From a virus: 38,340 nucleotides of DNA. The notes under the pieces were generated by a model that saw only the letters and a list, made by a program, of their open reading frames with translations, made no database searches and had not been told where the DNA came from. How positions within the stretch are numbered: position 1 is the first letter of the stretch; every line of letters starts with the position of its first letter. Below are positions 1 to 38,340 of the stretch, one piece after another. A program made the position numbers and the translations under genes. The stretch covers positions 1-38,340 of IMG/VR virus record IMGVR_UViG_3300048834_001320. One strand, written 5' to 3'.

Positions 1-1719
1 TCAAGCTGCTGTGGGGTGCCTTTGGGTCTCATGCCCGGCAGTATGCGGGAAAGTCAGCGGGAGCGCAAATTGTGGAAAACTTGGTGGCGCAGGGATCAGT
101 AAATGTTCCTCCAGCTCAGTCAACAGTCGCGGGTACTTCTCCTCGAACCGCTCGCCATCGTCTTCTTGCTCTTCAGCGCCGACGTACCGGCCGGGGGTGA
201 GGACGAAGCCGTGCTTGGTGATGTTTTCGAGCGCGGCAGACTTGCAGAAGCCGGGAATGTCCTTGTACGTCCACTCGCCATGGTCAGTCGCGTTCCACCA
301 CTCCGGAGCGGGTTCGCCGCGCCATTGGCGGAAGGCGTAGACGATTCGGCCGATGTCGGAATCGTGCTTGGGGTCTCCCATGCCGTCGGCCAGCAGCGTT
401 TCGCCGTTGTCGCCGCCGGTGAGCATGCGGAGCGTTCGGGTTTGCATCGTGCCGAGTTTGCGGGCGTCGATGAAGAGGGTCTGGCCACGCCTGTCGCGTC
501 CGCCGCGCTTGAGGTTCTTGCCGGTCTTGTTGCGGGTGAGGAACCAGAGGCAGACAGGAATGCCGGTGGTGTAAAAGAGCTGCGCGGGCAGCGCGACGAT
601 GCAGTCGACTAGGTCGGCTTTGACGATCCGTTGACGGATCTCGCCCTCACCGCCGGAGTTGCTGGACAGTGAGCCGTTGGCCATGACGAAGCCGGCGACA
701 CCGCCGCCCCGGCCGTTGGGCGGCGCGAGGTGGTGGATGAAATGCTGGATCCAGGCGTAGTTGGCGTTCCCGGTCGGCGGGGTGCCGTATTTTTTCCATC
801 GAACGTCGTCCGCGAGCAGCTTGCCCGACCAATCGCTGACATTGAACGGTGGATTGGCCAGGACGTAGTCGGCCTTGAGATCGGGGTGCAGATTGCGGAG
901 AAAAGTGTCGGCGGGCTGCGAGCCGAGGTTGGCCTCGATGGAACGGATGGCGAGGTTCATGTGCGCCAGCCGCCAAGTAGTTGGGTTAGACTCCTGGCCG
1001 AAGATGGAGATGTCGGTGGTGCTGCCGCCATGGGCTTCAACGAAGCGCTCAGACTGGATGAACATGCCGCCGGAGCCGCAGCAGGGGTCGTAGACGCGAC
1101 CCTCATAGGGTTCAAGCATTTCAACCAGCAGGCGGACGACGCATCGCGGTGTGTAGAACTCGCCACCGAGCTTGCCCTCGGCCTGGGCGAACTTGCCGAG
1201 GAAGTACTCGTAGACCCGGCCGAGCGTGTCGCGAGCCCGGTTGCGTTTGCCCTTGAAGCCGATGTCGGCGATGAGGTCGATCAGGCCCTTCATCTTGACC
1301 GGCTCGATGCCGCGACGGGCGTAGTCGCGCGGAAGCTTGCCCTTGAGGTTGGGGTTATCGCGCTCGACGGCGAGGATGGCGTCGTCGATGAGCGTGGCGA
1401 TGTCCGGGCGGGTGGCCTGGTTCTGAAGGTTCGGCCAGCGGGCCTCGGGCGGAACCCAGAAGACGCGCTCGGCGGCGTATTCGTCGCGCGACTCGAGCAT
1501 GCGCTCGAGGTGCTCGCCGGTGATGTTGTCGCCTTCTAGCTCGGCCTTGAGTTCCTCCCGGCGGGCCTCGAAGGAGTCGGAGATGTACTTGAGAAAGAGC
1601 AGCCCGAGGACGACGTGCTTGTACTCGGCGGCGTCGACCTGGCCACGAAGCGTGTCAGCCGCCTTCCAGAGCGTGTCGGCGTAGGCCAGGTCGGAGTTGT
1701 TGTTCGTCTCATTGGGCAT
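1..1719 (-). CDS. hsdM: Type I restriction-modification DNA methyltransferase subunit M
   Basis: 572 aa, complete: ATG at 1719 with GGAG about 10 nt upstream, and the TGA stop is the first codon of the window. The N-terminal helical HsdM domain covers roughly residues 12-150. The SAM-binding motif [11 protein letters not shown] is at 211-220 and the N6-adenine catalytic motif NPPF at 289-292. Length and motif order are normal for HsdM, which methylates adenine in a complex with the specificity subunit HsdS. No hsdS or hsdR is visible; they would have to lie beyond the left edge. It follows the XRE-GTPase gene by about 77 nt in the same direction, so the two may be co-transcribed. It lies outside the phage structural genes and looks like a host or island defence gene. 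Confidence 0.93.
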
Positions 1720-1796
1720 ATTTGGATCGCTCCAGTCTCACTGAGGTTGTTGCTTGAATTGTCTGCTGAAATCGCACTGGCTGATTCCATCTACCC

Positions 1797-3971
1797 TCAA
1801 GTGGACGTTGTGCCGGCCTGCTTGGTAACAGGTGCTGCGGCCGCAACTTTCGACAAGATACCCGATACGACTTCGGCCCACCGACGCTGCAGCTCGCTCT
1901 CGATAAATCGCCGGCGCTCAGCGCGGCGTTCTTCTGAAAACCAGTCATCGGTCCACTGACGGATCTCCATCTTGTAACCTTGGCCTGCACCCCAACGGTT
2001 GCGGCAGCGATGCCAGTATTGGTCATCGTCACGAAGCTGTTCCCCAAAAGCGGCCTCGCCGACAGCCTGAACGTCTTCGTAGAAACTCTTTACCGCGGCC
2101 TCGACCTCGGTCATAATTTGCTGCAGAAAGCCGTGCGCGTCCGACAGACTGCTGTCGTCACTAAGGTTCTTGAGGACCGCTTTTAGTTCGGCGACCTGCT
2201 TTTCGGTTCGAGATACGGCCTCGCAACGCGACCCAAAACCAAGCCCATGCCAATAGTCGAAGTTGTACCAGTCCCCCCGACGGTTGACTGAAGCACGCAA
2301 ACTTGACGCGTAGCGAAGGCCGGCCATATCGGCCAACAACGCTTTCTCCACATGCGGCTCACCGTTGGGGATGGATTCGTTCTGACTCGCCCATACCTCA
2401 ACTTTTCGCGCCACCTCTTCAAACGCAGCGCGGACCTCTTCATTCTCTCTGTTGGCGATGAGATGGTCAGTCGTGGCAATTAGGGAAGCGATCTGGGCTT
2501 CCGCTTGATGACGCAGGCGAAACACCAGCTCGAGCAATGCCGCTCGCAGCTTCTCGCAATCGGCGGGGACCATGACGTCGGTAAACTCGACCGGCAGTTC
2601 AGGCAGCCCAAGTCGAGCGAACGTTCCTCTGATCTGCTCTTCCTTGATGAGCCGACCGTCTTCGACGGTGTCTGCCAGGTCGCCGACACTGTCTCGTACC
2701 TTCGTTTCCTCCCCGCCCTGTGGCAGGACGACGAAGGCGGAACGCCTGGCAACCGCATCACGAAGGCCGCTATGTACGGCGCGGCTGAGGACATCGAGCA
2801 TCGCAGCGTCGGGTGAATCCTTAAAGCTTGAGCAAAAGACGATGATCGCGTTTTCGTCATCCAAGTATGCTTGGAGGTCCCTGCGCGGAGCCGTGGGTTC
2901 GTCGACGCCGCGCGTGTCGATCAGGCGAATGGCAAGCTGATCCTCATCGAGGATGCGTTCGGGCAGAATTACCTCAATTCGCCGTGGGAGCGCAAACTCG
3001 GGATGACGGCCGTAGTTGATGTCGGCGAATACGCGAGACAACCACCGAAGTCCTGAGCCGCTTGCCTCCCGTGGGCAAGTCATGGAGATTCGTTGCCTCC
3101 GTGGTAGTTCGAGACGAGCAAATACCTGCGTTTGCAGGTCTCCGCGGTTCGGGAACTTCGACGCAAGTTCTTTTGCTGGATCATCTCGCCGCAACTTGCC
3201 ATCGGGCCCTTTGGACTTCTTGATGGCCAAGTTGGTCATGTTGCGCAGGGCGCGATCGATCTCGGCACTAAGTCCGACTGCCTCGTTGGCGTCGGAATCG
3301 CTGGTCAGTTTGACGATGTAGTCACAGAACTCCGCGACAAACTGCCGCATCTCTTCATCGGTGCAAGGTTCGACGGTGACAGCGTATTCGTTCCCATAGC
3401 GCACATGCACTTCACAGATTGTCGTTCGCCCCCCACCAGTTTGGAGAACCATCTGGTGCTCCAGATCCTGTTCCGAAGCCAAGTCATCCCGCAAATTGGC
3501 GAGCGAGCAGATGAGTGTCGTCTTGCCGACGCCCGGACTGCCGATCAATGCAATCGGGTGCTCGCAGTTGCGGAGAAATTTGGCAGTACGAACCAATGCG
3601 TCGCGGCAAAAGTGCACCTGCTTGAGGAGCACGTTCTTCAAATCTGGATCATCTTCAAGCGCCTTAAGTCGCTGCAACGCGGCTTCGGCCTTCCATAGCG
3701 CCTTGTGGTTGGGATGCTCGAACCCTGGTCGATCAAGAATCGCCCAACGTTGCGACAGGTAGTCAGCGTATTCGATCGCCTCAGGTGTTCCAATGGCGCG
3801 GGCGATGGCTTGCGCCTCCTCTGCGGTGAGCTTGAGGTCGCCAGACTCGAGCCGGGAGATCCGGCTCGCGCTCCCGCTGGCTTGAATCCGATCGGCTAAT
3901 GCTGTTTGCGAAAGCCCAGACGTTTGCCGCAGCCGAACCAACACTTGACCCAGTTGCGCGGAATCTTCCAC
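1797..3971 (-). CDS. XRE-type HTH fused to a P-loop GTPase/dynamin-like protein, unknown function
   Basis: I chose the GTG at 3971 because GGAG lies 8 nt upstream (724 aa). A TTG at 4031 would add 20 residues but has no ribosome-binding site. Residues about 6-62 form an XRE/Cro helix-turn-helix (LSQTALADRI, SRISRLESG). Walker A GSPGVGKT is at about 144-151, a TT pair follows in a possible switch I (about 183-184), and the DTRG motif is at about 352-355. I see no clear NKxD motif. The C-terminal third is charged and helical. These features suggest a dynamin-like or related GTPase carrying its own DNA-binding domain. GC is visibly lower than in the neighbouring phage genes, suggesting transfer. 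Its place directly upstream of hsdM suggests a defence accessory or a regulator-effector fusion. That role is inferred, and I do not recognise a named system. Confidence 0.75.
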   Translation of the reverse strand: MEDSAQLGQVLVRLRQTSGLSQTALADRIQASGSASRISRLESGDLKLTAEEAQAIARAIGTPEAIEYADYLSQRWAILDRPGFEHPNHKALWKAEAALQRLKALEDDPDLKNVLLKQVHFCRDALVRTAKFLRNCEHPIALIGSPGVGKTTLICSLANLRDDLASEQDLEHQMVLQTGGGRTTICEVHVRYGNEYAVTVEPCTDEEMRQFVAEFCDYIVKLTSDSDANEAVGLSAEIDRALRNMTNLAIKKSKGPDGKLRRDDPAKELASKFPNRGDLQTQVFARLELPRRQRISMTCPREASGSGLRWLSRVFADINYGRHPEFALPRRIEVILPERILDEDQLAIRLIDTRGVDEPTAPRRDLQAYLDDENAIIVFCSSFKDSPDAAMLDVLSRAVHSGLRDAVARRSAFVVLPQGGEETKVRDSVGDLADTVEDGRLIKEEQIRGTFARLGLPELPVEFTDVMVPADCEKLRAALLELVFRLRHQAEAQIASLIATTDHLIANRENEEVRAAFEEVARKVEVWASQNESIPNGEPHVEKALLADMAGLRYASSLRASVNRRGDWYNFDYWHGLGFGSRCEAVSRTEKQVAELKAVLKNLSDDSSLSDAHGFLQQIMTEVEAAVKSFYEDVQAVGEAAFGEQLRDDDQYWHRCRNRWGAGQGYKMEIRQWTDDWFSEERRAERRRFIESELQRRWAEVVSGILSKVAAAAPVTKQAGTTST

Positions 3972-4037
3972 GGCGATTGCTCCATTTGCGGTATTCAACG
4001 ACCAATCGTTGCACGATATGCGAATTGCCAATCGGTG

Positions 4038-4412
4038 TCAATGCATAACTTGCCTAGAAATTCCATCTTTCAGTGCAACATAATGTCGGTGCATGGGTTG
4101 TGAAGACTCAATTAGGTCGATTCGGCGGTGGTCAGCGCCCTGAGCCAACTTTTGCCCGTGGTGGTAGGAGCGGTTGGACAATCTATGGGCTACCCGCAGC
4201 AACATCTCGGGATCACCTGCGATAATGCGCGGTGCCCGCATATTCTTCTTTATCTGAGAGCCACCATCGATGTGCGAGACGCGGTCAGTGGTATGCGGCA
4301 CCATCCGCTTCAGCCAATCGCGCCGGCGCTCGCACCCGCAGAATTCCAGCCCCAGCAGCCGGGCTGTGGCGCGGGCCAGTCGATCAAGCCGCAGGATGGC
4401 GGTAACTTTGAC
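4038..4412 (-). pseudogene. Small Cys-containing phage ORF without a usable start at the prophage end
   Basis: The minus frame 4412-4305 reads like a small phage protein found after tail genes: a basic helix followed by LGLEFCGCERRRDWLKRM. The open frame then runs to 4038 without recognisable content. No ATG, GTG or TTG lies in frame before the conserved part. An ATG at 4419 is in the wrong frame and would join it if one base were removed at about 4413. The likely explanations are a frameshifted remnant or an unusual start. The rest of 4032-4431 shows no other gene, no tRNA and no clear terminator. The prophage attachment site probably lies here, but its sequence cannot be fixed without the other end. 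Confidence 0.35.
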
Positions 4413-4431
4413 GATCCATCCTCTAGCTGGC

Positions 4432-5550
4432 TTACCCGCTGTACTCCCAGCACCAACCCGGGATGACGCGTGGGAACGCGCCCGTGCCGCCGTACCAGCC
4501 GTCGGCGATGTTCCAGGTCACGGTGCCGGGGAATATCTGCACCCGCGACAGCCAGGCCAGGTAAGTCACGATCGAGCCGGATTGGGTGAACCGCGTGATG
4601 TACGTGTCGCCGGTGCCGCCCAGCGGCATCTTGGTGTTGATGGCGTTCCACGGCACCCAGCTCTCGTTGTAGATGGTGGGGTCGGACGCGCTCATGTGGT
4701 AGAAGAAGCTGCGGAACGGCTGGTAGGCGTTGGCGCGGACGATGATGTCGTCGCTCAGCGGCGACTTGGAGACCTTTTGCCAGTATCGCGACGTGCTGCT
4801 GTTGAAGAAGTTCGACGTGGAGCCCTGGCCGAAGCTGGTGGTCCAGAGCTGTGTGCCGGTGGGTCCGATGGACGTGATGATCGGCTGGTCGAACGCCCGG
4901 TTGCCGCTGACGACGGTGTTGAGGCCGACGACCAGCGTCCTGCCCAGCGAATCAGTGGCCAGTTCGCCGGGTTGACTGGTGCGCGTGCTGGCGGTCCAGA
5001 GTTGGGCGGGGTTCAAACCGACGATGCCGTAGCTGCGGACGACGTCGATGGTGCCGGCCTCGTTGCCGACTGACATGGTGCGGTTGAGGGCGGGGTAGCG
5101 CCCGGCGGCCTGCGCGGTGGTGGTCCACCAGCGTGTGGTGTGGACTTGGTTGCCGTCGGCGTTGTACTCGAACCCGGCGAAGACGCGGCCGTTTTGGGTC
5201 ACGATGAGCAGGTTCGTCCTGGGGATGGCGATGTCCCAGACCACGGACCGCGTAGCCACGTCCATCCTCAGCAGCCGGAAGTTGGTCGCCGTGGCGTCCT
5301 GGCGCAGGCAGTAGAGCCGACCCATGGCGTCAATGCCCACCCCCGTGACGACCGCGACGGGCGTAGCGAAGGTGGTGTCCCACAGGATGGTGCCGGTGTC
5401 GGCGTTGATGGCACCGATGCCCACCATTCCGGGGGCGGGGGCGCGGGTGTGGGCGAAGTAGAGGGTGCGGTTGATGCCGATGTAGGACCGAGCGCCCAGC
5501 GGCGACTGCACCCAGGCACCGAGGTTCGATTGCTGGGGCACCAGCGGCAT
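4432..5550 (-). CDS. PQQ-like beta-propeller virion protein (distal tail)
   Basis: 372 aa, starting at the ATG of 5550, which shares one base with the stop of the upstream gene (TGATG coupling). A longer reading frame exists upstream but overlaps that gene. The sequence has spaced W-containing blade motifs of the PQQ/quinoprotein type (TGTILWDT, SVVWDIA, AQLWTAS, TQLWTTSF) with intervening beta strands, as expected for a beta-propeller. No signal peptide is visible. As the last intact gene of the tail operon it probably encodes a tail-tip or receptor-contact protein. Function is inferred from position. The propeller fold is moderately supported by the repeats. Confidence 0.7.
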   Translation of the reverse strand: MPLVPQQSNLGAWVQSPLGARSYIGINRTLYFAHTRAPAPGMVGIGAINADTGTILWDTTFATPVAVVTGVGIDAMGRLYCLRQDATATNFRLLRMDVATRSVVWDIAIPRTNLLIVTQNGRVFAGFEYNADGNQVHTTRWWTTTAQAAGRYPALNRTMSVGNEAGTIDVVRSYGIVGLNPAQLWTASTRTSQPGELATDSLGRTLVVGLNTVVSGNRAFDQPIITSIGPTGTQLWTTSFGQGSTSNFFNSSTSRYWQKVSKSPLSDDIIVRANAYQPFRSFFYHMSASDPTIYNESWVPWNAINTKMPLGGTGDTYITRFTQSGSIVTYLAWLSRVQIFPGTVTWNIADGWYGGTGAFPRVIPGWCWEYSG

Positions 5551-6485
5551 CAGGCCTCCTCCTGCCGCAGTTCCGCCCAGGCGCAGCCGGCGCGGTTCAG
5601 ATCCAGCCACGCGACCGCCTCGTTCCCGGGCGCTGGAAGGGTCACGCCCGTCACAGCGGGCGCGGCCTCGATGACTTGGTTGACGGCGTGCTTGGGGTTG
5701 ACCACCCAGCGTTCGCTGCCGCCGTTGACGTCGATGGTCTGTTCATCCACCGCGGTAAAGCTGGTGACGCCGGCGTAGTACCTCTGCAGGAGCGTCAGAT
5801 CGTGGCGGAGGCTTTCCCACTTGGCGACGTAGATGTCCGTCACGCCCTCGGTGGCCGAGGCGGCGTCCCAGGTCCGGCAGCGGAGGTAGTTGGCAAAGAC
5901 CTCCTTGATCCGCATGGGCTGCGTGGAACTGCCCACACTGCCGAATCGGATCACGGCGAGGTTCGTGGGCTCGGGAACAGGGGTTCCGCCGGCGTTCTCG
6001 ATCCAGATCAACTCCGCGGGTCCGGATGTGGCGGCGGCCAGGTACGCCGGGCCCGTGTCGTCGGCGGCCAGCGCGGCGTGGGTGGGGTTCAGGAGGTTGG
6101 TGGGGTTGAGCACGCGGGCGGTGGTCACGCCGCTGAGCGCGACCTTGCCGATGGCACCGGCGGGAATGGGTTCCACCGCCACCACGAACCGCTGGGCATG
6201 GTCGGCCACCGTGGGCGCGACCAACGTCAGCACCACCGGCGAGCCGAAGGCGTCACCCTGGTCCACCGGCAGGAAGACCAGGCCGGACACACCCGCGACG
6301 GACCAGCGCGCGAGGTCGAGGCCGCTGTCGTTGCGGCTGTAGACGAAGTGGTCATCGACCCTGACCCGTGATCCCTGGGCGTTGAGCCGTTCCTGCTGAT
6401 ACGCCTGCGCCATCTCGCGCACGGCATTCCACTCGGCCGCACGGAAGGCCAGGCGATCACCGGGTTGGACGCGGCGGAAGGTCAT
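5550..6485 (-). CDS. Hypothetical virion/tail protein
   Basis: 311 aa, ATG at 6485. The N-terminus has a GDRLAFRAAEWNAV segment followed by a region predicted to be beta-rich, with no membrane segment. The stop overlaps the start of the propeller gene by one base, and the upstream gene ends about 9 nt before this start, so it is part of the late tail operon. I do not recognise a named family. Position after the tape measure and before the propeller suggests a distal tail or baseplate component. Confidence 0.7.
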   Translation of the reverse strand: MTFRRVQPGDRLAFRAAEWNAVREMAQAYQQERLNAQGSRVRVDDHFVYSRNDSGLDLARWSVAGVSGLVFLPVDQGDAFGSPVVLTLVAPTVADHAQRFVVAVEPIPAGAIGKVALSGVTTARVLNPTNLLNPTHAALAADDTGPAYLAAATSGPAELIWIENAGGTPVPEPTNLAVIRFGSVGSSTQPMRIKEVFANYLRCRTWDAASATEGVTDIYVAKWESLRHDLTLLQRYYAGVTSFTAVDEQTIDVNGGSERWVVNPKHAVNQVIEAAPAVTGVTLPAPGNEAVAWLDLNRAGCAWAELRQEEA

Positions 6486-6494
6486 GGGAGTGGC

Positions 6495-7319
6495 TCAAAG
6501 GTCCAAGAGGGTCCAGTTGCCGTTGCGGTAGACGCGCTCGACGTACACCGCGATCGGCCGCACGATGAGGCGTTTCGCCACAGCATCCTCAGCCTTGGCG
6601 TAGTACGCCCACAGGTACTCCCAACCAGCCTTGGCAATGTCGGTGATGGTGCCGATCGACAGGCCGGTCACGTTCGGTGAGGCGGCAAAGGCGTGTGTGA
6701 TCTCCCAGGGCTGGCCGCTGCGCTTGGTGCCGGCCGCGCCCAGATACAAGCCTTCGCCTGCGGCCAGCGTGATGCTGGCGTCGTCGTCGGTGGCGAACGT
6801 CACCGTCGCGCTGTTCACGGTGGCTGTCAGCCCGTACAGGTTGCCGATGTAGGCCTGGTCCACCGTGTTGCGGATGTCCACGATGTTGAACGAAAAGACC
6901 GGGACGTTGATGTCCACGCCCTGGGGCCCGTTCTCGTCCACGTTGATGGCCCCGCCGAAGTTGGGCGGCGCGAAGCTGGCGCTGGCTGCGGGGTAGGTCG
7001 CCACGGTCTGCAATGACTGCGTGATGTGCTGGGTGCCGCCACGAGTCTCGAAACTGAAGGAGGTGGCTTCCTCCACCGCACCGCTGCGCTCGCGAGGCGC
7101 GTAGATCGCGCGGCAGTGCCACAGGCCGTTGGAGGTTTCCTCGACTTCGCAGGAGGAGCGGTAGAGCTTCAGGGGCCCGATGTCGATCGAGGATGGGCTT
7201 TCATCCTCGACGACCTGGCGCGCCTCCACGGGACTGTCAGTGTCGAAGACGGTGTAGAGCCGCTCGGCACCCTTGTCCGAGAGCGACCAGCCGAACCGGT
7301 CCTGGATCGTGGCAGGCAT
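6495..7319 (-). CDS. Hypothetical distal tail protein
   Basis: 274 aa, ATG at 7319, 14 nt after the tape-measure stop. The sequence is predominantly beta with alternating hydrophobics and no signal peptide or membrane helix. The gene directly after the tape measure in siphoviruses usually encodes the distal tail (Dit-like) protein, so that role is the best guess. I see no diagnostic motif, so the assignment rests on gene order. Confidence 0.7.
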   Translation of the reverse strand: MPATIQDRFGWSLSDKGAERLYTVFDTDSPVEARQVVEDESPSSIDIGPLKLYRSSCEVEETSNGLWHCRAIYAPRERSGAVEEATSFSFETRGGTQHITQSLQTVATYPAASASFAPPNFGGAINVDENGPQGVDINVPVFSFNIVDIRNTVDQAYIGNLYGLTATVNSATVTFATDDDASITLAAGEGLYLGAAGTKRSGQPWEITHAFAASPNVTGLSIGTITDIAKAGWEYLWAYYAKAEDAVAKRLIVRPIAVYVERVYRNGNWTLLDL

Positions 7320-7333
7320 GGCTCAGCACTCCA

Positions 7334-9331
7334 TCATTCGAAGGCCAGGCCACCGGCGCGGGCGGCGTCGGCCAGGCGCTTGGTGTGATTGGCGGTCTGC
7401 TCGGTGGCGGCCGCGATGCGGTCCTGGGTGCGCGTGCCCATGAGGCTCTGGAGCGCGGCGGCGTTGAACGTGCCGCGCACCTCGGTGCGATCGCCCACCC
7501 CCGGAAGTGTGTCGCCGAGGCCGGCGAGGCGGTTCAAGAGGTCGTCCAAGCCACCGGGGGCTGCCGTGGGCGCGGCGGATTCGCTGTCACGGCGCTTTTG
7601 GGCCGCCTCGTTCAGGGCGCTGCGGTACTCCTTCCGCGCCGCTTCCAGCGCCGACATCGACTCGTCGATCTGCTCCTGGTACTGCTGCCGGCGCTGGTCC
7701 TGCGCCGTCTGGGCGGCCTGGTCCAGGGCCTGCTTCTGGGCTTCGTACTCGCTGCCGATCTTGCCCAGGTCCTGCTGTCGCTGCTGCTCGCTCTGGTCGA
7801 GGGCCGTCTTTCGCTGCTGCTCGATCTGGCCCTGGTCCGCCTGCTCGTTGGTGCGGGCGATGTTGATCGCCATGTCCACGTCGTAGGACTCGTCGAAGAA
7901 CCCGCGCAAGCGGTGCAGACCCTCTTCGACCTTGAGCTGCGCCCCCCGGAATGCAGACTGCATCCCCGCCGTGAATTGCGTCCACCCCTTGGCCAGGAAG
8001 CTCAGCGTCTGCACCCACACCGCGCGCAGGCCATGCCAGGCGGCGGCCAGGGCTTTCACGGCCCCGTAGAAGGCGTCCACAGCGATGGAGAGGAAAAAAT
8101 CCTTGAACCCCAGCCACAGGCCCTGGATGTAGTTGATGCCGCGCTGCCACTCGACTTTCAGCGCCAGCCACAGCACGCGAGCCGCCAGTGCAATGTCACC
8201 AGCCGCCAGTGCGTCCGCGATGCCCTGGTAGGCAACCAGCGCCTGATTCTTCAGCGACTGGAACTGTTCCGACAGCCAGGCCAGCGCCTGACCCGCCACG
8301 CCCGTTGCGTGCGCGATGTACACACCCAGCGCCACCGCACCGGCGATGACCAGACCCACCGGCGATAGCAACGCGGTCAGTGCGGTGCCCAGGATGCCGA
8401 TGGCGGCCCCCGCGCCGGTGATCACCGCCGCCACACCGCCGAACGCCGCCGCCAGGCCCTGGATCGCGTAGCCGATGCCCACCAAGGCCACGCCCGTGGC
8501 CACGCCGGCAACGGCCAGCTTGGTCACGCTGACGATCAGGTTGCGGTTGCGATCGATCCACTGCACCGCCTGCACGACCACCCGGGTGATGGTCTCGGCC
8601 AGGCGGGTCAGCGTCGGTGCCAGCGCCGCACCCACCGCGAACGCGGCGCGCTTGATGACTTTCCACATGACGTCCAGCGTGTCGCCGAAGCGCTCGGCGT
8701 CGCGTGCCGCCTCGGTACTGAGCGTCAGGCCCAGCCCCCGGGCCTGGTCCTGCAGGGCCTCGATCCCTTTGGCTCCGTCCTTCATTAAAGGAAGCAGTTC
8801 GGCACCGCCGCGGCCAAAGATTTCCATCGCGATCGCCGCCTTGCGGGTCGGATCGGGGATCTGGCTCAGCCGCTCGGCCAGCAACTTGAACATCTGGTCC
8901 GGCGACATGCCCTGGAGTTGCTCTGCGGTCAGCCCGAGCATGCTCAGCGCCTCTACTGCTGTCTGCGTTCCCTCGGCGGCGTCTACCACGGTGCGCTGCA
9001 TGCGCCTGACGCCGTTCTCGAAGGACTCGAGATTGGCACCGCTCATCTCGGCGGCGAAGGTCAGTTCCGACAGTGTCTCCACGGCAATGCCGGTACGGTC
9101 GCTGGCCTTGGCCATGGCGTCGCCCATGCCGATGAACACCTTCGACGTGGCCAGCAAGGGGGCCGCCACGGCGGCACTGGCGGCGGTGAGCTTGCGGCCA
9201 ATACCGACCACGCCCTCGCCGAAACCCTTCAGCTTGGCCTGGGCAGCCTTCAGCCCGCGCACGAGCCGGTTGTCCGAGACCAACAACTCGACGTAGGCTG
9301 CGCCTGCCTTGATGCCGCGTGCGGAGACCAT
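7334..9331 (-). CDS. Phage tail tape measure protein (TP901-like)
   Basis: 665 aa, ATG at 9331. The N-terminal part (about 15-230) matches the TP901-type tape-measure core, with long amphipathic helices and the GDAMAKASDRTGIAVETLSE region. Hydrophobic, membrane-like segments occupy about 270-350 (VAGVATGVALVGIGYAIQGL and the following Ala/Gly/Val-rich stretches). The C-terminal third contains a Gln/Glu/Arg-rich coiled coil around 490-590. It sets tail length and lies inside the tail tube. At the usual ~0.15 nm per residue it would specify a tail of about 100 nm. Upstream lie the tail chaperones and the lipoprotein gene, downstream the distal tail genes, which is canonical siphovirus order. 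Confidence 0.93.
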   Translation of the reverse strand: MVSARGIKAGAAYVELLVSDNRLVRGLKAAQAKLKGFGEGVVGIGRKLTAASAAVAAPLLATSKVFIGMGDAMAKASDRTGIAVETLSELTFAAEMSGANLESFENGVRRMQRTVVDAAEGTQTAVEALSMLGLTAEQLQGMSPDQMFKLLAERLSQIPDPTRKAAIAMEIFGRGGAELLPLMKDGAKGIEALQDQARGLGLTLSTEAARDAERFGDTLDVMWKVIKRAAFAVGAALAPTLTRLAETITRVVVQAVQWIDRNRNLIVSVTKLAVAGVATGVALVGIGYAIQGLAAAFGGVAAVITGAGAAIGILGTALTALLSPVGLVIAGAVALGVYIAHATGVAGQALAWLSEQFQSLKNQALVAYQGIADALAAGDIALAARVLWLALKVEWQRGINYIQGLWLGFKDFFLSIAVDAFYGAVKALAAAWHGLRAVWVQTLSFLAKGWTQFTAGMQSAFRGAQLKVEEGLHRLRGFFDESYDVDMAINIARTNEQADQGQIEQQRKTALDQSEQQRQQDLGKIGSEYEAQKQALDQAAQTAQDQRRQQYQEQIDESMSALEAARKEYRSALNEAAQKRRDSESAAPTAAPGGLDDLLNRLAGLGDTLPGVGDRTEVRGTFNAAALQSLMGTRTQDRIAAATEQTANHTKRLADAARAGGLAFE

Positions 9332-9335
9332 GCTG

Positions 9336-9797
9336 TTACGTCTCCACGTCCGGCAGGATCAGCGCCTTGCGCCCTTCCTCCAGACCCTTGTTGAACGAGG
9401 CCTCCTTCTCCTTGCGCAGCCGACCCACGCCCAGGAACAGGCCGATCAGGCCGGTGGCGGCGGGCAGGATGGGGCCGAACACGGGCAGCCCAGCCAGCGT
9501 CGGACCCAGGCCATCCAGCGCCGACAGGGTCAACTGGCTGAGCAGGCCGCGCACCTCCTCGGCACGCTCGATGTTGCTCTTCCACTGGGCACCCGTGCGC
9601 TGCACGTCGGCGAACCAAGCCTGGTACTCAACCACCGCCTCGTTCAGGCTGGTGCGCGAGGGCAGGCCGGTGGTCTGCTGCACGCTGTTGGGCGTGCGCA
9701 CCTGGACGATGTCGCCCAGATCGAAACCCGCGCAGGCGGCCAGCCCGAGCACCACCAGGATGAGCACGAACAGGAAGATGGTCTGGTTCCGAGTCAT
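9336..9797 (-). CDS. Phage lipoprotein with second hydrophobic segment
   Basis: 153 aa, ATG at 9797. Residues 5-20 form a hydrophobic signal segment ending in the lipobox LAAC (Cys about 21), indicating a lipid-anchored envelope protein. A second hydrophobic stretch lies at about 105-128 (GLPVFGPILPAATGLIGLFLGVG), followed by a charged tail. It sits between the tail chaperone frames and the tape-measure gene. Possible roles are superinfection exclusion, a spanin- or holin-like lysis function, or a tail-assembly membrane factor. None is proven by sequence. It is one of only two membrane proteins found in the structural region. Confidence 0.75.
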   Translation of the reverse strand: MTRNQTIFLFVLILVVLGLAACAGFDLGDIVQVRTPNSVQQTTGLPSRTSLNEAVVEYQAWFADVQRTGAQWKSNIERAEEVRGLLSQLTLSALDGLGPTLAGLPVFGPILPAATGLIGLFLGVGRLRKEKEASFNKGLEEGRKALILPDVET

Positions 9798-9799
9798 CG

Positions 9800-10063
9800 T
9801 CAGACTCCTTTCTGCGGGGGGGTGGGCTTGACGAACACGTCCTTGAGCATGCGGATGTTGCCCGGCAGCGGTTCCGCCATGGCCTGTTTGCGCTGCTCAA
9901 AAGGATCGAAGTCGGCAGGCTTGAACGTCTTGTTCACGCTCGAGCTGGTCTTGCCGCCCATGGCTCGGGCGACGTTGGCGATCATGGCCAGAAGCGTGGA
10001 GGTCCGGCCCCAAGCGTCGCGCTGGCGGGCCTCGGCCATCCACACCAACTCGCGCAGGGTCAA
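9800..10063 (-). CDS. Tail assembly chaperone, -1 frame extension (gpT-like part)
   Basis: An 87-codon frame opening at a TTG that overlaps the stop of the upstream chaperone ORF. It is best read as the -1 frameshift extension of that ORF: the heptamer GGGCCCT lies directly before the TGA, and slipping back one base continues straight into this frame. The content (LRELVWMAEARQRDAWGRTSTLLAMIAN) resembles the second part of phage tail assembly chaperones that precede the tape measure. The fused product would be about 261 aa. Independent initiation at TTG cannot be excluded. Confidence 0.75.
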   Translation of the reverse strand: MTLRELVWMAEARQRDAWGRTSTLLAMIANVARAMGGKTSSSVNKTFKPADFDPFEQRKQAMAEPLPGNIRMLKDVFVKPTPPQKGV

Positions 10064-10584
10064 GGGCCCTGGATCAACGCCGGCGATCCCAGCGAGTTCG
10101 GCGATGAATCTGGCGGCATCGAACCGTCGCTTCCGAGGTCGGCCATGGCTTGTTCCATTGCCCGATCGATCTGCGGGCTGTCCAGCCGGCGCTCCGCCAG
10201 GTCGATCACCCGGGCCTCCAGCGACCGCAGTTTGCGAAGCGCCTTGTCGAGCACGCGGCGCTTCGCCTGCGGGAAAAAATCCACCAGTTCCTCCAGCAGC
10301 GCCTTGGTGCCGGCGTCGATGGCGTCACCGGCCATGGCCCGCCCGAAATCCTCGTCACTCACGTTTCGGGCGTCAGCCTCCGGCTTGCAGACGGCGTAGA
10401 GGACGTCACACAGCAGGATCGGGTCGCTGCTCAGACGTCCGAGCAACCCACCCTCGCGCTGGTCATCATCGCCGTTCACCACGTCCAGCAGGTTGACTCC
10501 GGCGAGGCCCTTGACCTGCTTGATCGCGTTGACATTGATAGCCACGGTCCAGGTGCGGCCGGCGTTGTCAATGAACGTCTTCAT
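10060..10584 (-). CDS. Tail assembly chaperone (gpG-like)
   Basis: 174 aa, ATG at 10584 sharing one base with the major tail protein stop. It is a soluble, helical, acidic protein with no membrane segment. It lies between the major tail protein and the tape measure, the canonical place for the tail assembly chaperone that coats the tape measure during assembly. It ends ...IQGP followed by TGA within a slippery sequence, so a minority of ribosomes should produce the long form. Family assignment rests on position, length and the frameshift, not on a strong motif. Confidence 0.8.
   Translation of the reverse strand: MKTFIDNAGRTWTVAINVNAIKQVKGLAGVNLLDVVNGDDDQREGGLLGRLSSDPILLCDVLYAVCKPEADARNVSDEDFGRAMAGDAIDAGTKALLEELVDFFPQAKRRVLDKALRKLRSLEARVIDLAERRLDSPQIDRAMEQAMADLGSDGSMPPDSSPNSLGSPALIQGP
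10063..10069 (-). promoter_or_regulatory. Probable programmed -1 ribosomal frameshift site
   Basis: On the minus strand the reading is CAG GGC CCT TGA. The heptamer G GGC CCT fits the X XXY YYZ rule and ends immediately before the stop. A -1 shift gives GGG CCC TTG ACC CTG, which enters the 87-codon frame exactly. Frameshifting between the two chaperone products is known in lambda-type and many other long-tailed phages. Confidence 0.7.
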
Positions 10585-11012
10585 CAGGGCGTACCTCCTT
10601 CAATCCAGGCGGGGGCGCGGGTCGAGTAGGTGGGCTTCACCGTCACGCTGACGGTCACCGCTTCCTCCAACGGCTCGCTGCGGCTGAAGTTGGTCACGCT
10701 GAAGTCAGCGTCCAAACCCTCGCCATTCTCACCGTCGAGGATGGCCAGGGCGATGGGCGTGTTGTTGAAGTAGGCGTTCTTCAGGGCCGTAAATCCGGTG
10801 TCATCCGTATCCCAGACCATCTCGAATTCGACCGTGCCGCTCTTGAGCGTGGCCACGATGGCACGCCAGCCCTGGTTGGCGCGGGTGGTCACATCCGCCT
10901 CGCCCTTCTCCAGGTTGAGCGTCAGATCCCTGACGTTGCCCATCACGGTGTCGGCGGTCGTGCCGGCTGGACCGTGGTAGAGCTTGCATTCCGAACCGAG
11001 CTTGATGCCCAT
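10584..11012 (-). CDS. Major tail (tube) protein
   Basis: 142 aa, ATG at 11012. The beta-rich sequence has the pattern of small siphovirus tail-tube proteins (VRDLTLNLEKGEADVTTRAN, VEFEMVWDTDD, ALAILDG) and ends in a strand-rich segment. It polymerises around the tape measure to form the tail tube. It sits between the HK97-gp10-like gene and the tail chaperones with a one-base overlap to the latter, which is standard tail module order. Confidence 0.85.
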   Translation of the reverse strand: MGIKLGSECKLYHGPAGTTADTVMGNVRDLTLNLEKGEADVTTRANQGWRAIVATLKSGTVEFEMVWDTDDTGFTALKNAYFNNTPIALAILDGENGEGLDADFSVTNFSRSEPLEEAVTVSVTVKPTYSTRAPAWIEGGTP

Positions 11013-11026
11013 GACAATTCACTCCT

Positions 11027-11431
11027 TCAACGGATCGACCCAGCCCATAACTTGGGCAATCGGTCGAGGTTCTTCTCCAATGCGGGCCCCATGAGCGGGC
11101 GCTTGGGATACATCTGCTTCCGAAAGCGCCCGCCGAACTCGTGGGCCATAGCCGATGGTCCGACCAGTTCGTGCGTGGGACCGATGACGACCTTCTGCTT
11201 TGTCTTCTCCACTGCGTACACGACGGCTCGCTTGAGTTGGCCCTGCCGCGTGTGCGGCGGCATTCCGGGAGGCGACGCCTTCTTGCTCTTGCGGATGCTG
11301 CGTTTGGCCGTGAGCCGGATTGCAGCGCCCGCGTGTCCAAGGTTCTTGAATGTGGAGCGGTCCGCCGCCCACTTCACGCGCTTGGCGTTGAGGCCCTCAC
11401 GCGGCTTCAGCTTGACCTTCATCTCGACCAT
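11027..11431 (-). CDS. HK97 gp10-like head-tail/tail completion protein
   Basis: 134 aa, ATG at 11431. It is a small basic protein with a motif set typical of the HK97-gp10 family: SPPGMPPHTRQGQLKRAV, then VVIGPTHELVGPSAMAHEFGG, and a C-terminal RPLMGPALEKN. Members join the completed head and tail. The place directly before the major tail protein agrees. The start has an internal Met alternative (residue 4) of no consequence. Confidence 0.85.
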   Translation of the reverse strand: MVEMKVKLKPREGLNAKRVKWAADRSTFKNLGHAGAAIRLTAKRSIRKSKKASPPGMPPHTRQGQLKRAVVYAVEKTKQKVVIGPTHELVGPSAMAHEFGGRFRKQMYPKRPLMGPALEKNLDRLPKLWAGSIR

Positions 11432-11459
11432 GCTCGTTTCCGGGTTCCGGGGGCGTGGG

Positions 11460-13037
11460 CTAGGCCGGGATGGTTCCGCCCAGGTGCGCGGCCAATTGCG
11501 TGGCCAGGCGATCGATGGCCGCCTTCAAGGTGCCGGGAGCGCTGGTTGCCCAGGCACTGCCGGAGGCACCGTCGCTGGAACCGTCCACGTACGGCTTCAA
11601 GGCCACGAGGCCCGAACCGTTGATCTCGATCGTGGTGTCGTCGACCGCGACGTTCCAAGTCGAGCCGTCGGCGGTCAGGCCCGCGCCGGCGACCACTTCG
11701 AACGCCGGCAGCGCCACAATCTGGCCCTTGAGCTCATCAATCGCCGCCTGCACATCCGTGGCGGTCAGGCCGGACGTCGTGTTGTCGAAGCTGACACCAT
11801 CGGCAGCCAGGGCGCTGAAGTCGGCCGCCAACTCGTCGATGGCCGCCTGGGCGGTGGCGGCGGTCAGACCCGACGTGGTGTTGACGTAGCCCACTTGGGC
11901 CGAGGGCACGACGCGCCCCAGCAGGGCCGAACTCGCCACCGTGACTGGCACCGGCGAGCCGTCCGCCTTGGTCACCACGCCCAGGAGAACCGTCGCGCCC
12001 GCAGCGGCGTCGATGCCACCGGTGCCGCCGCCCGGCATCTGGCCGGTGTTCACGTCGCGCAGGCTGATCACGCCCGTGCCGCTGTGGGTGACGATGTGAC
12101 CGTTGCCGCGCGGGTTGGCGTACACGGTGTTCAGGTGCAGACCTGCCGTGCCGGCCAGGGTGACCAGGTTTGTGTCGGTGCCGCCGGCAACGGTGAGTTC
12201 GCCGCTCCAGAGGGTGACCGAGGCGCTGCCGGACAGGTTGATGGCCGCCGCCGAGCCGCCCCAGACGTTGGCACCACGGAGGTTCATCCAACCGCGTTCC
12301 ATGCGGATGGCGTTCCCCGTGCCGGACGAGTGCACGACGAAGTTGGTGTGCCCCACGCCGTACAGGCCGAACGAGCCGCCGCCCACCGCGTCCACATAGA
12401 AAGCGTCGGTCGCCTTGCTGTTGGTGTGGAACTGCATGTCGCTGAGGTACATCCGGATCTGGCCGGTGAACGAGGCGTGGCCCTGCACGTGCAGCACCTG
12501 GGCCGCGCCGCCGGTGACGCCGGCGAAGCAGAGGCCGCGCATGGCGATGAAGTTGACCGACCCGTTGCCGGGCGCGTCGATGCGCAGCGGCGGCAGGATG
12601 ACGGTGTTCGCCGCGCTGACCGAGTCGCCCACGATGGCCAGGCGACGGGCAAGCGAAGCATCAGTGGGCAGCGTCATGACCAACTGACTGGTCTCGGTGA
12701 CGTAGGCTCGTGAGGGCGCGAGGCGCAGCACGCCGGTGACTTCGCCGCTGACGGCGGTCAGCGCCATGAGCGCGTCGATACCGGCCTGGGCGGTCTTGAA
12801 CGGCAGGCTGACCGAGCCGTCAGCGGTGTAGGTGTCCGTGCGGTCGGGGTCGACGTGGATGGTGCGGGTGGCGGGAACGGCACCGGAGCCACCGCCCTCT
12901 GCCGGGATCTCCGTCAGCAGCGCGAGCACGCGACCCTCGGGGTCGGCCAGCCGGTCACTGCCGGGGGTCCATTGGTCCTGCTCGTGCAGGACAACGCCGC
13001 CCAAAACCTCGCCGATAAGTGCCTTGCGGTCCGCCAT
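11460..13037 (-). CDS. Beta-helix fibre/spike-like virion protein
   Basis: 525 aa, ATG at 13037. Residues about 55-330 look like a right-handed parallel beta-helix of the pectate-lyase type, beginning with the familiar GSVSLPFKTAQAGIDAL entry motif and continuing in short strand-turn repeats. The C-terminal part carries two copies of a fibre repeat of the form NTTSGLTAxxxQAAIDEL (near 385-450). Such proteins usually bind surface polysaccharide or form fibres. It is encoded between the neck genes and the HK97-gp10-like gene, not at the distal tail end, so a head fibre or neck appendage is possible. No catalytic residues can be assigned. Confidence 0.75.
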   Translation of the reverse strand: MADRKALIGEVLGGVVLHEQDQWTPGSDRLADPEGRVLALLTEIPAEGGGSGAVPATRTIHVDPDRTDTYTADGSVSLPFKTAQAGIDALMALTAVSGEVTGVLRLAPSRAYVTETSQLVMTLPTDASLARRLAIVGDSVSAANTVILPPLRIDAPGNGSVNFIAMRGLCFAGVTGGAAQVLHVQGHASFTGQIRMYLSDMQFHTNSKATDAFYVDAVGGGSFGLYGVGHTNFVVHSSGTGNAIRMERGWMNLRGANVWGGSAAAINLSGSASVTLWSGELTVAGGTDTNLVTLAGTAGLHLNTVYANPRGNGHIVTHSGTGVISLRDVNTGQMPGGGTGGIDAAAGATVLLGVVTKADGSPVPVTVASSALLGRVVPSAQVGYVNTTSGLTAATAQAAIDELAADFSALAADGVSFDNTTSGLTATDVQAAIDELKGQIVALPAFEVVAGAGLTADGSTWNVAVDDTTIEINGSGLVALKPYVDGSSDGASGSAWATSAPGTLKAAIDRLATQLAAHLGGTIPA

Positions 13038-13054
13038 GACTGGGTCTCCGTTCG

Positions 13055-13306
13055 TTACTCGGGGATCTGCGTCCCGAGGTGTTGCTTCAAGAGTCGGGCG
13101 ATGCGGGCGATCGCCTCATCCGTGGTGGTCGGCACCGTGCCGGACCAGGTATTTGTTTCGCCTGCGGCGAAGCCACCGATGGCCTGCCGCTCAACTTCGG
13201 TGATCACCTGCCCACTTCCTGAGGCGGTGAGCTGGTCGAGCACCCCCTTGTTCGGGTGCGTGTGGTCAGTGCCACCGCCTGTCGATCCGCCGCCGAAGTA
13301 GCCCAT
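13055..13306 (-). CDS. Small fibre-associated virion protein
   Basis: 83 aa, ATG at 13306. A Gly-rich start is followed by a DHTHPNKGVLDQL segment, common in phage fibre and head-decoration proteins, and an amphipathic C-terminal helix (DEAIARIARLLKQHLG). It lies 17 nt upstream of the beta-helix protein gene, so the two are likely partners. Exact role unknown. Confidence 0.65.
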   Translation of the reverse strand: MGYFGGGSTGGGTDHTHPNKGVLDQLTASGSGQVITEVERQAIGGFAAGETNTWSGTVPTTTDEAIARIARLLKQHLGTQIPE

Positions 13307-13309
13307 GGT

Positions 13310-13570
13310 TCACCATGTCCCACCGGTCACACTCACCAGATCGTTCGCCGCGCCCTTCACTTCGATGTCCGCCAGATTCACGCGCTTGAAGTCGTGCCAT
13401 TCGCCCGGCACCCACGGCACCTCGTGTGCCGGCTCGCCCTTCGTGCGGAACAGCACCGTCGCTGCATTCGTCGGCGGCGTGCTGATCGTCACGGACACGA
13501 CCAGCTTGCTCGCCGAGAGCGGTTGCCACGCCGTGGTCACCACCACCTTGCGGAGGATCACGTTGTTCAC
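13310..13570 (-). CDS. Small beta-rich virion protein
   Basis: 86 aa. I chose the GTG at 13570 because it overlaps the upstream stop as GTGA and has a strong GGAGGAG about 7 nt ahead; a longer frame to 13669 would run inside the neighbour. The whole sequence is beta-strand-like with WVPGEWHDFKRVNLADIEVKG near the centre. It resembles small structural proteins that accompany phage fibre proteins, but I recognise no named family. It ends 4 nt before the next start. Confidence 0.65.
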   Translation of the reverse strand: MNNVILRKVVVTTAWQPLSASKLVVSVTISTPPTNAATVLFRTKGEPAHEVPWVPGEWHDFKRVNLADIEVKGAANDLVSVTGGTW

Positions 13571-14001
13571 TTTGAACTCCTCCAGGTGAACGTGATGACG
13601 CTCGTGAACGTCCGGTACTGCTCCAGATGCTCGGCCGAGTAGATCGGCTTGTTCTCCGTCTTCGTCCACACGGCAGGCACGTTGCCCAGACGCCGGTGCC
13701 GGAACAGGTCGCCGATGCGCTCGACCAAATCCATCAACATGTCCACAGCGGTGTGGTCCGCGTCATCGACCTTCTGCTGGACGGCCACGTCGACCTGGAT
13801 ATCGTGCTGATTGCTGCCACGGTGGATCGGCGTGATCACGACGCCGCGCGGCACCACCGTCACCTTCAGGTCCGCCAGTTCCCGCAGGTCCACGACGGGC
13901 CGGTAGTGGCGCACCGCGACGAAGCCGCCGGGGATCAGCGTGGGCGCGACGGTGTTCAACTCCGTCGTCATGGCTTCAGCGATGTCGGTGATGAGGCTCA
14001 C
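13567..14001 (-). CDS. Putative neck/tail terminator protein
   Basis: 144 aa, starting at the GTG of 14001, which overlaps the preceding stop as GTGA; the longer open frame to 14370 lies over two other genes. The sequence is mixed alpha/beta with a central VDLRELADLKVTVVPRGVVI and a C-terminal strand-rich end. Size and order after the stopper-like gene suggest a tail terminator or neck protein, but this is inference from synteny. Confidence 0.65.
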   Translation of the reverse strand: MSLITDIAEAMTTELNTVAPTLIPGGFVAVRHYRPVVDLRELADLKVTVVPRGVVITPIHRGSNQHDIQVDVAVQQKVDDADHTAVDMLMDLVERIGDLFRHRRLGNVPAVWTKTENKPIYSAEHLEQYRTFTSVITFTWRSSK

Positions 14002-14291
14002 GGATTGCTCCGCTTCTCCAAAGTCGTGCGAATCCACTCCACGTTGGCGTCGATCCGCGTGAGTTGCTGCTCGATCTGGCGAATGCGCTGCTCGTGATCG
14101 TCGACGACCACCGCGTTCACACGGGTCCGGCTGCGGACGTCCAGGTAGTCGCCGGTGACCGCCGAAACGATGGTGAACGTCGAGATCATGCAGGCCACGA
14201 AGAAGACGATCTCGGGCCAGGGCCAGCGGGCAATCGCCTTGACCAAGCCGGCCTTGCTGGTGTCCTTGTTGTCCGTGCTGCTGTCCGTCAT
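13998..14291 (-). CDS. Single-pass membrane protein with C-terminal coiled coil
   Basis: 97 aa, ATG at 14291 (ATGA overlap with the upstream stop). After a polar N-terminus, one transmembrane helix occupies about residues 28-46 (IVFFVACMISTFTIVSAV). A heptad-like coiled coil follows from about 65 to 95 (HEQRIRQIEQQLTRIDANVE). It could be a holin- or spanin-like lysis factor or an assembly factor. Its place among neck genes is unusual for lysis. No endolysin is found nearby. Confidence 0.7.
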   Translation of the reverse strand: MTDSSTDNKDTSKAGLVKAIARWPWPEIVFFVACMISTFTIVSAVTGDYLDVRSRTRVNAVVVDDHEQRIRQIEQQLTRIDANVEWIRTTLEKRSNP

Positions 14292-14665
14292 GGCTGGGCA
14301 ATCTCCTTGCTGTGAATGCGAAGCGTCTGTCGCTGCGGGTCGCTGTAGCGCCAATCCGGTTCACCACCACCTGGTCCCATCACTTCGTAGACGACACCGT
14401 TGCCGTCGACGATCTGATCACCACGCTGCGGCAGCGTCGGGCCCACCTCGGGCGGAAGCACCAGGTCGATCGCCCGGATCAGGTAATCGCGGCGCACGTG
14501 GTGGATCACAGCGCCCAGTTCGCCATCGATGCGAAAAACCGTCTGCCCGATCGTGGCCTGCAGTTGCACGCTCCGGCTGCCGCGTTGGTAGGTCACCGGC
14601 GTCGTCAGGTGACGATGGCGCTGGTCTTCCAGCCAGGCGGAACCATAGGCGAGCAGGTCGGGCAC
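14288..14665 (-). CDS. Putative head-tail stopper/joining protein
   Basis: 125 aa, ATG at 14665. The N-terminal helix LLAYGSAWLEDQRHRHL is followed by a beta barrel-like region and PQRGDQIVDGNGVVYEVMG. This pattern is typical of small head-tail joining (stopper or attachment) proteins of siphoviruses. It lies just after the decoration protein and before the neck proteins, which supports the role. The family name is not certain. Confidence 0.65.
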   Translation of the reverse strand: MPDLLAYGSAWLEDQRHRHLTTPVTYQRGSRSVQLQATIGQTVFRIDGELGAVIHHVRRDYLIRAIDLVLPPEVGPTLPQRGDQIVDGNGVVYEVMGPGGGEPDWRYSDPQRQTLRIHSKEIAQP

Positions 14666-14679
14666 GTCGGGCCTCCTTA

Positions 14680-15009
14680 CTACTGGGCGAGTCGGACACG
14701 GACGGTGGCGTCGGCGTCAGCCGCGGCACGCACACCCTTGCCGATGAGCTTGCCCCCGGACGCAGTGGTGTTGGCCTGTTGGGTGTCGGTGTGCCAGTAG
14801 CAGTTCGCGCCAACGGCGATGGCCGTGCCCGCGCCCGTGGCCTTGGGGAAGTCGAAGACGCCGACCACCGCCAGGGCCCCCAGCGTGTTGGCCGGGATGT
14901 CCACCTTGGCGACACCGATCAGTTCGCCCTGGACCACCACCGCGCCCGCCGTCACGGCCGAGCCGGGGGTGTAGTCGATGCTGTTGCCGTCGTGAATGAA
15001 CTTCGCCAT
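14680..15009 (-). CDS. DUF2190 capsid decoration protein
   Basis: 109 aa, ATG at 15009. It closely follows the DUF2190 pattern: an N-terminal DYTPGSAVTAGAVVVQGELIG, then NTLGALAVVGVFDFPKATGAG, and a C-terminal ADATVRVRLAQ. DUF2190 proteins are small cement or decoration proteins that stabilise the capsid. It lies 40 nt downstream of the capsid gene, as usual. Confidence 0.88.
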   Translation of the reverse strand: MAKFIHDGNSIDYTPGSAVTAGAVVVQGELIGVAKVDIPANTLGALAVVGVFDFPKATGAGTAIAVGANCYWHTDTQQANTTASGGKLIGKGVRAAADADATVRVRLAQ

Positions 15010-15049
15010 GTCAGGTTGCTCCTATGACTGTTGGATTGCCCGGCGGGGA

Positions 15050-17059
15050 TTACGCTTCGCCCTTGACCTTCACGGCGGCGCGGTGGTCCTGTTCCTTCAC
15101 ACCGAAGTTGATGTACCCGCGGAACTGGATGCCCAACTTGTTGAAGTCGGCATCGGCGCGTTCGACGGTGGGCGTCTGCCGACCGTTGAGGAAGGCGACC
15201 TCGATCGCCGGCAGACGCATCGGGTCAGCCAGCAGGTACCACGCCTTGTTGCTGCTGCCGGGGAAGGTGGCGTTGGACAGGTACGCCGACCAGACGACGC
15301 TGAACTTGCCCGCGTGCGGGTTGTTCGCCGGCCTGGGCTTGTTGGCGGTGGTGGTCTCGTTCACCTGCGTCACGCTCATCAGCTGCGACGCGGCGACGTT
15401 GAGCGCCGGGGGCACCAGCAGCAGGCTCGGGGCGATGCTCAAAGGCCGGCCGTTGGGCTTGGTCTGCTCGAGGAACATCTGCTCGGCGGCGGTCAGGGCG
15501 TCGATACTCAGCGCCGTGTCCGCGCCCGCGAGGTAGTTCTTGTGCCCGGTCGAGAAGAAGTTGCTGGGGTTGGACAGCAGCAGCGCGAACACCGCCTCGG
15601 CGATCGCCTCGGCAGCGCCCATGCCCAGCCGCTGCGGAATGTCGGCAAACGCGCCCAAGTCGTCGTTGACGATGTCCTGGTACGTCAGGCCGAACATGAT
15701 GCCGTAGGTGTCGGCCTTCTGGCTGAAGGTCTCCTCGCCGACTTCGCCGTGCTTGAGTTCGCCGTCCTTGCCGACGCGCTGGTACTTGAAGTCGTCGGTC
15801 ATGCGGTAGCGCGTGTGCTCCTTGAAATCGCGGACCGAGCCGATCTTGCAGATCTGACGCCAGGCGTCCTCGACATAGTTGAAGCCGTCGAGCAGCATCT
15901 TGTTGGCGACGTTGGACAGGATGCCAGGCAGGCTCAGCGTGCTGAACGCGGCCCGGAGCCAGCCGCCGGCGTCGGAGTCGAAACGCGGCAGGTGCTGGCC
16001 CGCCGCCATCTCGCAGAACTCCTGCAGGCCAATGCCGCGCAGCTTGTCGGCACGTTCCACAGCCTCCTGGCCGAAGTGCGCCAGCAGGCGGTCCTCCTTC
16101 ATGCTGCCGGCCATGCAGGCGGCGGCGAGCAGCACGCGGTGGTCGGGCTTGCGGTCGCTGCCGGCTCCCGGGGCCGGAGACTTCGGGCGCGAGGCGCGGA
16201 GGACGGCCAGCTCGGTCTTGGTCTCGTTCCAACCCTGGGCGATGGCTTCGGCAGCGATGTCACGATGGTCCGAGCCGCAGATCTCCGTGATGCGGGTCTG
16301 CCGCTTCAGTTCGGCCGCGGCGCTGGCACGCATCTGGGCGACGGCATCGTCCGTGTCCACAGGCGGGGTGGCCACAGCACCGTCCGGATCAGCGTCGCCC
16401 GCCTGCTCGGCGTCGTACATCGCCTGCAGCGACTGGCGCTGGGTGTCGGTGAGGTCGTCCGCGTTGAATCCGCGGGCTTCGAGCCACTGGTTGAAGTCCA
16501 TGTCGGTCTCCTTGGTGTCGGATGCGTTGGCCGCGATGCGGGCCGAGGATTGGTCGTCCGCCCCGCGCGTCACGAAACTGATCTCGCCCAGCACGGCCCG
16601 GCGGGCGATGTTGATGGGTCCGGTGAACTGCCGGCCGTTGACAGTCACGGTCTTGCCGGCCTTGATGAACTCGACTTCGTCGGCGCGGGCCCCGATTGAG
16701 GCCTGCCACTTGAACCCCTTGTCCGCCAAGGTGAGCATGCGCTGCACGCGGGGAGAGTCTCCCAGCACGTCGCCTGCAGCGATCAGTTGCCCATCGACAA
16801 TCTCGATGCGATCGGTCTGCCCGACCACGTCGTCCACGTCGGTGTTGTGGGCCAGCAGAATCGCCCGCGACTGGTCACCGGCGTTCAGGCCCGCCAGGTC
16901 CACAACCACCGGGAAGCGCCAGCCCGCAAGCGCCATCGCGCCGCCGGTGTAGGCGGTCATCTCGAAACGCCGGTGGCCCCCGGAGGAAGCCTGCTCCGGC
17001 GAGTTGCCGTCCGTGGCGGCCGCGATGCGGCAAGACGCAATGAGGTCAAACGTCTTCAT
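15050..17059 (-). CDS. Fused prohead protease and major capsid protein
   Basis: 669 aa, ATG at 17059, overlapping the portal stop by 14 nt. Residues about 30-170 form an HK97/S78-type prohead protease domain. Likely catalytic His71 (LLAHN), Ser121 (KWQASIGAR) and an acidic residue near 159 (LGEISFVTRGA) are present. A helical linker and scaffold-like region covers about 185-300. Residues about 330-669 match the Mu gpT-like major head protein (GSVRDFKEH, HGEVGEETFSQKADTYGI, DIVNDDLGAFADIPQRLG). One chain therefore supplies protease, probable scaffold and shell, and should be self-processed after assembly. The fusion is real on this sequence: the frame is continuous without an internal stop. 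Confidence 0.9.
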   Translation of the reverse strand: MKTFDLIASCRIAAATDGNSPEQASSGGHRRFEMTAYTGGAMALAGWRFPVVVDLAGLNAGDQSRAILLAHNTDVDDVVGQTDRIEIVDGQLIAAGDVLGDSPRVQRMLTLADKGFKWQASIGARADEVEFIKAGKTVTVNGRQFTGPINIARRAVLGEISFVTRGADDQSSARIAANASDTKETDMDFNQWLEARGFNADDLTDTQRQSLQAMYDAEQAGDADPDGAVATPPVDTDDAVAQMRASAAAELKRQTRITEICGSDHRDIAAEAIAQGWNETKTELAVLRASRPKSPAPGAGSDRKPDHRVLLAAACMAGSMKEDRLLAHFGQEAVERADKLRGIGLQEFCEMAAGQHLPRFDSDAGGWLRAAFSTLSLPGILSNVANKMLLDGFNYVEDAWRQICKIGSVRDFKEHTRYRMTDDFKYQRVGKDGELKHGEVGEETFSQKADTYGIMFGLTYQDIVNDDLGAFADIPQRLGMGAAEAIAEAVFALLLSNPSNFFSTGHKNYLAGADTALSIDALTAAEQMFLEQTKPNGRPLSIAPSLLLVPPALNVAASQLMSVTQVNETTTANKPRPANNPHAGKFSVVWSAYLSNATFPGSSNKAWYLLADPMRLPAIEVAFLNGRQTPTVERADADFNKLGIQFRGYINFGVKEQDHRAAVKVKGEA

Positions 17060-18551
17060 CGTCGGTGTCCCCCACCCCCGGAACCCCAGCCCCCGGATCA
17101 GCGGGAGCGGTACTCGCCGGTGCAGCTTCGGATTCGGTCAGGCCCAGCTCGCGCATCAGCGCCCTCTCCTTGGCGCGCTGGCGAAGCTCCGTCTCCCAGT
17201 CCCGGCCCTGCTTGGCGTACTCAACGGCGAGCGTGGTCGTGTTGCTCGACAGGCGTGTGGCCTGGGCCGTCGCTTCCTTGGCCGGGTCGACGTGCTCCAT
17301 CCCGTCCCAGAACCACTGGTGGTCCAGGTCATAGAACGGCGTCGCCCGCATCCACAGCGGCAGCAGATCGCTGACGAGGATTGCCTCGTCGAACCATGCC
17401 TTGAGGATGCGATCGAGCACGACCTCGGCGATGTTCGCCTGGTCGACGCGGATGGACTTGTGATACGTCTGGTGATCCAGACGACCCGAGGCGTAGTTGT
17501 AGCCCGACGAGTTGCCCGCCGCGACGTTGAACGGCATGTTCAGACAACGGGCGATCTCGGCCAGCACCGACTCGATGAACTGGACGTGATTGGTCGAAGG
17601 GTGCTCGGCCTTGATCTGGGCCGGCTTCCAGCCCTGCGGCAGGACCATGCCCATGCCGCGCTCCATCTCGAACACGTCCATCGGCTCGAGCGGATCGGCT
17701 TCACCGTTCGCCGGAGCGTCGGTGTAGATCGGCAACGCGAAATTGGCGGCGGTCTCGGCGGCGTTGAGCACGGCCAGGCGGTAGCGCCGCAGGTACGCGA
17801 ACATCGGCAGCGCCGGCGTCAGTTCGGGAATGCCCCGGCTCTGTCCCGGCCGATCGGTGCGGTACAGATGCACCATCGCCTCCGCGGGCACCCGGTCGTA
17901 CTCCTCGCCAACAGACCAGGCGTTCGTGTCGCCGGGGTGCTTCTTGAGGACGTGGTACTCGAGGGGATTCCCGAAGTCGTCGAACACGATGCCGTCGACG
18001 CCCGGGCCGCCATCGAGCCCGCCATGGCGCAACGCCAGGATTCCGGGGGTGGTGACCTGGTCGGGCTCAATGAGTTTGAGGTCCAGCTTGACCGCTGATT
18101 CCAGACGCGGGTTGCTCGTGAGAATGGCGAACGCCTCGCCCGACTCGCAGCGGGACATCCGCATCGTGCGGAGCTTCTCGGCGAGCCGCACGGAGCGAGC
18201 CCAGCGCATGAACTCACGCTCGATCCGCGTGTTGGCAGCGGCGTCGGGCGTGAGCAGTTGCAGGCGGGGGCCGGTGCCCACAGCGTCGTTTGCCAGCGTC
18301 AGCACGATGCCCCGGGCGTAAGAGTTGTTGGCGACCTCGTACCGCGCCCGGCTGCGCAGGATCGCCCGCACGTCCATCGACGCGGCGGCGTCAGGGCTCA
18401 GGCCGTCGGCGTTCGCCCAGTGCCGGCGGTTCTCGTCGTTAGTCGCAGCCGCGTCGAAGCGGGCGACCAGCAGCCGCTCGCGCGTGGCGCGGCGATCGCT
18501 CAGGCGATCCGCCTGGGGTTGGGGTCGGAATCTGCGGAGCAAGCTGAACAT
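17046..18551 (-). CDS. Portal protein (lambda gpB family)
   Basis: 501 aa, ATG at 18551 sharing a base with the gpW-like stop. It shows the lambda-type portal pattern: RAILRSRARYEVANNSYARGIV near the N-terminus, LLTPDAAANTRIEREFMRWA, then GIPELTPALPMFAYLRRYRLAVLNAAETAANFA and a C-terminal YHKSIRVDQANIAEVVLDRIL. It forms the dodecameric ring at one capsid vertex through which DNA is packaged. The place between gpW-like and protease-capsid genes is canonical. Confidence 0.92.
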   Translation of the reverse strand: MFSLLRRFRPQPQADRLSDRRATRERLLVARFDAAATNDENRRHWANADGLSPDAAASMDVRAILRSRARYEVANNSYARGIVLTLANDAVGTGPRLQLLTPDAAANTRIEREFMRWARSVRLAEKLRTMRMSRCESGEAFAILTSNPRLESAVKLDLKLIEPDQVTTPGILALRHGGLDGGPGVDGIVFDDFGNPLEYHVLKKHPGDTNAWSVGEEYDRVPAEAMVHLYRTDRPGQSRGIPELTPALPMFAYLRRYRLAVLNAAETAANFALPIYTDAPANGEADPLEPMDVFEMERGMGMVLPQGWKPAQIKAEHPSTNHVQFIESVLAEIARCLNMPFNVAAGNSSGYNYASGRLDHQTYHKSIRVDQANIAEVVLDRILKAWFDEAILVSDLLPLWMRATPFYDLDHQWFWDGMEHVDPAKEATAQATRLSSNTTTLAVEYAKQGRDWETELRQRAKERALMRELGLTESEAAPASTAPADPGAGVPGVGDTDDEDV

Positions 18552-18745
18552 CAGGATGCCCCCGGCGGCACGAGCTTGGTCGTGCGGATGCCCAGCCCCT
18601 TGCGGCTGGCGGTCATGGATTGGAGGTAACGGTCAGCGGCGATCTGATCGGGCAGCGGATGCTGCTCCATCTCGGCGCTATCGCCCTTGGCGCGCTTGGG
18701 CCCCTGGGCGTTCTCGCGGATGGTGTTGTTCAGCTCGTCGCCCAT
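18551..18745 (-). CDS. Small gpW-like head-tail joining protein
   Basis: 64 aa, ATG at 18745; a longer frame to 18778 runs into the terminator hairpin. It is polar and helical, with EMEQHPLPDQIAADRYLQSM in the centre and a basic C-terminus ending TTKLVPPGAS. A small protein of this type commonly precedes lambda-family portal genes. It is the first gene of the head operon after the intrinsic terminator, so a promoter or antitermination must act within about 40 nt or across the hairpins. Confidence 0.7.
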   Translation of the reverse strand: MGDELNNTIRENAQGPKRAKGDSAEMEQHPLPDQIAADRYLQSMTASRKGLGIRTTKLVPPGAS

Positions 18746-18772
18746 GACGCTTCGCGGGTCTGGGCGCGGCGC

Positions 18773-18812
18773 AAACAAAAAGGCCGCGCGAGTTCGGTAA
18801 CTCGCACGGCCT
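18773..18812 (-). terminator. Intrinsic terminator upstream of the head operon
   Basis: Inverted repeat 18781-18812 with arms AGGCCGNGCGAGTT and AACTCGCNCGGCCT, one mismatch and a 4-nt loop. On the minus strand it is followed by a run of six T. It would stop leftward transcription arriving from the terminase side, just 28 nt before the gpW-like start. Confidence 0.7.
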
Positions 18813-19158
18813 GGTCGTTCTGACGGGGCCGGTCAGCCTGCGGCACCACCCGCAGGCCGTCGTCTGGGATGTCGTCGGCCAAGATTATCGCCGATCAGCA
18901 GCGGATCAAGGGCGATGTTGCCTCAGATTGAAGATCGTTACGCATCTAGAACTACGGCCTACGCGCCAGCGAGGGCGCAATGGCGATGGGGACCAATGTT
19001 CATAAAGGGCCACTCAAGTTCGCCGCACAGGTCGCTTGTCCACAGCCGTTGGCGGCGGTACCCTTTTTCGCGTGTCCTGAAAAAGAGAGGTTCTACAGAG
19101 GAAGTTGAGGTACGGGAAGAACGCCGACTACGCACAGTCGTATGAGTGGAATAGGACG
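18813..19158. other. Intergenic region with two further hairpins and an inverted repeat
   Basis: No gene found. CTGAC/GTCAG (18820-18836) and GCCTGCGG/CCGCAGGC (18836-18857) add two hairpins directly behind the terminator. CTTTTTC/GAAAAAG (19063-19085) is an inverted repeat about 75 nt before the cold-shock gene and may be an operator or part of its promoter region. No promoter could be assigned with confidence. The base composition becomes less GC-rich from about 18900 on. Confidence 0.5.
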
Positions 19159-20376
19159 ATGACGCAACATAACGAGTCGCGGAACGAACGGAAGTCAGGG
19201 GTAGTCCTCAGGGTACTCGGGGAGTACGGGTTTTTGTCCTGTGACGACATGCCTGATCGGGACATCTACTTCAGAACCTCGTGGTTCCGTGAGAACCCAC
19301 CCCTTAAGGAAAACGACCGCGTGACGTATGAGTTACGCGTCTACGGTGACAATCACCAGGCCACCGAGATTGAGCGTGTTGGCGAGCCGTCAGTAAAGGC
19401 ACAGCCAAGAGCGAAGGGCACACATGAGGCACCGAAGAGTGGCCATCTGTTTAATTGGGCATATGTCGGGTACATGCCAAGTGTGCTCTCCAAACTGAAG
19501 GGCCTTGCATTGAAAGAAGACTGGGAGTTCAAGAATGCACCCCAGAACCCAGATCGTCCATATCCGATCTTGCGCAGCTATCTGATGCACACCTTTGGTC
19601 GCCTGGTGTTGGAAAAGAAGGTGATGGTGAATTCGGAAGCCGGCTTCGCAGCCTTCAACACCGGCCTCGTTGACCCCCGCTACGAAAGCATCTACGCCAT
19701 CTTCGTGCCGAACAGCAGTCCGCGTACGCCGTGGCAACTCGTAAACTTCTGCATCGCTGGCGAAGGTCGAGACGGACAATCACTTGTCCGCCACTTCAAT
19801 CCACTACCGGAAGCAGCGCACTACTTCGACAGTCCTGTGAATCTGCTCTATGACATCAAATCCAGCAAGCCCGAACTGGATTGGAAGCATGTCGTTATCG
19901 AACGCATTGAAAGATATCCAGCTTCATTTGTCGAGGACCATTGGCCGCCCGGTTTTGAGCGACGTGATACCCAGAGTATGACCCATGACGAGAAGAAGCG
20001 GTACTTCTCCGATTTGGGTGGCGCTATCGAGGCAGATACTCGGACCTACCGGCGCATCATCAGCCGAGTCAAGGATGCAATTGATCTCTCTATCAAACGA
20101 GTTGCCTGGAACTTCAAGACGGCCATCCCAACGTACTATCCTCCAGTGCGAAAGCTGCAACTCCTTCTGCCTATCTGCTTGGTCACTGACGAAACGGTGG
20201 ACCTCGCGCTCGCAGTTGAGAAGACACCCGTCGGAAGTTATCTCGGACACACTGTCTTACCGCTTGACTGGGCGTACAACAACGCCAGATTGGTCTGTCG
20301 ACCTGACAGCGACTGGCTGTCCCCGAAAGAAATTACGACGAGTCAGGAGGAAGATGACGATTTGCCCCAACAATGA
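19159..20376 (+). CDS. Cold-shock-like domain plus DUF3825 protein (phage cargo)
   Basis: 405 aa, ATG at 19159 with AGGA just upstream; a TTG at 19105 is possible but poorly supported. Residues about 12-75 form a cold-shock-like OB fold for RNA or ssDNA binding (KSGVVLRVLGEYGFLS, DIYFRTSWF, DRVTYELRVYGDNHQATEI). From about 90 to 390 the sequence matches the DUF3825 pattern (SKLKGLALKEDW, YLMHTFGRLVLE, AAFNTGL, YAIFVPN, WQLVNF). The function of DUF3825 is unknown. It is transcribed opposite to the flanking phage operons and its GC is lower than theirs, so it looks like a horizontally gained moron expressed in the lysogen. A role in RNA-level stress or anti-phage response is plausible but unproven. 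Confidence 0.8.
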   Translation: MTQHNESRNERKSGVVLRVLGEYGFLSCDDMPDRDIYFRTSWFRENPPLKENDRVTYELRVYGDNHQATEIERVGEPSVKAQPRAKGTHEAPKSGHLFNWAYVGYMPSVLSKLKGLALKEDWEFKNAPQNPDRPYPILRSYLMHTFGRLVLEKKVMVNSEAGFAAFNTGLVDPRYESIYAIFVPNSSPRTPWQLVNFCIAGEGRDGQSLVRHFNPLPEAAHYFDSPVNLLYDIKSSKPELDWKHVVIERIERYPASFVEDHWPPGFERRDTQSMTHDEKKRYFSDLGGAIEADTRTYRRIISRVKDAIDLSIKRVAWNFKTAIPTYYPPVRKLQLLLPICLVTDETVDLALAVEKTPVGSYLGHTVLPLDWAYNNARLVCRPDSDWLSPKEITTSQEEDDDLPQQ

Positions 20377-20547
20377 ACTCCTTGCACCGGGCGAGCAATC
20401 ACGCCGAGTCAAACGGACTTCGGAGCAGTGGAGGCGGGATACCGCCGATTTTCGTTGACTGGGGACGCCCGCGACTAGACAATCACTTGAGTTGGAAAGG
20501 ACGAGCGACAGGCACATTAGGCCGCACCTCGGAAAAGGAGAAATGCC

Positions 20548-21081
20548 GTGGGAAACAACAAGGAGCACTACCACAACAAGGGCCAGTCCGACGCATCTGA
20601 CAACAAGTATGAGCCGCCTCATGGCATTATAGACGACCTCACTACGTGGTCAGATTGGCGCACGAAGAAGCACCGCGAGGAAAACGAATCTTATAACGAA
20701 GGTTGGAGCCATACCGACGACCAGAAGAGCGACAGTAGTGGATGTTTCCTGACCACCGCATGTGTTGAACACGCAGGACTACCAGACGACTGTGAAGAGC
20801 TTGTATCCATGCGTCGCTTCAGAGACGAGTACCTCGTGAACCTGCCTGGCGGTGCGGCGGTACTTGACGAGTATTACTGTCTCGCGCCTCGCATCATAAT
20901 GAGTATCAAGTCAAAGGGAGATGCTGCGTGGGTCTTTGACAAAATGCTCTCTGATCTACGTGATGCGATCAGCCTGATTAAAGCAGGCCGACAGGCGGAA
21001 GCGCTTGAGTTCTGCCGTCAACGTTTTGAAGCGCTGAAGAAGACGCATCTGGAAACTACTGACGGGCGACTCTCGTCATGA
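20548..21081 (+). CDS. CFI-box domain protein (phage cargo)
   Basis: 177 aa, starting at the GTG of 20548 with AAGGAGA 7 nt upstream. An ATG five bases earlier is in another frame and soon stops. The N-terminal half is hydrophilic and probably disordered (GNNKEHYHNKGQSDASDNKY). Around residue 65 comes the CFI-box pattern SGCFLTTACVEHAGLPDDCEE, then MRRFRDEYL and EYYCLAPRIIMSI, and a helical end. The domain is widespread but its biochemistry is unknown to me. It lies 171 nt after the DUF3825 gene on the same strand with the same atypical composition, so the two are a likely operon. Confidence 0.75.
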   Translation: MGNNKEHYHNKGQSDASDNKYEPPHGIIDDLTTWSDWRTKKHREENESYNEGWSHTDDQKSDSSGCFLTTACVEHAGLPDDCEELVSMRRFRDEYLVNLPGGAAVLDEYYCLAPRIIMSIKSKGDAAWVFDKMLSDLRDAISLIKAGRQAEALEFCRQRFEALKKTHLETTDGRLSS

Positions 21082-21130
21082 GGGGTTGGAATGCTGCTTT
21101 CATGGGTGGCTAACAACGGAGTCGAGTACG

Positions 21131-21343
21131 TTAGCTTTCCCACGTCGTCATGCGCCTTCCACAATGTCTGCATTCCCGCCGGCGCATGATTTTCCCTCCG
21201 AGTTTGGCGCGGGTGTAAAGAACCCGGAAGAACCGACAACCACAGTTCCGACAGACGATGCCGCGCTGCTCGTCCAGTGACGGCGACGGTTCCGGCGAAC
21301 CTGGCAGTGATGAATATGGCGCTTTGGCACCCGGGTCAGGCAT
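21131..21343 (-). CDS. NrdR-like zinc-ribbon protein
   Basis: 70 aa, ATG at 21343, 8 nt inside the end of the large terminase gene; a longer frame to 21460 lies within terminase. After a Pro/Ser-rich N-terminus it has a four-cysteine zinc ribbon, CRNC...CRHC, with FRVLYTRAK and RRRECRHCGRRMTTWE, closely like the zinc ribbon of NrdR but without the ATP-cone domain. It may bind DNA as a late-gene regulator or packaging factor. It is the last gene of the terminase block. Confidence 0.75.
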   Translation of the reverse strand: MPDPGAKAPYSSLPGSPEPSPSLDEQRGIVCRNCGCRFFRVLYTRAKLGGKIMRRRECRHCGRRMTTWES

Positions 21344-23627
21344 GCTTGGCCCTCCGCTGCTGAAGGTCCGACAGCCGAACACGCGGGCGCTGGGGGCGGT
21401 CGGACGCTTCAATGCCCAGCCGCACACCGCACATCGAGGCGGCAACAGCACAGCCCACAACGCAGTCGAACCAGTGGTTGTCGGGACGCGACGGACGCGG
21501 CGTCCATTCCTGCACGACGCGGCCCTGCCCCTCGGTGCGGACCCATGTCTCGCTGCCGGCGATGTGGTCGGCGAACAGGCGGTGCTCGCTCTCCGTCTTG
21601 CCGAAGAGCGTCAAGGCACCGCGATCGCCGGGCGCTTCGGCCAAGCGGGCATGCACAAACGTCTTCCAGTAGTTGGTGTCGTACTGCACATGCGGGAACT
21701 CGCTCGTCCGGCTGACGTTGGGCACGTACCAGTTGTGGCCGTGGCGCTCACCAGGCTTGCGGCGGTAGGTGGACATGGGCCGGTTGCCGGCGCGGATGCC
21801 CACGCCCTTGGACGGCATGGCCACGGACCCTGGCGTCTTGTGGCAGACGTTGGCCACGACGCCCGGCAGGTAGCCCGAGTCGATCAGGCACCGCTCGATG
21901 TGCATCGCGCCAGAGTTTGGCCGCTGCCATGCCCGGGACAGGTACTCCGTGGCAAGGGCCTCGATCCCGGCCTGCACCGCACCCTCCACCCCCGGAACCG
22001 TGGCCCCCGCGCGAGCCTCAATCATCGTCCGCGTCGCGTCGCGCAGCGTGAAGAACCGTCGCTTCTGGTCCGGGAAGGTGCCGTAGTCGATCACGTAGCC
22101 GGTGAAGTCCGGCTCCCAGGCGCACACGACGTAGAACAGCAGCTTGTCATGCACGTCGATGAACATCGTCAGGCAGGTCGCGGCCTGCGGCACCTGGTGT
22201 CGTGGGCGGCCGTTGAACCGGGCGGCGACCTGGTCGGGCGTGAGCACATCCTCATCGGCCTGATCGGTGAGCGGCTCGTTCTGGTACTCCGCAAAGAAGG
22301 CTTCCTCATCGCGGAGCTTCAGGTTCATCGCGTGCTGGATCGCGGACTGCTCGTCGTCGTTGTAGCGATCCGGCCAGGCCACGATGGTGCCGGCGTCCAT
22401 TTGCTCCCGGTGCTCACGGTAGAAGTCGGTGGCGCGCTTGCCGCCGTCGCCCTCGCGCAAGCCCTCGGCCCGCAGTTCGGCGTACCGATCCCACAGCTTC
22501 TCGCTCTCCGGGGCGGACGGGAACGCGTAGACCATCTTGGTGCATTCGCCTTGCCACTCGGGGTTCTTCTCCCGGTCGAGAATCTGGTCAGCCAGGTCGT
22601 CGTGGTAGATCTTCGTGCAGGTCATGAACCCCGCGATCTTCACGTCGGGGCCCGCCATGCCCAGCACGTCGCCGTTGAGGATGGCCATGCGGTGCTTGGT
22701 CTGGGTCGGTGACGCCGCCGATTGGCGAGTCTGCGGATCGTCCAGAATGACCAGCGACGGACGAATGATCGTGCCGTCCATCTTCGTGTGCTGCTGCCCG
22801 CGGATGTTGGAGTCCAGGCCGGCAACGGTGATGATCGATCCGGCCGAAGGCGAGCCGGGGATCGTGGGCATCACCAGCTTGTCGGCCGACCATGTGATGA
22901 ACGTCGGCTCGCCGTCGCAGAGCTGGCCGATCTGCTTGCGGGCGTTGTTCTCCAGCTTGCGGATCGGGTAGATCGCCTCGGGAAAATCCTCCAGCAGCAG
23001 CGTGTTGCCGAGCATGTCGCGCTTGACCGCTTCGAGCACCATCTTCGCCTGGTCCTCGGCGCTGCCGATCAGGCAGACATATTCGCGGTAGCCGTAGAGC
23101 ACTGCCCACAGGGCTGCCATCCGCGCCAGCGTGGTCTTGCCGCTGCCGCGCGGCATGGCGAAGGCGAACAGCCCGCCGTCGATCACCGCCCGCTCGATCT
23201 TCTCGAGGATGCGCAGGTGGTCGTCAGACCACTTGAGATGGAACGCCTGCGGGAAGTAGGTCTCGCAAAACCCCCGGAACGAGTCCTCGCAACGCCGACG
23301 GCGCTGCGGGTCCACGACCTCCGGGATGGGTGCGATGTCGCGGCCTTGCCGTGAGCGTGCGAGTTGCCGCTCCAGGTCTCGGCGCAGCTTCTCCTCGTAG
23401 CCGACGGTCGCGGTCTTCGGCTCGATGCGCTTCTGCGCCAGCCACGCCACGTACTTGACGAGGTTCACGCGCCGGGCGTTGTCGCCGGCAGTGATGCGCA
23501 GGCCCGCCTCGTTCATTTGGCGGTTGATCTTGCCCGCGTTGACCACCACGCCCAGATGCGTGGAGTTCAGCAAGCGCACCAACTGAGTCGGCGTGAGGCT
23601 CTGGATGTCAATCGTTCCGTGCGCCAA
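21336..23627 (-). CDS. Terminase large subunit
   Basis: I chose the TTG at 23627 (763 aa) because AGGAGG lies 9 nt upstream; a GTG at 23648 would add 7 residues without a ribosome-binding site. Residues about 10-65 are a small helical domain like the one in the preceding gene. The ATPase follows, with Walker A PRGSGKTT near 160-167 and Walker B SLVILDDP near 290. The nuclease domain begins near residue 475 with TMFIDVHDK. It cuts and pumps DNA into the capsid through the portal. It is longer than most terminases because of the N-terminal extension. Confidence 0.9.
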   Translation of the reverse strand: MAHGTIDIQSLTPTQLVRLLNSTHLGVVVNAGKINRQMNEAGLRITAGDNARRVNLVKYVAWLAQKRIEPKTATVGYEEKLRRDLERQLARSRQGRDIAPIPEVVDPQRRRRCEDSFRGFCETYFPQAFHLKWSDDHLRILEKIERAVIDGGLFAFAMPRGSGKTTLARMAALWAVLYGYREYVCLIGSAEDQAKMVLEAVKRDMLGNTLLLEDFPEAIYPIRKLENNARKQIGQLCDGEPTFITWSADKLVMPTIPGSPSAGSIITVAGLDSNIRGQQHTKMDGTIIRPSLVILDDPQTRQSAASPTQTKHRMAILNGDVLGMAGPDVKIAGFMTCTKIYHDDLADQILDREKNPEWQGECTKMVYAFPSAPESEKLWDRYAELRAEGLREGDGGKRATDFYREHREQMDAGTIVAWPDRYNDDEQSAIQHAMNLKLRDEEAFFAEYQNEPLTDQADEDVLTPDQVAARFNGRPRHQVPQAATCLTMFIDVHDKLLFYVVCAWEPDFTGYVIDYGTFPDQKRRFFTLRDATRTMIEARAGATVPGVEGAVQAGIEALATEYLSRAWQRPNSGAMHIERCLIDSGYLPGVVANVCHKTPGSVAMPSKGVGIRAGNRPMSTYRRKPGERHGHNWYVPNVSRTSEFPHVQYDTNYWKTFVHARLAEAPGDRGALTLFGKTESEHRLFADHIAGSETWVRTEGQGRVVQEWTPRPSRPDNHWFDCVVGCAVAASMCGVRLGIEASDRPQRPRVRLSDLQQRRAKHA

Positions 23628-23880
23628 CGTCGGCGTCCTCCTGTTCACGGAGAGGTGCGTTCAGCCAGGCGGCGTAGTGCACGAGGTGGAGCCGACCACC
23701 GGGCCCCACGGGTGCGCCGGCATCGACATCCGCCTGGACCTGCTCGGGCGTCACGCGCCGTCCGCCTGCCGCCGACAGCAGCCGGGCCATCTCCTCAACG
23801 GAAAGAGACGCCGGATTGATCGCTGGGCCGACCCCGGCATGGCCGGTTGGCGAAGAAATCTGGCGTGGGTCTTCAGGCAT
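23608..23880 (-). CDS. Putative terminase small subunit
   Basis: 90 aa, ATG at 23880; a TTG at 23895 would add five residues. The central part (EEMARLLSAAGGRRVTPEQV ... GGRLHLVHYAAWL) matches the N-terminal domain of the following large terminase (LVRLLNST ... RRVNLVKYVAWL), so both carry the same small helical module. Position before the large subunit and the overlap of 20 nt favour a small-terminase or DNA-recognition role. No named family is recognised. Confidence 0.6.
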   Translation of the reverse strand: MPEDPRQISSPTGHAGVGPAINPASLSVEEMARLLSAAGGRRVTPEQVQADVDAGAPVGPGGRLHLVHYAAWLNAPLREQEDADVGARND

Positions 23881-24013
23881 GTTTCCAAGCTCCAAGGGGG
23901 TCGCCAGTTACGGCCTCGGGAAAGTTGCCCACATGCGGCCAGATCGCCTTGATGTTCATGCCCGGTTCCGGCTCAATGTGCATGTAACGCAGGCATCCAA
24001 AAGGAGATACGAG

Positions 24014-24223
24014 ATGGCGACGACCAAGACCTACGCGAGCCAGAACCTGAAGCCCGGGACCCTGGTGGTGTCCAAGACCGACGGCGAGCCGGGCCGGGTG
24101 GTGGAGATCAGCACCTTCCGCCGCAACGGTACCGCCGCCTGGAGCTACCTGGTCGAAACCGTCACCGGCCAGGAGGTCTGGCACGCCGGCGACCTGTTCG
24201 TACCCGCCGCCGAACAGGCCTGA
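24014..24223 (+). CDS. Small phage protein, unknown function
   Basis: 69 aa, ATG at 24014 with AAGGAG 7 nt upstream. The upstream in-frame extension is antisense to the terminase region and is not supported. It looks like a small beta-barrel (LKPGTLVVSKTDGEPGRVVEIST, VTGQEVWHAGDLFVPA), KOW/SH3-like in appearance. First of five plus-strand genes. A divergent promoter region of about 130 nt separates it from the terminase genes. Confidence 0.65.
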   Translation: MATTKTYASQNLKPGTLVVSKTDGEPGRVVEISTFRRNGTAAWSYLVETVTGQEVWHAGDLFVPAAEQA

Positions 24224-24253
24224 ACCGCACGCACCGCGCTCAAGGAGAACGCC

Positions 24254-24577
24254 ATGAGCAGCCCGAAGCCCACAGCCAAGACCACCGGCGAGACGCTCGC
24301 CGAGATCGCCAGGAAGCACCTGTTCATCGAAACGCTCGAGACGCAGCGGGCCGACCGCCTCGACTTCCACGACGTGTCGGTCTGGGGCGTGTGCGACGCC
24401 TTGACCGCCGCCTTCAACGCGGGCCAGGACCACGCCGAGCGCCGAGCCGCCAAGCGCAGCGCCGCCATGGACGAGGTGCTCGACGCCGCCACCACGCTGC
24501 TCGACGCCCATGACAACCAGATGGTCACCAGCGCCGAGTGGCGACGCCTGCGCCGCGCCATCAAGGCCGCACGCTGA
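24254..24577 (+). CDS. DUF6900 domain protein
   Basis: 107 aa, ATG at 24254 with AAGGAG upstream. The N-terminal half matches the DUF6900 pattern (LAEIARKHLFIETLETQ, DRLDFHDVSVWGVCDALTAAF). The rest is a charged helix. Function unknown; such proteins occur in phages and mobile elements. Its stop codon is part of a 16-nt repeat that recurs after the terminal codon of the previous gene. Confidence 0.75.
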   Translation: MSSPKPTAKTTGETLAEIARKHLFIETLETQRADRLDFHDVSVWGVCDALTAAFNAGQDHAERRAAKRSAAMDEVLDAATTLLDAHDNQMVTSAEWRRLRRAIKAAR

Positions 24578-24607
24578 ACCGCACGCACCACCAGCAAGGA
24601 GCACACC

Positions 24608-24889
24608 ATGCAGACCAAGCGCATCGAGATCGAAGGCCAGGCCGGCACGCTCACCATCGAGCGCGAGAGCCGCAACGGCGAGCGGAGCAAGACCATCCGC
24701 ATCGACAGCATCATCCGCAACCCCAAGCGCGACCAGCTCGCATGGAAGACTTGGGAGATCGAGGCCCGCAGCGACGACACCACGATCATCGACCTGGCGG
24801 AAGTCCTCCACCAGCGCACCGAAGGCTTTCGCGGAACGAACAGCGATATCCACGCCTACGCCCAGGAACTCTACCGCTTCACCGAGTAG
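24608..24889 (+). CDS. Hypothetical phage protein
   Basis: 93 aa, ATG at 24608 with AAGGAG upstream. The N-terminal half is beta-strand-like (KRIEIEGQAGTLTIERES) and the C-terminal half helical. I see no membrane segment or known motif. It is the third gene of the plus-strand set. Confidence 0.6.
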   Translation: MQTKRIEIEGQAGTLTIERESRNGERSKTIRIDSIIRNPKRDQLAWKTWEIEARSDDTTIIDLAEVLHQRTEGFRGTNSDIHAYAQELYRFTE

Positions 24890-24919
24890 CGCCGGGCCAC
24901 CATCTACAGGAGATCGACC

Positions 24920-25159
24920 ATGGCCAGCACGCCAACCGCCAGTGACCAGTACGACCAGCACTGCCAGGACATCGCCCGCGTCATGGACTGGATCGAACTG
25001 GAACTCGACAAGCACAAGGCAAACGCCAAGGCGAACCCCAAGGACTGGGGCTATCCCGGCGACCTGGGGCACGTCCGGGAGAAACTGATCGAGACGCTGG
25101 CCTTCCTGTCCAACCGTGAGCCGCAAGACATCGAAAACCTGCTCAGCGAGTGTCGCTGA
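24920..25159 (+). CDS. Small helical phage protein
   Basis: 79 aa, ATG at 24920 with AGGAG upstream. It is an acidic, helical protein (YDQHCQDIARVMDWIELELD, LGHVREKLIETLAFL). No family recognised; similar short helical proteins are common in phage early regions. Fourth in the plus-strand set. Confidence 0.6.
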   Translation: MASTPTASDQYDQHCQDIARVMDWIELELDKHKANAKANPKDWGYPGDLGHVREKLIETLAFLSNREPQDIENLLSECR

Positions 25160-25195
25160 GCGATTCTGTTTCACCCTCCAACCAGGAGAACCGTG

Positions 25196-25717
25196 ATGAA
25201 AAAGAATGAAGTCCAGATCGGCCAGACCTACCTCGCCAAGGTCAGTGACAAGGTGGTGCCCGTCCGCATCGACGCGGAAAGTCGCCACGGCGGATGGGAC
25301 GCCACCAACATGTCCACGAACAAGCGGGTGCGGATCAAGTCGGCCCAGCGATTGAGAGGCGAGGTCAAGGCCGGCGGCAAGGCGAAGACCGACAACGCTG
25401 AGCGGCCCAGCACACCGACCGCCGAGCCGACGGCCACCGCCGAGACCAAGCCGACACGCAAGCCGCGCGACCCGGCGAAGCCGAGGAAGCTCAGCCTGCT
25501 CGACGCCGCCGCCCAGGTTCTGGCCAAGGCCAGTGATCCCATGAGCGCCAAGCAAATGGTCGAAGAGGTCACCGCCGCCGCGCTCTGGTCCAGCCCCAAG
25601 GGCAAGACGCCGAGCGCGACCCTGTACGCGGCCATCATCCGCGAGATCAGCGGCAAGGGTGCCCAGGCCCGGTTCCGCAAGACCGACCGCGGATTGTTCG
25701 CCGCCGCCGCGACGTGA
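25196..25717 (+). CDS. HARE-HTH domain protein
   Basis: 173 aa, starting at the ATG of 25196 with AGGAG 8 nt upstream; GTG at 25193 is adjacent. Residues about 1-60 look like a small beta domain. A Pro/Thr/Lys-rich linker follows at 65-95. The C-terminal 75 residues match a HARE-type winged helix (LSLLDAAAQVLAKASDPMSAKQ, TLYAAIIREI, RFRKTDRGLFA). HARE-HTH modules are predicted DNA-binding readers found in restriction and chromatin proteins. This may recognise modified DNA such as that made by the adjacent methyltransferase; that link is inference. Last gene before a terminator. Confidence 0.75.
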   Translation: MKKNEVQIGQTYLAKVSDKVVPVRIDAESRHGGWDATNMSTNKRVRIKSAQRLRGEVKAGGKAKTDNAERPSTPTAEPTATAETKPTRKPRDPAKPRKLSLLDAAAQVLAKASDPMSAKQMVEEVTAAALWSSPKGKTPSATLYAAIIREISGKGAQARFRKTDRGLFAAAAT

Positions 25718-25731
25718 GCAGGACGCCACCA

Positions 25732-27096
25732 TCACTTCGCCTCCACCACCCCAGCGCCCGCTGGGGTTTTCTCGTCTGACGCCGGGGCCTGCACCCGCTC
25801 CGCCTTGCGACCGGTGAACTTTTCCCAGCGCTGCACGATGACATCGCAGTACAGCGGGTCGAGCTCCATCAGGTACGCGTGCCGCCCGGTCTGCTCCGCG
25901 CCGATCAGCGTGGAGCCGCTGCCGCCGAACAGATCGAGCACGTTGTCGCCGGCGAGCGATGAGTACTGCATGGCGCGCACCGCCAACTCGACGGGCTTCT
26001 CCGTAAGGTGGACCATCGACTGCGGATTCACCTTCTTGACGTGCCACAGGTCGGTCGCGTTGTTCGGGCCGAAGTAGCGGTGCGCCGCGCCTTCACGCCA
26101 GCCGTAGAACGCCAGCTCGAACGCGCCCATGAAGTCCTTGCGCGTGAGCACGGGATGCTGCTTGTCCCAGACGATGCCCTGGCTGAAGTACAGCTCGTGC
26201 TTCTTGAGATACGGCGGGTAATTGCCCAGGTTGGCGTACCCGCCCCAGATGTAGAAGCCGTGCCCGGGCAGCAGTACGCGGGCCATGTTGCCGAACCACG
26301 CGTCGAGCATCTGGTCGAACGCCTCGTCGGTGACGAAGTCGTTGGCCAGCGGCCGATCTTTGGGCCGCAGCTTCTTGCTCACCTTGCCGGGGTTGAACGC
26401 GCCCCGCGCGGCGTCGAAGGACTGATGGTGATTCTGGGGCTTGGTATTCGTCGCTTGAAACGACGACAGGCCCGCGGCGATGGCGTTGTTGCTGCGCGGC
26501 TCGACCCGCACGTTATACGGCGGGTCGCTATTCACCAGATGGATCGCCGCACCGTCCAGCAGCCGGTCCACGTCTTGTGGGTTGGCGCTGTCGCCGCACA
26601 TGAGGCGGTGGTTGCCCAGCACCCAGATGTCGCCACGGCGTGTGGTCGCCTCGTCCGGCGGCGCGGGAATGTCATCGGGATCGGTGAGGCCGTCCGTCAC
26701 GTCACCTGACATCAGTTCCTTCAGCTTCTCCGGATCAAAGCCCAGCAGGTTCAGGTCGAACTGCATCTCCTGCAGGGCGGACAACTCGATGGGCAGCAGC
26801 TCGTAATCCCACTCGGCAATGGTCGCGGTCTGGTTGTCGGCGATGCGATACGCCTTGATCTGCGCCTCGGTCAGGTCGGTCGCCACGTGGACAGGCACGT
26901 GCTCGAGGCCCAGCTTCTGCGCCGCCTTCCAGCGCGTATGCCCGACGATGATCACACCATCGCTGTCCACGACCATGGGCTGCCGCCAGCCGAACTCCTT
27001 GAGCGAGGCTGCGACCGCATCCACAGCCGCGTCGTTGATGCGCGGGTTCTTTTCGTAGGGGCGGATATCAGCGGTGTTGCGTTTGATGATCTTCAT
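25732..27096 (-). CDS. ParB-like nuclease/N6-adenine DNA methyltransferase fusion
   Basis: 454 aa, ATG at 27096. Residues about 8-95 form a ParB/sulfiredoxin-like N-terminal domain (YEKNPRIND, GVIIVGHTRWKAAQKLG). The methyltransferase has DPPY at 191-194 and the SAM motif FGGSGST at 390-396, i.e. beta-class order with the catalytic motif first. These ParB-methylase fusions are frequent solitary enzymes of phages, thought to protect phage DNA or mark it for packaging or regulation. No cognate restriction enzyme is adjacent. It overlaps the preceding gene by 29 nt. Confidence 0.9.
   Translation of the reverse strand: MKIIKRNTADIRPYEKNPRINDAAVDAVAASLKEFGWRQPMVVDSDGVIIVGHTRWKAAQKLGLEHVPVHVATDLTEAQIKAYRIADNQTATIAEWDYELLPIELSALQEMQFDLNLLGFDPEKLKELMSGDVTDGLTDPDDIPAPPDEATTRRGDIWVLGNHRLMCGDSANPQDVDRLLDGAAIHLVNSDPPYNVRVEPRSNNAIAAGLSSFQATNTKPQNHHQSFDAARGAFNPGKVSKKLRPKDRPLANDFVTDEAFDQMLDAWFGNMARVLLPGHGFYIWGGYANLGNYPPYLKKHELYFSQGIVWDKQHPVLTRKDFMGAFELAFYGWREGAAHRYFGPNNATDLWHVKKVNPQSMVHLTEKPVELAVRAMQYSSLAGDNVLDLFGGSGSTLIGAEQTGRHAYLMELDPLYCDVIVQRWEKFTGRKAERVQAPASDEKTPAGAGVVEAK
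25749..25770 (+). terminator. Intrinsic terminator of the plus-strand small-gene cluster
   Basis: CCCCAGC (25749-25755), loop GCCC, GCTGGGG (25760-25766), then TTTT. The 7-bp GC-rich stem and T tract stop rightward transcription 32 nt after the HARE-HTH gene. It lies inside the 3' coding end of the converging methyltransferase gene. Confidence 0.8.
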
Positions 27097-27409
27097 CGAT
27101 GCCTCCGTTCAGGATGTGGTCGATGGCCAGCACGACCAGGAATGGGTTCTCGCGCACCTTGGCCGCGGTGCAACCGGTGATGCCGAGCCGCTCGCAGTAG
27201 GACACCACCTCGTTGGCGCGGAGCGTGAGCGCCGTGCGGTAGGCGTGGACGAACTGGTCCTCCTTCTCGAAGACCGGCCGGACGGTTGGGTCTTCGAGTT
27301 GCTCACGCGGCATGGACAACCAGCTCTGAACGCGCTTGATGGTCCTCGCGGCCCAGAACACAAGGTCATCGATCGGGACGGTCATTTTGTCGTCGGGGGT
27401 CACAGCCAT
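27068..27409 (-). CDS. Hypothetical phage protein
   Basis: 113 aa, ATG at 27409; the longer frame to 27634 crosses another gene. It is a soluble helical protein, with LVFWAARTIKRVQSWL near the start and NPFLVVLAIDHILNGG near the end. It overlaps the methyltransferase by 29 nt, so translation is probably coupled. No family recognised. Confidence 0.6.
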   Translation of the reverse strand: MAVTPDDKMTVPIDDLVFWAARTIKRVQSWLSMPREQLEDPTVRPVFEKEDQFVHAYRTALTLRANEVVSYCERLGITGCTAAKVRENPFLVVLAIDHILNGGIDEDHQTQHR

Positions 27410-27434
27410 GGGGTGGCTCCGTGGCGGGGCGTGT

Positions 27435-27659
27435 TCAACCTCGATCCTCGATGCTGCGGACGGCGTTCTCCCAGGCGGGCGACGGCTCGTCGCGTGTCGC
27501 GTCGCCGCCGCTGACGAAGTGGACGTTCTGATCGCGGACGACGCCGTGCGCGATCTCGGCATGGCAGTCGGCGCAGCAGTTCCAGGGCTGGCGATCGCAG
27601 ATCTCGCAACTGGATCGCGCGATCGGGTCGCCACAGTGCTTGCAGGTTCTCTGGGTCAT
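27435..27659 (-). CDS. Small zinc-finger-like protein
   Basis: 74 aa, starting at the second ATG (27659), which has AGGAG at proper distance; the first ATG at 27665 is too close. Three cysteine pairs (CKHC, CEIC, CADC) in the first 35 residues suggest bound zinc, and an acidic tail follows. Function unknown. The 128 nt upstream (27660-27787) hold no further gene. Confidence 0.65.
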   Translation of the reverse strand: MTQRTCKHCGDPIARSSCEICDRQPWNCCADCHAEIAHGVVRDQNVHFVSGGDATRDEPSPAWENAVRSIEDRG

Positions 27660-27787
27660 GGGCATGTCTCCTGGTCGGGGCGCTGGGCCTGTTTTCCATC
27701 CGCGAGCGATTCAATCGCACAGCGCGATTGTTCCCGCCGCCATCTGGTTTCATCTGTTGCGTTCCAAGTACCTACGCTCATCCCGTT

Positions 27788-28282
27788 TCACTCCTTGTCT
27801 GCCACTGTGGCACGTTGCGGCCCATTGCGGCCCGTTTCGCCCACGTCGCCACGTGTGGCGTCCCACAGGTTGGTTGGAGCGTCCTTCGCCCTGGCGGCCC
27901 GGGGCGAACGTGGGCCAACGTCGGGCGTCTGTGGCGGAACGGGTTTGATTGCCGGCGTCTGTGGCGGAGCGGGCTCGACGGGTGGCTTCTGCAGCGCAAC
28001 GGGCTCAACCGCTGGCGCTGGCGGCGTGAGCAGCCTGGCCATGGCGTCGAGGTCGGCGCGGATGAGTTCGGCCACGTCCTCCGGGCACGTGCCGATGGAC
28101 ACGAGCCACTGGGCATGTCGCCGTGCCGCGAACGTCAGGATCATCACGTCGATCGCCGCGAACCTGACGTTGCGGGTGAACGGCAGCGGGTCGTTACCGG
28201 GCCGGTAGATGGGGTTGGCCTGGGCATCGGCGTCGCTGGCCGCGTAGGGTCGCTGCGGGATGGAAGGGAGGCGCTGCGTCAT
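27788..28282 (-). CDS. Hypothetical protein with Pro-rich repeats
   Basis: 164 aa, ATG at 28282 overlapping the upstream stop as ATGA. Residues about 35-85 are a helical domain (IDVMILTFAARRHAQWLV, VAELIRADLDAMARLL). From about 86 the chain is Pro-rich with imperfect 10-residue repeats (PPVEPAPPQT, AIKPVPPQT), matched in DNA by imperfect 30-bp units near 27920-28015, and is probably disordered. No family recognised. Confidence 0.55.
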   Translation of the reverse strand: MTQRLPSIPQRPYAASDADAQANPIYRPGNDPLPFTRNVRFAAIDVMILTFAARRHAQWLVSIGTCPEDVAELIRADLDAMARLLTPPAPAVEPVALQKPPVEPAPPQTPAIKPVPPQTPDVGPRSPRAARAKDAPTNLWDATRGDVGETGRNGPQRATVADKE

Positions 28283-28515
28283 TGCGCGACCTCCCGGCTA
28301 CCGCGCCGTACCGTCGCGCACCGTCGCGACGGTTGCCATTGCGCACTGGCATTCCTCGCGCCCGCGCACGTGCGCGCACGTGTGAGCGCGCGCGCGTGCA
28401 TGCAGTGCAAACCGTCGTGACGGTTCGTGACGGTGCGCGACGGTGGTTCTGGCATCGGATGCAATGGCGCACAACGCAACGCAAGCAGATGCAACGGCGT
28501 GAGGTTTGCGTGCAT
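28279..28515 (-). CDS. Small basic ORF containing a DNA repeat array
   Basis: 78 aa, ATG at 28515 sharing one base with the primase stop (TGATG) and ending with ATGA on the next start. Exact coupling at both ends suggests it is translated. The product is Arg/His/Cys-rich and low complexity, with no known fold. Much of its DNA is repeat: palindromes ACCGTCGCGACGGT and ACCGTCGTGACGGT, 10-bp-period GACGGT copies and a GC alternating stretch. The region may therefore serve mainly as an origin or operator while keeping the frame open. Confidence 0.45.
   Translation of the reverse strand: MHANLTPLHLLALRCAPLHPMPEPPSRTVTNRHDGLHCMHARALTRARTCAGARNASAQWQPSRRCATVRRGSREVAQ
28310..28444. repeat. 10-bp-period repeat array with palindromes (possible origin/operator)
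   Basis: Left cluster 28310-28333: ACCGTCGCGC then the palindrome ACCGTCGCGACGGT. Right cluster 28411-28444: ACCGTCGTGACGGT followed by TCGTGACGGT and GCGCGACGGT. The clusters are mirror-oriented around a CG/CACGTG-rich centre (28360-28405). Repeats every 10 bp place the units on one DNA face, as in iterons. A further 12-nt pair, GATGCAAYGGCG, lies at 28458 and 28488. Confidence 0.6.
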
Positions 28516-30959
28516 CACAGCACCTCCTTCATGCCGATGCCCTCGTAGAACGTCGTATTGCCCGTTGCACGTCGCCGTGTGACACCCGGGACGGCAGCAG
28601 CCAGATCGCGCCCAAACGTCTGCTTGGTCGTGACCACGCTGCGACCTTCCTGCTCGCACCAGGTCTTCCATGCGGCGTACAGGTCGTCGACCCATGCCCG
28701 CATGCCCGGCCCCACGTCGCAGCGTTCGCGCACGAACGCACCCACTGGGCTGGACAAGTCCTCCATATCCCGCACCGCGTCCTCGACGCTGGTCGGCTGC
28801 ACGAAGTGCCCGCGCTCGCGCAGGCGACGCCAGCCCTCGATGGCCCAGTTGAGGATGCCCGGCAACTCCGTGAGCAGCTTGGCGGTCAGCGTCTTGTCCT
28901 CGCGGCCGTAGAAGCTGTTGGTCAGCCGCAGGATCATGAACCGGCCCGCCAGCGCCCCGGAGGCGTCGTTCAACCGTGGCAGCTCGTTGGACAGGAAGAC
29001 GAACCGCGTGGGCAGCTTCATGGTCACGGAAGTCTTGTGCTTGCGCTCGACCGTGAGCGTGTCCTCGCCGCTGATGCACAGCAGGCGCTCGACCACGGCC
29101 TGGATACCCTCGCCGCTGAAGCGGGCGTCGGAGACCACGGCCAGCGACTTGCCGATGAGCGGCTGCAGCCCGAAGTTGCCCGCCAGGCTGGTCGTCGTCG
29201 GCCCGCAGACGTTGCCTGCGCCGACCAGATGCGTCAGCACGCGCCCGATCGTGCCCTTGCCGCTGCGCTTGGGCCCCACGAGCAGCAGCATCTTCTGCTG
29301 GGACGTGTCGCCGGTCAGGCAGTAGCCGAACCATTCCTGCAGCAGATCCCAGGACTCCATGTCGTCGTCGAACAGCATCTGCAGGAACGCGATCCACTGC
29401 TCAGGCAGGCCGGCGCTGGGGTCGGGGTCGTAGTCCAGCGCGTAGACCGTGAAGAACTGCGGCGTCGGGGGCATGTGCCGCATCGTGGGCAGGTACAGCA
29501 GCGACGACTTGCAGGGCAGAACGTCAGCAGCCGTGGGCATGTTCGATGCGTCGCCCAGCCAGGACGGAGATACCGTCGTCGCCGGCAGATGCGTGACCGC
29601 CTTGATCGACTCGAGTGCCGCATTGACCGTCGTGGGATTCGCCGGGAAGTCCTCGGCGACCCAGCCGCCGTCCTTGTCCATCACCATGCGAACGGCGTCA
29701 TGCATCCAGGGCAGCAGCGTGTGGCGCATGCCGTCGTCTTCGATCTCGACGTACCGGTTGTCCCGCCAGGCGACCAGCATCCCGGCGTAGTGGTGGAGCG
29801 TGCGCCCGCCGGCATGTCGATGGAATCGCTGGATGAACGAATCGGCCGTGGGCAGCGTCCGCTTCGTGGACAGGATGAGGCGGCTTGTCCCCGGATCGAT
29901 CGTGCCCGGGGCAGGTTCGGCGGCGACGGGGCCTTTGGGGACTGGGCTGCTGGCTGAGCCGTTCGTATTGGCCTTCCGCTTGCGAGACTTCCGCAGACTC
30001 GGCGTGTACTGCTGCGTCACCTTGGCCAGCGCCTTGGCGATGGTCATGCTGCCGTAGGTCTGCTCGCCGTGGTACTCGTCCCACTTGTCGCGCATGAGGC
30101 CGGACGCGCGGAACATGCGGTCGATCTGGCCGGCGTCCTTGGTGTAGAACGCCAGCGTGAACACGACCGACGAGTCGGCCTCGCTGCGGGAGTTGAAGTG
30201 GGCATTCCAGTTGCCTGCCCACAGCTGGGCGAACTTCTCGCCGCGCCCGTTGCGGCGGGTGCTGGCCAGGCGGATGATCTCGGCGTCGTCGAGGTGGCCG
30301 TTGTTGGATGGCGATGGCGTGGCGGCTGGCGACGGGCCCGAAGCGGCTGCCGACGGGCTTGCAGTGGCTGACTCGCCCGAGGGCGGCTCGCCGAAGACCT
30401 CGACGTACAGGGCATTGAGCTGGTCCTGGCGCGGCTCCACGGTCGCTGGAGCAGAATCACACCGCATGCCCGTAACCGTGAAGAACCGGTCGCGGTCGTA
30501 CATCTCGATCTCGCGGTCCTCGTACCGACGCCGGCAGCGTTCGCCGGGCTTCTCGGCCATGACGAAGATCTTCACGCCGGTCCCGGACGGACTGATCTCC
30601 GTGTAGCTGGCCAGGTCTCCAATGATCCGCTGCGCCCACGGCTTGATCTGGCCCGTGGCCGGGTCGATGCAACTGTCAATATCGACGCCGCAGTACGGAT
30701 CGTCGGCCGCGAACACGTAGCCGACGCCGGCGAGCTGGTCGTAAGTCCGGGCAGCGGCGATCGCCTCATCGAACGACGCCCAGGTGCCGGGCGCTGTGGA
30801 ATCGGCCAGTTCGCCGGTGCGGGCGTTGACCGGGCACTTGGTCATGCGCCCGTCGCGCTCGACGTAGCGCCAGCAGACCCACTGTGGACGCTGCTTCAGG
30901 CAGTCCGGAGCGTTGGCGACGATCGCCTCGAGGTTGGTGGTTGGATGTGGTGCAGTCAT
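28515..30959 (-). CDS. Phage primase-polymerase/D5-type helicase
   Basis: 814 aa, ATG at 30959 (ATGA overlap with the helicase stop); the frame continues to 31091 but inside that gene. Residues 20-190 form a prim-pol domain like that of NrS-1-type phage polymerases, with GVDID (acidic 93 and 95) and SPSGTGVKIF at 123-132. A Ser/Pro-rich linker lies at 190-220. The C-terminal half is a D5/P4-type superfamily 3 helicase with Walker A GPKRSGKGT at 562-570. It likely primes and unwinds DNA at the phage origin. The repeat array directly downstream is a candidate origin. Confidence 0.9.
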   Translation of the reverse strand: MTAPHPTTNLEAIVANAPDCLKQRPQWVCWRYVERDGRMTKCPVNARTGELADSTAPGTWASFDEAIAAARTYDQLAGVGYVFAADDPYCGVDIDSCIDPATGQIKPWAQRIIGDLASYTEISPSGTGVKIFVMAEKPGERCRRRYEDREIEMYDRDRFFTVTGMRCDSAPATVEPRQDQLNALYVEVFGEPPSGESATASPSAAASGPSPAATPSPSNNGHLDDAEIIRLASTRRNGRGEKFAQLWAGNWNAHFNSRSEADSSVVFTLAFYTKDAGQIDRMFRASGLMRDKWDEYHGEQTYGSMTIAKALAKVTQQYTPSLRKSRKRKANTNGSASSPVPKGPVAAEPAPGTIDPGTSRLILSTKRTLPTADSFIQRFHRHAGGRTLHHYAGMLVAWRDNRYVEIEDDGMRHTLLPWMHDAVRMVMDKDGGWVAEDFPANPTTVNAALESIKAVTHLPATTVSPSWLGDASNMPTAADVLPCKSSLLYLPTMRHMPPTPQFFTVYALDYDPDPSAGLPEQWIAFLQMLFDDDMESWDLLQEWFGYCLTGDTSQQKMLLLVGPKRSGKGTIGRVLTHLVGAGNVCGPTTTSLAGNFGLQPLIGKSLAVVSDARFSGEGIQAVVERLLCISGEDTLTVERKHKTSVTMKLPTRFVFLSNELPRLNDASGALAGRFMILRLTNSFYGREDKTLTAKLLTELPGILNWAIEGWRRLRERGHFVQPTSVEDAVRDMEDLSSPVGAFVRERCDVGPGMRAWVDDLYAAWKTWCEQEGRSVVTTKQTFGRDLAAAVPGVTRRRATGNTTFYEGIGMKEVL

Positions 30960-33085
30960 TCGCACGACGCCTCCTGCGGGGCCAGGGATTGCGATGCCGA
31001 TGCCCAGCGACTCAGGAACGTCCGGCGGTGGATCACGTTGTTCTTCTTCGCGGCGCTGCTCAGGCCCCAGCGGTCGCCCAGCAGCACGCACGTCTGCGAC
31101 GCCCGGGTCACCGCGGTGTAGAGCCAGTTGCGGTCGGCGAAGAAGTGCGACTTGTGGCAGAGCACCACCGCGCAGGGGAACTCGCTGCCCTGGGCCTTAT
31201 GCGCCGTCAGGGCGTAGGCGAGCATGACGTTGGACAAGCGCTCGCCCTCGATGATCTTTGGGCCCACGCCGTCGAAGGCGATGGCGTATCCAGCCTTCAC
31301 CACGTCCACGACGAACCCGATCGTGCCGTTCATGACGCCCAGCTCGTAGTCGTTGCTGGTCTGGATGACCTTGTCGCCGAGGCAGAACTTCTTCTCGACG
31401 CGGCCCTGCAAGAGAAGCTGCATCGCCTCGTTGATCGCCTTGGTGCCCAGTGGGCCCTTGTGCGTCGGCGTGATGATCTGCACGTCACGGACAGGCTCGT
31501 AGCCGAACCGTGTCGGCAGCCGGTCGAGAATCAGGTCACGCAGGTACAACTGAATCTGCTGGGCGTCGGAGAACTGGTCGACCACGATCCACCGTGTGTC
31601 GTTGTCCATCTCGGTCGGGTGGACGGCTCCACGCAGCACGGCGGTGCTGTTGCACTTGAGCACGCCGGCTTGGCGGTAGACCTTGTCCAACACCACCGTG
31701 GGCACGAGCTGGTGCTGCACGAGGTCGCGCAGCACGTTGCCAGGGCCGACGGGCGGCAGCTGGTTGTGATCGCCGACCAGGACCAGCCGCGTCCGGCTGA
31801 AGTCGATCCGCTCCAGCAGGTTCGCCATCAGCGGCACGTCGACCATCGACACTTCGTCAACGATCACCACGTCGGCGTCCACGGTCTCGACGCCGAAGCT
31901 CATGCCGTTGTATTCGAGCATGCGGTGGATGGTGCTCGCCTCGAGCTGCAACTGGTACTTGCTGCGGAGCAACTCCTCGATCCGCTTGGCAGCCTTGCCC
32001 GTCGGGGCGCACAGCTTCACGACCAGGTCGGCATGCTGGCAGGTCTGCGCCAACCGCGCCACGACGTAGGTCTTGCCGGTGCCCGCCAGGCCTGAGATGA
32101 CGCTGATCCGGTGCCGCAGGGCGCACCGATATGCCTCGGCCTGCTGCGGGCTGAGGTTCGAGATGTCGAACGCCCCGGTGATCAGCGGGCACTCAGAGGT
32201 GCTGTACCGCTCGAACGTCTGCCGGATGGTCTGCTCAGCCTCGAGGAAGTACGGCGTGGTCACAGCGGAGCTGTCCGCGACCATGTCGCCGGCCGCCAGC
32301 AGGCGATCACCTGCCTGGTGGATGAGGTCGTGGGCATCGAGCGTGTCGAGCACCAGCAATTCGTTGGCCTTCTCGATCAGGTCGCAACCGGCGGTCCAGG
32401 TGTGCCCGCTGCCGATCTGCTCGGTCAGGCAGTACATCAGGCCCGCCTCGATCCGGCCGGGGTGGTTCTTCGCTACGCCAGTGGCCCGAGCGATCTGGTC
32501 CACCTTCTTGAAGCCGTAGCCCTTGACGTGCTGGATCAGCTTGTACGGGTCGGCCCGCAGCACGCTCACCACCGAGTCGCCGTACACCTCGATCAGCGTG
32601 TTCATCTGGTGGTGCGTCAGCCCGAACCCCGCCAGGTATGTGCGAAGCTCGTTCTCGGCACTGTTGGCGATCCACGCCGCACGAAGCTGCGCGAGCGTGG
32701 CCCGCGGAATCCGCAGCTTCTCGTACAGGTCGTCGGAGCCCTCGCGGATCATGCGGTCGAGCGCCTCGGCGCTGCCGGCGTGCGTCACCAGCTTGCGGGC
32801 CGTGGCCTCGCCGATGCCGACGAAGCCCGGGTGCTTGACGAGGTAGTTGGCCAGGCCATCGAGGTTGTCGGGCAGGTCGTACCGCAGGGCCGTGACGGTG
32901 AACTGGTGGCCGTACTTGCGATCGAGCGTCCACGAGCCGACCAGGGCAACGACGTCGCCGTCGTTGGCACAGAATTTCCCGCAGAACCGGACCTGCCGGC
33001 CGTCGTCGCCCTCGAGCAGGCCCGCGGAGAACTGGGGCCCGCTGTGGTAGACGCGTGTGATTGTGCCACGAATGGTTTCAGGCAT
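30956..33085 (-). CDS. RecD2-like DNA helicase
   Basis: 709 aa, ATG at 33085, 8 nt inside the nuclease gene end; an upstream in-frame extension is not supported. An N-terminal OB-like region (1-70) is followed by tandem helix-hairpin-helix segments (80-205). The SF1B helicase core has Walker A GLAGTGKT at 332-339, VVIVDEVSM at 406-414, and C-terminal motifs YALTAHKAQGSEF and LYTAVTRAS. This is the RecD2 (RecBC-independent) layout. It unwinds 5'-3' in replication and recombination and is co-transcribed with an ERCC4 nuclease and a primase. Confidence 0.92.
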   Translation of the reverse strand: MPETIRGTITRVYHSGPQFSAGLLEGDDGRQVRFCGKFCANDGDVVALVGSWTLDRKYGHQFTVTALRYDLPDNLDGLANYLVKHPGFVGIGEATARKLVTHAGSAEALDRMIREGSDDLYEKLRIPRATLAQLRAAWIANSAENELRTYLAGFGLTHHQMNTLIEVYGDSVVSVLRADPYKLIQHVKGYGFKKVDQIARATGVAKNHPGRIEAGLMYCLTEQIGSGHTWTAGCDLIEKANELLVLDTLDAHDLIHQAGDRLLAAGDMVADSSAVTTPYFLEAEQTIRQTFERYSTSECPLITGAFDISNLSPQQAEAYRCALRHRISVISGLAGTGKTYVVARLAQTCQHADLVVKLCAPTGKAAKRIEELLRSKYQLQLEASTIHRMLEYNGMSFGVETVDADVVIVDEVSMVDVPLMANLLERIDFSRTRLVLVGDHNQLPPVGPGNVLRDLVQHQLVPTVVLDKVYRQAGVLKCNSTAVLRGAVHPTEMDNDTRWIVVDQFSDAQQIQLYLRDLILDRLPTRFGYEPVRDVQIITPTHKGPLGTKAINEAMQLLLQGRVEKKFCLGDKVIQTSNDYELGVMNGTIGFVVDVVKAGYAIAFDGVGPKIIEGERLSNVMLAYALTAHKAQGSEFPCAVVLCHKSHFFADRNWLYTAVTRASQTCVLLGDRWGLSSAAKKNNVIHRRTFLSRWASASQSLAPQEASCE

Positions 33086-33524
33086 GCGCCACCTCCCGCA
33101 CGAACATGCGCAGGAACTGATCCGTGAAGGCGCACGCCGCTTGGCGGCTGCCGCACCAGTAGACCGGCACGCGGAAACGCACGGCCACGTACAGCGCCGC
33201 CCCGAGCACGGACGTGGGCGAAGCACCCCGCAGCTTGTCTGCCGCGAGCCCACGCAAGACGGCATCGAGGTCAGCTTCGACCACGACGCACGCGCTGCGC
33301 ATGGCCCCAAGCTTCATCAGCTCGATGGCGAAGCGGTCGAAGTCGTGGATGACGGTGTGAACGAAGTCGGGCAGGCTCTTGCGCTCGACGGCCACCGCGT
33401 CCTCGTGGCCGACGACCGAGTAGTCGCCGGCGTCGAGCCTGCGGCGCACCGTGTCGCAGGTGAACGTGTAGGGCTCCTGCTCACGCGTATCGATGACGAT
33501 TTGAAAGCTCATGGCGGTGTTCAT
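33078..33524 (-). CDS. ERCC4-type (XPF-like) nuclease
   Basis: 148 aa from the ATG at 33524; a second ATG at 33512 is possible. The sequence carries the ERCC4 motif order: IDTREQEPYTF, LDAGDYSVVG, then VERKSLPDFVHTV with the catalytic ERK. It is a compact nuclease without a HhH tail, probably acting on branched or flapped DNA. It precedes the RecD2 helicase with an 8-nt overlap. Its leader contains the three-way-junction element. Confidence 0.88.
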   Translation of the reverse strand: MNTAMSFQIVIDTREQEPYTFTCDTVRRRLDAGDYSVVGHEDAVAVERKSLPDFVHTVIHDFDRFAIELMKLGAMRSACVVVEADLDAVLRGLAADKLRGASPTSVLGAALYVAVRFRVPVYWCGSRQAACAFTDQFLRMFVREVAHA

Positions 33525-33562
33525 CCGTGAAACGTGAATCCGTCCGTGCCCCCGGAACCTTG

Positions 33563-33652
33563 GCCCCGGATAAAGCCGCCCCCGAAAGACTTACAGCGGT
33601 GCAGCGCATGCTTTCGGGAGCGGCCCCACGACACAGGCTGGGTATCCGGGGC
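33563..33652 (-). ncRNA. Candidate structured RNA: compact three-way junction leader element
   Basis: On the minus strand: P1 GCCCCGGATA (33652-33643) pairs perfectly with TATCCGGGGC (33572-33563). P3 is CCCA/TGGG (33642-33625). P2 GCCGCTCCCGAAAG (33624-33611) pairs with CTTTCGGGGGCGGC (33588-33575) with one mismatch and a 22-nt loop. Two bases separate P2 from P1, giving a tight three-way junction. It ends 38 nt before the ERCC4 nuclease start and has no T run, so it is not a terminator. It may be a cis-regulatory leader, a small RNA or a DNA cruciform. Confidence 0.6.
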
Positions 33653-33664
33653 AGATTTTGGGGG

Positions 33665-34237
33665 TCAGAAGGGCGCGGGTTCCTTGGACAGGTCGATCCC
33701 GCTGTCCGCGCCCGGGGGGATGTTCAGCAGCTTGTTGAAGTACACGTTGGCGTACTCGCCCTTGGTGCGCTTGGTCACGTCGATGGTCAGGTCGAGCAGC
33801 TCGTCCAGGTGGTTGGGCAACTCGCTGAACCGTTGCAGCTTGAGGCCCAGCGTCTGCAGGTCCGCCTTCACGAACGGCAGCGACGCCTGCGTGATCACCG
33901 AGTTCTTGAAGATGTGCCGCCCAGCGTGCTGGCCCGAGATGATCACCGTGTCCCACTTGATCATCGGGTCGTTCTTCTGGCTACGGGCGAGCTTGACTGT
34001 GTGGACGCGCACCTGGTACTTGCCGTCGGGCACCTCGTCGAACTCCGGCGTCTCGGCCTCGGCGTAGTCGTCGTCGAAGGTGGTCAGGTCGGCCGCGGCA
34101 CCCGACGCCTGATGCGCGTCGTCGTGCGCGGGGAACGCCTCCCGGTCGAATGCGCCGGAGCCGGGGGTGCCGGATGATTCCGGCGTCTCGGGTGCGGTCT
34201 GGTCAGGAGCGGTCTGGGACTCATGGGTCGTGGTCAT
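33665..34237 (-). CDS. DUF669-like protein, probable ssDNA-binding/recombination partner
   Basis: 190 aa, ATG at 34237. A Thr/Pro/Ala-rich and acidic N-terminal segment (1-65) is followed by a domain of the DUF669 type: PDGKYQVRVHTVKL, PMIKWDTVII, HAGRHIFKN, then DLQTLGL and LDLTIDVTKRTKGEYANVYFNKL. Such proteins sit beside Sak4-type ATPases in phages and are thought to bind ssDNA. The gene 13 nt upstream is exactly such an ATPase. Confidence 0.7.
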   Translation of the reverse strand: MTTTHESQTAPDQTAPETPESSGTPGSGAFDREAFPAHDDAHQASGAAADLTTFDDDYAEAETPEFDEVPDGKYQVRVHTVKLARSQKNDPMIKWDTVIISGQHAGRHIFKNSVITQASLPFVKADLQTLGLKLQRFSELPNHLDELLDLTIDVTKRTKGEYANVYFNKLLNIPPGADSGIDLSKEPAPF

Positions 34238-34250
34238 GGGCAGGGTCCTT

Positions 34251-34973
34251 TCACTTGGACGGTTTGGAGGAAGGCACAGCGAACGCCTTGGCGAAGGCGT
34301 CAAAACTCAGAGGCAGGGATTCGGGCAGGCGGCCGGTGCGATCGCCGGCCTCATAGGTCGGATGGGGCTTCGTGCGGATGATCCGGTCCACCACCACGTT
34401 GCCGCCGGCGTCCTTACGCGGCACGGTGTCGCAGAAGAGGATCATGTCCACGAGGCCGAGCACGACCTGGCGGGCCCGGTCAGGCAGGCTGGGCTGGGTC
34501 TTGGTGTACTCGCCGGTGCGCGTCTCGATGGTCTTGTCCACGGCGTGGCTGATCAGCACCAGGCCGTAGGGCAGGCTCGCCAACCGCGTGAGCACGCGGT
34601 GCCACTCGTTTTTCACCAGCGCCCAGCCTTTGCCGTGGCCGAGGTCGCCTTCGTACTCGATGTTGTGCTTGCCGCAGATGAACTCCGAGCAGTACTTGAA
34701 GGCGTTGTCCGCCGTGTCGATGACGATGGTCTTGAACTCGTGGTCGCCGGCGGCGATGAGCTTGCACGCTGCCAGGAAGTCCGGCCACGTGTAGGTCGGC
34801 ATCTTGAACACTTCGAGCTCGTTCAGGCCCGGCTCGCACTCCAGGAAGAGCGCGTTGGGAAACCGGCTGGCGAAGGTGCTCTTGCCGATCTTGGGCGGGC
34901 CATAGACCAGCGTGGACTTGGTCGAAAGATCGACCGTGGGTTTGCTGCGTGTCGTGGGCAACGTCAAGGTCAT
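34251..34973 (-). CDS. Sak4-like RecA-fold ATPase
   Basis: 240 aa, ATG at 34973; an upstream in-frame extension lies in the spacer. Walker A YGPPKIGKST is at about 24-33 and Walker B TIVIDTADN at 82-90; the end has a VDMILFCDT strand. Size and motifs fit the phage AAA_24/Sak4 family of RAD51-like single-strand annealing ATPases. It should cooperate with the adjacent DUF669-like protein and Cas4-like nuclease in phage recombination. Confidence 0.85.
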   Translation of the reverse strand: MTLTLPTTRSKPTVDLSTKSTLVYGPPKIGKSTFASRFPNALFLECEPGLNELEVFKMPTYTWPDFLAACKLIAAGDHEFKTIVIDTADNAFKYCSEFICGKHNIEYEGDLGHGKGWALVKNEWHRVLTRLASLPYGLVLISHAVDKTIETRTGEYTKTQPSLPDRARQVVLGLVDMILFCDTVPRKDAGGNVVVDRIIRTKPHPTYEAGDRTGRLPESLPLSFDAFAKAFAVPSSKPSK

Positions 34974-35010
34974 CGTGGTCTCCTTGGGCAAGAGAAGGGT
35001 GGGGTTTGGT

Positions 35011-36159
35011 TCAGAAGTCGAGGTCGTCGTCAGCGCCGCCGACGGGATCGCCACCGACGGTCAGCTCGACCAGTTCCTCATGGGGAGGCGCGATCTCGAA
35101 CAGGTTGTCGCGCACGTTCGAGCTGAAGCCCGACTGGCAATAGGGCAGGTATTCACACGGCCGCTGGTACGAGAAGCAGTTCGACGTGTTGAGCAGCCAC
35201 TTGCCACGCCGGCGCGCGTCCAGGTACTGCTGCGTGATCTCCCACACCTCTTCCTGCAACATCGCCATGCGGTCGTCGGACAGGTAGATGCGCTCACGGT
35301 GGAAGGATTCGGGCCGCGCGTACCATTCATGCAGACGGGCGCGGAACTCGTCGTCCGTCTCCGGCATCTGCTGCTTGGCCGTTGAGCGACCCGTCTTGTT
35401 CTTGGCGGCCAGTTCCGCGCGTCGGGCCTCGAACTCCTGCACCGTTTCGCCGGCACGCTGCTTCAGACGGGTTTTGAGCAGGACGTTGTAGATCACGCCC
35501 ACGATCGGGTAGCCCAGCTCACGGAGGTAGTGGCAGTAGAGCGCGATCTGCGTGTCGGTCCACAGGCGGTCGAGGTAGTCGGACGTGATCGCCGAGGCCG
35601 TCTTGTGCTCGAGCAGGTACAGCTCACGGCCCATGCGCACGATGCCGTCGGCCTTCCCGGCCATCATGAACGTCTGGCTCAGGCGGTTGGTGTCGGGGTT
35701 GCGAATCTCGGCCTGGAATTCCTTCTCGATCTCGACGATCTCGAACTCCTCGACGGCGTACCGATCGGCGTACCCGGCGAACATGGCCCGGGCGACGTGC
35801 CACTGGTGCTTTTGCTGCTCGTCGCCCCCGCGAAGGGGGAACTGCGCGTCGAGGTAGTCGAAGATCTGGAACAGCCGGGTGGTCATCGAATCGACAGCCA
35901 CTTGGCGGTGCCATCGCTCCAGTGCCCCGTGCATCACCGAGCCGAACACCAAGGCCTCTGGGCGCTCAGGGCGGCGCAGATGGTCGAGATAGCGGTGCTT
36001 GTACTTCCGCGGGCAGTTGCGGAACGTGTTCAAGGCCGAGTAGGTGAGGACGTTCTTCATGGTCGTGGGTGCGGGCTTGGTGGTGAGGTCGTGCGGGAAG
36101 ATGTCGCGGCGGTAGTCGCCCTGGCCGAGACTGACGAGAGGGGTGGTGTCGTGGGTCAT
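35011..36159 (-). CDS. Cas4-like PD-(D/E)XK nuclease with Fe-S cysteines
   Basis: 382 aa from the ATG at 36159, which overlaps the upstream stop as ATGA; an internal ATG at 36060 gives a shorter form. Cys49 (NTFRNCPRKY) and Cys328, Cys335 and Cys341 form the split cysteine set of Cas4/AddB-type 4Fe-4S nucleases. His78, Asp171 (GKADGIVR) and Glu185/Lys187 (LLEHKTA) are the nuclease motifs. It probably resects DNA ends for the Sak4-type annealing system. No cas1 or cas2 and no CRISPR array are present, so it is not a CRISPR gene. Confidence 0.88.
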   Translation of the reverse strand: MTHDTTPLVSLGQGDYRRDIFPHDLTTKPAPTTMKNVLTYSALNTFRNCPRKYKHRYLDHLRRPERPEALVFGSVMHGALERWHRQVAVDSMTTRLFQIFDYLDAQFPLRGGDEQQKHQWHVARAMFAGYADRYAVEEFEIVEIEKEFQAEIRNPDTNRLSQTFMMAGKADGIVRMGRELYLLEHKTASAITSDYLDRLWTDTQIALYCHYLRELGYPIVGVIYNVLLKTRLKQRAGETVQEFEARRAELAAKNKTGRSTAKQQMPETDDEFRARLHEWYARPESFHRERIYLSDDRMAMLQEEVWEITQQYLDARRRGKWLLNTSNCFSYQRPCEYLPYCQSGFSSNVRDNLFEIAPPHEELVELTVGGDPVGGADDDLDF

Positions 36160-36437
36160 CCGTTGTGAACGCTCCAAGAGTCCTCGTCGTGGCACACCTT
36201 GTGGTGGGGCACGCCGCTCTTGGGCGTGCTGGATGGCCGATCGATTTCTCGACACAGCACGATGAGCCGTCGCCATGGGGGTGCGAACGACATCAGACTT
36301 GTCCACCGCTGCGCCCAGGCGAGTTGCCAGATCGCGTCGAAGTCGCGGCGTCCAGTCCCGTGGCCACCGTTCAAGATCGCCTTGATCAGCGGGACTGCAC
36401 CGTTGGGCAAAGCGGGTAGGCGTGAGTGCTGGTTCAT
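36156..36437 (-). CDS. Hypothetical phage protein
   Basis: 93 aa, ATG at 36437, with ATGA overlaps at both ends, so it belongs to the early operon. It is basic and Trp-rich (FDAIWQLAWAQRWTSLMSFAPPWRRL) with no known motif or membrane helix. Function unknown. Confidence 0.6.
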   Translation of the reverse strand: MNQHSRLPALPNGAVPLIKAILNGGHGTGRRDFDAIWQLAWAQRWTSLMSFAPPWRRLIVLCREIDRPSSTPKSGVPHHKVCHDEDSWSVHNG

Positions 36438-36784
36438 AGACCTGCCTCCTCCAACTCGCGGTTGGTCTGATCGTGCGCCGCCTGGCGCTGCTGGACGTGA
36501 CGAGACACCGGACGCTGCCGTCGTGGCCTAGCCGATTCAACGGCTTGCCCTTCGAGGTCGAAGTAGCTGGCGTCGGCTTCGGCGAGCGCTTTGCCGAACC
36601 GCTCCACCCACTCGGCGGTCGTGAAGATCTTGCCGCCGATGCGAACGTGCTCGAGGCGGACGCGCTGGCCGTTGCGAGACAGAACCCCGCGCCGGCACCA
36701 GCGCCACAAGCAGTTCGTCGAAGGGCGGCCGGGCGTGAGCTTCGCGGCCTCGGTCAAAGTGATGTGATGGGGTTGAACGTGCAT
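36434..36784 (-). CDS. DUF1580 protein, excisionase-like HTH
   Basis: 116 aa, ATG at 36784. The N-terminal half matches DUF1580, known mainly from Planctomycetota: ITLTEAAKLTPGRPSTNCLW, RWCRRGV, VRLEHVRIGGKIFTTAEWVERF. This is a MerR/excisionase-type winged helix. The tail is Arg/Gln-rich. Next to the integrase, it is a good candidate for excisionase or early regulator. Confidence 0.82.
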   Translation of the reverse strand: MHVQPHHITLTEAAKLTPGRPSTNCLWRWCRRGVLSRNGQRVRLEHVRIGGKIFTTAEWVERFGKALAEADASYFDLEGQAVESARPRRQRPVSRHVQQRQAAHDQTNRELEEAGL

Positions 36785-36862
36785 CTAAATCTCCGATCGC
36801 TTGGATCGCGTGTGATCGATGCACGGGTTGTAAGGGTGGTCTGAAAGACGTAACTCGCAGGC

Positions 36863-36884
36863 AAAAGAAAACCGCCCGGCGGGT
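36863..36884 (-). terminator. Weak intrinsic terminator downstream of the integrase
   Basis: On the minus strand CCGC-CGG-GCGG is followed by TTTTCTTTT. It lies between the integrase stop and the DUF1580 start and could reduce read-through from int. The stem is only 4 bp. Confidence 0.35.
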
Positions 36885-36962
36885 GTCCGTCTGGCGGCGC
36901 AAGTCATGAGATTTCAGGGGAATGAAGCGAGGCCAAAAATGTTCGGCGGAACGCTCGCGGCG

Positions 36963-36984
36963 CGAGTTACGTAACTGTAACTCG
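36963..36984. repeat. Inverted repeat near the integrase 3' end
   Basis: CGAGTTAC (36963-36970), spacer GTAACT, GTAACTCG (36977-36984). A further copy of GTAACTCG is at 36850-36857. They could be binding sites for integrase, excisionase or a repressor. The 36785-36996 gap holds no gene. Confidence 0.5.
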
Positions 36985-36996
36985 GCGCACCAAGGG

Positions 36997-38340
36997 TCAG
37001 CCGATACGTTTCATGACCTCAATCACCTTGGCCGTGTCGCGCTCGGCATAGACCGCGTCCGTAATCTGGGCGCTGCAGTGGCCCAACGCCAGTTGGGCGG
37101 CTTCGAGGCCGAACTGCCGGCGGATTTCGGTACCAGCGGCATGGCGAAGTTGATGCGGATGCCAACGGTGCTCGGTGCGCCAGTGATTGAGGAGCTTCGT
37201 CTGCTCGGGGGTAAGGCGTGCGTGCCATTCCTCCGTGGTCTCGTCATCTCGTTTGCCCAAGGGCGCAGGTGGCGGGAATGCGATGTCGCAGGCGTACTGG
37301 ATGGCGCGGTAGTAACTCGCGGCGGTGTAGTGGTCGGCGGGTTTCTTGGCTGGCGATTCTTTCACGTTCGTTCCCGGCGCGTTGCCGAGCTTCAGGGGCG
37401 TCTTGCGTCGTGCTGACAGCTTGGCTCGGCGCTCGGCATCCGCCTCGGCCGGGCTGAACAGGTAAGCGTCCACGGGCCGGTCCGCCAGAAACGGCTCGAT
37501 GACGGCTTGCGCTTTGGGGCCGAGGAAAATCACTCGCTGTTTCGATCGGTAGGCGTTCTTGTGTTCCTTCGGCGAGTACGTCCATACGCCGGTTCGATCG
37601 TCAATCGTCAGGTCAATCGGACGCAACTTCAGCAACTCGCCTCCCCTGGCACCGGTCAGCAACTGCAGTTGGACCAACGCCCACACCTGCCGGCTGACGT
37701 GAGGCTCAATGGCATGAACCATCTCGATGGGGACGGGCAAGACCGGATCGGTTTCTCGAGCATTGCTTCGCCCGCGCTTGAGCGGCTCCACCGTGGCCAG
37801 GTGCTGGTGTACGGCTACGGGAATCATTTCGTGCGATGCCGCCCATTTGAACATCCGGCGGATTCGCTTGACCTGATGATTCACGTAGCCTCGGCTCCAT
37901 GGTGCCCGCGGCGGGTTCGCTGCTTCGTCGCCGCGCACCATCTCCTCACGCAGCAACCTCAAGTTCTTCGGGCCGAAGGCGCTGGCGGGCGTTTGGCCGT
38001 AGAGCCGGCGAAGCATGCGCAACGCGACTCGCAGGGTTCCGGCCTCGGTGGGCTGGTAGTACGACTCAACATACCGCCAATAGGCCAGAATCACCTGGGC
38101 CACGGTTGGCTCGTCTTCGCCGGCCGTCGATTCACTGACCGTTGTTGGCGTGACGCCCGGGAGGCGTCGAGCGTTGGCTTCCCATTCCGCGATCACGCGG
38201 TGGTACCGCTCGCGGCTTTCGGCGCTGCCGTAGGGCCCAAGCCAGTAATCGCGACGCTGTTTTGTTCGCGTATCGTGCAGTGTGACCAGTGCCTGGTCGT
38301 AGCCTTTGCGCTGCCGGTAGGAGGGGACTTTTCGAGGCAT
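36997..38340 (-). CDS. int: Tyrosine recombinase/phage integrase
   Basis: 447 aa, ATG in the last three bases of the window, so its promoter is outside. Residues about 75-185 form the core-binding domain. The catalytic set is Arg232 (TGARGGELL), a Lys near 261, His396 and Arg399 (HPHQLRH), His421 (LGH) and the nucleophile Tyr431 (AVYAERD). About 100 residues rich in charged and Pro segments separate the Lys and HxxR motifs, longer than in lambda Int. It inserts and, with an excisionase, removes the prophage. Its orientation places one attachment site beyond the right edge. Confidence 0.93.
   Translation of the reverse strand: MPRKVPSYRQRKGYDQALVTLHDTRTKQRRDYWLGPYGSAESRERYHRVIAEWEANARRLPGVTPTTVSESTAGEDEPTVAQVILAYWRYVESYYQPTEAGTLRVALRMLRRLYGQTPASAFGPKNLRLLREEMVRGDEAANPPRAPWSRGYVNHQVKRIRRMFKWAASHEMIPVAVHQHLATVEPLKRGRSNARETDPVLPVPIEMVHAIEPHVSRQVWALVQLQLLTGARGGELLKLRPIDLTIDDRTGVWTYSPKEHKNAYRSKQRVIFLGPKAQAVIEPFLADRPVDAYLFSPAEADAERRAKLSARRKTPLKLGNAPGTNVKESPAKKPADHYTAASYYRAIQYACDIAFPPPAPLGKRDDETTEEWHARLTPEQTKLLNHWRTEHRWHPHQLRHAAGTEIRRQFGLEAAQLALGHCSAQITDAVYAERDTAKVIEVMKRIG

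Follow-up and report, generated by a model that had tools for sequence, protein, structure and literature searches.

A Structured RNA Element Between Recombination Genes of a Putative Planctomycete Phage: A Candidate Operon-Internal Terminator or Attenuator

The Element and Its Gene Neighborhood

What kind of element is a strongly structured stretch of DNA that separates two groups of genes in a leftward phage operon? The window analyzed in this study, a virus contig, comprises 38,340 bases, and the element lies at 33563–33652 on its minus strand, in the direction of leftward transcription. The operon is organized in the order integrase, PDDEXK exonuclease, Sak4-like annealing ATPase (34251–35054; PF13479; phrog_124, E-value 2.6e-49), DUF669 single-strand DNA-binding-like (SSB-like) protein (33665–34303; PF05037; phrog_7778), the element, ERCC4-type nuclease (33078–33524; PF02732, E-value 1.7e-15; phrog_3490), RecD2-like helicase (30956–33310) and primase, the four genes with coordinates all being encoded on the minus strand. 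A noncoding gap of 140 nt (33525–33664) extends from the DUF669 stop to the ERCC4 start, in agreement with the gap of about 140 nt described in an earlier note on this DNA. The element starts 12 nt past the DUF669 stop and ends about 38 nt ahead of the ERCC4 start. Prophage-like copies in planctomycete genomes suggest that the planctomycetes are the host phylum of this phage.

The transcribed, minus-strand RNA of the element has a minimum free energy of −54.6 kcal/mol, while the opposite strand folds at −49.5 kcal/mol. The outer stem (GCCCCGGAUA/UAUCCGGGGC) comprises 10 perfect base pairs between a 5′ arm at 33643–33652 and a 3′ arm at 33563–33572, and a third stem of 4 bp pairs CCCA (33639–33642) with UGGG (33625–33628); the earlier note had given the exact coordinates of the element and had described both of these stems. 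The inner stem pairs GCCGCUCCCGAAAG (33611–33624) with CUUUCGGGGGCGGC (33575–33588) over 14 positions, as proposed before, but the single mismatch reported for it is a U.G wobble in the RNA. Two additional features are embedded in this fold, specifically an 11-nt motif GUCGUGGGGCC (33622–33632), which includes the 3′ arm of the third stem, and a degenerate U-run UUUAU (33570–33574), which directly follows the inner stem and is overlapped by the 3′ arm of the outer stem.

This structure is most unlikely to have arisen as a mobile repeat or by chance folding of a G+C-rich noncoding stretch. The outer stem is indeed not conserved, but none of 200 shuffled sequences reached as low an energy (mean −36.7, sd 3.5, z −5.1), a single window among the 7650 sliding 90-nt windows of the same strand folds better (the element being the second most stable), related loci contain syntenic hairpins with compensatory changes, and the element is present as a single copy, with no second copy in the window.

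No Rfam 15 family (hammerhead, twister, HDV-like, riboswitches and others) was matched by the window or its relatives at gathering or relaxed thresholds, and the best sub-threshold matches of the element are at chance level. The earlier note had looked for the hammerhead core and the full twister core without finding them, and had recommended such a database search. ARAGORN recognized no tRNA cloverleaf in the element and blastn found no match to it among cultured phages. Our literature search, which covered papers outside subscription journals, retrieved no paper describing these RNAs; an earlier description in a subscription paper is possible.

Related Loci Conserve the Inner Hairpin

Relatives were collected by searches of viral contigs with ERCC4, DUF669 and Sak4, by pattern scans, and by a survey of 392 genomes representing the phylum of one planctomycete metagenome-assembled genome (MAG). 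Seven loci share the type of the window element, here called T1: the window, L002, L008, L026, L019, L096 and L191, the last of which lies in a genome of the surveyed phylum. All seven encode an identical GUCGUGGGGCC, followed by a long hairpin and then GGCUU. Past its first four pairs, the letters of the inner helix differ among three lineages while pairing is kept, with two-sided changes at seven positions after L002 had been realigned by hand for a 1-nt bulge; the uncorrected count is eight because the bulge shifts L002. The sequence of the apical part is not conserved.

The other two stems behave differently from the inner one. The outer stem is 10 bp long in the window and 6 bp long in L002 (the ERCC4 proteins of the two are 93% identical) and is at chance level in the other T1 loci, exceeding chance in the window only; the perfect 10-bp stem is a window-specific extension. 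The third stem requires CCCA upstream of GUCGUGGGGCC; this stem is missing from the L008 group and from L096, the loci without it being L008, L019, L026, L096 and L191. The three-way junction put forward as a unit in the earlier note therefore survives in its inner hairpin but not in its lineage-specific outer stem or in its third stem, and the covariation that had been named as its check is found in the inner stem. The proposal of an undescribed structured phage RNA is strengthened by the lack of an Rfam match, the compensatory changes in the inner stem and the better fold of the sense strand.

This last property also bears on a DNA site, i.e., a cruciform, a replication origin or a protein-binding palindrome, part of which had been considered before. 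Such a site would suit a near-palindrome that adjoins replication genes and folds on both strands. It is nevertheless very unlikely, since the sense strand, through its G.U pairs, is the more stable of the two strands in all seven T1 loci, the U-run is oriented, and the letters of the helix change freely, unlike those of a protein site.

A scan of viral contigs with the type-1 pattern gave 12 matches, four of them at the T1 locus (L019, L022, L025, L026); the others lack a similar hairpin and were dismissed as chance matches. In L008, L019, L026 and L191, a second hairpin (GACG...CGUC) is located just upstream of GUCGUGGGGCC, and its middle pairs appear to show compensatory changes between loci.

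The U-Run and Terminator Character

The earlier note had excluded a terminator on the ground that the outer stem has no U tract behind it. That is correct for the outer stem only, as the inner hairpin is directly followed by UUUAU in the window, by UUUUU in L002, L019 and L191, by UUUU in L008 and L026, and by UUGG in L096. Hence, of the six T1 loci besides the window, five have a U4–U5 run right behind the inner stem (T-tail score 4.1–4.6, with 4.57 for L002), and what is conserved, though overlooked in that exclusion, is the inner hairpin together with its U-run. The T-tail score of the window itself is 3.86, a value equalled or exceeded at 0.14% of the GGC positions on that strand. Overall, the earlier interpretation of this element was borne out in part.

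The reading that we favor, with roughly an even chance (about 0.5), is that the element is an RNA hairpin of the intrinsic terminator or attenuator kind, located inside the leftward early operon between the Sak4-DUF669 (SSB-like) genes and the ERCC4-RecD2-primase genes. It shares with intrinsic (rho-independent) terminators and operon attenuators a stable hairpin, rich in G+C and formed by the transcribed strand, a position between cistrons and, in most relatives, a tail rich in U. It differs from them by its interrupted tail, its stem of 15–16 bp, which is longer than usual for terminators, its lineage-specific outer stem and an invariant 11-nt motif, which overlaps the stem base on its 5′ side and is not required of a plain terminator. 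The UUGG of L096 likewise argues against termination. A consensus terminator scan did not report the element, probably due to the loop and tail limits of the scan. A clear canonical terminator, AGGCCGUGCGAG..CUCGCGCGGCCUUUUUG, is found elsewhere in the window (18781–18812, minus strand; T-tail score 4.87).

In an operon-internal terminator or attenuator, the nascent RNA would fold into the 15–16 bp hairpin, followed by the U-run, as RNA polymerase leaves DUF669, upon which a fraction of the polymerases would pause or terminate. The hairpin would stabilize the 3′ end of the Sak4-DUF669 mRNA and would lower transcription of the nuclease, helicase and primase genes downstream. Both the termination or attenuation step and its effect on gene dosage are what we infer from this arrangement. 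Since the closely related L002 has an intact UUUUU, the hairpin of the window appears to be one of terminator type that has decayed and acquired an outer stem. With its U-run reduced to UUUAU and a 10-bp outer stem gained, it is therefore probably leakier and more of an mRNA boundary. Taken alone, as what is probably a terminator-like attenuator, the window element represents a modest result.

The same helix might instead act on RNA processing or stability, with RNase III cleavage or a block to exonucleases splitting the two mRNAs of the operon. A long, near-perfect helix between cistrons is compatible with this, as are the enclosure of the U-run by the outer stem in the window and the tRNA-like RNAs that replace the hairpin in some relatives, which would be processing sites too. 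We regard it as unlikely, given that it leaves unexplained why most relatives have kept the U-run.

The Slot After DUF669 Contains Different Structured RNAs

We compared the gap after DUF669 (hereafter the slot) in 53 distinct loci of the Sak4 clade and found a structured RNA in most of them. The slot contains a T1 element in seven loci, a second type (T2) in 22, a third type (T3) in 10, and a tRNA-like RNA (T4) in four; of the other 10, one is L197/L003 (the same contig), whose hairpin belongs to none of these types, and nine are loci without a recognized element. Usually, the slot is occupied by a T1, T2 or T3 hairpin whose base is of the GGCC or GGCU type and which has a U-run. T-tail scores of the T4 loci were left out of account, since some of them had been taken at wrong places. 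Outside the Sak4 clade, the DUF669 and ERCC4 genes are mostly adjacent without a gap, or plain hairpins lie between them. RNA types are strongly clustered on the Sak4 tree, where T1 requires a single, weakly supported change and has neighbors bearing T2 and a tRNA-like gene. The slot in these planctomycete-phage recombination operons is thus a place where different structured RNAs swap while the gene order stays.

T2 is a clearly covarying RNA of planctomycete phages and prophages, distinct from T1, with the signature GGGAUGGCGUG..AGACUCCCCGNG (e.g., L045:5356–5453, L005:3855–3958, L034:282–350, L183:1493–1610, and others). In the alignment of 22 sequences, GGGAUGGCGUG and AGACUCCCCGNG are nearly invariant and the core letters are unpaired and invariant; 94.4% of the stem cells are paired, compared to 31–54% when the stems are slid, and 12 of the 17 pairs have changed on both sides; on each measure, none of 500 shuffles did as well. 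Full-length copies have an inner hairpin with the conserved loop GCCGGGU, and Rfam 15 contains no family for T2. Our T2 model, R1, provides a concrete search model; it matched eight of the 392 genomes at nine places, all nine lying no more than about 600 nt from a Sak4 or divergent Sak4 gene. The RNA follows DUF669 in clade A and is located in a Sak4 leader in the others, often that of a second, divergent Sak4.

The window element and T2 (GGGAUGGCGUG..AGACUCCCCGNGCCC) have the slot, the gene neighbors, a GUG(G/C)GGCC-like base and, in clade A, the U-run in common, yet the internal core of the window element is different. With true T2 members scoring 42–78 bits against R1, the window element (6.2 bits) is at noise level, an unrelated stretch scoring 8.2 bits; it does not match the model with its AUGGCGUG and AGACUCCCCG core and was rejected as a T2 member. 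L003 has a motif-like sequence, but its GATGGCG sits in another hairpin; because R1 does not find L003, L003/L197 was assigned to the other type and the T2 count is 22 of 53. Matches to the T2 pattern in L039 (Micromonospora), L036 and L038 were unsupported by R1.

The main rival to the terminator reading, which we hold tentatively, is a dedicated structured RNA with its own function, either a cis leader bound by a factor from the phage or the host, or a processed small RNA. T2 would then be the better conserved form, the window element a derived or replacing one, and the terminator-like end simply the 3′ end of the RNA. Consistent with this are the 22 T2 loci with their invariant unpaired core and strong covariation, the Sak4/SSB genes beside each R1 match of the survey, the tRNA-like RNAs that fill the slot in other relatives, the nesting of T1 beside T2-bearing lineages on the Sak4 tree and the invariant 11-nt motif of T1. 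The noise-level score of the window element and the unconserved apical sequence of T1 weigh against it. In such a scheme, which we judge possible but doubtful, planctomycete phages would reserve this slot beside their Sak4/SSB genes for a new class of regulatory RNA; T2, or derived forms as in the window, would sense a phage or host factor (e.g., SSB) and thereby switch the nuclease, helicase and primase genes that lie downstream. The slots of T1 and T2 may share an origin. If T2 is regulatory, phage recombination would come under RNA control in a phylum whose phages have hardly been studied genetically.

Comparison With Known Phage RNAs

The putRNA of phage HK022, a cis RNA some 70 nt long, belongs to an early operon and is located downstream of the early promoters, where its two stem-loops and a triplex bind RNA polymerase and prevent termination (PMC9378689). 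The element resembles it as a structured cis RNA of a phage early operon but consists of one long hairpin inside the operon with a U-run; the two differ in position and anatomy, and their sequence and structure were compared through Rfam. The autoregulatory structure of the T4 gene 32 mRNA is a pseudoknot in the leader that precedes the gene (PMC535899). Both systems place a structured RNA beside a phage SSB gene; however, T1 comes after the SSB-like gene, and only the T2 copies upstream of a divergent Sak4 are leader-like.

T3 and tRNA-Like RNAs in the Slot

The T3 hairpin (ACGGGUGCGGCUGGGACGG..CCGUCCCGGCUUUC) is located after DUF669 and before RusA-like genes in L052, L077, L078–L086, L089 and L098. 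The tRNA-like RNAs (L049:5309–5455, L057:5277–5423, L059:5342–5464, L060:5282–5400) have a T-arm GCAGGUUCGANUCCUGC, an acceptor-like GGAUCGG/CCGAUCC and an anticodon region that is long or missing. ARAGORN found no tRNA at these four loci, and Rfam gave none in the three that were scanned (L049, L057, L060). In addition, three of the 22 T2 loci carry a tRNA-Met-like gene (CAU) directly upstream of T2 (L004:2359–2433; L041:2404–2479, minus strand; L042:4509–4581), and such genes in the slot are limited to these three. One of them has an unusual anticodon call (cata).
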